Assembly: GCF_003989795.1 (NCBI RefSeq)
Contig: NZ_RZHG01000007.1
Location: forward strand, 62,001 to 126,000
Length of the DNA: 64,000 bases
Direction: 5' to 3'
Source: Vreelandella andesensis
GTDB taxonomy: Bacteria; Pseudomonadota; Gammaproteobacteria; Pseudomonadales; Halomonadaceae
Positions within the stretch are counted from its first letter, which is position 1. Each line of letters begins with the position of its first letter. The notes below the pieces were generated by a model. That model was not told the origin of the DNA. It saw only the letters and a list, made by a program, of their open reading frames with translations, and searched no databases. Shown here piece by piece: positions 1 through 64,000 of this stretch. A program made the translations under genes and the position numbers.

Positions 1-1292
1 CGATAGCGGCGGGTAATCAGAAAGCTGAGCAGAAAACGCACCAGACTTTGGGGCAGTTTGAAGATCGTGTAACCACCTCCCACCATGGCAACGATAGCCA
101 CTAGCAGCAGCAGATAGTGGCTATCCACACCGGCTAGGGCGAACAGCGCGGTCAGCGCTAGAAAGCCCAGCATGGAAAGGTTCTGAATCCAGTTGTTAGC
201 AGCTAAAACGGTGCCTAGTTCATGGTCTGAAGCGTGGAATTGAATCAGTGCATTGAGCGGTACAATAAATAGCCCGCCCATCGTGCCAATAAACACAAAG
301 TTTAGCGCTTGGCTGGTAGTTGTGGTGAGCAGTGGCAGGCACCACAGGCCAACGGCAACCCCAACGGCCCCTAATGGAATCAAACCGGTCTCAATGCGGT
401 TACGAGAAAGTTTGCTGGCTAGCAGTGATCCTAGTGCAATCCCAATACCACTAGCGGCAAGAATTCCTTGAAGCACCAAAGTGTTATCAATGTTGAGCGC
501 ATCCTTGGCATAAGCGGGGAACGCGGCGAGCAGCACCTGGCCCACCGACCAGAAGGTCGCAAGGCCGATAATGGACAGCCGCAGTACCGGTTGGCGGCCC
601 AGAATGCTCAGGTTGTCTTTTAGGGCCGTGCCCTTGATGTAGCGCTGCCAAGTGAGCGGGGTCGTAGAGGGCTGCGCGTTATCCAATTTCAGTCGATAAA
701 GCGCTATTACTTGGATGACGCTGTTCAGTACCAGCAGCCAACCCAGCGGCGCGATGTTGCGCAATAACTCGCTGGGCGTTTGAGCGTTAGTTAAAATCCA
801 GCTTTCAAACAAGGCGGTAAAGACCACGGTGCCTGCCAAAATGGCACCAATAGTGACGGCCTGAATAAGCCCATTGGCCTCTGCCAGGCGCGGTTTGCCA
901 AATAGCTTTTTTACCAAGCCGTATTTCGCGGGAGAGTAGAAGGCTGATTGAATTGCCAAGACCAGCGTCATGGCAAACGCCAGCCAAAACCAGCCTTGGT
1001 AGTAAGCGGCAGTGATGCCCAGTGAAACGGCAACAGCGGCCCAGGCGGAAACCCTTAGAATACGCACTTTGGGGTAGCTATCTGCCACGTGGCCTGCCGG
1101 GCTAAACAGTAATATAAACGGCAGAAGAATAAGCCCATTGACCAGTGCAGTGAGCACTACCTGAGTTTCTCCGTTGTAGCTTTTAAAAATCGTGTTTTGA
1201 ATAACGATTTTATGCCCTAAATCTACAAAGGCATTTAAGAAAATGGCAATTAAATAGGGCCAGACACCGACGATGCGAAGTAGAGGTTGCAT
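1..1292 (-). CDS. MFS transporter domain of an Aas/LplT-type lysophospholipid protein (partial, runs off left edge)
   Basis: The reading frame starts at an ATG at 1292 and stays open to the window edge, giving about 430 residues without a stop. It opens MQPLLRIVGVWPYLIAIF and has the motif DLGHKIVIQNTIFKSY followed by a dozen hydrophobic segments, typical of the major facilitator domain of LplT and of fused Aas proteins, which flip lysophospholipids across the inner membrane for re-acylation. The last visible residues (LVRFLLSFLITRRYR) pass beyond a normal MFS C-terminus, which suggests a fusion continuing into acyltransferase and acyl-ACP ligase domains outside the window. The fusion is inference; the MFS assignment is firm. 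It is divergent from the XRE regulator at 1427. Confidence 0.8.
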   Translation of the reverse strand, partial: MQPLLRIVGVWPYLIAIFLNAFVDLGHKIVIQNTIFKSYNGETQVVLTALVNGLILLPFILLFSPAGHVADSYPKVRILRVSAWAAVAVSLGITAAYYQGWFWLAFAMTLVLAIQSAFYSPAKYGLVKKLFGKPRLAEANGLIQAVTIGAILAGTVVFTALFESWILTNAQTPSELLRNIAPLGWLLVLNSVIQVIALYRLKLDNAQPSTTPLTWQRYIKGTALKDNLSILGRQPVLRLSIIGLATFWSVGQVLLAAFPAYAKDALNIDNTLVLQGILAASGIGIALGSLLASKLSRNRIETGLIPLGAVGVAVGLWCLPLLTTTTSQALNFVFIGTMGGLFIVPLNALIQFHASDHELGTVLAANNWIQNLSMLGFLALTALFALAGVDSHYLLLLVAIVAMVGGGYTIFKLPQSLVRFLLSFLITRRY

Positions 1293-1426
1293 GAAATGAC
1301 GCCTTGTAAACCAGAAGTTAGGACACTTTCGGTAACTGGTGATAATGTTGCAACTGTTGCGGTCAAAGTTGTGTTATTTGGGCTTTAAGGTATCGTTATA
1401 CGCTACTTTATCTGTTTGGAGGTGAG

Positions 1427-2185
1427 GTGTCTCAGACAAGCGCACTTATTGATACCTTAAAACGCCAGCTGCGCTCTCAAGGTAAAACTTACGCGGATGT
1501 GGCGAGTTGGCTTGAGTTAAGCGAAGCCTCAGTCAAGCGGCTGTTTGCTGAGCAGCACATCACCCTAGAGCGGCTAGAACGTATTTGCGATCAGCTTAAC
1601 CTGGAATTCTCTGAGCTGGTGCAAGCCATGCAAGAAGAAGAGCACCGCTTGCAGGAGCTTACTCAGGCGCAAGAGCAGAGCATAGTCGATGATCGTGAGC
1701 TTTTTTTGGTCGCGGTGTGTGTCATTAACGGCTATCGCTTTGATGAAATTCATCGTCAGTATCAACTCAGCGAGGCACAGTGTACTCGTCAGCTGCTGGC
1801 GCTAGAACGACTAAAGCTGATTGACCTATTGCCGGGCAATCGAATCCGACGACGAGTGGCCGCTAATTTTCGCTGGCGACCTGGTGGGCCTATTCAGCGG
1901 TTTTTTCAGCAATATATTGCCACGGAATTTTTCCACTCACGTTTTGATGGCGACAACGAAAAGCTTATTGTGCTGAACGGCCTGCTTTCCCATGCGGGTA
2001 ATGTGGAATGGCAGCAAACGATGCAGCGGCTGGCGAACGAGTTTCACGCCTTGTGTGAACGTGAAAGCGGGTTGCCCATTCACCAGCGTTTTGGCACCAC
2101 CTCGGTGTTGGCCGTTCGTCAGTGGCAATCAACGTTGTTTAAAGATGTTGCCCGTGGGTCGTATCAAAAAAGTAACCGTGTATAA
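1427..2185 (+). CDS. XRE-type helix-turn-helix transcriptional regulator
   Basis: This 252-residue protein begins with a Cro/C1-type helix-turn-helix (residues about 8-62, with KTYADVASWLELSEASVKRL as recognition region). The rest is a conserved-looking C-terminal region with no motif I can name. The start is a GTG at 1427 placed just after a strong GGAGGTGAG ribosome site. It sits back to back with the transporter at 1-1292, so regulation of that gene or of itself is possible but not shown. The downstream rlmA gene starts 57 bases later on the same strand and may be cotranscribed. Confidence 0.75.
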   Translation: MSQTSALIDTLKRQLRSQGKTYADVASWLELSEASVKRLFAEQHITLERLERICDQLNLEFSELVQAMQEEEHRLQELTQAQEQSIVDDRELFLVAVCVINGYRFDEIHRQYQLSEAQCTRQLLALERLKLIDLLPGNRIRRRVAANFRWRPGGPIQRFFQQYIATEFFHSRFDGDNEKLIVLNGLLSHAGNVEWQQTMQRLANEFHALCERESGLPIHQRFGTTSVLAVRQWQSTLFKDVARGSYQKSNRV

Positions 2186-2242
2186 AAGCTGTTTTTATTG
2201 CTGAATATGTCGAGCGTACACATTTTATGAGCCTTTATTGTT

Positions 2243-3106
2243 ATGAGTAGCACCCCTTTTCAAGCGCTGGCCTGCCCACTGGATGGCGAACCATTAAACC
2301 GGGTAGGTAACGTATGGCGTTGTTCTGCCGGTCATAGTTTTGATGTTGCTAAACAAGGTTACGTCAACTTGCTTCCAGTACAGCAAAAGCGTTCTAGCGA
2401 CCCTGGCGACAGTAAATTGATGGTGGCGGCGCGGCAGCGTTTTCTTGACGCCGGTTATTATCAGCCCATCGCTCAGACGGTAAGCAAACATCTGTTTAAC
2501 CACGCTGAAGTTCAATCTGACAGTTCGCTATTCGGTTGCCTGGATGCTGGGTGTGGTGAAGGCTATTACTTGCGTGAGCTAGCTCGCGCTTCGCCAAGTG
2601 TCCGGCCACTTTCACTGATAGGGTTAGACATTTCCAAGTGGGCAGTGCTGTCGGGGGCCAAGCAAGATGATAAAACATCGCCGCTGTGCAATTGGGTGGT
2701 CGGCAGCAACGCTCACTTGCCTGTTCAAACGGCAGTACTTAACTGTGTGCTGTGTATGTTTGGCTTTCCAGTACATCACGAGTTTGCGCGTGTGTTAAAG
2801 CCAGGAGGTCTGTTGGTGCAGGTTGAGGCAGGGGCAGGGCACTTGCGTGAGCTACGGGAAGTTATCTATCCCACGCTTAAACCAGAGGTGGCAATAGAGC
2901 GAGTGTTGCCAGAGAGTTTTGCTTATTTGCAAGGCGAATCAATCAGCTATCAAGTGACGCTGGAGGGCCAAGCGATGATTGGTGATTTACTGTCGATGAC
3001 GCCACATCTTTACCGCGCCAGTCAGGAAGGTCGTGCACGTGCAGCTGCTCTTAATGAGCTCATACTGACGGTAGATGCCAAGCTAATGATATACGAACGG
3101 AAATAA
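2243..3106 (+). CDS. rlmA: 23S rRNA (guanine-N1)-methyltransferase RlmA
   Basis: RlmA methylates N1 of G745 in 23S rRNA using S-adenosylmethionine. The N-terminus carries the family's zinc-binding module and the signature FDVAKQGYVNLLPVQ-KRS-DPGDS, followed by a Rossmann methyltransferase domain with the SAM loop LDAGCGEGYYL (about residue 100). Length (287 aa) is usual. The zinc site is altered: Cys11, Cys27 and His31 are present, but the position of the second Cys in the E. coli CPLC motif is Asp (CPLD). Substrate identity is inferred from family membership. Confidence 0.88.
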   Translation: MSSTPFQALACPLDGEPLNRVGNVWRCSAGHSFDVAKQGYVNLLPVQQKRSSDPGDSKLMVAARQRFLDAGYYQPIAQTVSKHLFNHAEVQSDSSLFGCLDAGCGEGYYLRELARASPSVRPLSLIGLDISKWAVLSGAKQDDKTSPLCNWVVGSNAHLPVQTAVLNCVLCMFGFPVHHEFARVLKPGGLLVQVEAGAGHLRELREVIYPTLKPEVAIERVLPESFAYLQGESISYQVTLEGQAMIGDLLSMTPHLYRASQEGRARAAALNELILTVDAKLMIYERK

Positions 3107-3183
3107 AGCGTAAGTATAAGGACGTGAGTACAAAAGAGGGGGGCAATCACCTAATCACTCTCTTATTATTAAACTCCAAACGC

Positions 3184-3211
3184 AACAAGGCCCGCGTAGG
3201 CGGGCCTTGTT
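3184..3211 (-). terminator. Hairpin terminator downstream of the cold-shock gene
   Basis: A perfect 12-base-pair stem (AACAAGGCCCGC paired with its complement) closes a four-base loop, 45 bases past the stop of the minus-strand cold-shock gene. On that strand it is followed by a moderately T-rich run. It also lies downstream of rlmA on the plus strand and may serve both. Confidence 0.7.
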
Positions 3212-3256
3212 ATCCGAACCGGTTAGGGTTCGAGCAAATTCTTAAGCCGTTAGGAC

Positions 3257-3463
3257 TTAGGACATTTGCTTGATGTTAGAAGCCTGAAGGCCTTTCTTAC
3301 CCTGGGTAACGTCAAAGGAAACGTTAGCACCTTCTTGAAGGGTTTTGAAACCGTCAGACTGAATTTCAGAGAAATGAGCAAAAAGGTCGTCGCCACCGTC
3401 AGAAGGAGCGATAAAACCAAAACCTTTAGTGTCGTTAAACCATTTAACTGTGCCAGTTGCCAT
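3257..3463 (-). CDS. Cold-shock domain protein (CspA family)
   Basis: A 68-residue single-domain nucleic-acid chaperone. It has the RNP1 motif KGFGFI and an RNP2-like DLFAHF, and starts [14 protein letters not shown] as in CspA-family members. The protein would bind single-stranded RNA and DNA and melt secondary structure. The ATG at 3463 is preceded by AAGGA at suitable spacing. Upstream on the same strand is a gene-free stretch of more than 200 bases that can act as the long leader typical of cold-inducible csp genes. Whether this copy is cold-induced or constitutive cannot be told from the sequence. Confidence 0.93.
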
Positions 3464-3687
3464 GATGTAGATCCTTTCGCGCTAATGCGCCGTAATAAAG
3501 TTCCTGGTATTACCCAGATGATTAAGTAGCGGGTGAAACAAGGAATACAATGTCAGGCTGCCGAAATAGATCGTACACTTCTGAAACCATGCTGCTTGCT
3601 AACCAACTGCAGTTACTCTGACATGATTTTTCCTTTCCGTCAAAGCCTTTTGTGAATATTTTCTGAGGGCGGTGTCCCAGGGCACGG
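3464..3687 (-). promoter_or_regulatory. Probable long 5' leader and promoter region of the cold-shock gene
   Basis: No gene is visible in these 224 bases. Read on the minus strand they contain complementary arms TGTCAG and CTGACA about 60 bases apart and end with AAGGA before the csp start codon. Long folded leaders that mask or stabilise the message are well known for cspA-family genes. Here the leader is inferred from position and the one pair of arms only. Confidence 0.35.
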
Positions 3688-3903
3688 TTATTTCCAACCC
3701 ATTTTCCAAGCGCTCGTGTCTTTTAAGTCTTGCCAAGCAAGGATGGCTTCGCGGTTTGAGTGAATAGCTTCAATCACCACCTCCACAACCTGCTCTTCTT
3801 CATTGCGTAGGAGTTGGGTGACGATGAAATGCTTTTCTTTATTGCGAGGCTGCACGGCAGTCCACTTGCTGTTGTGGAGTTTATCTGGGTTGATGGTGTT
3901 CAC
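3688..3903 (-). CDS. TIGR02450 family small Trp-containing protein
   Basis: A 71-residue conserved protein of unknown function with the family signature LHNSKWTAVQPRNKEKHFIV near its N-terminus and a short Trp-containing tail (AWKMGWK). The start is a GTG at 3903 with a GGAG element seven to eight bases upstream (read on the minus strand). It lies upstream of the cold-shock gene but is separated from it by over 200 bases, so it is probably its own unit. No function should be assigned. Confidence 0.75.
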   Translation of the reverse strand: MNTINPDKLHNSKWTAVQPRNKEKHFIVTQLLRNEEEQVVEVVIEAIHSNREAILAWQDLKDTSAWKMGWK

Positions 3904-4044
3904 AATGATACTCCTTTGAGTGAGTTAGTGAATGAGTGCGCTACGGTGAAGTAGATCGCTATGATTAAAATGATATCGTTAGCAGGGTATCTTTGAAACG
4001 CCAACCCTATCGGTAAGGCACGTTTTCAACACAAGGAGCATCTT

Positions 4045-4518
4045 ATGATTGCCGAATACGAATTGACCTACTTGAAGCGCGCTGTGGCCTTGGCAGAAAA
4101 GGCTTTAAATGCGGGAGATGAGCCATTCGGTAGCCTGTTGGTAAATGCCGATGGCGAGGTGTTAGCCGAAGACCGCAATCGTATTGCTGGCGGAGATTCT
4201 ACTCAGCACCCGGAATTTTCGCTGGCCCGCTGGGCAGCGAATCATATGACGCCTGCAGAGCGTGCGAAAGCGACCGTATATACGTCTGGGGAGCACTGCC
4301 CTATGTGTGCGGCGGCCCATGGGTGGGTGGGCCTAGGGCGTATCGTTTACGTAAGTTCTTCTGAGCAGCTGAGTGCTTGGTTGGCTGAGCTGGGCGTAGC
4401 ACCACCGCCTGTCGCTACCTTGTCGATTAATGAAGTAGTGCCTGGTTTGGCTGTGGATGGCCCGGTGCCTGGGCTGGATGAGCACGTACATGCTTTGCAT
4501 CGTCGCTTACATGCATGA
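4045..4518 (+). CDS. Nucleoside/base deaminase (cytidine/deoxycytidylate deaminase superfamily)
   Basis: This 157-residue protein has the zinc site of the CDA superfamily: HPEF (His ligand and catalytic Glu) at about residues 51-54 and the second motif EHCPMCAAAH at about 82-91 giving two Cys ligands. The N-terminus (EPFGSLLVNADGEVL) fits the guanine deaminase/TadA-like branch. It hydrolytically removes an amino group from a purine or pyrimidine base or nucleoside. The substrate cannot be fixed from sequence. It is a single gene between convergent and unrelated neighbours, with AAGGAG just before the ATG. Confidence 0.82.
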   Translation: MIAEYELTYLKRAVALAEKALNAGDEPFGSLLVNADGEVLAEDRNRIAGGDSTQHPEFSLARWAANHMTPAERAKATVYTSGEHCPMCAAAHGWVGLGRIVYVSSSEQLSAWLAELGVAPPPVATLSINEVVPGLAVDGPVPGLDEHVHALHRRLHA

Positions 4519-4572
4519 TCGGTTTAAGCGACTGGAAAGAAGTAGTGGGCAGTTTGCGGCCAACCAAGTCAA

Positions 4573-4602
4573 AACATCGCCTTGTTTCAACAAGGCGATG
4601 TT
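4573..4602 (+). terminator. Hairpin terminator after the deaminase gene
   Basis: The arms AACATCGCCTTG and CAAGGCGATGTT form a perfect 12-base-pair stem around a six-base loop. The flanking bases are A-rich on one side and T-containing on the other without a long T run. It lies between the deaminase and the oppositely oriented proteolipid gene and probably ends both transcripts. Confidence 0.6.
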
Positions 4603-4641
4603 GGTTAACTCGGTATGAAGTATATCAGTACCTATCTACGC

Positions 4642-4815
4642 CTAATGCTTCAAGATGACATAAAACGCGTGAATGATGCCCGGCACAAAGCCAAACAACG
4701 TCAGAATGATATTCAGCCAGAAATGCCCTTTGAAACCAACCTCAAAAAACACCCCTAACGGGGGCAGAATAACGGCAAAGATCATCTTGATCGGGTCCGT
4801 CGCGGTAAATGCCAT
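4642..4815 (-). CDS. Pmp3/YqaE family membrane proteolipid
   Basis: A 57-residue protein on the minus strand. It reads MAFTATDPIKMIFAVILPPL then GVFFEVGFKGHFWLN, IILTLFGFVPGIIHAFYVI and LKH before a TAG stop. This is the standard pattern of the Pmp3 (UPF0057) family: two transmembrane helices, PPLGV, an acidic/glycine turn, and FGFVPGIIHA. Members are small inner-membrane proteins linked to salt and membrane stress. An AGGAGG-like site precedes the ATG at 4815. A salt-stress role fits a halophile but is inference. Confidence 0.88.
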   Translation of the reverse strand: MAFTATDPIKMIFAVILPPLGVFFEVGFKGHFWLNIILTLFGFVPGIIHAFYVILKH

Positions 4816-5036
4816 GAAGCCTCCTTTGCGTACAAATATAGTAATGTTTGGTGGTAGTAGTGTTTGATAGCGGCTTTGATAACAGTAGGTTGTCGTTACG
4901 ACCGTGAGTGTAACGGCAACGATTACGCTTAGTGAATTAATAAGTCATAGTTATGATGCTTTTTATTCTTCTTCGTTCACATGCCTGAGCAAGTATGTCT
5001 ACCAACCCTGCTGACGACTGATTAAGAAGGGACGCC

Positions 5037-7085
5037 ATGAGACATCATTTACCATCGCCACTGTTACTTGCTTGCACTGTTCTAGTCAGCCCGGTGTGGG
5101 CGCAGGCAACCAGCAGCGAGAAAGCAGTGCTGCCTACGGTAGAGGTAAGTGCTCCACGATTAGCCCGCGAGCTATATGCAACGCCAGCGGCAGTCTCTAC
5201 TTTGGAGGGTGGGGAGATTGCCCAAGGTCAGCAGCGCGTTAGGTTGGATGAGTCGCTTAACCGGGTGCCTGGGGTATTTTTACAAAACCGTGATAACTTC
5301 GCCCAAGGGCAGCGAATTGCTATTCGCGGCTTCGGTGCGCGTGCTCCCTTTGGGGTGCGTGGGATTACCGTCATGGTGGATGGCATTCCTTACACGCTTC
5401 CGGATGGCCAGGCGCAGTTGGATGCCATTGATTTAGACAGTGCCAAGCGTATTGAAGTGATCCGCGGGCCGTCTTCAGTGCTTTATGGCAATGCAGCTGG
5501 CGGAGTGATTGCCGTTACTACCGCCGATGGGCGTGATAACCCTGGTTCGCGGCTGCGAATGGGCGCGGGTAGTGATGGCTACCAGAAAGTTGCGCTGCAA
5601 AATGGGGGTGTTCAGGGGGATTGGTCGCACCACATTAGCCTGACAGCCCTTAATGTTGATGGCTATCGTGACCAAGGCTCAACCGAAAAATATTTACTGA
5701 ATGCGAAACTACGTCGAGAGCTAAGCAGTGAGCGGGCAGTTACCGCGATTATTAACTTGCTGGATAATCCCCGATCTGAAGACCCTGGCGCGCTTAATGC
5801 CCGCGAAGTTGCCGCTGGACGACATCAGGCAGCGCCCAACTCGATTGCATTGGATGCCGGGCAAACTGTCGATCAACAGCTGTTCGGCCTACAGTATGAA
5901 GACTTAGCGGTAGGAGATGGCGAGCTGTATCTCAACGGTTTTATTGCTCAGCGCCGTTTTGAACAGCAGCTTCCCTTTGTGGGCAGTAGCCGCTTGGGCT
6001 ATCAACGCGACTATATGGGTGCAAGCGCTGAATACCATCACGAGATAACGATAGGGAGCCTGCCGCTTAGCTATATTGTGGGCATGGATGTGGCACGTCA
6101 GGAGGATGATCGGTTTCGCAATGATGTTGGTGCCCAAGGAGCAGTTGGCGAGCCGCTAGCGGATGAAACCCAAACAGCGACTTCCGCGGGCGTGTTTGCT
6201 CAGGGAGATTTAGCGCTCTCGGAACAGTTTACGTTATCGCTGGGCACGCGGTTTGACCGGGTGGCGCTCAATGTCGACGACACGTTTCTTGCCGACGAAG
6301 ATCAAAGCGGGGAGCGTACTTTTAATGAGTGGAGTGGTTCGGCGGGGCTTAGCTACCGTTATCGTCCGCAGCATCAAGCGTACATTAACACCGGGACGGC
6401 CTTTGAAACGCCAACATTTTCTGAGTTTTCCAACCCTTTAGGCGGCGGCTTTAATCCTACTGTTAAGCCTCAAAAGGCATGGAACCGCGAAATAGGGCTG
6501 CGTGGTTACATTGGGCCGTTGGCAATGGATTATGATCTCGCGCTATTTTCGGTACGCGTGCGTGATGAGCTGGTGCCCTATGATGAAGGTGGCCGTACCT
6601 TCTATCAGAATGCAGGCGACACACATCGCGATGGTATTGAGCTGGCGCTGGGCTGGCAGCTTGCCGACCAGTGGCGTGTTAACAGCGCGTTGACCCTCGC
6701 GCGCTATGAGTTCGACAAGTTTGCAACACCTAGTGAGCGCTTTGATGGCAACCGGATTCCTGGGTTGCCAGAGCAAACGTGGGTGAATCAGTTGACCTGG
6801 GGAAACCTCGATCAGCGTTTCGCAACGTTAGAAACCGAATACATTGGCGATTTAGTAGCGGATAACGTTAATGAGACAGCGGTAGATAGTTACTGGCTTC
6901 TCAATCTACGGGTAGGCGATGGCTGGCAGTTGACCGAAGATACGCGGCTAAGCGCTTATCTTGGTCTGCGCAATCTGCTTGATGAAGAGCACTACGCTAA
7001 TGTGCGCTTAAACGGTACGTTTGGCCGCTTTTACGAGCCAGCTCCTGGCCGTAGCGTATATGGCGGCGTAGAGCTAAGTTTTTAA
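5037..7085 (+). CDS. TonB-dependent outer-membrane receptor, YncD/PqqU type
   Basis: This 682-residue protein has a signal peptide (about residues 1-22), a TonB-box-like segment (TVEVSA), a plug domain with IRGFGARAPFGVRG and GIPYTLPDGQ, and a 22-strand-type barrel ending in VYGGVELSF with a terminal Phe. Many blocks match my recollection of E. coli YncD, now called PqqU, which imports pyrroloquinoline quinone: GYRDQGS, DPGALNAREV, NAGDTHRDGIEL, GNRIPGLPEQ, GRFYEPAPGRS. Substrate identity here is inference. The facing neighbour is curA, as in the E. coli yncB-yncC-yncD region. No PQQ-dependent dehydrogenase lies in the window. Confidence 0.85.
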   Translation: MRHHLPSPLLLACTVLVSPVWAQATSSEKAVLPTVEVSAPRLARELYATPAAVSTLEGGEIAQGQQRVRLDESLNRVPGVFLQNRDNFAQGQRIAIRGFGARAPFGVRGITVMVDGIPYTLPDGQAQLDAIDLDSAKRIEVIRGPSSVLYGNAAGGVIAVTTADGRDNPGSRLRMGAGSDGYQKVALQNGGVQGDWSHHISLTALNVDGYRDQGSTEKYLLNAKLRRELSSERAVTAIINLLDNPRSEDPGALNAREVAAGRHQAAPNSIALDAGQTVDQQLFGLQYEDLAVGDGELYLNGFIAQRRFEQQLPFVGSSRLGYQRDYMGASAEYHHEITIGSLPLSYIVGMDVARQEDDRFRNDVGAQGAVGEPLADETQTATSAGVFAQGDLALSEQFTLSLGTRFDRVALNVDDTFLADEDQSGERTFNEWSGSAGLSYRYRPQHQAYINTGTAFETPTFSEFSNPLGGGFNPTVKPQKAWNREIGLRGYIGPLAMDYDLALFSVRVRDELVPYDEGGRTFYQNAGDTHRDGIELALGWQLADQWRVNSALTLARYEFDKFATPSERFDGNRIPGLPEQTWVNQLTWGNLDQRFATLETEYIGDLVADNVNETAVDSYWLLNLRVGDGWQLTEDTRLSAYLGLRNLLDEEHYANVRLNGTFGRFYEPAPGRSVYGGVELSF

Positions 7086-7118
7086 GCCAAGTTCTTAAGC
7101 TGAGTTTTTAATAAGCGA

Positions 7119-7143
7119 AAAATCGGGCGGCCAAGTGCCGCCC
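7119..7143 (-). terminator. Rho-independent terminator downstream of curA
   Basis: A seven-base-pair GC stem (GGGCGGC with GCCGCCC, five-base loop, 7125-7143) is followed on the minus strand by a run of five T. It lies about 120 bases beyond the curA stop and 40 bases beyond the receptor stop, so it may end both convergent transcripts. Confidence 0.65.
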
Positions 7144-7264
7144 TGGGATGCTGATCAGTGGTGGGTGCCTGCAAATATGCGTTTCACCGGCTCTTTTCGA
7201 CGCTGATACAGCTTTATCATTGGGAATCAGAAGCTGGGTTGTTTTAACTCAACGTAAGCATGGT

Positions 7265-8269
7265 TTAGTCAGTTAGCTTCACCAGCATTTTGCCAGTATT
7301 GCCGCCTTCAAAAAGCGCTAAAAAAGCATTAGGAGTGCTTTCGAGACCTTCTTTGACGGTTTCTTTATAGACAATTTTGCCTTTTGCTACCTGGGGAGCG
7401 ACTTCGTTGAGAAAATAGCGATAGCTAGCCCAGTGATCGGCAACAATAAAACCCTGCATTTTAGCCTTACGTATTACCAACTGGGAAAGATTGCTCGGCC
7501 CTGGCGTCGGTGCTTCGGCGTTATAGCTGTCAATCATGCCGCATACGGCAATACGAGCACCGTCGTTGAGCTGGTTTAGTGCCGCCTCTAGGCAAATGCC
7601 GCCAACGTTCTCAAAATACACGTCAATCCCATCGGGGCTAGCTAGCTTAATAGCATCGCTTAGTTCCTGTGAACTACGGTCTTGGTAACTGACCGGTTCT
7701 ACGCCCAATGACTCAAGCCACGCAAGTTTATGGGCAGCCCCAGCAATACCGACTACATGGCAACCTTTTGCTTTCGCCAGCTGTACAACCAGCGAGCCAA
7801 CGGCACCACTGGCAGCGCTTACCAGTACATTGTCGCTAGGCTTACATTCGGCTATATGGTTCAGGCCTGTCCACGCAGTCATGCCTGGCATGCCCAGTAC
7901 ACCTAGGTAAGCTTGTTCGGGCACGTCACTGTCTGGTAGGGCGGTGACACTGTCGCCTGGCACCTGAGCGATATCACGCCAACCGCCCATGTGGCTTACC
8001 TTGTCGCCTTCCTTAATCGTTGGGTGGTTAGATGCAATAACGACGCCAATGGCGCCACCTTCCATCGGCTTGCCCAGTTCGAAAGGAGCAATGTAAGTAC
8101 GCGTTCCCGTCATGCGTCCACGCATGTAAGGATCAACAGATAGCCAACGATTGCGAATTCTCACTTCACCTTCGCCAAGGTCGGGAAGTTCCTGGCTTTG
8201 CAGCGCAAATAATTCGCGCTCAGGTAAGCCGATAGGGTAATGGGTTAATGTAAAAAAGCGAGATTGCAT
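7265..8269 (-). CDS. curA: NADPH-dependent curcumin/alkenal reductase-type oxidoreductase (CurA)
   Basis: A 334-residue zinc-less medium-chain reductase. Family marks are WLSVDPYMRGRM near residue 45, the nucleotide-binding stretch SAASGAVGSLVVQLAKAKG around residue 150, and YFENVGG near residue 220. CurA and its relatives (leukotriene B4 12-hydroxydehydrogenase group) reduce the C=C bond of alpha,beta-unsaturated ketones and aldehydes with NADPH. Length is normal. A GGAGGCGCCC stretch precedes the ATG. It is convergent with the TonB receptor gene. Confidence 0.9.
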   Translation of the reverse strand: MQSRFFTLTHYPIGLPERELFALQSQELPDLGEGEVRIRNRWLSVDPYMRGRMTGTRTYIAPFELGKPMEGGAIGVVIASNHPTIKEGDKVSHMGGWRDIAQVPGDSVTALPDSDVPEQAYLGVLGMPGMTAWTGLNHIAECKPSDNVLVSAASGAVGSLVVQLAKAKGCHVVGIAGAAHKLAWLESLGVEPVSYQDRSSQELSDAIKLASPDGIDVYFENVGGICLEAALNQLNDGARIAVCGMIDSYNAEAPTPGPSNLSQLVIRKAKMQGFIVADHWASYRYFLNEVAPQVAKGKIVYKETVKEGLESTPNAFLALFEGGNTGKMLVKLTD

Positions 8270-8366
8270 GGGCGCCTCCTGCTTATGTGATTAAAAACGA
8301 ATCTCATCGTCGCCTAAAGACAGTTAGCGCGCTTTCAAGTTCGTCAAAAAATAATGGGTAACGCAA

Positions 8367-8393
8367 TAAAAAAGCGGCTTGTAGAAGCCGCTT
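8367..8393 (-). terminator. Rho-independent terminator after the RlpA-like gene
   Basis: Nine-base arms AAGCGGCTT and AAGCCGCTT flank the loop GTAG (8372-8393). On the minus strand the stem is followed by a run of T residues. It separates the RlpA-like gene from curA, which is therefore transcribed from its own promoter. Confidence 0.85.
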
Positions 8394-8462
8394 CCAGTCA
8401 AACTGATTTTTATTCAATGCTGTTGCTTAAGGGGTATCACACGCTTGCGGGTGTGTTATCCG

Positions 8463-8843
8463 TTAATCGACCAAAGTGATCATAACAGGGGCAACGCCAC
8501 GTCGAATCATGCCAAGTTGGCGAGCTGCACGTTTGGAAAGATCAATTATCCTACCCTTAACAAAGGGGCCGCGATCATTAATCAGTACTTCAACTTCTTG
8601 ACCGGTATCAGGGCGAGTCACTAGCACCTTGGTGCCAAAAGGGAGCGTAGGGTGAGCTGCCGTCAGTGCTTGTTGATCAAAGGGGACTCCACTGGCAGTG
8701 GGAGAACCTTGAAAACGATCACTGTAGAAGGATGCGACACCTTCTTTAATTTTGATTTCAGTGGCATACGCGTGACTAGCGGTAAGAAAGATGAGTAATG
8801 CCGCTGCACAACTCGTTCGGATATAACGTTTAGATGCTCCCAT
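8463..8843 (-). CDS. Small RlpA-like exported protein (double-psi beta-barrel)
   Basis: A 126-residue protein with a signal peptide (about residues 1-27, ending SHAYA) and a single RlpA-like double-psi beta-barrel: GVASFYSDRFQGSPTASG, LPFGTKVLVTRPDTGQEV and VLINDRGPFVKGRIIDLS. RlpA proteins are lytic transglycosylases acting on peptide-free glycan strands at the septum, and the NDRGPF-R-IDLS block carries the known active-site Asp. Unlike full RlpA it has no lipobox and no SPOR domain, so septal targeting is doubtful. A cell-wall role is inferred from the domain. Confidence 0.82.
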   Translation of the reverse strand: MGASKRYIRTSCAAALLIFLTASHAYATEIKIKEGVASFYSDRFQGSPTASGVPFDQQALTAAHPTLPFGTKVLVTRPDTGQEVEVLINDRGPFVKGRIIDLSKRAARQLGMIRRGVAPVMITLVD

Positions 8844-9160
8844 TGGAGTGCCTCAGTTTTACGTAGTGCGAAATCTTTACGCGTCGGTGTGTTACCGAAC
8901 ATATCTCTTGATAGTAACGTGCTCTTTTTGATACGGCAAGCTTTAAGAAGATCGACGCAATTAGCTTCTTAATTATGAATTTTTGCATCTTTCTCTAGTG
9001 CCGTTGCATTTCAGCAAGTTAACGAAGTGTGGTTGATATAAAGCGTCTGAGTTTTGTGTCTAATGCAATTTTTAGATAAACACTCACTTTTATCAGGTGG
9101 ACATCATATAATTAGCGCATGCTTGATTTTAAATTTCTGCCAATAAACAAGGATGAACCT

Positions 9161-10600
9161 ATGGCCAAATTCTCTTCTCCAACGCTGGTTTTGGTTGCCG
9201 CAGGCGGGGTTGCTGCTGGGGTTTTAGCCGCGCAAGTAGCTCCCAGCTTTACCGCAATGGCCGCCGCCGAAGAATCTACCAGTATGGAACAGGTAGAAGC
9301 CCCCCAAGCATTAGTAGGGCTCGATAACATTACGCTAGGCGAGCGTATCCGAGGTGAGCTTACCTCGGCGGGTGAGCTAAACGGCAATGATGGAAGCCGC
9401 TACTTACGTTATGCCATTACTCTTGAAGAGGGGGCGTTAGTAGAAATTTCGCTAAGCGGAGCTTTGCAGGGTGTGGTCGCTCTCTATGACGATCACCTAC
9501 AACTGCTGGAAAGCGCAGAAACCGTTCACCACTATGTTGAGGAAGATGGAGATTACGTGGTGATTGTTAGTGGGGCAGACGCGCGTAGCTATGGCCCATT
9601 TACCCTTAACAGTCGCACTATTGAACTGAGCGATGCTGACACGCTTGACGTTGGCACGCCGATGGATAGTTGGCTAGAGGGTGCCTCCCGGGAGGTGGCG
9701 TTGACCATCGAGGAAGCAGGTATGTATCAAATTGAGATGCGTGCTGATGAGTTTGATGCGTATCTTGAGTTGTCTGGCCCTAACAACTATAACCGTGAAG
9801 ATGATGATGGTGCTGGAAACTTAAACGCACGTATTTCAGACTTCCTTGCTCCCGGTGACTATACCATTACTGCGCGTTCTGCCTTTGGAGAGGGCAATGG
9901 TGTGTTTACGTTGAGTGCCGAACCGCGCGAATTACCGAACGATGGCGAGTTACGCAACGACGGTAGTGTTATGCCTAGCGATACGCTTAGCGGTTGGTTT
10001 AGCGGTCAGGAATTAGGTTATCAGCTAGAAATTGAAGAAGCGGGTATGTATCAAATCGATATGCGCTCAAGCGATATCGATTCTTACCTGGTATTAGAAG
10101 GATCTAATGGCTATCTCCGCGAAAATGACGACAGTGGCGGCAATTATGACGCCAGTATTGCTGACTTCTTGGCGCCGGGTAGTTATCAGCTAACGGCGCG
10201 CACTGCGTATGGCTCCGGCAGCGGTCTGTTTACGCTTTCAGTGGAGCCACGTGAATTGCCAGATGATGTAGAGCTGCGTAATGAAGGCGAGTTAACGCCC
10301 AATGAAACGCTCAATGGCTGGTATGGCGGTGAGCCGCTAACCTATGAACTCACGCTAGAAGAAAGTTCTTTAGTAACGCTTAGTTTGCGTTCAGCGGACT
10401 TTGATACGTATTTAGAACTACGCGGCGAAAGCGATTCTCACAGCGATGATGACGGCGGTAATGGCACTGATTCTCGTTTAGAGCAGGCGCTCTTGCCGGG
10501 AACGTACACCGTTATTGCACGTGGTTTCTCTGTTAGTGGCAGCGGTATGTTTGAGCTACAAGTCAGTGCCGAACCGACAGAAATGCAGCCAGACGCGTAA
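9161..10600 (+). CDS. Exported protein with four PPC-like beta-sandwich repeats
   Basis: I place the start at the ATG at 9161 because AAGGA lies seven bases before it and the product then opens with a signal-anchor-like segment (MAKFSSPTLVLVAAGGV, cleavage likely after TAMAAA); an in-frame upstream ATG at 9119 is less likely. The mature part holds a degenerate first and three clear repeats of about 105 residues. Each has AGMYQIEMR-type strand, D-DAYLELSG, an acidic Asp-rich turn (EDDDGAGN, ENDDSGGN, SDDDGGNG) and FLAPGDYTITAR. This matches the pre-peptidase C-terminal (PPC) domain. There is no protease domain, so it is a stand-alone exported binding protein of unknown ligand. Confidence 0.7.
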   Translation: MAKFSSPTLVLVAAGGVAAGVLAAQVAPSFTAMAAAEESTSMEQVEAPQALVGLDNITLGERIRGELTSAGELNGNDGSRYLRYAITLEEGALVEISLSGALQGVVALYDDHLQLLESAETVHHYVEEDGDYVVIVSGADARSYGPFTLNSRTIELSDADTLDVGTPMDSWLEGASREVALTIEEAGMYQIEMRADEFDAYLELSGPNNYNREDDDGAGNLNARISDFLAPGDYTITARSAFGEGNGVFTLSAEPRELPNDGELRNDGSVMPSDTLSGWFSGQELGYQLEIEEAGMYQIDMRSSDIDSYLVLEGSNGYLRENDDSGGNYDASIADFLAPGSYQLTARTAYGSGSGLFTLSVEPRELPDDVELRNEGELTPNETLNGWYGGEPLTYELTLEESSLVTLSLRSADFDTYLELRGESDSHSDDDGGNGTDSRLEQALLPGTYTVIARGFSVSGSGMFELQVSAEPTEMQPDA

Positions 10601-10628
10601 TTTAGCGCGCGTCGAACAGCGAACAACG

Positions 10629-10662
10629 CCCTTGCTGGCAGCAGCAGGGGGTTTTGTTGTTT
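10629..10662 (+). terminator. Terminator after the PPC-repeat gene
   Basis: A nine-pair stem (CCCTTGCTG with CAGCAGGGG, one G-U pair) and a four-base loop are followed by GTTTTGTTGTTT. It begins 28 bases after the stop codon. Confidence 0.8.
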
Positions 10663-10677
10663 AGGTATTACTTGTTG

Positions 10678-10878
10678 ATGCTGCTTGAAAGTAACGACGC
10701 TGTACACGCAGGACAAGCTGACGGCCTTTCAATGGCTGGTTTTATGGGGGTAGATGAGCACCAGTTGCACGTGGTTGAGCCTGAAGATATGTTGTTTGAA
10801 GCATCGCAAAGCCTCGCTCCATGGCATTGTGAAGGTTCCTTCCATTATCGAGTTGGTTCAAGTGACACGCCAGCGTAA
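10678..10878 (+). pseudogene. Possible C-terminal remnant of a HAD-family phosphatase
   Basis: An open frame of 66 residues containing ESNDAVHAGQADGLSMAGFM. This resembles the motif-IV region of beta-phosphoglucomutase-like HAD phosphatases (ED-x-NGV-AG-AAGM-V-GF). The resemblance is by eye only. The N-terminal two thirds of such a protein, including the nucleophile motif DxDxT, are absent: the frame starts inside the terminator of the preceding gene. There is no ribosome-binding site. The stretch 10601-11045 otherwise holds no gene I can support. Best read as a decayed fragment; chance resemblance is possible. Confidence 0.3.
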
Positions 10879-11045
10879 GATCTGGTGAACGTGCAGGTGT
10901 TTTTTAATAAATAACCCAAGAAAAATGCGTCCAAATGCGGGCTGATCGTGATACGGCTAAGTGAGAAGCTTGATAATTAGTTTTTCTAACGGAACCGTAC
11001 TGAGCTAAGCTAACTATTATGACGCTACAGGGCTAGGAGTTCTGA

Positions 11046-11603
11046 ATGCACGAGCTAGATCATTACATTTATCCGCACCGAGTGTTGCACTGGTTAGTGG
11101 CAGGCGCTGTGTTCCTGTCATTGGCAAGCGGTTTGACGCTTGGGTTTCTGGGCTATGAACGCACTGTCGAATTGCTGGGGAATGCCCTTACCAACGTGCT
11201 CTACACCAGCCATAAAACCCTAGGTGTTGCGATATTGTTGCTAATGACCTTGAGAATTATTACACGGTTAGCCTTCGTTGTGCCCGACCACGAGCCACCG
11301 CTCAATGTCTTCGAGCGAGTAGTCAGCACTAGTGTGCATCACTTGCTCTATGTGGCCTTAGTGGCCATGCCATTAATTGGCTGGGCAGCCACCGCTACCG
11401 GCGGCTTTCCTGTTGAGTTTTTTACATGGCAGTTGCCAGGGATATTGGGGAAAAACGAAGCGCTTTCGCAAACGTTGTTTGTTTGGCATGAGCGATTAGG
11501 GTGGGCGCTGGTCGTGCTTATTACATTGCATATTGCGGGTGCTTTGTTTCATTGGCGTATCAAGCGGGATAACGTCATGAAACGTATGAGTTTATTTGAA
11601 TAA
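11046..11603 (+). CDS. Cytochrome b561 family inner-membrane di-heme protein
   Basis: A 185-residue protein with four transmembrane helices and paired His residues expected to bind two b-type hemes: HRVLHWLVAGAVF in the first helix, YTSHKTLGVAIL in the second, VHHLLYVALVAMP in the third and WHERLGWALVVLITLHIAGALFH in the fourth. This is the bacterial CybB/YodB pattern. Such proteins move electrons between quinol and periplasmic or soluble acceptors. It is followed 22 bases later by the convergent diguanylate cyclase gene and appears monocistronic. Confidence 0.88.
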   Translation: MHELDHYIYPHRVLHWLVAGAVFLSLASGLTLGFLGYERTVELLGNALTNVLYTSHKTLGVAILLLMTLRIITRLAFVVPDHEPPLNVFERVVSTSVHHLLYVALVAMPLIGWAATATGGFPVEFFTWQLPGILGKNEALSQTLFVWHERLGWALVVLITLHIAGALFHWRIKRDNVMKRMSLFE

Positions 11604-11625
11604 TATAGCGTAATGTCTACAGTGA

Positions 11626-13419
11626 TCACGCCGAATCACAGCCGTAATCACGGGTGGTTTGGCGGGGTTTAACGGCGTACATCTGGCTGTCCGCTTCGCG
11701 AAGTAGGCTGGCCAGCGTATCGTTATTTCCACGGCTGATACTAAAACCTACGCTGACACCTACGCTAACTAGTGTGTTGCAAGGCAGCTTGATAGGTGAG
11801 CCAACGGCCTGTTCGATACGGTTGCGCATCTCTTCTAATGCAGACTGATCAGATACTCCCTCTAGCAAGATAATAAACTCGTCGCCGCCAAAGCGCGCAC
11901 AGTGATCATTTTCTCGTGCGACGTGTACTAGGCGTTTGGCAACTTGCTGAAGCACGAAATCGCCTATTTCATGGCCATACTGGTCGTTAATTGGTTTAAA
12001 ACAGTCAAGATCGCACATGACTAGTGCCAAAGGCGAATGCGTTTTTTTACAACGTTCAAGGGCCGTTTCTGCGCAGCGTGCCAGCCCGTTGCGATTAAGT
12101 AGGTCGGTGAGCATATCGTGATTGGCAAGCTTTTCTAGTGCCTGGGTACGAGCGGCTACCTTAGCCTCTAGAACAGCTTCCTGCTTTTTTAGCATTGAAA
12201 CCGTTTCTGCTTGGGCGCGCTCTTTTTGCCATTTTAATCGATTAAAACGAGCGGCCAGTGCGAAAGACAGTAGCAACATTTCAATGGCTGAGCCGATCTG
12301 TACACCGTGAAGCGTAATGAAATTGGCAGGTAGAACGCTCAGGTTTCTTAGCGCAAATACGGCGGCACCGATTAGAAATATTGACCAAGCGAGCACAAAA
12401 ATACCCGCGCTAGGCACGCGGCGCCAACTGCAATAAATACCGCATACAAGCATTAATAGCGAGGCAGCAAATCCTGTGATATCCATTAATCGTAGGGCAG
12501 GTTGAATAGGCAAGAAGATCACCGCTATTAGCGCTAAATAGCAGTAACCGCGAAACAGCGTGATAACTTGGTGCCAGCGCGGGCAATAGGTGGCTGTATT
12601 GAGGAAACTTTGAGCGAATAGGCTTCCCATTGTAGAGGCAAACGTAAAGCCAATCGCCACTAAACGTGCGGTGTTATCGCCCAAAAAGCTCCAAAACATC
12701 AGCGTACCAATGCCATTGAAGGTCAAGATTGCCAGCGTAAACCCGAAGGCAAATAGGGCGTAGTAAAGAAATACGCGCTCTTTAAGTCCAAAAAAAAGCA
12801 ACAGGTTGTAAGTGCTTAATGCCAGCAGCATGCCGAAGTAGGTCGCCAGCCAGAAATTATGACGATCATTCTGAGTATAAAAAGCTTCTGGCGTCATTAA
12901 ACTGTAGCTCAGAAACTTACTGCCTGTGGCACTCACCTGGGTATAAAGCGTCACGGTCTCTCCACCCGCCAGCGTTAGAGGAAAAACCGCCTGGCGGTGA
13001 GCGATTGAGCGCTCATCAATTGGCACGGCGCTTCCGCTATGCTGAACTCCACTAGCGTTTTCACGCAGCGTATACAGCGTGACATAGTCTAAGAAAGGGT
13101 ATTCGAACTTAACCATCCATCTCGTAGGGGAGGCAGAGGCATTATGAATGTGTGTTTTAAGCCATGTGTCACTTTGCGTATAGCCGAAATGTAAATCAGA
13201 AGCGTGACGGACTGGTTGAAATGAGGGAGATAACGCTAAAACATCACGCAGGTTCAATGATTCTGAGGTGTGCCAATAACTACTAACCTCATTTAAATCA
13301 TAACGTGGCTGCTCAGAAGAGACGGCAATGGTAGTTGCTGCACTACTATGACTGCACCAGCAAATAATAAGCGCTAACAAGCCTGCCGAAAGGCGCTTTA
13401 ACCAACAGTTAACATCCAT
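11626..13419 (-). CDS. Membrane diguanylate cyclase with 7TMR-DISM sensor
   Basis: This 597-residue protein makes cyclic di-GMP from two GTP. Order of parts: signal peptide, periplasmic 7TMR-DISMED2-type sensor (about residues 30-170), seven transmembrane helices (about 180-395), a short coiled coil, and a C-terminal GGDEF domain. The catalytic motif is intact (RFGGDEFIILLEG) and an RxxD inhibitory site (REND) sits five residues before it, so product inhibition is expected. DISMED2 sensors probably bind carbohydrate-like ligands; the ligand here is unknown. The surface-fibre module lies close by (14.7-18.2 kb), but a regulatory link is only a suggestion. Confidence 0.9.
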   Translation of the reverse strand: MDVNCWLKRLSAGLLALIICWCSHSSAATTIAVSSEQPRYDLNEVSSYWHTSESLNLRDVLALSPSFQPVRHASDLHFGYTQSDTWLKTHIHNASASPTRWMVKFEYPFLDYVTLYTLRENASGVQHSGSAVPIDERSIAHRQAVFPLTLAGGETVTLYTQVSATGSKFLSYSLMTPEAFYTQNDRHNFWLATYFGMLLALSTYNLLLFFGLKERVFLYYALFAFGFTLAILTFNGIGTLMFWSFLGDNTARLVAIGFTFASTMGSLFAQSFLNTATYCPRWHQVITLFRGYCYLALIAVIFLPIQPALRLMDITGFAASLLMLVCGIYCSWRRVPSAGIFVLAWSIFLIGAAVFALRNLSVLPANFITLHGVQIGSAIEMLLLSFALAARFNRLKWQKERAQAETVSMLKKQEAVLEAKVAARTQALEKLANHDMLTDLLNRNGLARCAETALERCKKTHSPLALVMCDLDCFKPINDQYGHEIGDFVLQQVAKRLVHVARENDHCARFGGDEFIILLEGVSDQSALEEMRNRIEQAVGSPIKLPCNTLVSVGVSVGFSISRGNNDTLASLLREADSQMYAVKPRQTTRDYGCDSA

Positions 13420-13558
13420 AAATATCGCTATTTGGTTTTTTTTGCGTTGGGCTTTATTGCCTCTAGGTCTTGGTGCCTAGGTTCCCTTGTCTAACTTGGG
13501 CGCGAATTTCTCCAAAACAAAGTATAGACGCCTTTTATGCGACCGACCGACTATGAGG

Positions 13559-14425
13559 CTAAAGCATGAGAGTGCTCAGTCTTTCAGTTAGTCGCTGAAT
13601 TAGCTGTCCACTGTGACGCCAGAAATGCCAATAAAGTGGCACGGTAAGCGAATGCCCAGAAGCAATGCTAACAAGATGGCCGTTTTGCAGTTGTTCAAGT
13701 GCCTGTAAGTGCGGAATCATTCCGTAGCCAATACCTGCGCTGGCTAGTCGCACAAACCCTTCTGATGAAGGGCAAAGGTGGTAGGGAAAATGGCCATGGT
13801 AACCACATTGGGCAAGAAACTGGTGCTGAAGTTGGTCATGAGGGCCGAACACAATCACCGGTGCCTGCTGAAAGGCATCCGGGGAAAGGCCTTCAGGAAA
13901 GTAGCGTTTCACGTAGGCAGGCGATGCTAGCGGGAGATAGCGCATCTCGCCTACTTTAATACACCGGGCACCCGCGATAGGCGTTGGTGTCGCGCAAAGG
14001 CAGGCTGCTACATCACCATCTCGCAGGCGTTTAAGCCCAACATCTTGATCCTCAATGACTAAATCGAGCAATAAGTCTTCGGCTTGACAGATATCTGCTA
14101 CGGCGGTTGCCCACCATGTCACGACGCTGTCAGCGTTGATCGCAATGCGTAGCCGGGTCGTTGCATTATCCAGTGTAGGGAGCGTCTGATGTAGGTCACG
14201 TTCCAACAAGTGTACTTGCTGGTAGTGGGTGAGTAGTTGCTGCCCTGCCGGCGTCGGCGAAAGCTTGGGGTGACGTGTTAACACCGGTTGGCCTAAGCGC
14301 ACTTCAAGCGCTTTTATACGTTGAGAAATAGCTGATTGAGAAAGCCCCAAAATATCTCCGGCCCGTTCAAAGCCGCCGCACTCCACTACCGTAGCCAATG
14401 CATGGAGAAGTTTGTAGTCAAGCAT
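13559..14425 (-). CDS. argP: LysR-type regulator ArgP (lysine/arginine sensing, controls ArgO)
   Basis: A LysR protein of 288 residues when started at the ATG at 14425 (MLDYKLLHALATVVECGGFE), which fits the family N-terminus; the frame extends 15 residues further upstream to 14470 without family support. The helix-turn-helix region LGLSQSAISQRIKALEVRLG and the preceding GGFERAG match ArgP/IciA. ArgP activates argO, the basic amino acid exporter, with arginine or lysine as effector. Here argO lies 4.2 kb away (18608) on the opposite strand, and the intervening module separates a pair normally adjacent in related bacteria. Confidence 0.88.
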   Translation of the reverse strand: MLDYKLLHALATVVECGGFERAGDILGLSQSAISQRIKALEVRLGQPVLTRHPKLSPTPAGQQLLTHYQQVHLLERDLHQTLPTLDNATTRLRIAINADSVVTWWATAVADICQAEDLLLDLVIEDQDVGLKRLRDGDVAACLCATPTPIAGARCIKVGEMRYLPLASPAYVKRYFPEGLSPDAFQQAPVIVFGPHDQLQHQFLAQCGYHGHFPYHLCPSSEGFVRLASAGIGYGMIPHLQALEQLQNGHLVSIASGHSLTVPLYWHFWRHSGQLIQRLTERLSTLML

Positions 14426-14706
14426 GGGAGTTTCCCAAAGTGAATAAGTAACAACGTTTAGCGATATCATGGTGCATCAACCGTTAAGTCGTAGTTAATC
14501 ACTGTTTTAGCTTGCTTTCATCCTCTTATGCCTGTGCGTTGATTGAGATAGCGTAAGCCCTGAGTTAGCAGGGTCGAAAGCGTAAATAGGCTGGCTGCCC
14601 TCGGGAGCTTATCTCTCATTTAACCGGTTCTGAAGTGAATTCCATCGCTTGCTGGAAGATAGTGAGACGAAGTGCATGATTAATTATTCATAATCAATTA
14701 CTTATC

Positions 14707-15726
14707 TTAAATTTTGTCAGAGGAAAACTTCCATGCATGCCGCTTCTGGTAAAGTGTTGAAGGGGCAATCTCTAGCAATGAAGCCGCACGCTGAATATTG
14801 CCGTTACATATTCTAATAGCATTTTCAATCGCCTTTTTCTCTACCTGCCACAGCGGCAAAACTGAGTGGGGCCAAACTTCACCTTCATTTTGATTGTTTT
14901 TACTCAAATAATTTTCAAACGCATTATCTAAATTTAGCATCTCCAAGGTAAGCACTAGGCCGCTATACATTATCACCGCCCTTCTAATAACATTTTCAAG
15001 CTCTCTGATATTTCCAGGCCACGAGTGTTCAAGTAATATTTTTTCAGCATCAGCGGAAAAGCGCTGAAACTTTTTTTTCTCTTCCAAAGAATAGCGCTTC
15101 AAAAGTTTATAAGCAATTTCAATAACATCTCGCCCTCTCTCCCTCAATGGATAAAGCTTTATAGGAAATACATTCAAGCGATAATAAAGATCTGATCTGA
15201 ACAAACCCGCATTAACTTGTTCTAACGGATTTACGTTGGTTGCACACACGATACGACAATTCACCGCATAAGTAGTTGTCGAACCTATCGGCATTACCTG
15301 ACCTGTCTGAAGGAATCTTAGTAGTTTACTTTGCATGGTCAGGCTTAACTCTGCAATTTCGTCTAAGAAGAGAGTTCCCCCATCCGCCGCTCTTGCATAA
15401 CCGATACTATCGCAGATTGCTCCCGTAAAAGTACCTTTTAGGTGGCCAAAAAATTGAGACTCAAAAATATCAAATGGAATTGCCGCACAATTCACAGCAA
15501 TAAATGGCTTATCACACCTGGCGCTCTTCTCATGGAGCATGGTCGCGCACAGTTCTTTTCCAGTCCCACTCTCGCCGGTTAGAAAAACCGGCACATCGGA
15601 TTTAGCTAAATGATCAAGTAACTCGTAAAGCGCACCCATCTTTGCTGAACTACCTATGAAAGCCTGTTTTGTCGTATTCCCTTCGAGAGTATTGATATTT
15701 TTATTATGAAAAATATATTGATTCAT
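14707..15726 (-). CDS. Sigma-54-dependent activator without an N-terminal sensor domain (PspF-like layout)
   Basis: A 339-residue bacterial enhancer-binding protein. After only about 25 residues the AAA+ domain begins: Walker A GESGTGKE, the sigma-54 contact loop as GTFTGA instead of GAFTGA, Walker B GGTLFLDEI, and the arginine region FRSDLYYRLNVFPI. The C-terminus has a Fis-type helix-turn-helix (ICNGNIQRAASLLEIAPSTL). No receiver, PAS or GAF domain is present, so control must come from a partner protein, abundance or its own expression. The gene is visibly AT-rich. It is divergent from the operon at 16199, whose -24/-12 promoter it very probably drives. Confidence 0.9.
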   Translation of the reverse strand: MNQYIFHNKNINTLEGNTTKQAFIGSSAKMGALYELLDHLAKSDVPVFLTGESGTGKELCATMLHEKSARCDKPFIAVNCAAIPFDIFESQFFGHLKGTFTGAICDSIGYARAADGGTLFLDEIAELSLTMQSKLLRFLQTGQVMPIGSTTTYAVNCRIVCATNVNPLEQVNAGLFRSDLYYRLNVFPIKLYPLRERGRDVIEIAYKLLKRYSLEEKKKFQRFSADAEKILLEHSWPGNIRELENVIRRAVIMYSGLVLTLEMLNLDNAFENYLSKNNQNEGEVWPHSVLPLWQVEKKAIENAIRICNGNIQRAASLLEIAPSTLYQKRHAWKFSSDKI

Positions 15727-16147
15727 TTTTGAACCTTTAGCGCCTTGGTCGCGGTAATTAAATTTTTACAAAATTAAAGCGTAGCACACATGGTTAAAAC
15801 TAAAGTATTTAATTATCACATTTAAATAAAGCTATTTTCATAGCTACTGATAATAATATTCATAAGCAATTTTTGATTTTTTTATGCTGCAAAAAAATTA
15901 TTTTTGGTCGTTAGAGAAGTAGGTTCTTTAATTTTTTTAATTAATTTTTTAATTGTTTTATTAATTCTATTGAGTATGAAAAAAATCATACTTGTGCTAA
16001 CTTTTAATCAAGCCTGTTGGATGCTCGCCTTTAAAGTAGTGCATTTTAAAAATTATATATTAAAACGAATTGCAAAATGCGAATGAAAAAAAATACGCTA
16101 TAGCAATATTCAGAAAATATATTGAAAATAAAAGTTAAATTATATTT
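15727..16147. other. AT-rich intergenic control region
   Basis: These 421 bases between the activator gene and the sigma-54 promoter are very AT-rich, with long A and T runs around 15890-15970. No plausible gene is present. The stretch contains two inverted repeats (15973-15992; 16041-16047 with 16074-16080) and AATCAA at 16006-16011, which approaches the IHF consensus with the spacer one base too long. This is the usual architecture for DNA looping between an activator and sigma-54 polymerase. Confidence 0.55.
15973..15992. promoter_or_regulatory. Candidate upstream activator site (inverted repeat)
   Basis: AGTATGA and TCATACT form a perfect seven-base dyad with a six-base A spacer. It lies about 157 bases upstream of the -24 element at 16149, within the range typical for enhancer sites of sigma-54 activators. 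Assignment to the activator at 14707 is inference from position and symmetry. Confidence 0.45.
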
Positions 16148-16162
16148 TGGCACGCGTTCTGC
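16148..16162 (+). promoter_or_regulatory. Sigma-54 (-24/-12) promoter of the CsgG/HfaB-like operon
   Basis: TGGCAC, five bases, then CTGC: the invariant GG (16149-16150) and GC (16161-16162) are exactly ten bases apart as required for RpoN polymerase, and five of six upstream consensus bases match. Transcription would start near 16174, 25 bases before the ATG at 16199. A sigma-54 activator gene is divergent immediately upstream, which strongly supports the call. Confidence 0.82.
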
Positions 16163-16198
16163 CTTGACCCTGCTAGGGAACAAGCCAGGGCGTTTATA

Positions 16199-17041
16199 AT
16201 GAAAATATATAAATACAGTTTTGCATGCTGCTTGGTAAATATTATCAGTGGTTGTGCATCTATTGAACCAAACGTGAACACCGTACAACCGCTCATAGGT
16301 CCACCTGTTACTTCTAATCATACCCCGTATTCACAATGCTTAGCTGATCTGCGAGACAGTTATGAGGCTAACAACCTTCCCGTTATCGCGGTTGGACAGA
16401 TCAGCGATAAAACGGGGCAAAAGACCTACAGCACCGTTACTGAAAGCAGCGCCTTGACTCAAGGCGTTTCTGAAATGTTGATCAGCGCTTTCTATAAAAC
16501 GGGCAAGGTGAACCTGACTGAACGCTTGGACGTCAGAATTCCTCTGGCCGAGCAACAGTTATTCGAGCAGAACGCCTTGGCGTACGCCCCCAAGCCCATT
16601 GCGGTAATGCCGGCGAATTTCGTGATTTTAGGCGCTTTGACTGAGCTTAATTACAACATTTCCACCGGAGGCGCTCGTCTCTTCGTGAGCGGTATAGGCG
16701 GCGGTATACGCACCGCCGTTATCAATGTTGGCCTGGATCTTCGCCTGGTCGATGTCAGGACATTTAGAACCTTGTATGTATCAAGCCTGCAGAAGCAGGT
16801 TGTTGGTTACGAGGTTGAATCGGGCGTTTATCGCTTTTTTGGAAATCAGCTTATCGAGTTCGATACCGGCGCTGTGAGAAATGAACCTTTACAGCTCGGT
16901 GTTCGATCGGTCGTGGAGATGAGTGCTTTTCAGATCCTGACCGAAGGCCTAGGTCTTCCACTCCCCGAGGGGAAATCGTGCGAGCCGGAAGCCGGGTATC
17001 CTGTAGTCGCTAACCATGAGGTAAACCACAATGAAACTTAA
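16199..17041 (+). CDS. CsgG/HfaB-family outer-membrane secretion lipoprotein
   Basis: A 280-residue lipoprotein: the signal peptide ends in IISGCAS, giving Cys19 as the lipidated residue. The mature protein follows CsgG: VIAVGQISDKTGQKTYSTVT near residue 62, ALTQGVSEMLISAFYKTG, NLTERLD, FVILGALTELNYN, then GGARLFVSGIGGG and LDLRLVDVRTFRTLYVSS, VVGYEVESGVYRFF and NEPLQLGVRSVVEMSAF. CsgG forms a nonameric outer-membrane pore exporting curli subunits; HfaB does the same for holdfast anchor proteins. CsgE and CsgF homologues are not seen. Transcribed from the sigma-54 promoter; its 3' end overlaps the next gene by 11 bases. Confidence 0.85.
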   Translation: MKIYKYSFACCLVNIISGCASIEPNVNTVQPLIGPPVTSNHTPYSQCLADLRDSYEANNLPVIAVGQISDKTGQKTYSTVTESSALTQGVSEMLISAFYKTGKVNLTERLDVRIPLAEQQLFEQNALAYAPKPIAVMPANFVILGALTELNYNISTGGARLFVSGIGGGIRTAVINVGLDLRLVDVRTFRTLYVSSLQKQVVGYEVESGVYRFFGNQLIEFDTGAVRNEPLQLGVRSVVEMSAFQILTEGLGLPLPEGKSCEPEAGYPVVANHEVNHNET

Positions 17042-17690
17042 TACACTCACCGTAGCTATCGGCGCTGCAAGCGTCATGATGTTGGGCCTGTCTCAGGCAC
17101 AGGCCTTTGATAGAAGTCACTGGAATTGGGACTTGGACGTCCAAACTATTATCACTGAGCATATCACTATCAATGATCATTTTAATAATCCTGGCGGTAT
17201 AACACTGGTCGAGATTGATCAGGACTTCAACGGGAGCCTAACAGCAGTCAGCACTGTGACTGATATCGACAACTCGGATTGGGGGTTAGGTGAGCTGGGC
17301 GCTATCGAAAGCGCAGCGACGGCCGTCGCCAATAACGCAAGCCTGTCCTCGGAAGTCATGCCCAATATTGATGCCAATCAGTTCTGGCAAGGCTCCGGCA
17401 CCATAGATGCTTCATCATACGTGGCAAACATCAACAACATGACGGTTGACAGCGTCGCCACGGCTGTGGCCAATAACTTGTCAGTCGATTTTGATGCGGC
17501 CGGGCATTTTGACTCTGTCTTGCTGGCCAACGTCGTGCAAACTGGCGTAGGTGATATCTCGGCCTACTCAACCGTAGACAATGTAACTCTCAGCGTGGCA
17601 GCACCTGAAAGTTTCACAGGCCCTCACATCAGCTCTGTTGCCACAGCGGTTGGCAACAACGTGAGCGTTAATGTGGGCGGCAATTTATAA
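17031..17690 (+). CDS. Exported SxATAVxNN-repeat protein, candidate CsgG-secreted surface subunit
   Basis: A 219-residue protein with a signal peptide (cleavage near AQA-FDR, residue 25). Three copies of a motif S-x-A-T-A-V-x-N-N-x-S-[LV] occur at about residues 94-105, 141-152 and 202-213, between stretches rich in Asn, Ser, Thr, Val and Asp; there is no Cys. This is the low-complexity, repeat-bearing, beta-prone composition of secreted fibre or anchor subunits (curlin, HfaD-like). Its start codon lies inside the end of the CsgG-like gene with GAGGT eight bases upstream, so translation is coupled. It is the most likely export substrate. The fibre role is inference. Confidence 0.72.
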   Translation: MKLNTLTVAIGAASVMMLGLSQAQAFDRSHWNWDLDVQTIITEHITINDHFNNPGGITLVEIDQDFNGSLTAVSTVTDIDNSDWGLGELGAIESAATAVANNASLSSEVMPNIDANQFWQGSGTIDASSYVANINNMTVDSVATAVANNLSVDFDAAGHFDSVLLANVVQTGVGDISAYSTVDNVTLSVAAPESFTGPHISSVATAVGNNVSVNVGGNL

Positions 17691-17707
17691 TTTTCACCAC
17701 TAGGGAG

Positions 17708-17733
17708 CCGGAGGGCTGGCGTCAGCCCTCCGG
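17708..17733 (+). promoter_or_regulatory. Intercistronic stem-loop between the two exported-protein genes
   Basis: A perfect 11-base-pair GC-rich stem (CCGGAGGGCTG with its complement, loop GCGT) starts 17 bases after the stop at 17690 and is followed by GGAGCGGAGGAG, the ribosome site of the next gene, with no T run. Such a hairpin may protect the upstream message from exonucleases or partially terminate transcription, giving more repeat protein than downstream protein. It is not a standard terminator. Confidence 0.55.
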
Positions 17734-17748
17734 AGCGGAGGAGACCCC

Positions 17749-18150
17749 ATGAAGCTTTATCTATTTCGAATCGGCTTGATGGTTTACGGCGTCCTGTTCG
17801 CCATGATGACACTTCCCTCGCTTGCCATGGCCAGCGAGGGCTCACTGATCGGGCCGAAGCCTTATAATTTTCCGGCGCGTAGTGCTCAATCTGCGCTGAT
17901 CCTCTATGAGAGCAAGCAAAGCGGCAGCCTAGGTCAGGCCGCAGGGTCGACTAGGATATACAGCAATACAAGTATCTCTGCGAATAATTGGCAGCAAATT
18001 GAAATGACATTGGGTGACAATGCGGAAGCCGCACTAGATGTCAATTCTAGCCAGAGTGCTGAAGGTAGCCAATCCACCACTAGTTCGGAATTTCTCAATA
18101 ATGATAGTGACGTGAGGCAAGGCGAAGAAGAAATGCAGCGTCAGGAATAA
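17749..18150 (+). CDS. Small exported Ser/Asn/Gln-rich protein of the fibre module
   Basis: A 133-residue protein with a signal peptide (cleavage near AMA-SEGS, residue 28). The mature part holds GSLIGPKPYNFPARSAQSAL, then RIYSNTSISANNWQQIEMTL and a polar, unstructured tail (SQSAEGSQSTTSSEF...RQGEEEMQRQE). I do not recognise a family. Size, export signal and position compare with HfaA, the small exported partner in holdfast anchor operons, but I see no aligned motif to prove it. It is the third gene of the sigma-54 operon, translated from a strong GGAGGAG site. Confidence 0.68.
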   Translation: MKLYLFRIGLMVYGVLFAMMTLPSLAMASEGSLIGPKPYNFPARSAQSALILYESKQSGSLGQAAGSTRIYSNTSISANNWQQIEMTLGDNAEAALDVNSSQSAEGSQSTTSSEFLNNDSDVRQGEEEMQRQE

Positions 18151-18607
18151 AATGTTCCCAAGAGTAGCGCTGAGGCGATTGGAAGCAGGCCTATAGCGGC
18201 ATTTTTTTGGCATAGATAGAATGAAACGATTGTTCTTTATAGTGGTTCAATTACGTCATTTAGCTACCAGCATCAGACCACCACCTTAATGGCTTGGCAG
18301 GCTTAAGCCAGTGTCTGCTGCTCAGACTCCGAGAGAGGAGCAACGAAGCGGCGTCTTGCCATGTGTTTATCCGTTTCAGTGGGCTAAATATCAATAATAC
18401 ACGATGATTTACGATCAGCTACTTAGCCGGGTCGATAGGCCTAGTCGCCTCGTTGATAGGCGGTGCCTACTTGTTGTTGGGGCTGAGACGGTGATAAGCA
18501 AAACGAATACCCTATTAGCAAGATGATTTTTAGTTATTCAGGTTGCCCGCTATCTTAGTGCCACGATTATTTAAAGCGACGCTAATTCTGGTACTGGGGA
18601 CAGGGCA
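18151..18607. other. Gene-free stretch between the fibre module and argO
   Basis: No convincing gene in these 457 bases. A run of seven T at 18202-18208 may end the sigma-54 operon, though I find no clear stem before it. On the plus strand a short frame ending at the TGA near 18493 reads YLAGSIGLVASLIGGAYLLL then GLRR, which looks like the last membrane helix of a lost protein; it has no start codon or ribosome site. The stretch may be the scar of whatever event placed the module here. Confidence 0.4.
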
Positions 18608-19219
18608 ATGTGGGAAAGCTATTTAACAGGGTTGGTGGTATCTGGCGGCATCATCATGGCGATTGGGGCGCAAAATGCTTACGTGCTGGGGTTAGCGGTG
18701 CGTCGTGAATATCACTGGTGGTCAGCTGGGTTGTGCATGAGCGCAGATATTATCTTGCTAACTGCCGGTATGTTTGGTGCCAGCGCATTTTTACTGACGA
18801 TGCCAAACGCGATGGAAGCTATGCGGTGGGTAGGCGTGGTGTTTTTGAGCTGGTTGGCTTCTCAGGCACTACTGCGGGCTGTTAGCGGGCGCGAAGGGTT
18901 GCAAGCAGGTAGCGTAAAAGCCCGCAGCTTGCGAGGTGTATTGCTGGCAACGTTGGCTGTCACTGTATTGAATCCCCAAGTGTATCTGGACACCCTATTG
19001 TTAATTCCGGCCATTGGTGCCCAACAGGAAAGTGCCGGTGTGTTCGTTGCAGGTGCGTCGACGGCCTCTGTTCTTTGGTTCAGCCTGCTAGCGTGGGGCG
19101 GGGCTGCGCTTTCGCCTTGGCTTTCCCGCCCTAGAGCGTGGCGTACTATTGATGGGCTAATTGGCCTGATGATGGCGGCCATCGCAATACATCTGGCGCT
19201 GGGTTCTACGCTGCTTTGA
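18608..19219 (+). CDS. argO: LysE/ArgO family basic amino acid exporter
   Basis: A 203-residue inner-membrane protein with five to six transmembrane helices and the LysE-family N-terminus SGGIIMAIGAQNAYVLGL. The later block LAVTVLNPQVYLDTLLLIPA matches ArgO, whose Asn-Pro pair is conserved. ArgO exports arginine, canavanine and lysine. It is normally activated by ArgP, encoded here at 13559-14425 on the opposite strand. It is convergent with the threonine aldolase gene, with 16 bases between the stops. Confidence 0.9.
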   Translation: MWESYLTGLVVSGGIIMAIGAQNAYVLGLAVRREYHWWSAGLCMSADIILLTAGMFGASAFLLTMPNAMEAMRWVGVVFLSWLASQALLRAVSGREGLQAGSVKARSLRGVLLATLAVTVLNPQVYLDTLLLIPAIGAQQESAGVFVAGASTASVLWFSLLAWGGAALSPWLSRPRAWRTIDGLIGLMMAAIAIHLALGSTLL

Positions 19220-19235
19220 CAGGCCATAACATTTA

Positions 19236-20243
19236 TTAGTGGCGGCTAAAATAGCTTTGCATAACGGCTATTACTTTATCGATATTGGCATCATCAATAT
19301 CCCGGTGGACAACAAAACGGGTGGCGTAGAGTAGCTCAATTAAAATGCCATGTTCTTTTAGCCAAGCGGAGAGTGGCTTTACATGTTCGTCAGGAAAGTG
19401 CGCGAACACCATATTAGTTGCTTGGGCGGTAATCTCGACCCCAGGCAGCTTCGCCAAACCTTTCGATAGGCGCGCTGCGCGGTGGTGGTCATGGGCCAAG
19501 TCAGCTACATGATGATCCAACGCATACTGACAGGCAGCGGCGATAATACCCGATTGGCGCATGCCGCCACCGACCATTTTACGCCAGCGCCGTGCGCGGT
19601 CGATTAACGCTTGAGGCCCTACTAGAGCAGAGCCTATAGGGGTGCCCAGGCCTTTCGAAAAGCACAGTGACACGCTATCAAACGGCAAGCAAAGCTGCTT
19701 AAGTGAAGTGTCTGTGGCTACCGCTGCATTAAACAGCCGCGCACCGTCTAAATGTGTTGCCAGTCCACGCTCGCGAGCTAGTTCAGTGGCTTTTAATACA
19801 TAGTCTGCAGGCAGTACTTTGCCACCAATGGTGTTTTCTAACGCTAAAAGACGTGTGCGGGCGAAGTGAAAATCATCGGCCTTGATGGCGGCACTAATTT
19901 TTTCCAATGGCAGCGTGCCATCGGCGGCATTTTCAATTGGCTGTGGCTGGATACTGCCTAACACCGCAGCACCGCCGCCTTCATAGCGGTAAGTATGGGC
20001 TGATTGACCAACGATGTACTCATCGCCGCGCTCACAGTGAGCCATTAGTGCCACTAGATTGCTTTGTGTGCCGCTAGGAAAAAGCAGTGCCGCTTCTTTG
20101 CCTGCTTGTTCGGCTAGTTTCTCTTGAAACATGTTGACCGTTGGGTCATCGCCCCATACATCATCGCCCACTGGAGCGGCCATCATGGCATCCTTCATGG
20201 CAGTGGTAGGACGGGTCACCGTGTCACTGCGTAGGTCAATCAT
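19236..20243 (-). CDS. ltaE: Low-specificity L-threonine aldolase
   Basis: This 335-residue PLP enzyme splits L-threonine or L-allo-threonine into glycine and acetaldehyde. It starts [20 protein letters not shown] as the family does, has [16 protein letters not shown], the substrate block [12 protein letters not shown] and the PLP-lysine context [16 protein letters not shown]. Length fits. The ATG is preceded by AAAAGGAG. It is divergent from the FAD oxidoreductase at 20373; a functional link (glycine or threonine metabolism) is possible but unproven. Confidence 0.93.
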
Positions 20244-20372
20244 GTAAAACTCCTTTTGGGTTTGGTCACGTTAAGACGCTTTACCGAGCAAGTTGTCAGG
20301 AACCATCTATGGTTAACAGCATACGTTTATCAACCATAGAATACTCCAGGGCAACCTAGCATAGGCAAGCAG

Positions 20373-21587
20373 ATGGATCTGAAAAGTGGCTACCCCTTTT
20401 GGGCCGTGAAGAATGGCTTGTTAAAAGCCTTCCCGCAACTGACCCGCAATCATCAAAGTGAAGTAGTGGTGATTGGCGGTGGCATTACCGGCGCGCTGAT
20501 TGCCGATGAGCTCAGCCGCAATGACCATCATGTGGTGGTGCTTGAGCGTCGTGACGTGGGGTGGGGAAGTTCAGCCGCCAGCACGGCGTTACTGCAATAC
20601 GAAATTGATACCCATATGACCGAGTTAGCCAAGCGCTATGGGGAAGCCGATGCGGTGCTTGCTTATCGCGCCTGTGCTGATGCCATTGGGGAAATTGAAA
20701 CGTTGGCTGCCGGACTAGGCGATGTCGACTTTGAACGTCAACAAAGTCTTTATTACGCCAGCCATGAAGAAGACGTAGTGCCATTAAAGGAGGAGTTGGC
20801 GCTACGCCAAAAGCACGGCTTCGAGGCTGACTGGCTTGAAAGCGAGGCGGTATTGGCAGAGTACGGTTTTGTGGCACCTGGCGCTATTCTTACCCAGTTA
20901 GCCGCCACTATTGACCCGTATCGTATGGCGTATCAGCTGTTTTCCAGGGTTGTTGAGCGAGGGGGAGAGGTTTACGATCGCACACACATGCAGACGATGA
21001 CGCCGGATGAGCATGGCGTCACACTGTCGCTGGTTAATGGTGCCAAGCTGCGTTGTCAGTACGTGGTGATGGCCGCCGGGTATGAGTCACAAGCCTGGTT
21101 GCCCGAATCGGTGGCCGTCAATCGCAGCAGCTATGCACTTATCACCGACCCGCTACCGCCTGAATTATTAGGCAAGTTGCGCCACACCATGGTGTGGGAA
21201 TCTGCACGACCTTACCTTTATATGCGCACTACCCGAGACGGCCGGCTGCTAGTGGGCGGCGACGATGACGATGACGATATTCCCAAGCGTCGTGACGCAC
21301 AAGTGGAGAAAAAAGCCGAAGGGCTGGCCGCTAAGGTCGAGGCGCTGTGGCCTAAGCTTGAAATTAACCCAACGTTTTCCTGGGGTGGCACCTTTGCAGA
21401 AACCGACGATGGCCTGCCGTTTTTCGGTCCCCATGAATCACACGGTTCAAGGGTGCATTTTGCGATGGCCTATGGCGGCAATGGAATCAGCTACAGCATG
21501 ATTGGTGCCAAACTGCTGCGGGCGTTGATTGAAGGCAAGCAGCACCCCCTGGCAGCGCTTTTTTCATTCCAGCGACTAACGAGATAA
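20373..21587 (+). CDS. FAD-dependent amine/amino acid oxidoreductase (DAO family)
   Basis: A 404-residue flavoprotein. The N-terminal dinucleotide fold is VVVIGGGITGALIADELS (about residue 29) with the acidic end VVVLERRDVGWGSS, and the C-terminal GGTFAETDDGLPFFG followed by FAMAYGGNGISYSM is the second FAD-contact region of the D-amino acid oxidase (DAO) family, close to glycine/sarcosine-type and GidA-unlike members. The substrate is likely a secondary amine or amino acid, but cannot be fixed. An Asp run near residue 300 (GGDDDDDDIPKR) replaces the usual loop after the GG motif and is normal in this subfamily. Confidence 0.83.
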   Translation: MDLKSGYPFWAVKNGLLKAFPQLTRNHQSEVVVIGGGITGALIADELSRNDHHVVVLERRDVGWGSSAASTALLQYEIDTHMTELAKRYGEADAVLAYRACADAIGEIETLAAGLGDVDFERQQSLYYASHEEDVVPLKEELALRQKHGFEADWLESEAVLAEYGFVAPGAILTQLAATIDPYRMAYQLFSRVVERGGEVYDRTHMQTMTPDEHGVTLSLVNGAKLRCQYVVMAAGYESQAWLPESVAVNRSSYALITDPLPPELLGKLRHTMVWESARPYLYMRTTRDGRLLVGGDDDDDDIPKRRDAQVEKKAEGLAAKVEALWPKLEINPTFSWGGTFAETDDGLPFFGPHESHGSRVHFAMAYGGNGISYSMIGAKLLRALIEGKQHPLAALFSFQRLTR

Positions 21588-21674
21588 CTCCGTAGAAGAG
21601 ATAGCCCCGCAACACCTATAGCACATCCATGTATAACGGGTAATTTGAATAACGATGCCTAAGAGTAGCAAGTG

Positions 21675-22196
21675 ATGGACAATCAACTTTATTTACGTGC
21701 GTTAGAGCGGAACGATTTGCGCTTTGTTCATGAGTTAAATAATAACCAGAACATCATGTCGTATTGGTTTGAAGAGCCTTACGAATCATTTGATGAGCTG
21801 GAGGAGCTTTATAACAAACACATTCACGACAACGCTGAGCGGCGCTTCGTAGCAGAGAACAGCAGTGGGCATGCCATTGGTTTAGTCGAACTAATTGAAA
21901 TCGACTACATTCATCGCAGTGGTGAATTTCAGATCATTATCACGCCAGAACACCAAGGTAAGGGGTTTGCGCGGTCATTGATCCGTCAAGCGTTGCACTA
22001 CTCGTTCACGATTTTAAATCTACACAAAATATATTTGATAGTGGCGGTGGAGAACGTTAGAGCGATTCATCTTTACGAGGAGAGTGGTTTCATTGAGGAA
22101 GGACATTTGGTTAAAGAGTTCTTTATCAACGGCAAATACCGCGATGTGAAGCGGATGTATATTTTACAAGACACTTACTTAGCGCAACTAGCTTGA
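21675..22196 (+). CDS. speG: Spermidine N1-acetyltransferase SpeG
   Basis: A GNAT acetyltransferase of 173 residues that acetylates spermidine or spermine from acetyl-CoA and so limits polyamine toxicity. It matches E. coli SpeG along its length: LRALERNDLRFVHELNNN, YWFEEPYESFDEL, KHIHDNAERRFV, EFQIIITPEHQGKGFARS (CoA-binding loop) and EFFINGKYRDVKRM. I use the ATG at 21675; a GTG immediately before it is also possible. The gene is followed by the terminator of the minus-strand mini-gene at 22333. Confidence 0.95.
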   Translation: MDNQLYLRALERNDLRFVHELNNNQNIMSYWFEEPYESFDELEELYNKHIHDNAERRFVAENSSGHAIGLVELIEIDYIHRSGEFQIIITPEHQGKGFARSLIRQALHYSFTILNLHKIYLIVAVENVRAIHLYEESGFIEEGHLVKEFFINGKYRDVKRMYILQDTYLAQLA

Positions 22197-22283
22197 TAGA
22201 AAGCCAGGGAACAGTCACTGGACTTGGGGAAAGCGCCAAGATTTGTACAGATCTGTTTTTGATTATCGATTGACCAGAACGAA

Positions 22284-22327
22284 AACGCCTCAGGCCGAAA
22301 GCTAACCAAGCCAAGGGCTGAGGCGTT
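22284..22327 (-). terminator. Terminator of the 40-residue mini-gene
   Basis: Arms AACGCCTCAG and CTGAGGCGTT pair over ten bases around a 24-base loop. Read on the minus strand it starts a few bases after the mini-gene stop and is followed by GTTTTCGTT. It lies about 90 bases past speG and may also stop that transcript. Confidence 0.65.
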
Positions 22328-22332
22328 GTTGC

Positions 22333-22455
22333 TTACTGCTGGCGCATATAAGCGACGATGGCATCGAAAGCTGCACGTTGCTGTTGGGCACAATTAGCCC
22401 AGACTTGCATCACATCCACTTCTACTGTCTGATCTTGAGCAGCGAAAGATGACAT
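22333..22455 (-). CDS. 40-residue mini-protein (paralogue of the one at 22783)
   Basis: The minus strand encodes MSSFAAQDQTVEVDVM then QVWANCAQQQRAAFDAIVAY and MRQQ. TAGGAG lies eight bases before the ATG, and a terminator follows the stop, so this is a complete small transcription unit. The C-terminal 23 residues align without gaps to the 37-residue protein encoded 330 bases upstream, sharing V..xW...A..Q.AA..A..AY. Composition suggests one amphipathic helix; there is no signal peptide or transmembrane segment. I do not recognise the family. Confidence 0.7.
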   Translation of the reverse strand: MSSFAAQDQTVEVDVMQVWANCAQQQRAAFDAIVAYMRQQ

Positions 22456-22702
22456 AGCGAGTACTCCTAATTCAGAGGTTGAGGGACGGTTCAGCCATGA
22501 TGGGCTTTGTTGACCCTAGTTTAGTTATACATGATTTGTTTTGTGCGTCGCAGCAAATTAGCTGCGGGTTAGAGTTTATGCGCATCTCAACCTTTAAAGC
22601 TAGTCCTAAAGATGTAGGAGAACTGCTATGTTTTGTAAGAAATGGCTTACAAAAGTGAAAACTACCCATCTATGCCTTTGAATGGAATAGATTTTCATAA
22701 TA

Positions 22703-22729
22703 TAAAAAAGCCGACTAAAAAGTCGGCTT
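22703..22729 (-). terminator. Terminator of the 37-residue mini-gene
   Basis: Nine-base arms AAGCCGACT and AGTCGGCTT flank a loop AAAA (22708-22729). On the minus strand the stem is followed by a run of six T. It lies about 55 bases beyond the mini-gene stop at 22783. Confidence 0.88.
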
Positions 22730-22782
22730 ATGTGGTTATCTTTTGGTCTATAGAGGGGAGGTTGCGGTTAAAAACGCTACTT

Positions 22783-22896
22783 TTAGCCGAAATAGGCCGC
22801 TAATGCTTCATTGGCAGCTTGTTGCCAGTTGGCTTGTAGGCGCCAAAAAGCAAGTACTTCGTCATATTGGGTAGATAATGCAAAGGTAGAAGTCAT
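22783..22896 (-). CDS. 37-residue mini-protein (paralogue of the one at 22333)
   Basis: The minus strand encodes MTSTFALSTQYDEVLA, then FWRLQANWQQAANEALAAYF and G. A near-perfect AGGAGG lies seven bases before the ATG at 22896, a -10-like TATACT lies upstream, and a strong terminator follows. These three signals make a real gene likely despite its size. Nine of the 23 aligned C-terminal positions are identical to the mini-protein at 22333, including the Trp, the AA pair and the final AY. No known family recognised; a short amphipathic helix is predicted by eye. Confidence 0.75.
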   Translation of the reverse strand: MTSTFALSTQYDEVLAFWRLQANWQQAANEALAAYFG

Positions 22897-22926
22897 ATGG
22901 TGATCCTCCTATTGGAACACACCTAG

Positions 22927-22932
22927 AGTATA
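22927..22932 (-). promoter_or_regulatory. Candidate -10 box of the 37-residue mini-gene
   Basis: TATACT on the minus strand, with CTGCAC sixteen bases upstream as a possible -35. Initiation would fall near 22920, about 25 bases before the start codon. Confidence 0.45.
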
Positions 22933-23061
22933 GGCTATTTTTGTTGCGGTGCAGCATTTTTAACTGATGTTCACAAAAACAAGCGATCCATCATCTTGTG
23001 TGTCTAGAATGATGTGTTGACTAAATATCGATAACTAATTAATAAAACAACGAGTTATATA

Positions 23062-23889
23062 ATGGTGCTATCAACTATCGATCCTAATACTGCTTATTCT
23101 GAACCTACCTTCCATGATCGCTGGCTAACAACCCCTCATGGCCGCGTGTTTACCCGAACTTGGGAAACACCATCTGGGCACTCTGACGTGCCTATCGTAC
23201 TTTTTCACGACTCTTTGGGCTGTGTTGATCTATGGCGCAGTTTCCCGGCAGCGATATGTGCGGCGACTCGACGGCGAGTGATTGCTTACGACCGACTGGG
23301 TTTTGGGCGCTCTGATGCGTGCCTGGTGCCGCCACCACTGAGCTTTATCGACGATGAACCCACGGCGAGCTTTGCGGCACTTCAGCGTGCGTTTCAATTA
23401 ACGCGTTTTATTGCATTGGGGCATAGCGTAGGGGGCTGTATGGCGGTGCACTGCGCAGGACAGTATGCAGAGCAATGCGTAGGACTGATTACCATTGCCG
23501 CTCAGGCATTAAATGAACCGCGTACGCGACAAGGTATTAAAGAGGCGCAGGCTGTTTTTCAAGTGCCGGCGCAATTCGCCAAATTAGAAAAATATCATGG
23601 CGATAAAGCGCACTGGGTACTGAATGGCTGGACGGATACTTGGCTGCATCCTGCTTTTGAACACTGGTCGCTTATCCCCGCTCTTGAGCGCGTTAATTGC
23701 CCCACACTAGTGCTTCATGGTGAAAAAGACGAGTATGGCTCGCATCGTCAACCAGAATGCATTGCCCGACATACCAGTGGTCCCGCGCACTGCGAAATTC
23801 TGCCGGGCGTTGGTCATGTACCCCACCGTGAAGCAGAAGCGGCAGTCGTTAACTATGTTAGTGAGTTTATCGCGCGGCTTGCGCTGTAA
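23062..23889 (+). CDS. Alpha/beta-hydrolase
   Basis: A 275-residue alpha/beta-fold hydrolase. The nucleophile elbow is LGHSVGG (Ser near residue 119), the acid is in HGEKDEYG (about 218-225) and the His is in GVGHVPH (about 251-257). VIAYDRLGFGRSDA is the family's oxyanion-side strand. No signal peptide, so cytoplasmic. Substrate unknown; esterase or haloperoxidase-like members share this layout. The phosphoesterase gene follows 34 bases later on the same strand and the two probably share a transcript. Confidence 0.85.
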   Translation: MVLSTIDPNTAYSEPTFHDRWLTTPHGRVFTRTWETPSGHSDVPIVLFHDSLGCVDLWRSFPAAICAATRRRVIAYDRLGFGRSDACLVPPPLSFIDDEPTASFAALQRAFQLTRFIALGHSVGGCMAVHCAGQYAEQCVGLITIAAQALNEPRTRQGIKEAQAVFQVPAQFAKLEKYHGDKAHWVLNGWTDTWLHPAFEHWSLIPALERVNCPTLVLHGEKDEYGSHRQPECIARHTSGPAHCEILPGVGHVPHREAEAAVVNYVSEFIARLAL

Positions 23890-23923
23890 GGCGGCTGTTA
23901 TTTAGCGAGAAGTGAGGAACGCT

Positions 23924-24688
23924 ATGCGCTTGCGACTTTTATCCGATCTTCATCTGGAGTTTTTTGATGGTGACCGTGAGCTACCGAAAGTAGAGGCCGA
24001 CCTGATCATTTTGGCAGGCGATATCCATCAGAGAACCGAAGGGCTTGCCTGGGCCAGGCAACGGTTTCCAGAAAGGCCAATTTTATATGTGCCGGGAAAC
24101 CATGAGTTTTACGGCACCTGCATGCCGTTACTCCGTGAAGAGCTTGCCGTCGAAGCTGAGCGCCATGAGATTGAGTTGCTGGATAATCGAGCTGTCACTA
24201 TTGGCGGGGTGCGTTTTTATGGCACCACGTTATGGACGGATTTCTCGCTCTATGCCGATGATCCAACGTATAACCCAGAAGAGACCAACGCTAAAGCATT
24301 ACGTTATATGCCTGATTTTCGCATTGTGACAACCGCCCCAGGCCACGTTTTTACCCCTCTAGCTAGCCAAGAATTACACCTTGAAGCGCTTAACTGGCTG
24401 AGCAATGAGCTTGAGCAACCCTTCGATGGCCCACGCGTCGTCATTAGCCATCACGCGCCTTTGCGCAGTTGCATTCCTCAGCAATATGTCGGTGATGCAC
24501 TGTCCCCAGCCTTTGCCTCTCATCTGCCCCAATTGATGGGCAAGATGGATCTGTGGGTGCATGGCCATGTCCATGAGCCAGTCGATAGTTTATGTAACGG
24601 CACGCGGGTCATCGCTAATCCGGGTGGTTATCCCTACGAGTTTACTCCCGCGTTGTTCAAGCCGAACTTGGTGGTTGAGGTGAATTAA
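23924..24688 (+). CDS. Calcineurin-like metallophosphoesterase
   Basis: A 254-residue cytoplasmic phosphoesterase, started at the ATG at 23924 behind GAGGAACGCT; an in-frame GTG four codons earlier is less likely. The metal motifs are DLHLEF, LAGDIHQ, VPGNHEFYG, VISHHAPL and VHGHVHEP in the expected order, so both metal sites look complete. Substrate not predictable. Probably cotranscribed with the preceding hydrolase. Confidence 0.87.
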   Translation: MRLRLLSDLHLEFFDGDRELPKVEADLIILAGDIHQRTEGLAWARQRFPERPILYVPGNHEFYGTCMPLLREELAVEAERHEIELLDNRAVTIGGVRFYGTTLWTDFSLYADDPTYNPEETNAKALRYMPDFRIVTTAPGHVFTPLASQELHLEALNWLSNELEQPFDGPRVVISHHAPLRSCIPQQYVGDALSPAFASHLPQLMGKMDLWVHGHVHEPVDSLCNGTRVIANPGGYPYEFTPALFKPNLVVEVN

Positions 24689-24920
24689 GTGAGAGTTGAA
24701 TAATAGAGCAGTATTTAATAATAGTTAAAAGTTAATGGCGAAGAGGCTTTGGTAAAGTCAACGAGTAGGTGAGCTTAAACCAACTGACATCCTACGGCAC
24801 AAACGATAAGTGTTGGTTTTTCCGAAAAAGTGCTGATACCGGAAAAGTCCTGATAGCAGTCCTGCTAACAGTACGAACAGCAATATTAATAAAAAACGCA
24901 ACAGCAATGGAGCGCCACTA

Positions 24921-26348
24921 ATGAGTGATACCAAGTTCGCCCAACAGGGTATGTCTTTTCGCGAAAGCGTCGAGCACATGGTGGATCACGCTATCGACAT
25001 CATGGAGCTGGAAGAGGGAATTGGAAATGCGCTGAAGGTATGTCAGAGCGTGGTGCAGGTATCGTTTCCGATTGATATCGAAGGCAAAATTGAAATGTTT
25101 ACTGGCTGGCGGGCCACCCATAGCGATCACCGCCTGCCCTCAAAAGGCGGCATTCGGTTTGCAATGATGGTCGATCAGGACGAAGTCGAGGCGCTGGCAG
25201 CGCTGATGACCTATAAGTGTGCGATTGTCGACGTGCCGTTTGGTGGTTCCAAAGGCGGTTTGGTCATTGATCCGCGCAAGTACACTGCCAAACAACTGGA
25301 AGCCATTACGCGGCGTTTCGCCCGTGAGCTGATCAACAAGGGGTATCTAAGCCCTGCCACTAACGTTCCTGCTCCCGATATGGGCACCGGGCCACGAGAA
25401 ATGGGCTGGATGGTTGATACTTACCGCCAAATGTTCCCGAATGACATCAACTACATGGGTGCGTTAACCGGTAAACCAGTCGAACATGGTGGTGTGCGGG
25501 GGCGTAACGAGGCGACCGGGCGCGGGGTGCAGTATGCATTGCGCGAACTCTTCCGTCATCCCGAAGAAATCAAACGTTGTGGTTTGTCTGGCAGCTTATC
25601 TGGTAAACGCGTTGTGGTGCAGGGGTTAGGAAATGTGGGCTATCACGCTGCGCACTTCTTGCAGACCGAAGATGGCTGTCTGATTACCGCTATTATTGAA
25701 CGCGACGGTGCTTTGATCAACGAGGATGGCCTGGATGTCCAGTCGGTACGTGAGTACATCACCGAGACCGGTGGAGTGAAAGGGTACCCGCATGCCGAGT
25801 ACCGGGAAGATGGTAGTAAGGTATTAGCGTTCGCTTGCGATATTCTTATTCCGGCGGCGTTGGAAGGCGTTATCACCACAGAAAATGCACCTCGTATTCA
25901 AGCGCCGCTTATTGCTGAAGCGGCTAACGGCCCGATTACTTTTGAGGCAGATAAAATTCTTCGAGAGCGGGGTGTCGAGATTCTCCCCGATGCTTACTGC
26001 AACGCCGGTGGCGTGGTGGTTTCTTATTTCGAGTGGATTCGTAACTTGAATCACGTTCGCTTTGGAAGGCTCGATAAACGCTTTCATGAAGCACGCGGTC
26101 AGCACATCATTCAGGCGATTGAAGAGTCAACTGGGCACAAGGTGCCAGATCATTTGGCCGATGAGCTGGCGCGCGGCGCCGACGAGTTTGATCTGGTACG
26201 TTCTGGTTTGGACGACACCATGCGTTTGGCGCTGCAAGAGATTATTCGCACGCGTAATGAAAACCCCAAAGTTAACGACTACCGCATGGCGGCCTATGTG
26301 ATTGCCATCGAGAAAGTAGCCCGTCACTACCGCGATATCGGGGTTTAA
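24921..26348 (+). CDS. Glutamate dehydrogenase (Glu/Leu/Phe/Val dehydrogenase family)
   Basis: A 475-residue hexameric-type glutamate dehydrogenase interconverting glutamate and 2-oxoglutarate plus ammonia. The substrate Lys motif is SKGGIRF (about residue 74) and the catalytic one KCAIVDVPFGGSKGG (about 96-110); PAPDMGTG and the nucleotide motif VVQGLGNVGYHAA follow. Its form resembles the archaeal/bacterial small GDHs that prefer NAD, but cofactor choice cannot be proven here. An upstream region of 230 bases (24689-24920) holds no gene and should carry its promoter. Confidence 0.92.
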   Translation: MSDTKFAQQGMSFRESVEHMVDHAIDIMELEEGIGNALKVCQSVVQVSFPIDIEGKIEMFTGWRATHSDHRLPSKGGIRFAMMVDQDEVEALAALMTYKCAIVDVPFGGSKGGLVIDPRKYTAKQLEAITRRFARELINKGYLSPATNVPAPDMGTGPREMGWMVDTYRQMFPNDINYMGALTGKPVEHGGVRGRNEATGRGVQYALRELFRHPEEIKRCGLSGSLSGKRVVVQGLGNVGYHAAHFLQTEDGCLITAIIERDGALINEDGLDVQSVREYITETGGVKGYPHAEYREDGSKVLAFACDILIPAALEGVITTENAPRIQAPLIAEAANGPITFEADKILRERGVEILPDAYCNAGGVVVSYFEWIRNLNHVRFGRLDKRFHEARGQHIIQAIEESTGHKVPDHLADELARGADEFDLVRSGLDDTMRLALQEIIRTRNENPKVNDYRMAAYVIAIEKVARHYRDIGV

Positions 26349-26393
26349 TAAGCCTTTGCTGTTGCTATCGCATCTGTAAAGCAGCAATGCGTC

Positions 26394-26425
26394 GCCAACC
26401 CTCTAGTTTGGTCATGAGGGTTGGC
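26394..26425. terminator. Hairpin between convergent gdh and LysR genes
   Basis: Arms GCCAACCCTC and GAGGGTTGGC pair over ten bases around a 12-base loop. There is no T run on either side; it ends at the stop of the minus-strand LysR gene. Probably a weak bidirectional terminator. Confidence 0.5.
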
Positions 26426-27322
26426 CTAGCGCTTCAGCGATATCCTCCCTGCCAACTGTGTCAATAAATAGCCATACATCGCATCAGCAGCAGGTGAAAG
26501 GCTTTGTCTCGCTCGTCGTAATAAGCCAATCCGGCGTTCCAAGCGCGGGGTGGCGAGGGGGATAAAGCGCAGCCTCTGATGCTCTTCCTGAAATGCTAAC
26601 CGGGGCAGGGTAGTCACACCGATGCCAGCTTCCAGCATGGCAGTCAGCGAAATCATGTTAGAAATATACAGTGTGCTATGGGTTAACAACTCTGCGGCTG
26701 GCGACCCTTCAAGCAGGCGCGAGGTGCCGTTACGAATAAGTGTATACGGCTTTAATGCACGCCAATGCAGAGCATTTTGCTGGGCCAAAGGGTGGTCATC
26801 ACGGCATACCACGCCAATATCATCGTGCAATAGCGCATCGAAACGTAGGGTGTCATCGGGTAGCCATAAGCTGGTGATGCCGAGCTCTACCTCGCCTTTT
26901 AACACCATCTCATTGACCCGCTCGGAGTGACCGTCCTGCAGGCTGATATCAATGCCAGGATAGGCCTCCAGAAATCCGGCTAACAGCGCGGGCATTAGCC
27001 GGCTGGCGACCGACGGTACCGCGGCAATATCTACACGCCCACGCTGCTGACGAGCAATCGCTAGCGCATCGCGACACACCCGGTCGTGATGGGCGACTAA
27101 TTCGCGAAAGCGTGGTTCGCACCAGCGGCCAAAGGGCGTTAACAGGGCTTTGCCGCCGCCTTTCTCAAAGAGCGGTTGACCAAGGCGCTCTTCCAGGTCG
27201 CGCACAGCCATAGAAACAGCTGGCTGGCTACGGTGTAACTGTTTGGCGGCGGCGTGAAAGCCGCCCGAATCAAGGATAGCGAGCACATAGCGTAAAGGTG
27301 CCAGTTTCAGTTCGGGGAGCAT
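26426..27322 (-). CDS. LysR-type regulator of the divergent betaine/amino acid operon
   Basis: A 298-residue LysR regulator: N-terminal helix-turn-helix (GGFHAAAKQLHRSQPAVSMA), then an effector-binding domain (about residues 90-295). It reads away from the operon starting at 27415, with a shared 92-base gap, the standard layout for a LysR activator of the neighbouring catabolic genes. The effector is probably the operon's substrate or an intermediate. This is inference from position. Base composition is closer to the operon than to the gdh side. Confidence 0.85.
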   Translation of the reverse strand: MLPELKLAPLRYVLAILDSGGFHAAAKQLHRSQPAVSMAVRDLEERLGQPLFEKGGGKALLTPFGRWCEPRFRELVAHHDRVCRDALAIARQQRGRVDIAAVPSVASRLMPALLAGFLEAYPGIDISLQDGHSERVNEMVLKGEVELGITSLWLPDDTLRFDALLHDDIGVVCRDDHPLAQQNALHWRALKPYTLIRNGTSRLLEGSPAAELLTHSTLYISNMISLTAMLEAGIGVTTLPRLAFQEEHQRLRFIPLATPRLERRIGLLRRARQSLSPAADAMYGYLLTQLAGRISLKR

Positions 27323-27414
27323 GGTAAGTTTTTCTGATCATTTTATCTGAATTATTGATTACCCTTATCTTCCCGCCTTCTTTAGCATGTCGTCAACATT
27401 TAAAGGAGCGCGTT

Positions 27415-28854
27415 ATGTCATCAGTCCATGCACTTTATATCAACGGCCAATGGGTCGACGGCGATAGCCATATCACCAATAACAATCCTTCAGACCTGAC
27501 CGATGTGATTGGCGATTATGCTCAAGCCAGCCCGGCTCAGGTAGAAGATGCCATCAAGGCGGCACGCAACGGCCAGAAAGAATGGGCGAAAAGTGGCCTG
27601 GAACAGCGCTATGGCATCCTGATGGCGATTGGCGACGAGCTGATGGCCCGCAAGGAAGAGCTGGGCCGTCTGTTATCCCGCGAGGAAGGCAAGCCGCTGG
27701 CGGAAGGCATGGGGGAAGTGGGGCGTTCGGCGCAATTCTTCCATTACTATGCCGCCGAAGTGCTGCGCCAGATTGATGAGCGGGTCGATTCCGTGCGCCC
27801 TGGCGTGGAAGTCGATACCCGCCGTGAGCCGGTGGGCGTCGTCGGCATCATCAGCCCCTGGAATTTCCCCATGGCGACCGCGGTCTGGAAAATCGCTCCA
27901 GCGCTGGCCTTTGGTAACGCGGTGATTTTCAAACCCGCCAACCTGGTACCGGCGAGTGCCTGGGCGCTGACCGAGATCATCAGCCGTCAGGCACTGCCTG
28001 CGGGTACCTTCAACCTGCTGATGGGCAGCGGCGGTAGCGTCGGTGAAGCGCTGATCACAAGCCCCGCCATTAACGCACTGACCTTTACCGGCTCGTTGGA
28101 AGTCGGCCGCCGCGTGGCCGCTGCCACCGCCGGTAATCTGGTCAAGTGCCAGCTGGAAATGGGCTCCAAGAACGCTCTAATCGTGGCAGAAGATGCCGAT
28201 CTTGACTTGGCCGTGGAGGCTGCCTTCAACGGCGCTTATTCTGGCACCGGGCAGAAATGCACCGCGTCTTCGCGCCTGATCGTACATGCCGCCGTGCATG
28301 ACGCCTTTGTCGAAAAACTGACGGCGCGGTTGGCGAAAGCCAAGGTCGGCCCGGCGCTGGAAGAAGGCGTGCAGATCGGTCCCGTGGCAGATGCCCGCCA
28401 GCTGGATTCCAACCTGAGCTGGATTGAGCGTGGCCAGGCCGACGGCGCGACACTGGCCTTCGGTGGCGAGCGGGTCGAGTGTGCCAGTGAAGGTTACTTC
28501 ATGGCCCCAGCGCTGCTTGTCGATACCACCAACGACATGGCGATCAACCGTGAAGAAGTGTTCGGCCCGATTGCCTGTGTGATCAAGGTAGCGGACATGG
28601 ACGAAGCGATTGCCATGCTCAACGACACTAACTTCGGTTTGACCGCTGGCATCATTACCGACTCCCTGGCGCTGGCCAACCGTTTTAAGGCAGAAGCCGA
28701 GACCGGTTGTGTGATGGTCAACCTGCCCACCGCTGGCACCGACTATCACGTGCCCTTTGGTGGCCGCAAAGACTCAAGCTTCGGCCCGCGTGAACAAGGG
28801 CGCTATGCGCGTGAGTTCTACACCGTGGTCAAGACCTGCTACGTCAAAGCCTAA
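27415..28854 (+). CDS. Aldehyde dehydrogenase, 2-oxoglutarate-semialdehyde dehydrogenase type
   Basis: A 479-residue NAD(P)-dependent aldehyde dehydrogenase begun at the ATG at 27415 behind AAAGGAG. Catalytic residues are in LEMGSKNALIV (Glu, about 251) and SGTGQKCTASSRLIV (Cys, about 285). The C-terminal block GTDYHVPFGGRKDSSFGPREQ... resembles 2,5-dioxopentanoate (alpha-ketoglutaric semialdehyde) dehydrogenases, which end hydroxyproline and sugar-acid routes at 2-oxoglutarate. A succinate or glutarate semialdehyde substrate is possible. First gene of a six-gene operon with a BCCT carrier, so it likely performs the last oxidation step. Confidence 0.85.
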   Translation: MSSVHALYINGQWVDGDSHITNNNPSDLTDVIGDYAQASPAQVEDAIKAARNGQKEWAKSGLEQRYGILMAIGDELMARKEELGRLLSREEGKPLAEGMGEVGRSAQFFHYYAAEVLRQIDERVDSVRPGVEVDTRREPVGVVGIISPWNFPMATAVWKIAPALAFGNAVIFKPANLVPASAWALTEIISRQALPAGTFNLLMGSGGSVGEALITSPAINALTFTGSLEVGRRVAAATAGNLVKCQLEMGSKNALIVAEDADLDLAVEAAFNGAYSGTGQKCTASSRLIVHAAVHDAFVEKLTARLAKAKVGPALEEGVQIGPVADARQLDSNLSWIERGQADGATLAFGGERVECASEGYFMAPALLVDTTNDMAINREEVFGPIACVIKVADMDEAIAMLNDTNFGLTAGIITDSLALANRFKAEAETGCVMVNLPTAGTDYHVPFGGRKDSSFGPREQGRYAREFYTVVKTCYVKA

Positions 28855-28864
28855 GGAGCGGCGC

Positions 28865-29854
28865 ATGTCCAAACAGATGCTGACCGTGGATGGGTTGCAG
28901 TACTCCAACTGGTCCCGGGAAATTTTTGAACAGATGCGCGAGGGCGGTGTGGACGCCGTCCACGCCACCCTGGTCTACCATGAAACTCTGCGGGAGACCC
29001 TGACACGCATCGGGGAATGGAACCGCCGTTTCGAAGCCCACAGCGACCTGATTATGCCGGTGCAAGCGCCAGGCGATATTCAGCGCGCTCGTGATGCAGG
29101 CAAGGTGGGTATCTTTTTCGGTGCCCAGAACTGCTCGCCGATTGAAGACGATATCGACATGGTTGCCGTGCTGCGCCAGTTGGGCTTGCTGATTATGCAG
29201 CTCACCTATAACAACCAGAGCCTGCTGGCCTGTGGATGTTATGAAAGCGAAGACAGCGGGATTACCCGTTTTGGTCGCCAGGTGATTCGCGAGATGAATC
29301 GGGTCGGCATGGTGATCGATATGTCTCACAGCAGCGAGCGCTCGACCCTGGAAGCCATCGAGATTTCTGAGCGTCCGGTGATCATTTCTCATGCCAACCC
29401 CAGCTTTTTCCAAGACGCCAAGCGTAACAAGTCCGACAAGGTGCTCAAGGCGATTGCTGAAAATGATGGCCTGCTGGGCTTTTCCGCCTATCCGTTCCAC
29501 TTGAAAAACGGCCCTGACTGCACCCTGGAAGACTACTGCGACATGATCGCCCGCACGGTCGACATGATGGGCATTGAGCACGTCGGGCTGGGCACGGACC
29601 TATGTCAGAACCAGCCAACCTCGGTGCTGGAATGGATGCGCAATGGCCGCTGGTCAAAAGAGATGGATTACGGCGAAGGCAGCGCCAATAACGCGGGCTG
29701 GCCAAAACCGCTGGCGTGGCTGCGCGATAGCCGCGACTTTCCCAATCTGATTGAGGGGTTACGTGCTAAAGGATTCGCCGAGCAGGAAGTCGCCCGCATC
29801 ATGGGGCGCAACTGGGTCGAATTGCTGGAGCGCTCCACGACGCCTTTGCGTTGA
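28865..29854 (+). CDS. M19-family (membrane dipeptidase-like) hydrolase with altered metal site
   Basis: A 329-residue TIM-barrel protein of the renal dipeptidase (M19) family, ATG at 28865 after AAGGAGCGGCGC. Recognisable blocks are VIDMSHSSERSTLEA, VIISHANPS and GIEHVGLGTDL with MGRNWVELL at the end. The usual first metal motif DGHND near the N-terminus is replaced by VDGLQYSNW, so both His and Asp ligands of the first pair are missing. The protein encoded beside the P. aeruginosa dimethylglycine demethylase genes (PA5396 as I recall it) shows the same loss. True peptidase activity is doubtful; a role in betaine-derived metabolism is more likely. Confidence 0.78.
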   Translation: MSKQMLTVDGLQYSNWSREIFEQMREGGVDAVHATLVYHETLRETLTRIGEWNRRFEAHSDLIMPVQAPGDIQRARDAGKVGIFFGAQNCSPIEDDIDMVAVLRQLGLLIMQLTYNNQSLLACGCYESEDSGITRFGRQVIREMNRVGMVIDMSHSSERSTLEAIEISERPVIISHANPSFFQDAKRNKSDKVLKAIAENDGLLGFSAYPFHLKNGPDCTLEDYCDMIARTVDMMGIEHVGLGTDLCQNQPTSVLEWMRNGRWSKEMDYGEGSANNAGWPKPLAWLRDSRDFPNLIEGLRAKGFAEQEVARIMGRNWVELLERSTTPLR

Positions 29855-29920
29855 TTAACACTAAAAACGCCAGTCACTTTCAAAACGATCCACTAACAAT
29901 AATCAATAATGAGGTTTTCC

Positions 29921-31510
29921 ATGGACTCTTCCCCTAACACGTCCCAAAACAAGGACAAAGCCTCCGGGCTTGGCAAGTTCGGCGACCCGGTCGTACTCGC
30001 GCTGAGTGGCGGTTTTGTGGTTCTTTTTGTATTGCTCTCACTGATCAATATGGAAGGCGTGGCCAGTGTCATTTCCACCGGGTTCGCCTGGACGGCCGCC
30101 GTGCTGGGGTCGTATTTTCAGCTGTTTTTGCTGCTAACCTTCTTTATTGCGATTGGTCTGGCGATTTCGCCAGCGGCTAGCGCCAAGATAGGAGGCCTGG
30201 ACAAGCCGGAGCTGAGTACCTTCAAGTGGCTGTCCATCATCATGTGTACCTTGCTGGCCGGTGGTGGTGTGTTCTTTGCTGCCGGTGAGCCGGTCTATCA
30301 CTTTGTGGTGACACCGCCTTCATTTGATACTGAAGCCGGTACCGTGGAAGCCATTGCTGGTGCGTTGGCGCAATCTTTTATGCACTGGGGCTTTCTGGCC
30401 TGGGCGGTACTTGGCTCGCTGACAGCCATTGTGCTGGCCTACTGGCATTATGAGCGTGGCCTGCCGCTGCAGCCGCGCACGCTGCTCACCCCGGTGCTGG
30501 GCGAGCGTTTGATGCGTGGTTGGCTGGGCGGCGTGGTGGATGCCTGCTGCGTGATTGCCGTGGTAGCGGGCACCGTTGGCCCGATTGGTTTTCTGGCCAC
30601 TCAGGTCAGCTTTGGTCTGCATGAACTGTTTGGTATCAGCGAAGGTTATACGACTCAGCTGGTGATTCTGCTTGTACTGGGGGCGGTCTATGTGACCTCG
30701 GCGGCTACCGGTATTCATAAAGGTATTCAGATCCTCAGCCGCTTCAATGTCTTTCTAGCGTTGGCGATTGCGGCGGTGATCTTCGTCTTCGGACCAACGT
30801 TGTTCTTCACTAATGCTTACCTGCAAGGCTTTGGCGAGTACATCACCTCGTTCTTCGCCATGGCCACCGTGACCTCGGAAACCGCGCCGGGCTGGTGGAT
30901 GCAGTGGTGGACGGTGTTCTTCTTTGCCTGGTTTATCGGTTATGGCCCACTGATGGCGATTTTCGTGGCACGTATTTCCCGTGGCCGCACGATTCGCGAG
31001 ATGATTCTGGCGGTTGCGGTCATGGCGCCGATTGCCACCACCGTATGGTTTACCCTGCTTGGCGGGTCCGGCATCTATTACCAGATGAGCGGCGCCATTG
31101 ATCTGGCAGAAGCGCTGAATAACTTCCAGTTTGATGTCGCGACTCTGACGGTGGCTCAGGCGCTGCCGGGCGGCGTCTTTATGGCCCTGGCGATCCTGGT
31201 GTTGACCACTATCTTCGTGGCGACCACGGGTGACTCCATGAGCTATGCAATTGCCGTGGTATGTACCGGCCACGATGAACCGCATACCGCTGTGCGGATT
31301 TTCTGGGGTATCACCATGGCGCTGATGGCAGCCATTCTGCTTTACATGGGGTCCGGGCAGATTGGTGTGTTGCAGCAGTTTATCGTGATCACTGCCATTC
31401 CTGTCTCCCTGGTGTTGTTGCCATCGCTGTGGCTAGGGCCAAAAGCGGCGTATGCGATGGCTCGCGAACAGGGGCTGACAACGCGTAAGAAGGTCATTGT
31501 TCATGAATAA
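29921..31510 (+). CDS. BCCT-family betaine/carnitine/choline-type transporter
   Basis: A 529-residue inner-membrane carrier with about twelve hydrophobic segments, begun at the ATG at 29921 (TGAGG upstream). BCCT marks are AGGGVFFAAGEPVYHF, MHWGFLAWAVLG and the family segment WWMQWWTVFFFAWFIGYGP followed by IFVARISRGRTIRE. BCCT proteins import quaternary ammonium solutes by sodium or proton symport or exchange. There is no long C-terminal osmosensing domain as in BetP, and it sits inside a catabolic operon, so a nutrient-uptake role is likelier than osmoprotection. The next gene overlaps its stop codon. Confidence 0.9.
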   Translation: MDSSPNTSQNKDKASGLGKFGDPVVLALSGGFVVLFVLLSLINMEGVASVISTGFAWTAAVLGSYFQLFLLLTFFIAIGLAISPAASAKIGGLDKPELSTFKWLSIIMCTLLAGGGVFFAAGEPVYHFVVTPPSFDTEAGTVEAIAGALAQSFMHWGFLAWAVLGSLTAIVLAYWHYERGLPLQPRTLLTPVLGERLMRGWLGGVVDACCVIAVVAGTVGPIGFLATQVSFGLHELFGISEGYTTQLVILLVLGAVYVTSAATGIHKGIQILSRFNVFLALAIAAVIFVFGPTLFFTNAYLQGFGEYITSFFAMATVTSETAPGWWMQWWTVFFFAWFIGYGPLMAIFVARISRGRTIREMILAVAVMAPIATTVWFTLLGGSGIYYQMSGAIDLAEALNNFQFDVATLTVAQALPGGVFMALAILVLTTIFVATTGDSMSYAIAVVCTGHDEPHTAVRIFWGITMALMAAILLYMGSGQIGVLQQFIVITAIPVSLVLLPSLWLGPKAAYAMAREQGLTTRKKVIVHE

Positions 31511-33287
31511 CCGCGATTGGGCGCTGGCACCACTGGCGCCCCTGGCTCTGCGTCCCGCCGACGACGTTATGCAGCTGGAGCGTTTGGGCAGTTTGCACGC
31601 CTGTCGGTTGAGCTTTGTGCGTACGCTGATGCGTCAGATGGGGCGTCAGCGTTGGCAAGTCAGCCGGGAACGTTTTGATCTGGATGAAAACGGCTACGGT
31701 ACGGCCATTTACCGCCTGCAAACGCCTTATGGGCGCTATCACGGCGTCATGTTTGCCCAGGCGTTGGATGAGACGCGCCGTTCTGATCGGGTCATTGCCG
31801 ACGCCTGGGATGTCACCTTTGGCTTGGTGGAAGGTGACGTTGATGACAGCCTGCTGGAACAAATGGCGGCAAATGTCCCCCTGCAGGAGGCGGGGCGTCA
31901 GCATCCGCGCCTACTAGTGCTTTCGCGTGCCAACAAAAGCCTGCGTAACTTTGCTCACTTTGTAGAAGCGCTGGCCAACGGCCAGCAGCCAGACCCCAAG
32001 TGGCTAACCCGGGTGGGGTATCTGTATCGCACCACGGCGGTTTACGGCAACGGCAAATTCGGCATTGCCGACTTTGCCCGCCTGCATGAAAACCCGGATT
32101 TCCGTCGGCCTTTTTCGCCACAAATGGCAGGCGTTTACCTGCTGCGCCACTTCTCCATCGAACAAGTGGAGCATCTGGCGCGTAGCCAGGCACCGGAAAC
32201 CGCCTGTGAACTGGCCACCGAGCTGCGCCGCTATTTGGGCATCGGCAACTCCACTGGCCTGGGCATGGCGCCGTTTCTGATCCATCATCCGCAACTGATT
32301 GCCCAGTGGGTTCATCAGCGGGAAACAGCGCTGGCGCTGGCCAGGCGTCAGGCACCGACTAGCGAAGACCGCAAACGGCTGATTGCGTTGTTCCGGCGTG
32401 CCTTGCAGCATCTGGCTGAAACCGAGACCGAAGACGCCGAACAAAGCGAGCGCAATGCGGAGACCGTGGCCAGCCTGCCCGATGTGCTGGCCTGGCTGGA
32501 AAGTGCGCCGCTGGAAGAAGATCTCTGGGCCCAGCTGGTGGCCTGGAGCGAGCGGACGCTATCGCTGGAAGCGCAGGAATTGATCAATACCCTGCTAATT
32601 GAGTTGTACCCTGAACTGGCTGACCCGCTGGAAGAGCAGATGGGTGTTACAGAAAACCTCGATCTGACGCCAGACATGTCGCTGATTCATCTTCGCCAGT
32701 TGATAGAAACCCACTACAACTGGGCGCTGGAGCATGATTACACCAGTCGAGAAGGCAGTTACTGGTTCTGGTACCGTTCGGCAGAGAAAGAAGAGCCCCG
32801 CCTAGGCGTTCGCCATGAAGAGCCTGGCGCCGAGAAGGAAGTGCTGATTGCCATGGGACCAAGGGTGGCTCACAGCCACGCGGCAATCTGTGAGTTCCTT
32901 GAAGAAACGCCGCGTGCCAAAGTCGTGGATTTTCTGCTCGCCAAGCCCCGCCACAAAGAAATCATCCGCCGGGTACAGACGCTGGTAAGGGACACCTATG
33001 GCGATATTCACGCCAACCTCTGGCATCAGGATATGAAGCCCATGCACCTGCTGCGCACCAAACTGGCGTTTTTCGGAGCCAGCCGGTTTGACCCGAAATC
33101 TGATCGCTGGGTGCGTATTACGCTGTTTCAGGGCGCTCCTCTGGTAGAAGAACTTAACGCTGAGCCGGAAGATCTCAGCCACTTTGATGACTGGAGCTTT
33201 CCGCTGCAGCCGCAGCTTAAAAACGGCACCGTTGATCCTGCCGGGCTATCGCCCCATGCCGGTTCAGCGGAAATATCTGCAAATTAA
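31503..33287 (+). CDS. Large cytoplasmic protein of unknown family in the betaine-type operon
   Basis: A 594-residue protein whose ATG at 31503 overlaps the end of the BCCT gene by eight bases. I do not recognise it. No signal peptide or membrane segment is visible. It is rich in Leu, Glu, Arg and Trp, mostly helical, and its second half holds HYNWALEHDYTSREGSYWFW, MGPRVAHSHAAICEFLEETP and DIHANLWHQDMKPMHLLRTK, with many conserved-looking His and Trp residues that could bind a metal or ring substrate. The tight coupling on both sides says it belongs to the pathway. The catalytic idea is inference only. Confidence 0.6.
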   Translation: MNNRDWALAPLAPLALRPADDVMQLERLGSLHACRLSFVRTLMRQMGRQRWQVSRERFDLDENGYGTAIYRLQTPYGRYHGVMFAQALDETRRSDRVIADAWDVTFGLVEGDVDDSLLEQMAANVPLQEAGRQHPRLLVLSRANKSLRNFAHFVEALANGQQPDPKWLTRVGYLYRTTAVYGNGKFGIADFARLHENPDFRRPFSPQMAGVYLLRHFSIEQVEHLARSQAPETACELATELRRYLGIGNSTGLGMAPFLIHHPQLIAQWVHQRETALALARRQAPTSEDRKRLIALFRRALQHLAETETEDAEQSERNAETVASLPDVLAWLESAPLEEDLWAQLVAWSERTLSLEAQELINTLLIELYPELADPLEEQMGVTENLDLTPDMSLIHLRQLIETHYNWALEHDYTSREGSYWFWYRSAEKEEPRLGVRHEEPGAEKEVLIAMGPRVAHSHAAICEFLEETPRAKVVDFLLAKPRHKEIIRRVQTLVRDTYGDIHANLWHQDMKPMHLLRTKLAFFGASRFDPKSDRWVRITLFQGAPLVEELNAEPEDLSHFDDWSFPLQPQLKNGTVDPAGLSPHAGSAEISAN

Positions 33288-33307
33288 CCTGCTCGTGGAG
33301 AAAGGTT

Positions 33308-34075
33308 ATGAAAGTCTCCTTTAATGAGCTACAGGGGTTGTGCCGGAAAGCCTTTACCGGGATTGGTTTTGAAGACGGCGACGCGGCCGATGCCGCCGAC
33401 ATGGTGGCGTGGATGCAGTGCCACGGGTTTAACGCGATAGACCAGCTCAATCGCGGCCTGGATTTTCTGCTGGAAGAAGACCCCGAAGCGCTCCCCAAAG
33501 TAATTTATCAGGACGGCGATTTGGCAGTGCTGGATGGCCATGGTCAGAGTGTACTGCGTAGTATCAGCCTGGCGACGGAGCTGGGGTTTGCAAAGGCCCG
33601 CGCACGAGGGCTATCGGTGGTCAAGATTCGCCGCTGCCACAACCGTCAGCTGATCATGGGCTATCTGTCACGCCTGGCCGGGCGCGGTATCAACATTACC
33701 GCCTTCTGGCGGAATGCCCAGGAGCCACTAACCGAGCAGGTGGTGGGCTTTCGCGCGGGCCATCCCACGCCGGAAGTGCGCATTTATTCGGTTCGCGATG
33801 TGCCGGAAGAAAACGAACCTAACGACGGCATTACCCTGGTGATGGCCAACCACGTCGAACTCCTGCCTTCTCTAGGGGTAGACCATGACCTCAACCTGCT
33901 GGCGCGCCATTCGGAATCTGACCTGATGGCCTGCCGGGAACGCTCGCTGCAGGAAGGGATAGATGTCGACGATGCTATCTGGACACGCTTGAAAACCCTG
34001 GCGCATCGTATTCTGGTGGAGTCTTCCGAGGCTTCCCGAGGTGGTGCGGGCGCAGGCGTCAACGACAACGATTAA
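33308..34075 (+). CDS. DUF3726-type protein resembling a shortened Ldh2/ketimine reductase
   Basis: A 255-residue protein preceded by GGAGAAAGG. By eye it fits DUF3726, and parts look like the malate/L-lactate dehydrogenase-2 (Ldh2) family: an N-terminal helix region MVAWMQCHGFNAIDQLNRGL, then LDGHGQSVLRSISLATELG, AKARARGLSVVKIRRCHNRQ and LIMGYLSRLAGRGINITAFW, comparable to the GxGGxxA-A--KA---G---V-VRNSHH-G--GYY-----GLI----TN order. The catalytic His pair of Ldh2 is only partly kept (RRCHNR). Ldh2 relatives reduce cyclic ketimines such as delta-1-pyrroline-2-carboxylate; that activity is a suggestion. Confidence 0.6.
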   Translation: MKVSFNELQGLCRKAFTGIGFEDGDAADAADMVAWMQCHGFNAIDQLNRGLDFLLEEDPEALPKVIYQDGDLAVLDGHGQSVLRSISLATELGFAKARARGLSVVKIRRCHNRQLIMGYLSRLAGRGINITAFWRNAQEPLTEQVVGFRAGHPTPEVRIYSVRDVPEENEPNDGITLVMANHVELLPSLGVDHDLNLLARHSESDLMACRERSLQEGIDVDDAIWTRLKTLAHRILVESSEASRGGAGAGVNDND

Positions 34076-34096
34076 TGGATAAGTGAGAGCTCTACC

Positions 34097-34480
34097 ATGA
34101 TTCAACCGGTAAAAACGGATCTCTACGCGGCAAAGGCCCCACTCGAATGGGCTGTGGTCGGCAATGGTATTTTGTTCACTGCGCAAATTCCCATCGGCGC
34201 CGATGGCGCTGTGGTGGAAGGCGGGATTGAAGCACAAACCCGCCAGACGCTGGATAATCTGCAACACACTCTGGAAAGTGCTGGCGCTGGCATGCAGCAA
34301 CTGACTCAGGTATTGATCTATGTGACTCAGCGTGAAGATCTGGCCACGGTTAATCGTATCTATGCGGAATACGTCACCGCACCTTACCCCAATCGGGCCG
34401 CCATTATTGTGTCTGGTTTTGCGCGAGAAGAGATGTTGGTAGAGATGGTTGCCTATGCCGCTGTTTCGGAGATTTTATAA
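34097..34480 (+). CDS. RidA-family protein (enamine/imine deaminase type)
   Basis: A 127-residue protein of the YjgF/YER057c/UK114 (RidA) family. It has the usual N-terminal half (VGNGILFTAQIPIGADGAVV), the helix TRQTLDNLQHTLESAGAGMQ and the C-terminal YPNRAAIIVSGFAREEMLVE, where the Arg equivalent to the RidA catalytic Arg is kept. RidA hydrolyses reactive 2-aminoacrylate and other imines, releasing ammonia. Last gene of the operon, 21 bases after the DUF3726 gene; its presence suggests an imine intermediate in the pathway. Confidence 0.85.
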   Translation: MIQPVKTDLYAAKAPLEWAVVGNGILFTAQIPIGADGAVVEGGIEAQTRQTLDNLQHTLESAGAGMQQLTQVLIYVTQREDLATVNRIYAEYVTAPYPNRAAIIVSGFAREEMLVEMVAYAAVSEIL

Positions 34481-34509
34481 TAGGTCGTCATCGGTACAAG
34501 CGTTATTTG

Positions 34510-34532
34510 AAGCGGCCTACGGGCCGCTTTTT
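34510..34532 (+). terminator. Rho-independent terminator of the betaine-type operon
   Basis: An eight-pair stem (AAGCGGCC with GGCCGCTT) closed by TACG and followed by a run of T to 34532, 30 bases past the RidA stop. Confidence 0.92.
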
Positions 34533-34542
34533 AGTGGTGCGA

Positions 34543-35478
34543 TTAAGCATGCTTCTTCACTAACTGCCCGCAGGAAGGTGCTGCCCAGCGATCATCTTCG
34601 GTGAAGATCACATCGCAAACGACGGGGGAGTATATGCGCCGCACTTCTTCATCAATGAGTTGGCGTAGCGTGTCTTGATGAGCAAGTGTTGAGTTGTGAA
34701 GTGATTTGGGGAGCACCACATGAACCATGATATATAAAAGACGGCCAGGGCGAACCATGCGCACTCGCACTTCTTGGGTATCTATATCCGCAAGCCCGCG
34801 AGCGACCGCTTGACGTACTGGCTTGGCAATCGCTTCATCGGGCGTTTTATTGAGCAGTTCCCGCAGTGCCTGAGAGGCCATGCGCACGGGGACGCCAAGG
34901 CATAGCAGCACAACGGCCATCACCAGTATTGCGTCGACATAGGGCACGATTACCCGCCAGTCTAACCGTTCAAACAGCATAACTAAGCAGAATGCCGCTA
35001 ACACGGCCGCCGAAATAATACTGTTTACCAGCCAGTTAAGTTTGTCGGCAGCGACTAGCGGGCTACTCACATGACGCTGACTGCTGTGCATCACCCAAGC
35101 GGTGAACGAGCAGGCTACGGTGGCAAACAGTGCGTAGATAACGGCAAGCCCCGCTGAAATCTCCCGCCCACCCGTCAGCAGTGCAGCAACGGCATCCACC
35201 AACGCAAAGATGGAAACACCTAATATCAATAACCCTTTGCATAGGTTTACTAACGACTCGAAGTAGCTGTAGCCAAACGGATAGGATTCGCTATCGGGGC
35301 GGCTGGCTAGCTTGCTCACCTTAATGGTGACCAGCGCTACGCTAAAGTAGATAAGGTTAAATAAACCATCCAACAAAATAGCCTGGGAGTTAGACGCCAG
35401 CGTCGCAGTGATACCTGCACAGCCAATCAGCAGTGCCATAAAAGCGGAAAAAGCTAAGGTGCGGGATTCTGTTTTCAC
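34543..35478 (-). CDS. Cation diffusion facilitator-family transporter with degenerate metal site
   Basis: A 311-residue protein with five to six transmembrane helices and a C-terminal cytoplasmic domain in CDF order. Compared with E. coli YiiP (site residues D45, D49, H153, D157), the second helix reads LLDGLFNLIYF (Asp kept, second Asp replaced by Asn) and the fifth reads AADKLNWLVNS (His and Asp both replaced by Asn). The usual HP-GHGR-E block after helix two is YPFGYSYFESL. The fold is clear; the transported ion is not, and zinc transport is doubtful. Monocistronic, convergent with the betaine-type operon. Confidence 0.8.
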   Translation of the reverse strand: MKTESRTLAFSAFMALLIGCAGITATLASNSQAILLDGLFNLIYFSVALVTIKVSKLASRPDSESYPFGYSYFESLVNLCKGLLILGVSIFALVDAVAALLTGGREISAGLAVIYALFATVACSFTAWVMHSSQRHVSSPLVAADKLNWLVNSIISAAVLAAFCLVMLFERLDWRVIVPYVDAILVMAVVLLCLGVPVRMASQALRELLNKTPDEAIAKPVRQAVARGLADIDTQEVRVRMVRPGRLLYIMVHVVLPKSLHNSTLAHQDTLRQLIDEEVRRIYSPVVCDVIFTEDDRWAAPSCGQLVKKHA

Positions 35479-35609
35479 GACCGTTTTGCTCCGATATTAC
35501 CTATTCAAGAGGCCGGCAAGCATAGCAATATCATTGGTCGCAATGTCAGTGATTTTATTAGCAGCCAGCCCTGGAGCCGCTTGAGGCATGCACCAGGGCT
35601 GCGGAAGGT

Positions 35610-36164
35610 TTAAGGTGCCAGCGAAAATAGCGCTGGCATTATTTCCGCTTCTTTTTGAATGTTGTCATCCAGCGGTGTGTGATAAGTCTTGAGCAGATAG
35701 CCCAACACCGTATAGAACCCTACCATAGCGATCAGGTCGATAACGGCCTTGCGCCCAATAGCATCAGCGAGCTTTGCTTCTTGCTCAGGAGACAGCATTC
35801 GCTGGTCGAATAATGCATTTACCGCGCTAACAATAAGGCCGTCAACACCATCGGGCATCTCTCTAATCGCATTAATCCGCGCCTCGGAAAACCCTAGGGC
35901 GAGGGCTCGGCTGACATGATGCGCCCACTCATAACTCGACTCCATGCGCAGGCTCGCGCGCAGAATTACCACTTCGGTTAATTCTGGCCCTAGCGCATTT
36001 TCTTTAACAACATGCTGGCGCAAAGGTGCCCAGGCGTTTAGCAAGGCCGGGTGATGGGCCATGGTGCGATAAACATTGAGCGCACCAGCAAAGTCATCGC
36101 GTAAATCGGCGATTTCGGTTGGCCAATCGGCATCAGAGATCGGTGGGCAGGGAGAGGGCGTCAT
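35610..36164 (-). CDS. Carboxymuconolactone decarboxylase (CMD) family protein
   Basis: A 184-residue all-helical protein when started at the ATG at 36164, which has GGAG seven bases upstream; the frame reaches further to 36200 but overlaps the aminotransferase stop. The core ALGPELTEVVILRASLRM with ESSYEWAHHVSRALALGFSE is the CMD/AhpD-like signature. The AhpD CxxC pair is absent, so it is not a thiol peroxidase partner. It follows the aminotransferase gene closely on the same strand and probably acts in the same pathway, possibly as a decarboxylase or isomerase. Substrate unknown. Confidence 0.8.
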   Translation of the reverse strand: MTPSPCPPISDADWPTEIADLRDDFAGALNVYRTMAHHPALLNAWAPLRQHVVKENALGPELTEVVILRASLRMESSYEWAHHVSRALALGFSEARINAIREMPDGVDGLIVSAVNALFDQRMLSPEQEAKLADAIGRKAVIDLIAMVGFYTVLGYLLKTYHTPLDDNIQKEAEIMPALFSLAP

Positions 36165-36196
36165 GGGTGAGCTCCATTTAGATAGGGTTCGTGCCA

Positions 36197-37522
36197 TCAC
36201 TCGGCGATGGCGGCGTTGATGGCGTCGGCAAGGCGCTCAATGATCAGATCGACGTCATGTGGGGCAATGATATAAGGCGGTGCCAACAGGATATGGTCAC
36301 CGTGAACGCCATCAATAGTGCCACCCATTGGGTAGCTAATTAGGCCCCGTGCCATGGCTTGTCGCTTAATCTTGGCGTGAATTTTTCGGCTTGGATCGAA
36401 AGGCGTTTTAGTGTCACGGTCGGCTACAATTTCGATACCGCGAAATAATCCTCTTCCGCGGATGTCGCCGACGTGGGGAGAAGCACCGAGAACGGCTTCC
36501 AAGCCGCTCTGTAATTTCGCACCCATGGCATTAACGTTAGCCATTGTTTCGGGGCGGGCAATAATTTCAACGACTTTATTGGCAGTTGCGGCGGCAACCG
36601 GGTGGCCAATGTAAGTATGCCCGTGCTGAAACAAGCCCGAACCGTTGGCAAAGCTGTCATAAATTTTTTCCGACAACATGACCGCGCCAATCGGTTGATA
36701 ACCGCCACCCAGGCCTTTGGCTATCGTGATGATATCCGGGATGACATCATCTTGCTCGCAAGCGAAGACAGTGCCGGTGCGCCCCATGCCACACATCACT
36801 TCGTCTAGGATCAGTAATACCCCATATTTGTCGCAAATCTTACGCACGCGCTTAAAGTAATCAGCGACAGAAGCAACAGCGCCAAGGGTAGCACCTACGA
36901 CGGGCTCGGCAACGAAGGCCATGACCTCTTCAGGGCCAAGTTCGAGAATTTTCGCTTCGAGTTCGTCTGCCAGCCGAGCGGCATAAGCCTCCGGTGATTC
37001 ATCAGCGCCTTTATCGCGATAGGCATAGCAGGGAGAGACGTGGTGAGTTTCAGGCAAAATGGGCTGAAACTGTTTGCGCCGCATGGCATTGCCACCCGTT
37101 GCCAACGCACCAATGGTGTTGCCGTGGTAACTCTGGCGCCTAGCAATGATATGCCTACGCTGGGGAGCGCCAATTTCTACAAAATATTGCCGAGCCATTT
37201 TCAGCGCCGCTTCAACGGCCTCTGATCCGCCCGACACCAGATAGACGTAATTCAGCCCTTCGGGGGCTAAGTCGACAAGCTTCTCGGCAAGCGCTTCGGC
37301 AGCGTCGGTGGTGAAAAAAGATGTATGGGCGTAACAGAGGTTATCGATCTGAGCGCGCATCGCCGCTAATACTTCTGGATGGGCATGCCCCACACTGGTG
37401 ACTGCAGCACCTCCCGAGGCATCCAAATACTGGCGCCCGTTGGTGTCTGTGATATAGACGCCTTGGGCCGATGCGGCATGGGGTAGGGTTGGGCCGATGC
37501 TGCGATGAAGAATACGAGTCAT
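36197..37522 (-). CDS. Class-III (omega) aminotransferase
   Basis: A 441-residue PLP enzyme of fold type I, class III. The PLP-binding region includes VSGGSEAVEAALKMAR (about 100-115), the Asp in LLILDEVMCGMGRTG and the Schiff-base Lys in IITIAKGLGGGYQPIGA (about 273). Members move an amino group from an amine or omega-amino acid to pyruvate or 2-oxoglutarate. Transcribed with the CMD-family gene and divergent from the RpiR regulator, which probably controls it. The natural substrate cannot be read from sequence. Confidence 0.9.
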   Translation of the reverse strand: MTRILHRSIGPTLPHAASAQGVYITDTNGRQYLDASGGAAVTSVGHAHPEVLAAMRAQIDNLCYAHTSFFTTDAAEALAEKLVDLAPEGLNYVYLVSGGSEAVEAALKMARQYFVEIGAPQRRHIIARRQSYHGNTIGALATGGNAMRRKQFQPILPETHHVSPCYAYRDKGADESPEAYAARLADELEAKILELGPEEVMAFVAEPVVGATLGAVASVADYFKRVRKICDKYGVLLILDEVMCGMGRTGTVFACEQDDVIPDIITIAKGLGGGYQPIGAVMLSEKIYDSFANGSGLFQHGHTYIGHPVAAATANKVVEIIARPETMANVNAMGAKLQSGLEAVLGASPHVGDIRGRGLFRGIEIVADRDTKTPFDPSRKIHAKIKRQAMARGLISYPMGGTIDGVHGDHILLAPPYIIAPHDVDLIIERLADAINAAIAE

Positions 37523-37592
37523 GAAAGCGGTTCCTTATAGTCACCAAGCGATGTGAGCACGCCATGATGATCAGATTGGCACAACCTCGCCG

Positions 37593-37618
37593 ATAAATGC
37601 AACAAATGAATCATTTAT
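37593..37618. promoter_or_regulatory. Candidate operator for the RpiR regulator
   Basis: A dyad ATAAATG, twelve bases, CATTTAT overlaps a second tight palindrome AAATGA-A-TCATTT (37604-37616). It lies in the 188-base divergent region between the aminotransferase and the RpiR gene, the expected place for the operator. Binding by that regulator is inference. Confidence 0.4.
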
Positions 37619-37710
37619 GTTTATCTTAAAACATATAGATCATTGTTTTTTGAGAACAGTAACGTTTAAATCGGATGCTGTTTTAGCAAGCCGTATAAGA
37701 GGCAACACAC

Positions 37711-38598
37711 ATGCCGCAGCGCGACCCTTTAAGGGAACAGATTATCGCCCAGTACGATGCTATGTCGCCGCAGCTTCAGCAGGCAGCCCGCTACGTGCTT
37801 GAACACCCGGATGAAGTGGCACTGGTTTCTATGCGTGAATTAGCGCGCCATGCAGCAGTGCAACCCGCCACCATGACTCGGCTGGCAAAGTTCTTGGGAA
37901 TGCAGGGGTACGATGATATCCGAGAACATTATGTGGCAGCGCTGAGGCGGGGAAGTGATGGGTTCGCCGCGAAAGTTCGCCAGCGGGGCGACGTTGCCCC
38001 AGAGACGGTCAATGAGAATATCGCTGCGCATATGCTTCAGGGGCTGAGTGCTCAGATGACCAAGCTCTGTGAACCCGACTCGCTACAGCGGCTGAAAGCC
38101 ATTGCTCATACGCTGGAATCGGCGGGAAAAGTGTATGTGCTAGGGTTGCGCTCATGCCATTCCGTGGCGTGGCATTTTCATTATGTGATGTCATTGTTGG
38201 GTGATCGCTCAGTTCACCTAGACGGACCCGCGGGAACGGGTGGCGATGGGCTAATTCGTGCCACACTCGAAGATGTCTTGTTTGTTGTTTCAGTTAAACC
38301 TTATGCCGTCGCGACGCTGGAGCTTACCCAGTTGGCAAAAGACAAGGGGCTGACGATTGTGTCTATCACCGATAGCGAAGTATCGCCGCTGGTAGGCATG
38401 TCGGATCAGACGATTTTTTGCCCCACTGAAAGTTACAGCTTCTTTCATACATTAACGCCCGCCTTAGCCATCTCTGAGGTACTTTGCACCTTACTGGCAG
38501 AAGATGACCGACCAAAAGCGTTAGACGCTTTGCAGCAGGCGGATGAACATTTCTTGAGCTTGAACACCTATTCAGCCACTATTCCGCGGCGGGAGTGA
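37711..38598 (+). CDS. MurR/RpiR-family transcriptional regulator
   Basis: A 295-residue regulator: N-terminal helix-turn-helix of the RpiR type (about residues 1-75, with LARHAAVQPATMTRLAKFLG) and a C-terminal SIS domain (about 125-260, with VYVLGLRSCHSVAWHFHYVM and VVSVKPYA). SIS domains usually bind phosphosugars, but RpiR proteins beside aminotransferases often answer to amino compounds. Divergent from the aminotransferase-CMD pair. No sugar genes are near. Confidence 0.88.
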   Translation: MPQRDPLREQIIAQYDAMSPQLQQAARYVLEHPDEVALVSMRELARHAAVQPATMTRLAKFLGMQGYDDIREHYVAALRRGSDGFAAKVRQRGDVAPETVNENIAAHMLQGLSAQMTKLCEPDSLQRLKAIAHTLESAGKVYVLGLRSCHSVAWHFHYVMSLLGDRSVHLDGPAGTGGDGLIRATLEDVLFVVSVKPYAVATLELTQLAKDKGLTIVSITDSEVSPLVGMSDQTIFCPTESYSFFHTLTPALAISEVLCTLLAEDDRPKALDALQQADEHFLSLNTYSATIPRRE

Positions 38599-38786
38599 CG
38601 TCATCGAAAAGCAGGTATCTTGACTCTCTCAGCCAAGCAGCGACTCAGGAAAATGCTACTAGGCCAGCTTTCAGAGTGATTGGCTAGCATCGGTGGTGGC
38701 GTGCTCGCGCGCTCAGCTGGCCTTTGGTACTCAGCGCAGAAGCTGTATTTTATAACTAAAATCATTACTTGAAGAGGAACGACCAA

Positions 38787-39686
38787 ATGCGTGCGCTAAG
38801 CAAACAACTAACCCAGAAATGGCCTGAGGCCTTGATGCGCCTTAGCCAGCGGGTTTTAGCGTCCTTTGGCCGCGAATCAGCCACGCATTTACGCCTTCCT
38901 CTTAGTGGTGAATGCCGCTCTGGAACGGTGTATTTAGTCGGTGCAGGAAGTGGTGATATGGAGCTGCTCACCCTGAAAGCTGCGCGGCTGCTGATGCAGG
39001 CCGATGCAGTCGTCTATGACCGCTTAGTGGGTGACGATGTGCTGGGGCTCATACCGCCAGGCACCGAACGCTATTATGTGGGGAAAGCACGCGGCCATCA
39101 TAGTGTGCCCCAGGCTGAGATAGGCGCGCTGGTCGTCTCACTGGCACAGGCAGGTAAGTCGGTTGTGCGTTTGAAAGGCGGCGATCCAGGTGTGTTTGGG
39201 CGCATGGGTGAAGAATTGAAGGCGTTAGCGAAAGCTTCAATATCAGCCGAAATAGTGCCTGGCATTACCGCTGCCTCGGCAGCCGCTGCGGGCATGGGAA
39301 TTCCGCTAACCGACCGTGGCCACGCCCAACAGCTGCGCTTTATTACTGCGCAGCTGTGCCGGGAAGGCGGCACGCCGGATTGGGCATCCCTTGCCCGTCA
39401 GGACGAAACCTTGGTGTTCTATATGGGACTTTCCAAAGTAGCTGCTATCTGCCATGGCCTTCGCCAGGCGGGGCTGCCGGATACGTGGCCTATCATGCTG
39501 GTAGCAAACGCTAGCCAGCCTGAACAGCAATCCTTGGTGAGCACGTTGGCGGATATGCCCAGGCTGCTCGCTGCTCAACCATTGCCCTCGCCGTGCCTGA
39601 TCATGGTGGGCAGCGTAGTGAGCATGGTGGCAGAAAGCCCTGTTGCAAACACGTTAGTCACTTGCGGTGATCAGGGGGCATCGTAA
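38787..39686 (+). CDS. cobA: Uroporphyrinogen-III C-methyltransferase (SUMT), CysG-derived
   Basis: SUMT makes precorrin-2 from uroporphyrinogen III with two SAM, the branch point to siroheme and cobalamin. I start at the ATG at 38787 behind AGAGGA, giving 299 residues. The SAM-binding loop VYLVGAGSGDMELLTLKA, VVYDRLV, KGGDPGVFGRMGEEL and VPGITAASAAAAGMGIPLT are all present. About 50 residues precede the SUMT core and end RLPLSG--RSGTVYLVG, which looks like the linker of CysG; the precorrin-2 dehydrogenase/ferrochelatase domain itself is missing. Those steps must be supplied elsewhere. Confidence 0.88.
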   Translation: MRALSKQLTQKWPEALMRLSQRVLASFGRESATHLRLPLSGECRSGTVYLVGAGSGDMELLTLKAARLLMQADAVVYDRLVGDDVLGLIPPGTERYYVGKARGHHSVPQAEIGALVVSLAQAGKSVVRLKGGDPGVFGRMGEELKALAKASISAEIVPGITAASAAAAGMGIPLTDRGHAQQLRFITAQLCREGGTPDWASLARQDETLVFYMGLSKVAAICHGLRQAGLPDTWPIMLVANASQPEQQSLVSTLADMPRLLAAQPLPSPCLIMVGSVVSMVAESPVANTLVTCGDQGAS

Positions 39687-39794
39687 GGTGCCCGGAACTT
39701 GGCCAATCTAATTTGGTCCCATAAATGGCGAGAACAATAGCGTCGCCTCGTTAAGCGTTTGTTAACGTTTTTTTTAAAGACTCAGGAGTACGAT

Positions 39795-39974
39795 GTGAAA
39801 AAAGGCAAGATACGCGATAACGCGCTAAAAGCGCAGCTGCGAACGCCCATGTTCAAAATGCAGCAGCAAACACCAAAAAAAGGCAAAGGTAGCTATTCCC
39901 GCAAAGGTAGCTCTAACAAAGTTTGCTCTCACAAAGGTAATATGGCGGGACGAGGGCATCGCCAAGCCGCCTAA
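39795..39974 (+). CDS. arfA: Ribosome rescue factor ArfA
   Basis: A 59-residue basic protein that releases ribosomes stalled on non-stop mRNA by recruiting RF2, the backup to tmRNA. The core KKGKIRDNALKAQLRTPMF with KKGKGSYSRKG matches ArfA (IKDNA-EALL-DPLF, KGKGSY-RKG). The start is a GTG at 39795, six bases after AGGAG; an ATG one base out of frame at 39793 is followed at once by TGA. The 3' end lies in a strong hairpin that spans the stop codon, as known for arfA genes whose own message is truncated. Confidence 0.92.
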   Translation: MKKGKIRDNALKAQLRTPMFKMQQQTPKKGKGSYSRKGSSNKVCSHKGNMAGRGHRQAA

Positions 39975-39994
39975 GCAGGCGCTTTGGCGATGCC
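39955..39994 (+). promoter_or_regulatory. Hairpin across the arfA stop codon
   Basis: Arms GGCATCGCCAA and TTGGCGATGCC pair over 11 bases; inside them GCCT and AGGC pair again, leaving AAGC as loop. The TAA stop (39972-39974) is in the apical part. RNase III cleavage or termination here would yield arfA mRNA without a stop codon, the known way tmRNA keeps ArfA low when trans-translation works. Confidence 0.8.
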
Positions 39995-40046
39995 TTCCCA
40001 GGCATTATACTGCCCGACCTTTGTACCGAGCAGCTCTCATCAGCTT

Positions 40047-40072
40047 GGCTGACCTACTGGGTCGGCTTTTTT
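40047..40072 (+). terminator. Terminator downstream of arfA
   Basis: Stem GGCTGACC with GGTCGGCT (two G-U pairs) and a five-base loop, followed by six T. Its T run touches the stop codon of the convergent ABC transporter gene. Confidence 0.75.
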
Positions 40073-41918
40073 ATTGATAGCCTTCTGCCTGAAGGTTAAA
40101 CAACAACGCATATTGGCCATTCGCTGCTAGCAGCGTTTCATGGGTGCCGCGTTCAATAATTGTCCCTTGGTCAATCACAATAATTTGGTCGGCGCTGCGC
40201 ACCGTCGAGAAGCGGTGGGAGATTAAAATCGTCATTTTATCGCGGCTATGCTCGCGGAAACGAGCGAACACTTCTGCTTCCGCTGCGGCATCCATGGCAG
40301 CAGTTGGCTCATCTAACACTAAAATGTCAGCATTTTTTCGCATATAGGCGCGCGATAGGGCTACTTTCTGCCACTGACCGCCTGAAAGTTCCTGGCCATT
40401 TTTAAACCAGCGGCCAAGCTGGGTTTGGTAACCCTGTGGCATGCGGTCGATAAAACTATCGGCCATGCCATCGTGGGCAGCTTGCTGCCAGCGTTGCTCG
40501 TCGCCAAAGGCATGCGTATCACCAACGCCCAAGTTTTCACCTACGGAAAGCTGATAACGTACAAAATCCTGGAAAATAACCCCAACCCGTTCCCGTAATG
40601 CCTGAGTATTCCAGTGATTAAGGTCGCTGCCGTCTAACAAAATTCTTCCCTTGGTGGGGCGATAAAGCCGTGTTAAGAGCTTAATTAGCGTGGTTTTTCC
40701 CGAGCCGTTTTCGCCAACGAGCGCAATACTTCTGCCTGGGGCTAAATGCAGCGAAATATCGTGCAATACTTCGCTGCCACCAGGGTAAGAAAAGCTGACG
40801 TGCTCAAAGCGAAGCCCGTCTCCTGGTGTGGTGCCCTGGGTGAGCTGGCCTTCTTCCGTTTCCGTTGGTTGCTCCAGGTATTCGTAAAGATTCGATAAGT
40901 AAAGGTTATCTTCGTACATGCCGCTGACGGCCGTCAGGCTTGCCGATAACGCTCCTTGGCCCTGTTTAAATACCATTAAGTACATGGTCATTTGGCCCAG
41001 GGTAAGTGCCCCTGCCACTGTTTCGACCACCACCCAGCCGTAAGCGGCGTAAAACGTGAGCGTGCCCAGCAAGCCGAGGATAAATCCCCAGCTTTCCCGG
41101 CGTAGCGTTAGGCGGCGGTCTTCGGCAAATAGACGAGTAAAAATATCTCGGTAGCGCTGTAGGAAAAGGCCTTCTAGGCCAAACAGCTTTACTTCTTTAA
41201 TACTGTCTTCCCGGGCGAGCACGGTTTCTAGGTACATCTGCATGCGGGTTTGCGGAGAACGCCAGCGAAACAACCGGAAGGCATCGCCGGAAAATTTAGC
41301 TTCTGAGAGAAATACCGGCAGCGCTCCCGCTATCAGTATCAATATCGCCCATGGCGAGAATTGCACCAGTAGGAATCCAAAACTGACCAGCGAAATAGCA
41401 TTCTGTAGCAGCCCAAAGGTTTTATTTACCAGGGCAAGCGGGCGTGTAGATGCTTCGCGGCGTGCACGAGTGAGCTTGTCGTAAAGTTCGGAGTCTTCAA
41501 ACTGACTGAGTGATAACGTGCCGGCTTTCTCTAAAATCATTACATTGACTTTCTGGCCTAACAGCGCACGCAATAGCGATTGCTGGGCTGACAGCCCGCG
41601 CTGAGCCAGGGCAATAAACGCAATAATCAATCCTTCCAGAGCCACTAAGCCTAATACCGGGGTGAGCGTTTCCCAAAGATTAGGTGAGCTAGCTGCCTGA
41701 TAGCTTTCCATTGCCGCTACGACGCCATCCACAATCAGTTGGCCGACCCAAGCGGCAACCGCAGGCAGCACCCCAGCTATCAAGGTGCATATCGCTAAGC
41801 CTAGCATCATCCAGCGCGAGGTTTCCCACACCAGCGCAAGCGCCCTCCGACTATAGCGAAACACACTAAAGAAACCACTGAAAGGGGAGTGAGGGGGTGC
41901 AGAAGAGGGTGGTGTCAT
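40071..41918 (-). CDS. ABC exporter half-transporter (fused membrane and ATPase domains)
   Basis: A 615-residue protein: membrane domain with six helices (about residues 30-330) and an ATPase domain with Walker A GENGSGKTT (about 404), signature LSGGQWQKVALSRAY and Walker B ILVLDEPTAAMDA, plus the switch His in ISHRFSTVR. It works as a dimer at the inner membrane. It resembles lipid/multidrug-type exporters, but there is no peptidase or partner gene to define the cargo. Single gene; terminators on both sides. Confidence 0.87.
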   Translation of the reverse strand: MTPPSSAPPHSPFSGFFSVFRYSRRALALVWETSRWMMLGLAICTLIAGVLPAVAAWVGQLIVDGVVAAMESYQAASSPNLWETLTPVLGLVALEGLIIAFIALAQRGLSAQQSLLRALLGQKVNVMILEKAGTLSLSQFEDSELYDKLTRARREASTRPLALVNKTFGLLQNAISLVSFGFLLVQFSPWAILILIAGALPVFLSEAKFSGDAFRLFRWRSPQTRMQMYLETVLAREDSIKEVKLFGLEGLFLQRYRDIFTRLFAEDRRLTLRRESWGFILGLLGTLTFYAAYGWVVVETVAGALTLGQMTMYLMVFKQGQGALSASLTAVSGMYEDNLYLSNLYEYLEQPTETEEGQLTQGTTPGDGLRFEHVSFSYPGGSEVLHDISLHLAPGRSIALVGENGSGKTTLIKLLTRLYRPTKGRILLDGSDLNHWNTQALRERVGVIFQDFVRYQLSVGENLGVGDTHAFGDEQRWQQAAHDGMADSFIDRMPQGYQTQLGRWFKNGQELSGGQWQKVALSRAYMRKNADILVLDEPTAAMDAAAEAEVFARFREHSRDKMTILISHRFSTVRSADQIIVIDQGTIIERGTHETLLAANGQYALLFNLQAEGYQ

Positions 41919-42100
41919 TGGTCAGCAACATAACCTGTAAAAGTGGCTAACATGATGAGGTGCTTTAACGTTGATAGCCAGCCTACTATTTATGCGGGAT
42001 TGCTCAGTAGTAGGCATGGAAGCACTTTTTTAGAAAAAACTGTTTTAGGAAGCGCGGTATTGAACAGCACGGTGCTGGAAACACAGTGTTGAAAGGTGTT

Positions 42101-43708
42101 CTAAAGAGGCAACACCGCACCGTCGGTGCGAGGTTCAGTGCCGCCTTGCAGAACCCCAGTGTCTGGGTCGCGAATGATAATTTGACCGCGGCCAAAGCTG
42201 ATCGAATCGGCTACTTTCACAATGTGATGCCCGCGTCGTGCCAACGCTAGGGCAAGGTGATTAGGAAAGTCGGCTTCAACCTCAACCGTTTTGCCTTTTG
42301 TCCACTTCCAGCGCGGCATATCCAATGCGGCTTGCGGGTTTAAGTGGTCTTCCAGCATGGCCGTGACTACCTGTAGCTGGCCTTGGGGCTGCATATAGCC
42401 TCCCATCACGCCAAACGGGCCTACGGCTTGGTTATCCTTGGTGATAAACCCTGGAATAATTGTGTGATAGGTGCGTTTTCCGGGGGCCAAGGCATTGGCA
42501 TGCTGAGGATCAAGGGAGAACGACCAACCGCGGTTCTGCAGGCTGATGCCAGTGCCGGGCACCACCACGCCAGAGCCAAAGCCTTCAAAATTACTCTGTA
42601 TAAACGACACCATGTTGCCGTCGTTGTCGGCGGTAGCAAGATAGACAGTGCCGCCTTGTAATGGGTTGCCATGGGCAGGGTCGACGGCTTGCTCGCCAAT
42701 TAGCGCGGCGCGGGCTTTTAAGTAGCCATTATCTAGCATTTGTTCGGTGCTAGGGGCCATTTCTGCACGCTCGGTGATGTGCTTGAAACCATCCATATAA
42801 GCCAGTTTCGTGGCTTCGATGCGGCGGTGGAGGGTCTCTATGGTATCACCTGGACACGCTTCTAAATGTTCTAGCATACCGAGCGCTTGGAGCACGATCA
42901 TACCGCTGCCATTGGGGGGAATTTCCCAAATATCGTGTCCTTTATAGCGAACGCTAATGGGGTCTACCCACTCGGGTTGATAGCTCGCAAGATCTTCTTT
43001 GCGCAGTAAGCCGCCATGCTCTCGAGAAAACGTATCAATGGCATCTGCCAGTTCGCCTTTATAAAAAGCGTCTGCTTTAGTGTCAGCAATGACTTTTAAG
43101 CTTTTTGCGTGATCAGGTGACGACCACAGCTCACCAGGATGAGGGGCGCGACCATTTGGCGCGAAAGTATCGAACCAGGGCTTAAAGGTTGCGTCGGAGT
43201 AAGTGGCATAGTTGTGGAAGGCGTGTTGCCACATTTGATGTATAACGGGCGTTACCGCAAAGCCTTCTTCAGCCAAGGCGATGGCTGGGGCTAGCAATTG
43301 CGCAAACGGTAACGTACCAAAACGCTCAGAAAGCGCTGCCCAGGCGGCCGGCGCGCCAGGCACGGTTACAGGCAGCATGCCGTGGTTAGGCACCGCGTCG
43401 AGCCCTAGCGACTTAAAGGCATCGATAGACGCGGCTTGAGGAGCAGGGCCACTGGCGTTAAGGCCATGTAATCTGCCATCAACCCATACAATGGCGAAGG
43501 CATCGCTACCAATACCGTTTGAGGTCGGCTCCACCACGGTGAGCGCCGCCGCCGTGGCAATGGCAGCGTCAATGGCGTTGCCACCTTGTTGTAAAATGTT
43601 GATACCTACCTGAGCAGCCAGAGGCTGAGAGGTCGCGACCATACCGCGTTTGCCAAACGTTGCCATGCGACGTGAAGCGCTTGGGTAAAAGAGTGCATCG
43701 TTTTGCAT
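42101..43708 (-). CDS. Gamma-glutamyltransferase family protein
   Basis: A 535-residue Ntn-hydrolase precursor of the gamma-glutamyltransferase family. It opens GMVATSQPLAAQVGINILQQ; the self-cleavage site with catalytic Thr is in LQGGTVYLATADNDGNMVSF (about 355) and the C-terminus keeps PFGVMGGYMQPQGQLQV. There is no obvious signal peptide, unlike periplasmic Ggt, so it may be a cytoplasmic YwrD-like or acylase-like member. It follows the two chromate-type transporter genes with a 19-base gap and is probably cotranscribed with them. Confidence 0.87.
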   Translation of the reverse strand: MQNDALFYPSASRRMATFGKRGMVATSQPLAAQVGINILQQGGNAIDAAIATAAALTVVEPTSNGIGSDAFAIVWVDGRLHGLNASGPAPQAASIDAFKSLGLDAVPNHGMLPVTVPGAPAAWAALSERFGTLPFAQLLAPAIALAEEGFAVTPVIHQMWQHAFHNYATYSDATFKPWFDTFAPNGRAPHPGELWSSPDHAKSLKVIADTKADAFYKGELADAIDTFSREHGGLLRKEDLASYQPEWVDPISVRYKGHDIWEIPPNGSGMIVLQALGMLEHLEACPGDTIETLHRRIEATKLAYMDGFKHITERAEMAPSTEQMLDNGYLKARAALIGEQAVDPAHGNPLQGGTVYLATADNDGNMVSFIQSNFEGFGSGVVVPGTGISLQNRGWSFSLDPQHANALAPGKRTYHTIIPGFITKDNQAVGPFGVMGGYMQPQGQLQVVTAMLEDHLNPQAALDMPRWKWTKGKTVEVEADFPNHLALALARRGHHIVKVADSISFGRGQIIIRDPDTGVLQGGTEPRTDGAVLPL

Positions 43709-43727
43709 AGGGGGTCTCGCGTTTTTG

Positions 43728-44258
43728 TTAGCTAATGAAAAGTGCGCCGTAAATCAAAGCGCCGATAACAACAAAAGCGGGGTGTGTTTTGAAATGTATT
43801 AAAGCGATAGCGGCAGCAATCCCAATAATCAGCGTATGAATGGCACCACTGGTGTTTAAACTTTCTAGCAAAAAACCAAGGGTTAGCCAGGCCATCATTA
43901 TGGCGATTACCGGGCGTACCCACTGGCTCATACGCTTGACGCGAGGAGAGTCACGGTGACGATAAAGTAACCCCAATGCACCGAGCATCAGCAGTAAAGA
44001 GGGAATAACGGTGGCGGAAACAGCCACAAATGCGCCGCCAATGCCAGCAATTTCATAGCCAACATAGCCTGCCATTTTAGTCGCAATAGGGCTGGGGAGA
44101 GCATTGCCCAGTGCCAAGGTTTCAGCAAACCCTTGAGAGGTCATCCAGCCATAGCGACCCACCACTTCGGCTTCAATGAGAGGAATAATTGCAGGGCCGC
44201 CACCATAGCCAACAATGTTAGGAATGAAAAACGCTAAGAAAAGCTCCCAATAGATCAT
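43728..44258 (-). CDS. Chromate-ion-transporter (CHR) family half protein, second of a pair
   Basis: A 176-residue membrane protein with five to six helices. The CHR N-terminal motif appears as VGYGGGPAIIPLIEAEVV and is followed by GNALPSPIATKMAGYVGYEI, matching one half of ChrA. It overlaps the first half gene by four bases (ATGA) and must form a heteromer with it. Short-chain CHR pairs exist in many bacteria and not all confer chromate resistance. The gene linkage with gamma-glutamyltransferase hints at another anion. Confidence 0.88.
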   Translation of the reverse strand: MIYWELFLAFFIPNIVGYGGGPAIIPLIEAEVVGRYGWMTSQGFAETLALGNALPSPIATKMAGYVGYEIAGIGGAFVAVSATVIPSLLLMLGALGLLYRHRDSPRVKRMSQWVRPVIAIMMAWLTLGFLLESLNTSGAIHTLIIGIAAAIALIHFKTHPAFVVIGALIYGALFIS

Positions 44259-44812
44259 GCAGAGCCCTCCCTAGGTTTTTTACCCGTTGGCCGCAGCAAA
44301 GCGGTTAGCAGGATGGCGCTAATTACCCAGCCAGGGTGTACGCCCAACCAATAAATTAGCCCGCCTGCGATGACTGCCATAAGCGCGCTCGCCAGCCAGC
44401 CAAGGGCTGCTTGAGATTTGTCGAAAAAATCCCAGGTCAACTGCCCCATCATGACCATAACGACAGGGACGACTGCCTGCCCCATGCCGCGTATCCAGGC
44501 AACGTCACGATAGCGGCTAAAAATGCCTAGCATAATAATCATGGCAACGATCATTGGCAGAATGACGGCAACAACCGCCGCTACGCAGCCACTAACGCCA
44601 GCAACCCGATAACCGATATAGCCGGGCATCTTAGTCGCGATAGGTCCAGGCAACGTATTGCCAATGGCAAGTACATCGGCAAATTCTTCATCGGTTAACC
44701 ACTTGTGTCGTGTAACGACTTCGGCACGTACCAGCGGTATCATGGCGGGGCCACCACCAAAACCAAAAATGCCTACGCGGAAGAAAGCCCAAAAGAGTGC
44801 CGACTGTTTCAT
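44255..44812 (-). CDS. Chromate-ion-transporter (CHR) family half protein, first of a pair
   Basis: A 185-residue membrane protein, paralogous to the following half gene: FGFGGGPAMIPLVRAEVV, then GNTLPGPIATKMPGYIGYRV. The repeated GGGPA-IPL-RAEVV and G--LP-PIATKM-GY-GY blocks show that the two genes are the two halves of a bidomain ChrA. First gene of the three-gene operon ending in the gamma-glutamyltransferase, read away from the GntR regulator at 45002. Confidence 0.88.
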   Translation of the reverse strand: MKQSALFWAFFRVGIFGFGGGPAMIPLVRAEVVTRHKWLTDEEFADVLAIGNTLPGPIATKMPGYIGYRVAGVSGCVAAVVAVILPMIVAMIIMLGIFSRYRDVAWIRGMGQAVVPVVMVMMGQLTWDFFDKSQAALGWLASALMAVIAGGLIYWLGVHPGWVISAILLTALLRPTGKKPREGSA

Positions 44813-45001
44813 GTGCCCATTGCCATTAGAGTCGTTGTTTCAATTAAAAGCATCAGGTTTGCCTAGTTATCGTTTATTTTATAAAAAATCGATTATCTTA
44901 TCTAAAATAGAATATAAGTAGCCGGTTGTGAGTCGTCAACCTATGGTCGTAGAATCTCCGTTAACAGACGCGGTCGCGAAGACACGCAAAAGGATCACGG
45001 A

Positions 45002-45670
45002 ATGAACAAACACATCCAACCTCCCGCTGATACCGCTTCCAGTCCTATTTACGATGCGTTGCGCAGAGATTTAGTAGGCGGCCGCTTTGCGGCTGGAGAA
45101 AAACTGGCCATTAATGCGCTGAAAGAGCATTACCAAGTAGGGCTTAGCCCGCTGCGTGAAGCGTTAAATAAATTGGCAGCGTATGGGTTATTAATCCAAG
45201 AAAATCAACGCGGCTTTAAAGTTCCAAAGCTATCGCGGGAGGAATTGGATGATATTGCGCATTTGCGCATAGAACTTGAAGGAATGGCGCTTGAGCGGGC
45301 TATTATCCACGGCGATGCGGTGTGGGAAGCCGACTTATTAGCGGCGGCTCACCGCTTAAGGCGTGCGGATGTGTCACTCGATAAAGGAGAGGAGTGGGAG
45401 CGTCTGCACACCCAGTTTCATCGCACGCTGGTCGCGCCTTGTGGATCGGTGTGGTTGCTTCGGTTTATAGAACAGCTTCACGACCAGTTTGATCGCTATC
45501 GCCGTTTGGGGCCTAAAATGCCCTCTATACGTCAAGAGCTGGATGAGCAGCACCACGAATTGGTTGAGTTGGCGCTCAATCGAGATGGCAAAGCGGCTCG
45601 GGCCTTAATGGATGACCATATCCATAAGTCTTATGAGGTGGCGCTGGCACGGTACCAAGCGCACGCCTGA
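45002..45670 (+). CDS. GntR-family regulator (FadR/FCD subfamily)
   Basis: A 222-residue regulator with an N-terminal winged helix (about residues 15-80, LKEHYQVGLSPLREALNKLA) and a C-terminal all-helical FCD ligand domain (about 90-215; metal-type residues in HRLRRADV, HTQFHRTL and EHHHELVELAL-like positions). FCD regulators sense small organic acids. Divergent from the CHR pair-gamma-glutamyltransferase operon with a 189-base AT-rich gap, so it most likely controls that operon. The ligand would tell what the transporter carries. Confidence 0.87.
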   Translation: MNKHIQPPADTASSPIYDALRRDLVGGRFAAGEKLAINALKEHYQVGLSPLREALNKLAAYGLLIQENQRGFKVPKLSREELDDIAHLRIELEGMALERAIIHGDAVWEADLLAAAHRLRRADVSLDKGEEWERLHTQFHRTLVAPCGSVWLLRFIEQLHDQFDRYRRLGPKMPSIRQELDEQHHELVELALNRDGKAARALMDDHIHKSYEVALARYQAHA

Positions 45671-45765
45671 AGCATTTGCATGTTCTTGCAGGTACACTCT
45701 TTCTATTGGTACACGGGAGCTTATAGCCGTGGTTGTAGCTACTTTAATGTAAGGTAACAGGCATA

Positions 45766-46314
45766 ATGCAAGAGGCGAATAATCAAATAGCGGAGCAGAC
45801 GTTAACATGGGTTCGCACGTTTATTGTCGAACACAATATTTGCCCGTTTGCTAAACGTGAGCTTGAAGGGGGTAACGTTCGGGTTGAAGTGGTACGGTCA
45901 AAAAAAGTCGACGTGGCACTGGAAGAACTTATTACCGAAGTGGAGTGGTTAAACGAACACCCTGAAACGGAAACCACGCTGTTGGTGTTTCCCTCGCTGT
46001 TTAAAAGCTTTGATCACTACCTGGATTATGTCGAGCTGGCTGAGAGCCTGCTGGTTGAACTGGGTTATGAAGGTATTTATCAGCTGGCAACTTTCCATCC
46101 TGACTACTGCTTTGCCGATGCTGAACCTGAAGACGCAGCCAATTACACCAACCGCTCTCCCTATGCGATGGTTCATCTGCTGCGCGAGGAAAGCGTTGAA
46201 AAAGCCATTGCTTTTTACGGTGATACGGCGCAAATCCCTGAGCGCAATATTGCCCATTTAACCGCGTTAGGCAGCAACACTGCTGAAAAGTTATTGCAGC
46301 GCTGCCTTAAATAA
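45766..46314 (+). CDS. DUF1415 family protein
   Basis: A 182-residue conserved protein of unknown function. The family opening WVRTFIVEHNICPFAKRELE and the later ATFHPDYCFADAEPEDAANY and NRSPYAMVHLLREESVEKA are present. Conserved Cys, His and Asp residues (NICPFAK, FHPDYCF) suggest a metal or catalytic site, but no activity is known. AAGGTAACAGGC precedes the ATG. Single gene. Confidence 0.85.
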   Translation: MQEANNQIAEQTLTWVRTFIVEHNICPFAKRELEGGNVRVEVVRSKKVDVALEELITEVEWLNEHPETETTLLVFPSLFKSFDHYLDYVELAESLLVELGYEGIYQLATFHPDYCFADAEPEDAANYTNRSPYAMVHLLREESVEKAIAFYGDTAQIPERNIAHLTALGSNTAEKLLQRCLK

Positions 46315-46372
46315 GCCCATGCCTTATTTATGATGCCCGACCTATAAGCATCGCTTTTTTATCACGTGACCA

Positions 46373-46499
46373 TTAAAGCGCTTTATACATCGCGTAGCTA
46401 CCGACTAAACCAAGGGATGCATGCCGATAGGTATTGGGAATAGTGCCGACTATTGCGAACCCCAGCCGTTGCCACAGGGCAACGCCTTTTCTTTTGCGT
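46373..46499 (-). pseudogene. C-terminal remnant of a GNAT acetyltransferase
   Basis: Right after the stop codon of the LLM oxidoreductase gene, the same strand reads GVALWQRLGFAIVGTIPNTY, RHASLGLVGSYAMYKAL and a TAA. This is the C-terminal end of N-acetyltransferases of the AVxLWxxLGFxIVGTxPxxFRH type. The first two thirds, including the acetyl-CoA loop, are missing and no start codon or ribosome site is present. A deletion seems to have fused the LLM gene end to the tail of a former GNAT gene. Confidence 0.7.
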
Positions 46500-47504
46500 T
46501 TAGTTGAGTGATGACCGAGCGATGCCTGCCACGATTTCGTAGCTACGCAAGCGGTCGGCATGGTCGTAAAAGTCGCTGTTGATCATTAGCTCGTCGGCTC
46601 CTGTCCGCGCTTGAAAAGCCTCTAGTTCTGCTTTGACCGTGTTAGGCCCACCAATGATGGCAGCACCTAGGAATTGACTAACTTGAGAGCGTTCCATCGG
46701 TGACCAGTCGAGCTGTTCAACGGGGGGCAGCGACTGCGTTGGTTTCCCACGAATAAGGCTAAGAAATTTCTGCTGAGAGGTCGTTGCCAAGTAATGAGCC
46801 ATGGCATCGCTCTCTGCGGCAATAATGGGCAGCCCCACCATGGCATGGGGTTTGTCTAAGTGCTCTGACGGCCGGAAATTATCACGATAAAGCCGTAATG
46901 CTTCAAATAAGTAACCAGGCGCGAATTGTGCTGCAAACGCAAAAGGCAACCCAAGTTTTGCCGCCAATTGCGCGCTATAACCGCTAGAGCCAAGTAACCA
47001 GATAGGCACGTGGGTGCCTTGTCCGGGTACGGCCTTTACGCGTTGCTGTGGGTCGGCATCCGTTAAGTAGCTGCGCAGTTCATTTAACAGGTGTGGAAAG
47101 TCATCAACGCCTGCCTGTGCATTGCGCCGCATTGCCTGCATGGTGGCACCGTCAGAACCAGGCGCACGGCCTAGACCCAAATCAATCCGGCCAGGGTAAA
47201 GCGTTTCTAAGGTGCCGAACTGCTCAGCGATCACCAGGGGCGGATGGTTGGGCAGCATAATGCCACCGCTGCCGACACGGATGGTGGAGGTTTGCCCAGC
47301 AACATGGCCAATCAATACGGCAGTTGCTGCGCTCGCGATGCCAGCAATGTTGTGGTGTTCAGCCAGCCAGTAACGGGTATAGCCGAGCTGTTCTGTCCGT
47401 TGAGCTAGCGATACGCTGTTGCGAAAGGTTTCTTCAGCGCTACCGCCTTGGCGAATCGGGGCTAGATCCAGCACGGAAAGAGCGGTGTTAGCGAGTTGAC
47501 TCAT
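46500..47504 (-). CDS. LLM-class (luciferase-like) flavin-dependent oxidoreductase
   Basis: A 334-residue TIM-barrel enzyme of the bacterial luciferase superfamily using reduced flavin. Marks are [18 protein letters not shown] near the N-terminus, [40 protein letters not shown] and [13 protein letters not shown], the set common in the YhbW-like group. The substrate is unknown; no partner flavin reductase is near. The gene abuts the GNAT remnant at its 3' end. Confidence 0.9.
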
Positions 47505-47652
47505 GGGACACCTGCCTTAAAAACAAATGGTTGGCTAAAGTTACTCGTGCAGTTAATTAGCACGCTAGGTATCCCGGTGTTATGTGGGCACGGCAATAGA
47601 AATGCAAGGTGTCAGGGGTGTTGGTAAATCAGCGTTGGTAAGTCAGTGCCGA

Positions 47653-48339
47653 TTAATCAGTGGGTGGTGTTGGCCGGATTAAAATTTCGTTTACATCGAC
47701 GTGCGCTGGTTGAGAAAGTGCATAAATGACGGCGTTGGCAATATCGCGATCTACAAGCGCATGCTCGGGGGGGTTATCAAAAAACGGAGTATCGACCATG
47801 CCGGGTTCAATTAAGGTAACGCGCATACCTGTTCCGCGAAGTTCTTCACGCAGGTTATAGCCTATACCCGTTACAGCCCACTTTGTGGCGCTGTACATCG
47901 AGCCTGGAATGGTGGTTCGCCCAGCCGATGAACCGGTTAATAATACATGCCCTTTGCTTCGCTTTAGCGCGGGAAGACACGCCTGAAGCGTCAGCCCTAC
48001 GCCGTAAATGTTGGTTAGGATCATGTCGCGCCAGGCGTCGTGATCCGCACTACTGAAACCGCCGGGAGACCCTCCGCGGCCAGCGTTTGCAAAGACGGCA
48101 TCTATACGCCCAAATTTTTCAAGCGCTTGGTCGACCATGGCTTGCTGCTGTGCCATGTTGGTGACATCAAGGGCGCATGTCAGCACGTTTTCTGGGCCAA
48201 GTTCCTGGGCCAGTGCAGTGAGTTTGTCGGTAGAGCGGGCGGCAAGTATTAACTTGTAGCCTTCACGTGAGGCGGCTCGCGCGGTGGCGGCACCAATTCC
48301 GCTTGAGGCACCAGTGATCATCAAGACACGGTTCTGCAT
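47653..48339 (-). CDS. Short-chain dehydrogenase/reductase
   Basis: A 228-residue classical SDR with cofactor motif TGASSGIGAATAR (residues 8-20), NAGRG (about 89), the catalytic Ser in LLTGSSAG and Tyr-Lys in YSATKWAV. Such enzymes reduce carbonyls or oxidise alcohols with NAD(P); this form resembles the YdfG-like group acting on 3-hydroxy acids, which is a weak inference. No operon partner. Confidence 0.9.
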   Translation of the reverse strand: MQNRVLMITGASSGIGAATARAASREGYKLILAARSTDKLTALAQELGPENVLTCALDVTNMAQQQAMVDQALEKFGRIDAVFANAGRGGSPGGFSSADHDAWRDMILTNIYGVGLTLQACLPALKRSKGHVLLTGSSAGRTTIPGSMYSATKWAVTGIGYNLREELRGTGMRVTLIEPGMVDTPFFDNPPEHALVDRDIANAVIYALSQPAHVDVNEILIRPTPPTD

Positions 48340-48695
48340 AGTATGGGTTCCTAGCTCATTCGGTTGGATGAAGTATCAGAATGGCTAATAGCCCTCATTG
48401 TTGCAAACGCGTTTTTTAGCTAGCGTGCATACTTTTCTTGTTGCGTTTAAGCATGGATGAGAGATCGAATATCGAAGGGCCTGCAGTGCTTTTTTCGTGA
48501 TAAAGGGCTTAACATCTTCACTTGTGGAAAAGCAATGAGCGCTATCCCTTCATACGCCAAAGCGATGAACAGCCAGCATACTCGATCTTTTAAGCCGCCT
48601 AGTTTGGCAAATAGATCTGAATAGACACCACCCTAGCGGTTCACTGTCACCAAGTTGGGCGCTCGTGATAAAGAATTGCGACACGTGAGAGCTGG
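48340..48695. other. Gene-free stretch
   Basis: No gene that I can support in these 356 bases. The longest frame with a start (about 29 codons from the ATG near 48536) lacks a convincing ribosome site and resembles nothing known. The SDR promoter should lie at the left end (read on the minus strand). Confidence 0.5.
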
Positions 48696-49715
48696 TTATT
48701 CGTGCAAATAAACAGCGTCAATATCCAGTGTTGAGCGCTTACCGATTGCTTCAAAATTCGTCTCTAGCCAGCGCTCGGTGGCGTCGCGTCCTTGGTCAAA
48801 CAGATAACATAGAAATGCCCACTCTGAATTCATTTTGCTAGACACCGAGAGATCCTCCAGCGCCTGTTCGCCACTGATACGGTGGAAGAGTGCCTGTTGG
48901 TAGCAGTTTTCAATCCCTTGTTCATCCAGCGTGCGCTTGAGCATTGCAATCATGCGTATTTCTTTAATCAGGGCTGAATTAAAGGTAATTTCATTTAAGC
49001 GATTCATGATGGCCGACGCAGAGGTGGGAACCTCTTCTCTGATGATAGGATTAATTTGCACCAACAGAATATCTCGTGCGCTGCACTCCTCCATTAAAGG
49101 GAATAGCGCTGGGTTACCCATATAACCGCCATCCCAGTACGCTTCGCCTTCTATCTCAACCGCTTGAAATACAAAAGGTAAGCAAGCAGAAGCCATGACC
49201 GCATCTACGCTCATCTCTTCGCGGTGAAAGACGCGCTGCTTTCCCGTGCGAACGTTAGTGGCCGTTACAAACAGCTTAAGCTGTTCGCAGCACCTTACGC
49301 GTTCGAAATCAATATGTTCAGCGACAATATCGCGCAGTGGATTAATATTAAGAGGATTCATTTGGTAGGGAGATACCAACCGACTTAACAGATCCATGGC
49401 CACGTAGCCCGGCGAATTGTCGAGGCTCCAGTTGCCCGTTAACATGTCTAATGGCGAGCGTCGAATTGGGCTTGCCATGCCCGCTCGACTAACTGCTTTC
49501 CAGAACTGGTGCAGCGCTTGCCGAGCCGTCTCTTTGTTGCCGCGGGTGAGGGCGTCAGCCATGACCACACCATTCATCGCGCCGGCGCTTGTTCCGCTGA
49601 TACCCTCTATTTCGATACGGTCGTCTTCAAGCAATCGGTCGATGACACCCCAGGTGTAAGCACCGTGAGATCCTCCGCCCTGTAAAGCGAGATCTAATTT
49701 TTTGATCTGCGGCAT
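48696..49715 (-). CDS. Patatin-like phospholipase
   Basis: A 339-residue protein with the patatin catalytic set: oxyanion hole LQGGGSHGAYTWGV near the N-terminus, nucleophile GISGTSAGAMNG (Ser about 42) and the catalytic Asp in AYWDGGYMGNP. It hydrolyses acyl esters, probably phospholipids. There is no signal peptide or autotransporter domain, so it acts inside the cell, unlike type V-secreted PlpD. In halomonads and pseudomonads similar proteins lie near polyhydroxyalkanoate genes, but none are seen here. Confidence 0.9.
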   Translation of the reverse strand: MPQIKKLDLALQGGGSHGAYTWGVIDRLLEDDRIEIEGISGTSAGAMNGVVMADALTRGNKETARQALHQFWKAVSRAGMASPIRRSPLDMLTGNWSLDNSPGYVAMDLLSRLVSPYQMNPLNINPLRDIVAEHIDFERVRCCEQLKLFVTATNVRTGKQRVFHREEMSVDAVMASACLPFVFQAVEIEGEAYWDGGYMGNPALFPLMEECSARDILLVQINPIIREEVPTSASAIMNRLNEITFNSALIKEIRMIAMLKRTLDEQGIENCYQQALFHRISGEQALEDLSVSSKMNSEWAFLCYLFDQGRDATERWLETNFEAIGKRSTLDIDAVYLHE

Positions 49716-49829
49716 AGCTGTTCCCTGCTGAGTGGGTGATTAAAAGAGGAAGACACTCAGCATGGCATAAAAGCGTGTGATATGTGTACGCCAAGAAGGC
49801 GCGCAGCACAAAATACGCACAGCACGTCA

Positions 49830-50927
49830 TTAAGGTGAATCTGCTAATGGCGAGGGGCGTCCTGTTGAAAGGGGAACCTCATAAACGGCATGCTCCATTA
49901 GTTTATCAAGTTGAAGCGCTAGCTGGCTGCTAGCCTCTTCCATAACGGCCAGTGCCGCAAGCTGGCCGTTATGATCACCCTGACGGGCAAATTTAAGCGC
50001 TTCTAAACCGCTTTCATGGAAACGCTTATGTGGCGCCGCCAGCGCTTTGTAGGCTTTCGTGTGTTTATAGCGGCGACCATCTCCCACAAAATACCAATGC
50101 CCCAGCGTGCAGTGTTGATGATCTTCTAAACTTTCTTCTAGATGGGCAGAAAGTAGCTGTTTGTAAAGGCGACTTTTCCATACGGCATGCTCAAGTTTGG
50201 CGGCGTGCAAATAAGCAGTAGTTGAGCTGTGGTGTATGACCTTATACATATGGCGAGATTGGTCTATCAGCTGCTCAATTACCTGCTCGGCTGATTGGGC
50301 GGCGCTGGTTAAAGCCGTTACTTCCTGCTGCTGATAATTTCGAATTTTTGCATTTTCGTTGACTTGCGATGTGGTGCGCTCAATCCACTGTGCTAGTTGA
50401 TGAGCTAATTGTTGAGAGTGTTCGGAAATCTGTTGCAGATCGCGAACAATGGCAGGCATACCTGCCGGTTGCTCATGGAAGTGGGCGACTTCCAAGGCAG
50501 CAGTAATAGCTAACGCTCGAGTGTGGCCTGCGTTATGTCCTAAGTCGATACTTAGCTGGCGTATATCGTGAAAGGCTTTCTCAGTCATTAAAGAAGACGA
50601 CAAATACGCGTCTGTTTGCTGGCAGCGTTGGCGGTGTTGTTGCAATGTCTGTAAGGTTCGCTCGGCTTTATGAAGCCGTTCGAAGGTGTCGGTAAGTGTA
50701 GATTGCTCGGCAGCAAGATGCTGAGCGTGCACTTCCACGCCTTTGCTCAACGAGCAAAGCATATCCGCACCTCTTGCCTGAAGCATGCTGAGTGACTCAA
50801 CGGGAGTCATCAAGCTGATCGCACGACAGCGGGGACGCTTTCTTTCGGCATCTAACTGAGCATTCAATGCCGCCACCTGTTGCTCTAGGCGATGGATTGT
50901 TTGATAAGGGTGCAGAAAAGCAAACAT
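49830..50927 (-). CDS. Soluble chemoreceptor-like protein with C-terminal CZB zinc domain
   Basis: A 365-residue cytoplasmic protein. An N-terminal coiled coil leads to a region that keeps the length and hydrophobic pattern of the MCP signalling hairpin (ALAITAALEVAHFHEQPAG, then AIVRDLQQISEHSQQLAH) but has lost most of the NAAIEAARAGE-GRGFAVVA-EVR consensus. The C-terminal CZB domain is complete in appearance: LEHAVWKSRLYKQLL, HCTLGHWYFVGDGRRY and PHKRFHESG, giving the three His and one Cys zinc ligands. It may sense zinc or oxidants such as hypochlorite; CheA/CheW coupling is doubtful. Confidence 0.82.
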   Translation of the reverse strand: MFAFLHPYQTIHRLEQQVAALNAQLDAERKRPRCRAISLMTPVESLSMLQARGADMLCSLSKGVEVHAQHLAAEQSTLTDTFERLHKAERTLQTLQQHRQRCQQTDAYLSSSLMTEKAFHDIRQLSIDLGHNAGHTRALAITAALEVAHFHEQPAGMPAIVRDLQQISEHSQQLAHQLAQWIERTTSQVNENAKIRNYQQQEVTALTSAAQSAEQVIEQLIDQSRHMYKVIHHSSTTAYLHAAKLEHAVWKSRLYKQLLSAHLEESLEDHQHCTLGHWYFVGDGRRYKHTKAYKALAAPHKRFHESGLEALKFARQGDHNGQLAALAVMEEASSQLALQLDKLMEHAVYEVPLSTGRPSPLADSP

Positions 50928-51070
50928 GGCCAGTACCTACAAAATAGCTTTGTGATGTTTTGTCACAAAGTATTGCAGGTGGTTGCCGCGTTTGCTGGAG
51001 TTACCTTGTAATAATGATGAAAACCAGTCCCTTGGGCAGTTTAGGTTTGTGTTTCTTAGTGTCTTTAGTT

Positions 51071-51109
51071 CAGTCTCAAGCACCAGTCTCAAGCACCAGT
51101 CTCAAGAGC
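51071..51109 (+). repeat. Three tandem copies of a 13-base unit
   Basis: CAGTCTCAAGCAC occurs twice and a third copy ends AAGAGC. The unit is not a multiple of three. A short plus-strand frame (about 51014-51151) crosses the repeat and begins like a signal peptide (MMKTSPLGSLGLCFLVSLV), but it has no ribosome site at proper spacing, so I do not call it a gene. Confidence 0.7.
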
Positions 51110-51163
51110 CGGTCTGACAAACCGGGCGACTTTTCCGCTCGGGTATTCTAATTGAGAAGGTTG

Positions 51164-51889
51164 TTAGCGCTGGGCTAAGTTGGGAGCATTATCGCTTGGA
51201 CAGCGCAGAAACTGTGATGTCGCTAACCACTCTTCATCTGGGTAGTAAGCAAACACATACTGGTTCTCTTTTAAGCTGTCGATAAGCGGATAAGTAATGT
51301 CTTCGCGCACAGCAGGGCACCCGTGGCTACGTCCTAGCCTGCCGGTCTGCGTAATGAAGTCATCGCTAACATAGTTAGCGCCATGGATCACGATCGCCCG
51401 CTCAAATGCAAGATCATTGACGTCTGGCTCTAAGCCGTCCAGTCGTAATGAGTAGCCATTACGGCCATAATAACTATTCATTGTGCGAAAGAGACCGATA
51501 CTGGACTGGTGACTCTCGGGGGTATTAGAGAACACCTCTGCCAATGCATCGCCGGAGCCTTGCCCATGGGAAACAAGCTCTTCAAATAACAGTTTATGTT
51601 GATGTAGATCGAAGACCCACAGCCGTGGCTCGGTAGAAGGAAGCGAGTAATCAATGACGGCTAAACGCTCAGCGGTGGGGTCAGCGCAGCTAATTGATTG
51701 CGCGGCGAGTCTTAGCGCCTCTGGTGTCGCCGATGGCGCTAACTGGAGTAGTTGATGATGCAAGGGCGAAACGCCGGGAGGTGCTGAAGACGCTGCCTGT
51801 GAAAAAAAGCTAGCGGCCTGTAAAGGAATACTCAGCAATACCAGTGGAAGCGAAAAAAGGGCGGTAGAAGCGCGTAGGCAAAAAGACAT
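51164..51889 (-). CDS. Exported L,D-transpeptidase-like protein, YkuD_2 type
   Basis: I start at the ATG at 51889, which gives a clean signal peptide (MSFCLRASTALFSLPLVLL..LQAA) and 241 residues; the frame extends upstream to 52018 but would overlap the divergent gene. The catalytic region is LGRSHGCPAV with the active-site Cys, preceded by HGANYVSDDF and SIGLFRTMNSYYGRNGYSL. YkuD_2 proteins are periplasmic relatives of L,D-transpeptidases that form or cut meso-DAP crosslinks. Divergent from a second, YcbB-type transpeptidase; the two share 127 bases of upstream DNA. Confidence 0.82.
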   Translation of the reverse strand: MSFCLRASTALFSLPLVLLSIPLQAASFFSQAASSAPPGVSPLHHQLLQLAPSATPEALRLAAQSISCADPTAERLAVIDYSLPSTEPRLWVFDLHQHKLLFEELVSHGQGSGDALAEVFSNTPESHQSSIGLFRTMNSYYGRNGYSLRLDGLEPDVNDLAFERAIVIHGANYVSDDFITQTGRLGRSHGCPAVREDITYPLIDSLKENQYVFAYYPDEEWLATSQFLRCPSDNAPNLAQR

Positions 51890-52016
51890 AGAGTGTAATC
51901 CTGCAATGGATATCGACGAAAGAGACATATAAACGGCTATGATAATTAGGTGTAGCGTAATAATAATGAATAGCAATGATGAATAGCGACGATGAATAGT
52001 AACGCAAGGAGGAGCC

Positions 52017-53657
52017 ATGAACGAGACAACGTTAACAAGACGATGGGCGATAGGGGTGGCTCTATGTCTGGCGCTGATCCAAGCGCCTCAGCTGATCACC
52101 AGCGCGCAAGCTGATACAGGCTCACTTGAGCAGGCGTTAGCTCAGCGTGTTGATGCTCAAACAAGCGCGTTACTGCCTGTGGAAGATTTTTACCAACAGC
52201 TAAATCAACAGCCCGTCTGGCAAGATATCAATCGCGTTGAAGCGCTGGTGGACGCGTTAACGAGTCTTGAGGATGATGGCTTGGCTCCCAGTGATTATCG
52301 TGCGGACACCTTGCTGGATGCATTTCAGGCTAGCCAGCAAGCAGATATGTTGGCGCAAGCTGATTTTGATATCCAGGCCACAACAGCATTACTACTTGCG
52401 CTTGAACATCTTTCGCGGGGTAAGGTGAATCCAAATGAGGTCGAGCCCAAATGGGACCGCCCCCGGCCTGAACGTCGCTACTCATTACTGCGTGTTGTCC
52501 ATGCATTGGAAAATGGGGATATTCAAGGCGTGTTTGATTATGTAAGGCCTTCATCGGCTGAGTACGCACAGCTTCGCGATGCGCTACGTTATTATCGCAC
52601 GCTGGCCGAGAAAGACAGTGTTCCCTACCTGACGGGCCAAGATGAGGCGTTGCGTCCAGGAGATACTAGTGACGATGTTCCCGTACTGCGGCAGCGCTTG
52701 GCATACTGGGGAGAAAGCAACTTACTGGCGGCGGATAAAAGTGCTTATCCACAGATAGAAGCTCAATCAGCGGTCAGCAATCAACGTATCTATGATGCTG
52801 AGTTAGAAAGGGCAGTTAAGCACTTTCAACGTCGTCATCAGTTGCAACAAGATGGCATTGTGGGTAAGCGTACGCGACTTGCGTTGAATACGCCGGTCAC
52901 TTCGCGCATTGACCAGCTTATTGTCAACTTAGAGCGGGCCCGGTGGATTAAGCCCACTGAAACCAATGAGCCGCGGGTGTGGGTTGATATTGCAGGTTAC
53001 CGATTGCACTACGTACGACCCAATGGTGAGCATTGGGATGCCCGCGTGGTGGTTGGCACCCCGCGGCGCGAAACGCCTATTATTCATTCGGCAATTAGCC
53101 ACTTGACGGTCAATCCTTCTTGGACGATTCCACCGACCATTATGCGCGAGGATGTATTGCCTCAGGTGCGAAGAGATTCTGGCTATTTAGCACGGCGGAA
53201 TATTCAAGTGTTAAGTCTATCCGGTGAGCGGTTAGATGCTAATAACATTGACTGGCAGCGGCCTGGCGCGGTGATGCTGCGTCAAGTATCGGGTAGTAGT
53301 AATCCGCTAGGCCGCGTAGTGGTGCGTTTTCCTAACAGTGAAATGATCTACCTTCACGACACGCCAGCGAAAGGCTTGTTTCAACGCGATCAGCGGGCGC
53401 TAAGCTCTGGTTGTGTGCGTGTTGAAGGCGTAACGGAATTTGCGCAGCTATTGCTGCAAGATAGTGGTAGTCGCTATCAGCTATCTTCGTTGCTTAACAG
53501 CAGTGGAAGTGATCGTAATGTTAATTTGCCTCAGCGTATTCCTGTGGCATTGCACTACTTGACTGCTTGGCCAAATGCTCAGGGAGACGTGGAATTTCGT
53601 GATGACATCTACCGTCGTGACGCCGACCTGTTAGCTGCTTTGTCTCAGGCCGCATAA
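52017..53657 (+). CDS. L,D-transpeptidase of the YcbB/LdtD type
   Basis: A 546-residue exported enzyme forming 3-3 crosslinks in peptidoglycan. Order: signal peptide (cleavage near SAQA-DTG), scaffold domain, peptidoglycan-binding repeat (AVKHFQRRHQLQQDGIVGKR, about 265-290), and catalytic domain with VVVGTPRRETPIIHS, VNPSWTIPPTI and the active site HDTPAKGLF..SSGCVRVE (Cys about 468). All key residues are kept. LdtD enzymes bypass beta-lactam-sensitive crosslinking. AAGGAGGAGCC precedes the ATG at 52017. Confidence 0.93.
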   Translation: MNETTLTRRWAIGVALCLALIQAPQLITSAQADTGSLEQALAQRVDAQTSALLPVEDFYQQLNQQPVWQDINRVEALVDALTSLEDDGLAPSDYRADTLLDAFQASQQADMLAQADFDIQATTALLLALEHLSRGKVNPNEVEPKWDRPRPERRYSLLRVVHALENGDIQGVFDYVRPSSAEYAQLRDALRYYRTLAEKDSVPYLTGQDEALRPGDTSDDVPVLRQRLAYWGESNLLAADKSAYPQIEAQSAVSNQRIYDAELERAVKHFQRRHQLQQDGIVGKRTRLALNTPVTSRIDQLIVNLERARWIKPTETNEPRVWVDIAGYRLHYVRPNGEHWDARVVVGTPRRETPIIHSAISHLTVNPSWTIPPTIMREDVLPQVRRDSGYLARRNIQVLSLSGERLDANNIDWQRPGAVMLRQVSGSSNPLGRVVVRFPNSEMIYLHDTPAKGLFQRDQRALSSGCVRVEGVTEFAQLLLQDSGSRYQLSSLLNSSGSDRNVNLPQRIPVALHYLTAWPNAQGDVEFRDDIYRRDADLLAALSQAA

Positions 53658-53720
53658 CGCGACGGATAGCGTGTTGGTCTGTTGATGTGTTAAACAGCTG
53701 TTAAAAAGATCAACTTTAAA

Positions 53721-53754
53721 ACAGTAACGCCGCCCTTTGGGGCGGCGTTACTGT
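53721..53754. terminator. Bidirectional terminator between the transpeptidase and M23 genes
   Basis: A perfect 15-base-pair stem (53721-53735 with 53740-53754, GC-rich centre, loop TTTG). On the minus strand TTTTAAA follows; on the plus strand TTTG. It sits between convergent genes and should stop both. Confidence 0.9.
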
Positions 53755-53773
53755 TTGCAGCTGAACGAAACGC

Positions 53774-55435
53774 TTACTGCTCATCTTGGCGCTCGTAGTT
53801 TGCAACGCTAACTGTGCCTGTTTCACCGCTATTCAATGCGGCCAGCATGGGCTCAGCTTGGCGCTGGAAGGCAATCAATGTATCGCCCCTGAGGCTGGTA
53901 TTTTCAGGTAGCTCTACGTTCATCGCGTTTACTGGGGCGTTATTGACGATGACTTCATAATGTAGATGGGGCCCAGTGCTACGCCCTGTATTACCTGAAA
54001 GCGCAATGCGCTCACCCATTTCAATTCGCGCGCCTTCGGAAACTAGAGGGCGAGAGAGGTGGAGATAGCGGGTTTGATAGCCATTATCATGACGAACGAC
54101 AATGTAGCGCCCCGCCGCATGATGGTTACCCACTTTTTCCACACGGCCGTTGGCTGGCGCGACAATAGACGTACCAATAGGCATCGCAAAGTCGGTTCCG
54201 TTATGAGGGCTTATTCGGCCTGTCACTGGGTGCTTGCGGCGCGGATTAAAATTAGAGCTTAGGCGGTAATTGCCTTCAAACGGATAGCGCGAAAAAGCCG
54301 GGTCTAAGCTACTTCCTTCGGGCGTATAAAAATTGTCGTCAGACGTATTACGAAGAAGCGTCAAATCCATTCGTTCGCCTTCGTAATGAACGGCCAGTAC
54401 ACGAGAATCTAGTGATTCACCGTCAATCATGTCCGACTCGACGAGCACCTGAAAGCGGTCACCGCGGCGGCTGTCACGCCGAAAATCAAGCTTCTTTTCA
54501 AGCAGTCTAGTTAGCTCAGTGACACTGCTGCTTGCCAAACCGGTGGCTTGAGCAGAGCGGGCAAAACTGCCGCTTACACTTCCTGCATAGAGACGCTGTA
54601 CTGCTTCACCCTGGCGCTCAATGGTAGTAACTGCAAAATGTTCCCCTTCACTGTCAAGCAGAACACCATCTCGAATATTCATCATCATGCGCAAAGACAG
54701 TAAACGACCATCTTCATCTAATTTGTAATCGAAACTGTGCCCCGATTGCCAGTGAGTAAAAATGCGCGGATCAGGAAGATCCTCCAGCAGCGCGAGCACT
54801 TCGCTGTAACCAAGACCGAGTTTATTCTGGGCTAGCAGTGCAAATGTTTCGCCCGACTCAACGATGTGCGTTTTCCATTCAGGAATGTAGGGCTCTTCTG
54901 CAGCAATTTCCATCTCGAGAAATGAAATGTCACCAAACAACTCAACACCATAATCTTCATAAGAAGTGGCATCTGCGATTTCAACGGATGCGGTGTTGTC
55001 GTTATCAAGCATACCGCTAGATAGCGTTCCTACCACCACCGCCATGTGAAGCGCGCCGTCATCAAGCTGGGTATTCGTATGAGTTTCATCTGCGAGACCA
55101 GCCATCGAAGCTTCCGCGCTTGGAATAATGTCGAGATCGACAATTTCCGTGGCCGCGAGGTCTTGCAGCGGGATATGTTCACGCGTGGCATCAATAGCGC
55201 GCGTAGCGCGACCGATGGCTTCAGCAACTGGAGTGCGCTCTTGGCGCAACGAAGGAATCCCAGGTGCTGAATCATTGGAAAGCGGTACGAGCACGCTTTC
55301 CAGCGATGTGTGGGGTTGGTTTAAGTCGTGATAAGTAGTAACTAATTTTTGTGTGCCCAGCACAGTGACCATCGTAGCCACGGGTAACAATAACAATTTA
55401 TGCGTGCGGGGCAGCGAATGAAGAATTCGCAACAT
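53774..55435 (-). CDS. M23-family peptidoglycan DD-endopeptidase (MepM-like)
   Basis: A 553-residue inner-membrane-anchored or exported hydrolase. An N-terminal hydrophobic segment is followed by an acidic linker, a LysM/OapA-like segment (THIVESGETFALLAQNKLGL, about 185-205), a second fold region and the C-terminal LytM domain with PHNGTDFAMPIG (H and D zinc ligands) and HLHYEVIVN. MepM-type enzymes cut D-Ala-mDAP crosslinks to let new strands insert. Convergent with the LdtD-type gene, so wall cutting and wall linking genes are grouped here. Confidence 0.92.
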   Translation of the reverse strand: MLRILHSLPRTHKLLLLPVATMVTVLGTQKLVTTYHDLNQPHTSLESVLVPLSNDSAPGIPSLRQERTPVAEAIGRATRAIDATREHIPLQDLAATEIVDLDIIPSAEASMAGLADETHTNTQLDDGALHMAVVVGTLSSGMLDNDNTASVEIADATSYEDYGVELFGDISFLEMEIAAEEPYIPEWKTHIVESGETFALLAQNKLGLGYSEVLALLEDLPDPRIFTHWQSGHSFDYKLDEDGRLLSLRMMMNIRDGVLLDSEGEHFAVTTIERQGEAVQRLYAGSVSGSFARSAQATGLASSSVTELTRLLEKKLDFRRDSRRGDRFQVLVESDMIDGESLDSRVLAVHYEGERMDLTLLRNTSDDNFYTPEGSSLDPAFSRYPFEGNYRLSSNFNPRRKHPVTGRISPHNGTDFAMPIGTSIVAPANGRVEKVGNHHAAGRYIVVRHDNGYQTRYLHLSRPLVSEGARIEMGERIALSGNTGRSTGPHLHYEVIVNNAPVNAMNVELPENTSLRGDTLIAFQRQAEPMLAALNSGETGTVSVANYERQDEQ

Positions 55436-56103
55436 GGGTAAATGGACCGCCGAGTTCGTGATAAATAAGTAACATGAAAGAAAGTAAACCCAGGAACCTT
55501 ACCTTATGACGATAGGCGAGAATAGACTGTATGCCCGTACACTAAAGATACTTCCATCGAAATATGAAAGTAATGAGTAAGTAAATTTATTTATGAACGC
55601 CGTTCGCTAATAAAAGTAACTTAATGGAAACGATTTGAGAGATTAGCTTGCTTACTAATTGACCATAGGAAACTAACGGTAATCGTCGTTGTTTGCAAGA
55701 ATAAAAAGGTTAAATTAGCAATGCAATGCTTTTGTAACAATTATGTATAAGAAATGTATAATTTAAGGATGCCTAAAAGTCTATCACTTCTGTGAAATGT
55801 CTTTTAAGTAATTATCTTAAAAGTTCTTAAGGGCTACCGGGTATCAAAGTTTATTTTTTTGTAATGAATTGTTCTTTTGCCGTGTTTGACAGATTTGTTG
55901 TCGATTGGCGGTAATTTGTTGGGCAGGGGCAGGGGCAGGGGCAGGGGTAGGGGCAGGGGCAGTATCAGACATCCTTACCTGGTAGCCTGATTCATAGGAA
56001 AAAATTGTTTACAAGCAAGTACTCAGCGCTGTTTCCTGGCATTCTATAAGGATTTTCGAAGATTAAGCGAACTATTTCGCTGTTTAGCGTCGAGGGAATC
56101 GAA
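55436..56103. other. Long AT-rich intergenic region with a G-rich repeat
   Basis: No gene found in these 668 bases. The left half should hold the promoter of the M23 gene (minus strand), the right half that of the LysR gene (plus strand). Most of it is AT-rich; a short hexamer array at 55921-55961 breaks the pattern. No hairpin terminator stands out. Confidence 0.55.
55921..55961 (+). repeat. GGGGCA hexamer array, G-quadruplex-capable
   Basis: Seven G tracts (one of three, six of four G) are spaced by CA, once by TA, on the plus strand. Four such tracts with two-base loops meet the usual G-quadruplex rule. It lies 140 bases before the LysR start at 56104, within a plausible leader or promoter. 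Confidence 0.88.
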
Positions 56104-57024
56104 ATGTCTCGAGTAACTCTTGCACAGTGGCAGATGCTGGCAGCCGTTGTTGACCATGGTGGGTTTGCGCGAGCGGCAGAAGCTATCCACAAAAGCCCAT
56201 CTACGCTTAACCATGCCGTGCACAAGCTAGAAGAACAATTAGGCGTTCAAGTGCTAGAGCCGGTAGGCAGGCAAGTACGCTTGACCGAAGCAGGCGAGCT
56301 TTTGCTACGTCGGGCACGTCAATTAATTGAAAGTGCTGCTTCTTTAGAAGATGTTGCTACACGTTTGGCTGCAGGTCTGGAAGCGGAAGTGGTCGTCGCA
56401 ATTGACCAGATTTTTCCAGCCGCTGCCCAAGCGAAAGCACTTGAGCGCTTCTCAGAGGCGTACCCTCAGGTCAGAGTGCAGCTGCATGAAAGTGTGCTAA
56501 ATGGCGGTACGGAAATGCTTCACGATGGCCGTGCTGACCTCGTGGTCTCTGGTATTGAAGCGCAAGGTTTTTTAGGGGAGCCGTTGGTTAATGTTCGATT
56601 TATAGCGGTTGCGCACCCTAGCCACGTGTTACACCAGATTGGACGTTCGCTGGATTTACGCGACCTAGCGCAGCATCGCCAATTAGTGGTTCGTGACTCA
56701 GCGCTACGTCAGTCAACCAATGCGGGTTGGCTTAAAGCTGAGCAGCGTTGGACGGTGAGCCATTTGCACACATCATTAGACATGCTGAAACGTGGGTTAG
56801 GATTTGCTTGGATGCCAGAAACCCGTATTGCCGATGAACTTTCAAGTGGGCAGCTCAAACCTTTACCGCTCAGTGCTGGCGGGATACGAGTGGTGCCCAT
56901 GCAGCTAATATTTAGAGACCGAGATCGGGCCGGTCCCGCAGCTCATGCTATGGCACAGGCGTTGAAGCGAGGGGTAAGGGAGCTTTGTCCTAAGGATTCG
57001 ATTTCCTCGAATGAATCGCCGTAA
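56104..57024 (+). CDS. LysR-type transcriptional regulator
   Basis: A 306-residue LysR regulator with helix-turn-helix GGFARAAEAIHKSPSTLNHA (residues 18-37) and an effector domain from about residue 90 (VVVAIDQIFPAAAQAKALER). It is followed by yqjG on the same strand 96 bases later rather than being divergent from a target, so its regulon is not evident. ATCGAAATG context gives no strong ribosome site. The G-rich array lies upstream. Confidence 0.87.
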   Translation: MSRVTLAQWQMLAAVVDHGGFARAAEAIHKSPSTLNHAVHKLEEQLGVQVLEPVGRQVRLTEAGELLLRRARQLIESAASLEDVATRLAAGLEAEVVVAIDQIFPAAAQAKALERFSEAYPQVRVQLHESVLNGGTEMLHDGRADLVVSGIEAQGFLGEPLVNVRFIAVAHPSHVLHQIGRSLDLRDLAQHRQLVVRDSALRQSTNAGWLKAEQRWTVSHLHTSLDMLKRGLGFAWMPETRIADELSSGQLKPLPLSAGGIRVVPMQLIFRDRDRAGPAAHAMAQALKRGVRELCPKDSISSNESP

Positions 57025-57120
57025 AACATCCGCTTGAGCATCGAGGAAGCGGGCGTATGCTAAACGTCTTTAGCAATATTAATACGTTTATCGCATGCGA
57101 TATATGACAGGAGGCGGCCG

Positions 57121-58140
57121 ATGGGACTGCTTGTTAACGGCGAATGGGTTGATCAGTGGTACGACACCAAGAAGCATGGTGGAGAGTTTGTTCGTGAGTC
57201 TGCCCAACTTCGCGACTGGGTGGGTGACGATGCCTTGATGGACACAAAAGCAGATAAAGAGGGAAAAGGGCAGAGCTACCCCGCGCAGGCAGACCGTTAC
57301 CATCTTTATGTATCCCTAGCCTGCCCTTGGGCGCACCGTGCCCTTATTATGCGTAAGTTGAAAGGGCTAGAGTCACTCATCGGTACTTCGCATGTTAGCC
57401 CGCTAATGCTGGATAAAGGCTGGACGTATGACCAAAGCGAAGGCGCCAGCGGAGATCCTATCAATCACGTCGAGTATCATCATCAGCTCTACACCATGAC
57501 TGACCCAGCCTATACGGGGCGCGTCACAGTACCCATGCTTTGGGATAAGCAGCGTAGTGCGATAATTAATAATGAGTCGGCTGATTTGATGCGCATTTTT
57601 AATCGTGCGTTCGATGAATTGACCGGTAACGATTTAGATTTTTATCCTGAAGACCTGCGTAGCCTTATCGATAACGTCAATGACGACGTGTATGACCACA
57701 TTAATAATGGTGTTTACAAGTCGGGTTTTGCGACGGAACAGCACGTGTATGAGAAACATGTGCAGGCACTGTTCGATGCCTTGGAGCGCATGGAAAAACG
57801 GTTGAGCGAGCATCGTTATTTGGCGGGCGAGTGGTTAACAGAAGCGGATATTCGGCTTTTCTCCACGCTGATTCGCTTCGATGCCGTTTATTACGGCCAT
57901 TTTAAGTGCAATTTAAAACGTATTGAAGACTACCCGAATCTCGCCAATTACGTTCGCGAGCTATACCAGTGGCCGGGCATTGCAGAGACGGTCAATATGG
58001 ATCATATAAAGCGCCATTATTACTACAGTCACGACGCCATCAACCCAACACGTATTGTGCCTGCCGGTCCGCTTTTGGGTTTAGAGCGCCCTCATGACCG
58101 TGAACGTCTACCCGGTCAGGGCATTCGTCGCCGGGTATGA
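57121..58140 (+). CDS. yqjG: Glutathionyl-hydroquinone reductase (YqjG/GS-HQR, Xi-class GST)
   Basis: A 339-residue Xi-class glutathione transferase that reduces glutathionyl-hydroquinones back to hydroquinones. The family start (MGLLVNGEWVDQWYDTKKHG), active-site SLACPWAHRALI with catalytic Cys (about residue 66), PMLWDKQRSAIINNESADLM and the C-terminal RHYYYSHDAINPTRIVPAGP are all present. Length agrees. Preceded by GGAGGCGGCCG. Role: quinone detoxification in the cytoplasm. Confidence 0.94.
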   Translation: MGLLVNGEWVDQWYDTKKHGGEFVRESAQLRDWVGDDALMDTKADKEGKGQSYPAQADRYHLYVSLACPWAHRALIMRKLKGLESLIGTSHVSPLMLDKGWTYDQSEGASGDPINHVEYHHQLYTMTDPAYTGRVTVPMLWDKQRSAIINNESADLMRIFNRAFDELTGNDLDFYPEDLRSLIDNVNDDVYDHINNGVYKSGFATEQHVYEKHVQALFDALERMEKRLSEHRYLAGEWLTEADIRLFSTLIRFDAVYYGHFKCNLKRIEDYPNLANYVRELYQWPGIAETVNMDHIKRHYYYSHDAINPTRIVPAGPLLGLERPHDRERLPGQGIRRRV

Positions 58141-58186
58141 TGGTTAACGAACAATAGCTTTGTGAAAAGTCGCTGCAACTAAATAA

Positions 58187-58209
58187 GGCCATCCAGCAAC
58201 TGGATGGCC
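58187..58209. terminator. Terminator between yqjG and the PRC-barrel gene
   Basis: Arms GGCCATCCAG and CTGGATGGCC form a perfect ten-pair stem with loop CAA; flanks AAATAA and TTATTT are also complementary farther out. Likely used by both convergent genes. Confidence 0.8.
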
Positions 58210-58245
58210 CTCTTGACTTATTTACCGCGAGATTAAGCTGGCAGC

Positions 58246-58740
58246 CTACTTGTTATCGTTAACGGCGTCGCGAGTCGATTGCCAAGCGCTTTGAGCGCCA
58301 TCTTTCGTCGTCTGCCATGCATCACGTGCATTGCTTTTAGTTTGTTCCCACCAATCACGGTCATAGGTTGGGAATGCTTCAATCTCTTCTTGAGAAGCCT
58401 CTAGCATGATGCGGTGTTCGGTATCGCCGTCGCTTTGGGTATGGGTTTCAAGTGTGAACTGGTCGGTGTTAATGACAATTTCACGGCCACCCAAGCCTAG
58501 TACGGAACCACTTTCAACCACCAGCGCAGAAACGCGCATGTCTTCATCAAAAAGAATGTCTTCCACTTCACCAATCTCTTCACCAGAACCGCCAGCGAAA
58601 AAAACGTCTGCATCGAGAATGTCGTCGGCAGAGTACATGCCTTGCGGTGCATTGGATGCATGAACATTCGAAGCAACGCTACTTATCAGGGCGGTGCCCA
58701 TCAGTGTTGTGAGGATTGTTGTAACAATTGTTTTACGCAT
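58246..58740 (-). CDS. Exported PRC-barrel domain protein
   Basis: A 164-residue protein with a signal peptide (cleavage near VHA-SNA, residue 29) and one PRC-barrel: YSADDILDADVF, GEEIGEVEDILFDEDMRVSA and VVESGSVLGLGGREIVI. The C-terminal 35 residues form a Trp/Ala-rich amphipathic helix with repeats of DAWQTTKDGAQSAWQSTRDA. Proteins of this design are common in envelope-stress and desiccation settings; the ligand is unknown. The CsbD gene lies just upstream on the same strand (52 bases), and both may respond to the same stress. Confidence 0.85.
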   Translation of the reverse strand: MRKTIVTTILTTLMGTALISSVASNVHASNAPQGMYSADDILDADVFFAGGSGEEIGEVEDILFDEDMRVSALVVESGSVLGLGGREIVINTDQFTLETHTQSDGDTEHRIMLEASQEEIEAFPTYDRDWWEQTKSNARDAWQTTKDGAQSAWQSTRDAVNDNK

Positions 58741-58792
58741 AGCATCTCTCCATGTAGCTACGATAAATAAATGACAACTAATAAATCAGTAA

Positions 58793-58990
58793 CTAGTGCT
58801 TGTCAGCCCATTCGTCTGCCCGGCGCTCTGCTTCTTCGCGCTCAAGGCCGTACTTTTGCTGAAGCTTCCCGACAAGCTGGTCTTTCTTTCCACCAATTTG
58901 ATCTAACTCATCATCGGTGAGTTCGCCCCAGTGAGAACGGGCTTTACCTTTCATCTCTTTCCATTTGCCTTCAATTTGATCCCAGTTCAT
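58793..58990 (-). CDS. CsbD-family stress protein (YjbJ-like)
   Basis: A 65-residue hydrophilic protein matching CsbD/YjbJ: MNWDQIEGKWKEMKGKARSH, WGELTDDELDQIGGKKDQLV and GKLQQKYGLEREEAE. These are abundant small proteins induced by general stress or salt in many bacteria; no biochemical function is established. AAGGAGCGATGCA precedes the ATG. Upstream of the PRC-barrel gene, probably cotranscribed. Confidence 0.93.
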   Translation of the reverse strand: MNWDQIEGKWKEMKGKARSHWGELTDDELDQIGGKKDQLVGKLQQKYGLEREEAERRADEWADKH

Positions 58991-59211
58991 TGCATCGCTC
59001 CTTGAGAATAGTGAACATCATTAGGCACTCTTCAGATTAGACGAGCAGTGAATATGTGCAAGCCACAATGTTAATAACGATTAATGTGAAAAAACTAGTC
59101 ATGAGCTACTGGCAGTGTTAAAGTGCGTCTTCCTCGCATGTGTTGACCCCTCCATCATGACGATAAGCGATTTCCTATGTAGCGTTGACTACGCAGTGAA
59201 ACGCTTGCGGG

Positions 59212-59452
59212 AACATCTTGCCAACTGCAGATGTTCATTGCTGTGAAGATGGCGCGCCTCCAGTATTTCACCAAACGGGTGAAATCGGCGCAGAAGGTCG
59301 CCACAGCGGTTAGCCCGCTACTGCGGTGTTTGCTAACCGGATGCTAGGTGCGACCGGCGTCTCCGACTCCACTGATGATGATATCCGCTTCGCGGATCCC
59401 TTGCTTATTAATATGCACTGTCACGCGTATTAACAAGCAGAGTCAGAGACGC
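59212..59452 (+). promoter_or_regulatory. Highly structured 5' leader of the DEAD-box helicase gene
   Basis: Within the 508-base gene-free region before the helicase (58991-59498) there is a chain of good helices: 59212-59218 with 59229-59235 (AACATCT); 59265-59272 with 59278-59285 (ATTTCACC); 59307-59318 with 59323-59339 (two stacked stems); and a three-way junction closed by 59357-59369 with 59440-59452 (13 positions, one mismatch), holding 59383-59388/59392-59397 and a 15-position arm 59402-59416/59425-59439. The junction ends 46 bases before the ATG. Cold-shock helicases have long regulated leaders; this fold may be a self-regulating or temperature-sensing element. Confidence 0.65.
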
Positions 59453-59498
59453 TTACGATGTTTTTTGCCGGTACAGCCGGCCTACCAAGGTGTGATTA

Positions 59499-61211
59499 AT
59501 GACCTCGACTTCTGTCGCTTCGCCGAGCTTCGGCGATCTTGCTCTGTTGCCTGCCGTTCTCTCTGCTGTTGAAGCACAAGGCTACGAAATTCCCTCGCCG
59601 ATCCAGGCGCAGACAATTCCTGCGTTGCTGGAAGGCCGCGATATGCTAGGCCAGGCACAAACTGGTACTGGTAAAACCGCTGCGTTTGCATTGCCATTGT
59701 TATCGCGCTTAGAACTTACCCGTCGCGAGCCTCAAGTATTGGTTATGGCTCCGACCCGTGAACTTGCTCAACAAGTTGCGGCTTCGTTCAGTAACTATGG
59801 TCAAAACCTTAAAGGTCTTGAAGTAGCGGTCCTTTGTGGTGGTCAAGAATACCGTGAACAGTTAGGCGCGCTAAAGCGCGGTGCCCAAGTCATTGTTGGC
59901 ACCCCTGGCCGTATTATCGATCACCTTGACCGCGGTAGCTTGAAACTCGACGGTTTGTCGGCGCTAGTGTTAGACGAAGCTGACGAAATGCTGCGCATGG
60001 GCTTTATCGACGACGTAAAACGCGTGGTTGCCGATACCCCTAAAGATGCTCAGCGTGTGTTCTTCTCGGCAACGCTGCCGACTGAAATTGAGCGCATTGT
60101 TAACCGTTACCTGGTTAACCCAGTGAAAGTTGCAATTGAGTCTGGCACTACCACTGGCGAAAACATTGAACAGCGTATTGTACGCGTTGATGGTGGCGCC
60201 AAGCTGGAAGCGGTCGCGCGTATTCTTGAAGTTGAGCCGGTCGATGGCGCTATTGTCTTCGTACGTACCCGCGCAGCTTGTACCACACTAGTAGAGCAGT
60301 TGACTGCTCGTGGCGTTAACGCCGCTGGCCTGTCGGGTGATCTAGACCAAAGCCTGCGTGAGCGTACCATTACGCGTTTGAAGCGTGGCAAAGTCGACGT
60401 ACTGATCGCCACTGACGTAGCGGCGCGCGGCCTTGACGTGTCTCGTATCACGCACGTTATTAACTACGATCTGCCGCAAGATGCAGAAGCGTATACGCAC
60501 CGTATCGGCCGTACCGGTCGTGCCGGCCGTAGCGGTATCGCGATTACGTTTGCTGGTTTCCGTGAAGGCCGCAAAGTGGGCTGGATGGAGCAGGCTACTG
60601 GTCAGAAAATGACCGAAATGCCACTTCCGGACGAAGCGGCTATTCGTGCCCACCGCGATGAAGTATTCCATCATCGCGTTGTGGCGGCATTGACTAAAGG
60701 TGCTGAAGAGCAACGTGCATTGGTTGAGCGGCTGGTAGAAGAAGGCCACGACGCCATTGAATTAGCCTGTGCCTTTGCCGCGATGGCGCGTGCTGATGAA
60801 GCGCCTATTGGTCGCTTGCAGGCACCGCGTAAAGAGCGTACCACGCGTGATAGCGCGCCTGGTGGTAAGCCAGGTGGCCGTCGCGAGCGTTCAAGCGCGC
60901 CCAGCGAAGGTATGATTCGCTACCGTGTTTCCGTTGGCCATAAAGATGGCGTTAAGCCTGGTCAACTGGTTGGTGCGCTGGCGAATGAAGGTGGTATCGA
61001 AGGCGCGCGTATCGGTCGTATCGACATTCGCAACGCATTCTCGGTAGTTGAATTACCCAGCGGCCTGCCTTCCACTATTCTAGCGAAAATGGCACGTGCC
61101 CGCGTTGCTGGCCGCCCGTTAGAAATCAGTGAAGACAGCGCACCTGAGCGTGCTCCACGTCGTCGTCGTGATGAAGGTGATGCGCCGGTTCGTCGTCGCG
61201 AACGCGCTTGA
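59499..61211 (+). CDS. deaD: DEAD-box RNA helicase DeaD/CsdA
   Basis: A 570-residue ATP-dependent RNA helicase. Motifs in order: Q motif (IPSPIQAQTIP), I AQTGTGKTAA, Ia APTRELAQQ, Ib TPGRIID, II LDEADEML, III FFSATLP, IV IVFVRTRA, V ATDVAARGLDV and VI HRIGRTGRAGRSG. A linker leads to a DbpA-type RNA-binding domain (about 470-545, MIRYRVSVGHKDGVKPGQLV) and an Arg-rich tail ending RRRDEGDAPVRRRERA. CsdA helps 50S assembly and mRNA decay at low temperature. The long folded leader supports cold regulation. The tail is shorter than in E. coli. Confidence 0.94.
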   Translation: MTSTSVASPSFGDLALLPAVLSAVEAQGYEIPSPIQAQTIPALLEGRDMLGQAQTGTGKTAAFALPLLSRLELTRREPQVLVMAPTRELAQQVAASFSNYGQNLKGLEVAVLCGGQEYREQLGALKRGAQVIVGTPGRIIDHLDRGSLKLDGLSALVLDEADEMLRMGFIDDVKRVVADTPKDAQRVFFSATLPTEIERIVNRYLVNPVKVAIESGTTTGENIEQRIVRVDGGAKLEAVARILEVEPVDGAIVFVRTRAACTTLVEQLTARGVNAAGLSGDLDQSLRERTITRLKRGKVDVLIATDVAARGLDVSRITHVINYDLPQDAEAYTHRIGRTGRAGRSGIAITFAGFREGRKVGWMEQATGQKMTEMPLPDEAAIRAHRDEVFHHRVVAALTKGAEEQRALVERLVEEGHDAIELACAFAAMARADEAPIGRLQAPRKERTTRDSAPGGKPGGRRERSSAPSEGMIRYRVSVGHKDGVKPGQLVGALANEGGIEGARIGRIDIRNAFSVVELPSGLPSTILAKMARARVAGRPLEISEDSAPERAPRRRRDEGDAPVRRRERA

Positions 61212-61265
61212 TGTGATGTATAGCGCCACATAATGGCGCTTTAAACGACGTTTAACGATCGTTCT

Positions 61266-61301
61266 ATCCCCTAATGCCCAACGGCATCAGGGGATTTTTT
61301 T
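61266..61301 (+). terminator. Rho-independent terminator of the helicase gene
   Basis: Arms 61266-61278 and 61283-61295 (ATCCCCTAATGCC, one A-C mismatch), loop CAAC, followed by seven T. It separates deaD from nfi. Confidence 0.92.
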
Positions 61302-61320
61302 ATTATCGAAAGGAGGGTGC

Positions 61321-62004
61321 ATGGACGCTCCGTTACATGAATGGAATTTAGCTCCAAAGGAAGCCATCGCGCTGCAAGCTTTGCTGGCGAAGCGGCTCGA
61401 AACGGTTGATCGTATCGAGCCTGTTCAGCACATTGCTGGGGTGGATATCGGCTTTGAAGCGGGCGGGGAGATCACTCGCGCGGCGGTCGTTGTTCTAAAG
61501 TGGCAACCTGAGGCCATGCAGCCCTTGGCGCTAGTGGAACAGGTGGTTCATCGCAAGCCAACGCGTATACCTTATATTCCTGGTTTGCTGTCTTTTCGCG
61601 AGATTCCAGCAGCGCTGGAAGCCTTCGCTAAGCTGACAATCACACCACAGCTAGTCATGGTCGACGGCCAGGGAATCGCCCACCCACGGCGACTTGGTGT
61701 TGCCGCTCACCTGGGGCTGTGGCTAAATTTGCCGACTATCGGCATTGCTAAGTCCCGGTTAACAGGCCTGCATGGAAAGGTGGGCAATACGCGAGGTGAC
61801 TGGGTACCTCTAACATCAGGTAACGACGTGATTGGTGCTGTGCTGCGTTCGAGAGCAAATGTAAAGCCCGTGTTTGTGTCGCCTGGTCATCGATTAACCC
61901 TTGAAACGTCACTGGACTGGGTGGTGCGCTGTTTAGGGCGCACCAAGTTACCAGAACCCACGCGGCTAGCGGACCGGCTTGCTTCACGACGTGACCAGAA
62001 GTGA
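61321..62004 (+). CDS. nfi: Endonuclease V (deoxyinosine 3'-endonuclease)
   Basis: A 227-residue repair enzyme that nicks DNA one phosphodiester 3' of deoxyinosine. The catalytic Asp is in IAGVDIGFEAG (about residue 42), PYIPGLLSFREIPAALEAF holds the conserved Tyr and Glu, and MVDGQGIAHPRRLGVAAHLG the second Asp and the His. All expected motifs are there and length is normal. AAAGGAGGGTGC precedes the ATG. Convergent with the next gene, whose stop lies one base away. Confidence 0.95.
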   Translation: MDAPLHEWNLAPKEAIALQALLAKRLETVDRIEPVQHIAGVDIGFEAGGEITRAAVVVLKWQPEAMQPLALVEQVVHRKPTRIPYIPGLLSFREIPAALEAFAKLTITPQLVMVDGQGIAHPRRLGVAAHLGLWLNLPTIGIAKSRLTGLHGKVGNTRGDWVPLTSGNDVIGAVLRSRANVKPVFVSPGHRLTLETSLDWVVRCLGRTKLPEPTRLADRLASRRDQK

Positions 62005-62005
62005 G

Positions 62006-62722
62006 CTACGTAAAGCGCAGGAAGCGTCGCAGTAAGCCAGTGGCCGCTTGAGTGTCGGTAATAGCGTTTATGAGCGCGTCAGGGTTCTCACCTTGGTCGC
62101 GCAAGGCGGCTTTCTGGCGCTCGATATAAGCATGCATGACGGAAGGAGTGAACTCTGGATGAAACTGCACGCTCCACTGGCGAGGCCCATAACGTAATGC
62201 TTGATGGGCATCGTGACTATTATGAGCCAGAACAGTGGTGTTGGGGGGAAGTTGCATGACGGATTGCGCGTGGCTCAAATGAGCAGGGAAGGGCGTGGGC
62301 AGTTTGCCAAAAAGAGGGTCTTGATGACCTGCTTGGGTAAGCCTTACGCTGCGCGTTCCTGACTCTCTTCCTGCGGGGTGGTAATCGCTAATGCCGCCGA
62401 ATGCTGACGCCATTAACTGGTGGCCATAGCATACGCCAAACATGGGAGCGTTCTCGTCCAACGCCTGCTGAAGCCAAGGTTTTAGCGCCTCGCTCCACGG
62501 TGCCTGTTCGCTCACCATGCTGTGGGAACCTGTTAGCATGATACCGGCAAAGGATGACGGAGCAGGGGGAACACCTTGTTGGCGGGCATCCCAAACCTCG
62601 AGCGATAAATGTTCAGGCAGTGCCGTCGAAAGCTGATTGATAAAGAGTTGCTCGAAATCACCGTAATGATCGACCACGTCAGGGAAGGCATCACCGGTTT
62701 TAATAATGACTAAAGAGGCCAT
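62006..62722 (-). CDS. Class-I glutamine amidotransferase-like protein
   Basis: A 238-residue stand-alone class-I amidotransferase domain. The nucleophile is in MFGVCYGHQLMASAFGG (Cys about 99) and the His-Glu pair in WSVQFHPEFTP (about 186-190), so the triad is whole. Such single-domain proteins resemble the GMP synthase amidotransferase half but act alone, e.g. on gamma-glutamyl compounds. No synthetase partner is nearby. Function unassigned beyond glutaminase/hydrolase type. Confidence 0.87.
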   Translation of the reverse strand: MASLVIIKTGDAFPDVVDHYGDFEQLFINQLSTALPEHLSLEVWDARQQGVPPAPSSFAGIMLTGSHSMVSEQAPWSEALKPWLQQALDENAPMFGVCYGHQLMASAFGGISDYHPAGRESGTRSVRLTQAGHQDPLFGKLPTPFPAHLSHAQSVMQLPPNTTVLAHNSHDAHQALRYGPRQWSVQFHPEFTPSVMHAYIERQKAALRDQGENPDALINAITDTQAATGLLRRFLRFT

Positions 62723-62859
62723 GGCGTTCTCGTTGTTCTGTCAGAGGAAAGATTAGCAGAGGAAAGGTTAGGGAGGAAAGGTTAGCCCAATCAGGGCATT
62801 ACCCTGTAAGGTGATGATGCTCACTATACACCTTTTTCACTTTATATTAGGAACCTACT

Positions 62860-63363
62860 ATGCAAAAGATAACGCGTGCTGGCGAGCCCATGGACGTTTC
62901 AGGTACGCTGCCTGCCAAAGGCCAAACGGCTCCGCTGATGACGCTCACCAATGCCGATTTAGAAGATGTCACTCTCGATACTTATTCGGGCAAGCGCAAA
63001 GTGCTGAATATTATCCCGAGTGTTGATACCCCCACCTGCGCGGTGTCTACTCGACGGTTTAATGAGCTGGCTTCTCAACTGGATGACACCGTAGTGTTAG
63101 TCGTTTCGGCTGACCTACCGTTTGCAGCCAAGCGCTTTTGCGGCGCAGAGGGGCTGGATAATGTTGAAACCCTGTCTACCTTTCGCCACCGAGAGTTCCA
63201 AGAAGCCTGGGGTGTCGCGTTAGCTAATAGTGCTATGGAAGGACTGTGCGCCCGTGCCGTGGTCGTGCTCGATGCGGACAACCTAGTGTTGCACAGTGAG
63301 CTGGTGAGCGAGCTGAAAAACGAACCTGATTATGACTCAGCGTTAGCGTCTCTAAAAAGCTAG
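62860..63363 (+). CDS. tpx: Thiol peroxidase Tpx
   Basis: A 167-residue atypical two-Cys peroxiredoxin reducing hydrogen and alkyl peroxides with thioredoxin. The peroxidatic Cys is in PSVDTPTCAVSTRRFN (about 60) and the resolving Cys in FAAKRFCGAEGLDNV (about 94). GKRKVLNIIPS and the C-terminal ARAVVVLDADN match E. coli Tpx. Whether it is periplasmic is unlikely since no signal peptide is seen. Single gene. Confidence 0.95.
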   Translation: MQKITRAGEPMDVSGTLPAKGQTAPLMTLTNADLEDVTLDTYSGKRKVLNIIPSVDTPTCAVSTRRFNELASQLDDTVVLVVSADLPFAAKRFCGAEGLDNVETLSTFRHREFQEAWGVALANSAMEGLCARAVVVLDADNLVLHSELVSELKNEPDYDSALASLKS

Positions 63364-63413
63364 CCAAAAAAGACCAATTAGCAAGCTATGCACGAGGGGT
63401 AGCGCGTATGTGC

Positions 63414-64000
63414 TTAACCGTTACCCTTACTGTCACGCTTAGCCGCCGCCACCAGTGCACTAATTAGGCGCTGCTGGGGGCGGTTGAAAATAAGCCACTC
63501 TGGGTGCCACTGAACGCCGATCAAAAAATCATGTTTTGTGGATTCAATTCCCTGCACCAGTCCGTCCCGGTCGCGAGCAACAATATTGATGCCGTTACCT
63601 GCGTTATCGACCGCCTGGTGGTGCAGGCTATTCACGCGGCACCACGTCACCCCTAAATGCTGATAAAGCTTGCTCCCCCCGACAATATCCACTGTCTTGC
63701 GCGGTAGAACCGTGCGCCGTCGCTTCAAGCCTTCATGCGTGGTGTAAATATCCGAGTCGAGGGTGCCGCCCAAGTGGACGTTGATTAACTGGGCCCCTCG
63801 GCAAATTCCCAGTACGGGGGTGTTTTGTGGAATAAATTTGCCAAGTAGGTTGAGTTCCAGTTCATCGCGGGCTGGGTCCAGCCGCACGTCTAGCTGCACT
63901 TCCCCGCCGTAAAGATGTGCTTGAATATCATCGCCGCCACCAATAATTAGCCCATCTAAGTGCGCGGGCAGGGGGCGTGAAGGGGACAAGCGAAGCGGTT
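63414..64000 (-). CDS. Gamma-glutamyl-GABA hydrolase family protein (PuuD-like; partial, runs off right edge)
   Basis: The frame is open from the stop at 63414 to the window end, so the N-terminus is missing; about 195 residues are seen. It is a class-I amidotransferase of the peptidase C26 group: DGLIIGGGDDIQAHLYGG, VLGICRGAQLINVHLGG with the nucleophile Cys, NSLHHQAVDNAG and IGVQWHPEWL with the His and Glu. PuuD frees GABA from gamma-glutamyl-GABA in putrescine breakdown. No other puu genes are in the window, so the exact substrate is open. Confidence 0.87.
   Translation of the reverse strand, partial: PLRLSPSRPLPAHLDGLIIGGGDDIQAHLYGGEVQLDVRLDPARDELELNLLGKFIPQNTPVLGICRGAQLINVHLGGTLDSDIYTTHEGLKRRRTVLPRKTVDIVGGSKLYQHLGVTWCRVNSLHHQAVDNAGNGINIVARDRDGLVQGIESTKHDFLIGVQWHPEWLIFNRPQQRLISALVAAAKRDSKGNG

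Follow-up and report, generated by a model that had tools for sequence, protein, structure and literature searches.

A predicted CsgG/HfaB-type export module beside a sigma-54-type activator in Vreelandella andesensis

Gene arrangement and conservation of the locus

The window analysed is a stretch of 64,000 nucleotides from Vreelandella andesensis (contig NZ_RZHG01000007.1 of assembly GCF_003989795.1; genome of 3.9 Mb in 34 contigs). Within it, a minus-strand activator gene (positions 14707–15726, 339 aa) is divergent from three plus-strand genes across an AT-rich intergenic region (15727–16198, 27% G+C versus 51% for the window). These genes encode a CsgG/HfaB-type lipoprotein of 280 aa (LIP, 16199–17041), a repeat protein of 219 aa (REP, 17031–17690) and a small protein of 133 aa (SM, 17749–18150). 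They are the only plus-strand ORFs of at least 80 aa between 16199 and 18150, and the REP ORF overlaps the LIP ORF by 11 nt. An initial annotation, made from the sequence alone, had described this layout, including the AT-rich divergent region. Its observations on 14707–18150 were confirmed, with every part where it had been placed, and its interpretation was partly supported: the part that finds support is a CsgG/HfaB-type secretion module of the sigma-54 kind that brings an activator of its own.

LIP carries a lipobox (ISGC, read from the sequence) and was matched to PF03783 at 97.6 bits (Pfam cut-off 20.8), which places it among the CsgG-family lipoproteins, as had been proposed. In NCBIfam it scores higher against the HfaB model (145.1 bits, short of the equivalog cut-off of 300) than against that for CsgG (60.3 bits, also below cut-off), and it was matched to CsgG in the PDB at E 1.3e-16. 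REP and SM both begin with a signal-peptide-like segment, judged by eye. REP holds the three SxATAVxNN repeats reported in the initial annotation (residues 94–102, 141–149 and 202–210, encoded on the plus strand at 17310–17336, 17451–17477 and 17634–17660). When 64 REP sequences were aligned (that of the window plus 63 drawn from the 120 listed among 413 homologues), many of the best-conserved columns fell within these repeats. Some REP homologues carry the label PF27294.

A pattern-based search with LIP only, which finds close relatives only, yielded 73 loci: 12 from halomonads and 55 others, nearly all alphaproteobacterial (L003–L069, 67 loci together), and six remote HfaB-type loci (L070–L075) at 31–36% identity to LIP. 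Among the 67 loci, a count that excludes L001 and L070–L075, 62 have REP downstream of LIP and 63 have SM, as detected by iterated profiles; with single window sequences as queries, the figures were 56 and 31. Four loci at which both were missed (L039, L052, L055 and L063) are interrupted by a contig end, and at the fifth REP miss (L062) a repeat protein is visible in the translation. The initial annotation had named an absence of co-occurrence elsewhere as grounds for discarding its proposal, and the three genes do recur together. By these comparisons, LIP-REP-SM is a real, conserved module of Alphaproteobacteria and Halomonadaceae. Some CsgG-type match was found in 80 of 201 Halomonadaceae genomes, and LIP at 62% identity or more in 14 (the window's genome included), one of which has an internal stop codon in LIP. 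Given 14 versus 80 of the 201 genomes, the module is patchily distributed among halomonads and distinct from the CsgG type that is commoner there.

Comparison with the holdfast anchor, Fap and curli

The profile search of the 219- and 133-aa proteins that the initial annotation had suggested was run against HfaD, HfaB and HfaA genes drawn from Caulobacterales genomes. REP was found to resemble HfaD (88.3% over 122 columns) and SM to resemble HfaA (82.7% over 40 columns); the other pairs gave 64.5% (REP-HfaA), 9.4% (SM-REP) and 1.7% (SM-HfaD). Eight reversed controls gave at most 0.2%, and none of 25 column shuffles reached any of the four scores tested. With E up to 1 allowed, NCBIfam yielded nothing for REP and its HfaA model did not match SM, so neither was recovered as an Hfa partner by family model. 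On sequence grounds, the REP-HfaD and SM-HfaA relationships are thus distant similarity around a shared motif, below family membership, and the module is related to the holdfast anchor in rearranged form.

The Caulobacter HfaABD system, as set out in PMC6707917, likewise combines a CsgG-like lipoprotein with two secreted partners, the long-repeat HfaD and the small amyloid-like HfaA; it anchors polysaccharide, and the targeting of HfaA and HfaD depends on HfaB. The motif S/A-T-A-x-G/A-N-N is common to both systems. The gene order differs, however (A-B-D in HfaABD, B-D-A in the module), the module proteins all fall below the equivalog cut-offs, the module has other regulators, and the link to holdfast polysaccharide belongs to HfaABD. 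By analogy, LIP may likewise target REP and SM. These similarities, together with the dependence of HfaA and HfaD on HfaB in an anchor for polysaccharide, favour a holdfast-anchor-like role, in which LIP would place REP and SM on the surface and exopolysaccharide would be tethered rather than a free fibre built. Sugar-transferase and Wzy_C genes near the activator of L003 (the LIP locus of Halomonas ventosae CP022737.1) point the same way, but polysaccharide genes were noticed in passing, and at this locus only. Given also the sub-threshold scores and the altered gene order, such an anchor is considered unlikely.

A predicted structure of REP is all-beta from residue 57 (pLDDT 73.9, pTM 0.70). 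Its sole match in the PDB at E ≤ 0.001 was the FapC fibril 9u4u_A, a weak match (E 2.2e-05), and no PDB chain was matched in sequence by the REP profile at E up to 1. Both the all-beta model and this weak fibril match would fit an amyloid-like product. The models of SM and of the first 45 residues of REP are of low confidence, that of SM being structurally uninformative, and this leaves some room for a different reading, in which LIP has another envelope role, REP and SM would be soluble proteins or reside in the periplasm, and neither fibre nor anchor is made. The conserved gene order and repeats, the distant resemblance to HfaA and HfaD, both of them surface proteins, and the beta-repeat model of REP all argue against it, and it is held to be quite improbable. 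A FapC fibril is thus the best, if weak, structural counterpart of the REP model, although LIP is a CsgG-type lipoprotein and not FapF, the outer-membrane protein of Fap.

Curli (CsgA-G) share the CsgG-type lipoprotein family with the module, and their CsgE and CsgF are absent from its operon: REP and SM have no CsgE or CsgF family match in Pfam or NCBIfam. The genome has a separate curli-like CsgG locus (L001) on another contig; the neighbours of this second CsgG gene we take to be curli genes, judging from their sequences. A diverged curli operon, suggested by the matches of LIP to CsgG in Pfam and the PDB, is scarcely credible, since the second gene scores far better in Pfam (262.6 bits versus 98.2 for LIP), REP and SM have no Pfam curlin-repeat match at E up to 1, and a long branch (100/100) separates the curli CsgG sequences (n = 2) from LIP in the tree described below. 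Ordinary curli were rejected on the same grounds.

Activator, promoter and probable halomonad-specific control

The activator was matched in Pfam to Sigma54_activat (210.2 bits), an AAA lid and a Fis-type HTH (43.3 bits), and is thus of the sigma-54 type; the genome holds a single Sigma54_DBD (rpoN) match. No Response_reg or other sensor domain was found in it by Pfam, in agreement with the claim of an AAA+ activator without a sensor. One correction was needed: in the alignment the sigma-54 contact loop is GTFTGA and not GAFTGA, a form common to the window activator and that of L003, the other nine of 11 aligned activators having GAFTGA or GAFSGA. The best NCBIfam model is LuxO, at 390.7 bits and below its cut-off of 800, which leaves the protein outside that family.

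Receiver domains were detected by Pfam in the activators of four halomonad loci (L010, L011, L013 and L064), each with an aspartate at the expected phosphate-acceptor position (read from the alignment) and each adjoined by a hybrid kinase with an Hpt domain. In a fifth genome, that of L015, genes for a hybrid kinase, a GGDEF-EAL protein and a receiver-bearing activator are consecutive, the activator lying about 9 kb downstream of the LIP locus. Pfam receiver matches are absent from the activators of the window, L003, L004, L005, L058, L006 and L007. Because related activators keep a receiver beside a hybrid kinase in these genomes, the sensorless state noted initially, correct for the window, looks like a secondary loss; we infer loss rather than gain.

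The putative -24/-12 promoter element (TGGCACGCGTTCTGCC, 16148–16163, plus strand; TGGCACG-N4-CTGCC) has the exact GG-N10-GC spacing that had been described and agrees with the consensus at 10 of 12 positions, a score reached in none of 300 mononucleotide shuffles. Elements of this kind were predicted from the DNA for the window and for each of the 10 halomonad relatives whose activator adjoins LIP, at 47–119 nt upstream of the LIP match start. (A second promoter scan gave 11 of 12 halomonads, with L015 counted for a different, weaker site.) The arrangement in the window is therefore more than chance, given that REP and SM recur beside LIP and that the element recurs in these 10 relatives. A consensus scan for sigma-70 promoters and terminators remained at chance level.

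A putative upstream activator site (TTGCAAAATGCGA, 16070–16082, no strand assigned) agrees at nine of 10 positions with the LuxO consensus TTGCA-N3-TGCAA, as given in PMC3352281 and PMC11443567. Across 13 halomonad regions, 10 sites at nine or more positions were observed versus 0.55 expected (in six of the 13), and 23 at eight positions versus 5.3 expected (in 11 of the 13). Both signals were at chance in the 49 upstream regions taken from non-halomonads (six of the 55 loci omitted), with one site at nine or more positions versus 0.78 expected and promoter elements in 8/49 versus 8.55 expected. Sigma-54 control of the module in general was rejected for this reason. The window activator resembles the LuxO activators of Vibrio in its best NCBIfam model and in the TTGCA-N3-TGCAA-like sites upstream of a -24/-12 element; it differs from them in its score below the LuxO cut-off, in having no receiver and in adjoining an export operon instead of qrr RNAs.

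Of the 12 halomonad loci, 10 have an activator homologue beside LIP; none of the 55 others does. The two halomonad exceptions are L015, with its distant activator, and L018, which ends at a contig end soon after SM. Conversely, 45 of the 55 non-halomonad loci have a LuxR-type homologue within up to 5 kb on either side, and it lies upstream of LIP in at least 40 of them; no such homologue occurs at any of the 12 halomonad loci. The second CsgG gene of the genome, at L001, also has a LuxR-type homologue beside it. Control by RpoN appears to be a rewiring specific to halomonads rather than a property of the module, so the sigma-54 control claimed initially finds support from activator and promoter element in halomonads and does not extend to the module elsewhere.

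A LIP tree of 82 sequences was calculated, omitting L004 (where LIP is in two ORFs); it includes two curli CsgG sequences, and four of five further loci tried yielded no ORF. The 12 halomonad LIPs fall in a 19-row clade (100/100) with seven Rhizobiales- or Paracoccaceae-type rows, and the surrounding rows are alphaproteobacterial. Inside the clade the halomonads form three groups mixed with alphaproteobacterial rows, and more than one transfer may thus have occurred. This placement suggests that halomonads acquired the module horizontally from Alphaproteobacteria, the direction being a matter of interpretation since the root was set for display only.

Precedent for this form of control exists. 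PMC9207406 reports that fap of Pseudomonas fluorescens PF07 has an RpoN -24/-12 promoter and that its transcription requires brfA, a neighbouring gene in reverse orientation. As in the window, a Fis-family activator there lies next to the operon and points the other way, and the idea of RpoN and a neighbouring activator serving an amyloid operon is, on that account, already known. Curli differ in this respect from the module with its sigma-54-type promoter. The initial annotation knew of no description of the combination at this locus. Among the papers listed from open-licence PubMed Central, titles and abstract openings described neither the module nor RpoN-type control of a CsgG/HfaB-type module, which is weak evidence of absence; the initial view is corrected by the known distant relatives HfaD and HfaA and by the fap precedent.

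Proposed role of the module

The explanation judged somewhat probable is that LIP exports the subunits of an amyloid-like fibre (REP the likely main and SM the likely minor one), that halomonads took over the module from Alphaproteobacteria, and that it was rewired to sigma-54 in halomonads. LIP is predicted to act as an outer-membrane pore, through which REP would pass to form a surface fibre, with SM as a likely nucleating or anchoring component. Conserved DNA sites suggest that a LuxO-like sigma-54 activator took the place of LuxR-type control in halomonads; it would bind TTGCA-N3-TGCAA-like sites, mostly 65–140 bp upstream of the -24 element, and start transcription of the LIP operon near 16174. 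Comparison with relatives suggests that the window lineage lost both receiver domain and kinase, in which case the switch would depend on the activator level or another partner, not on phosphorylation.

More tentatively, the module could stand next to curli and the holdfast anchor as a third kind of surface fibre that depends on CsgG, widespread in Alphaproteobacteria and captured by halomonads with an exchange of LuxR-type for LuxO-like sigma-54 control; one lineage would then have shed receiver domain and kinase and been left with a sensorless switch for an amyloid-like fibre. If true, several alphaproteobacterial orders would share an additional module for the export of surface proteins that are likely to be amyloid-like. 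Its regulation would be a clear natural case of rewiring: an operon neighboured by LuxR-type regulators in what are likely the donors would have come under sigma-54 enhancer control in the recipients, with intermediate activators that retain the receiver domain. The link between holdfast anchor, curli and other CsgG systems would also become testable outside Caulobacter.

Unequal amounts of the two subunits may be favoured by a conserved intercistronic hairpin 3' of the REP stop codon (17708–17733, plus strand; 11-bp stem, 4-nt loop). As it has no T-tract in the window, it was read as a putative processing or stability element and not as a terminator; it would hold REP mRNA above SM mRNA, as would suit a main subunit and a minor one. 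Among 62 loci, with the window counted in and L020 omitted, z at this position had a median of −3.43, with 38 loci below −3 and 51 below −2, and −2.31 only for the window itself. At the control positions the median was −0.35 and −0.36 for two sites within REP (2/62 and 3/62 below −2) and −0.90 after SM (21/62).

Genes near the module in the window and at related loci

Two genes away from the activator, a 7TMR-DISM diguanylate cyclase is encoded at 11626-13419 of the window, and RR-EAL and RR-GGDEF-EAL genes were found near the module at L011 and L134. The window also contains, at 9119-10600, a 493-aa protein of secreted appearance that contains internal repeats and matches a PPC domain. Upstream of the module at locus L008 (1305-4422) lie genes for a hybrid kinase and for a small protein of borderline assignment to the Oxidored_molyb family; ORFs that resemble these in appearance were observed at L012 and L014.

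Interrupted and additional LIP-like copies in halomonads

In the Vreelandella rituensis record (L004, 5001-5843), the LIP gene is split over two ORFs, and the LIP gene of halomonad genome G164 carries a single in-frame stop. Genome G162 contains an additional, more diverged LIP-like stretch (C4:109265-110083; 42-46% identity) together with a closer copy.

Alphaproteobacterial SM-like genes and HfaB-type gene rows

Several alphaproteobacterial loci carry an extra SM-like gene, located upstream and oppositely oriented (L031, 3155-3694; L033, 3777-4415; L038, 4245-4658; all on the minus strand), which at L031 is flanked on both sides by LuxR-type regulator genes. In Caulobacter and Asticcacaulis, a repeat protein gene, a gene resembling HfaA and a tandem pair of HfaB-type genes lie in one row at the remote loci L070 (2887-5975) and L071-L074, and these genomes also have an HfaD gene, located on a different contig from the HfaB-type row.
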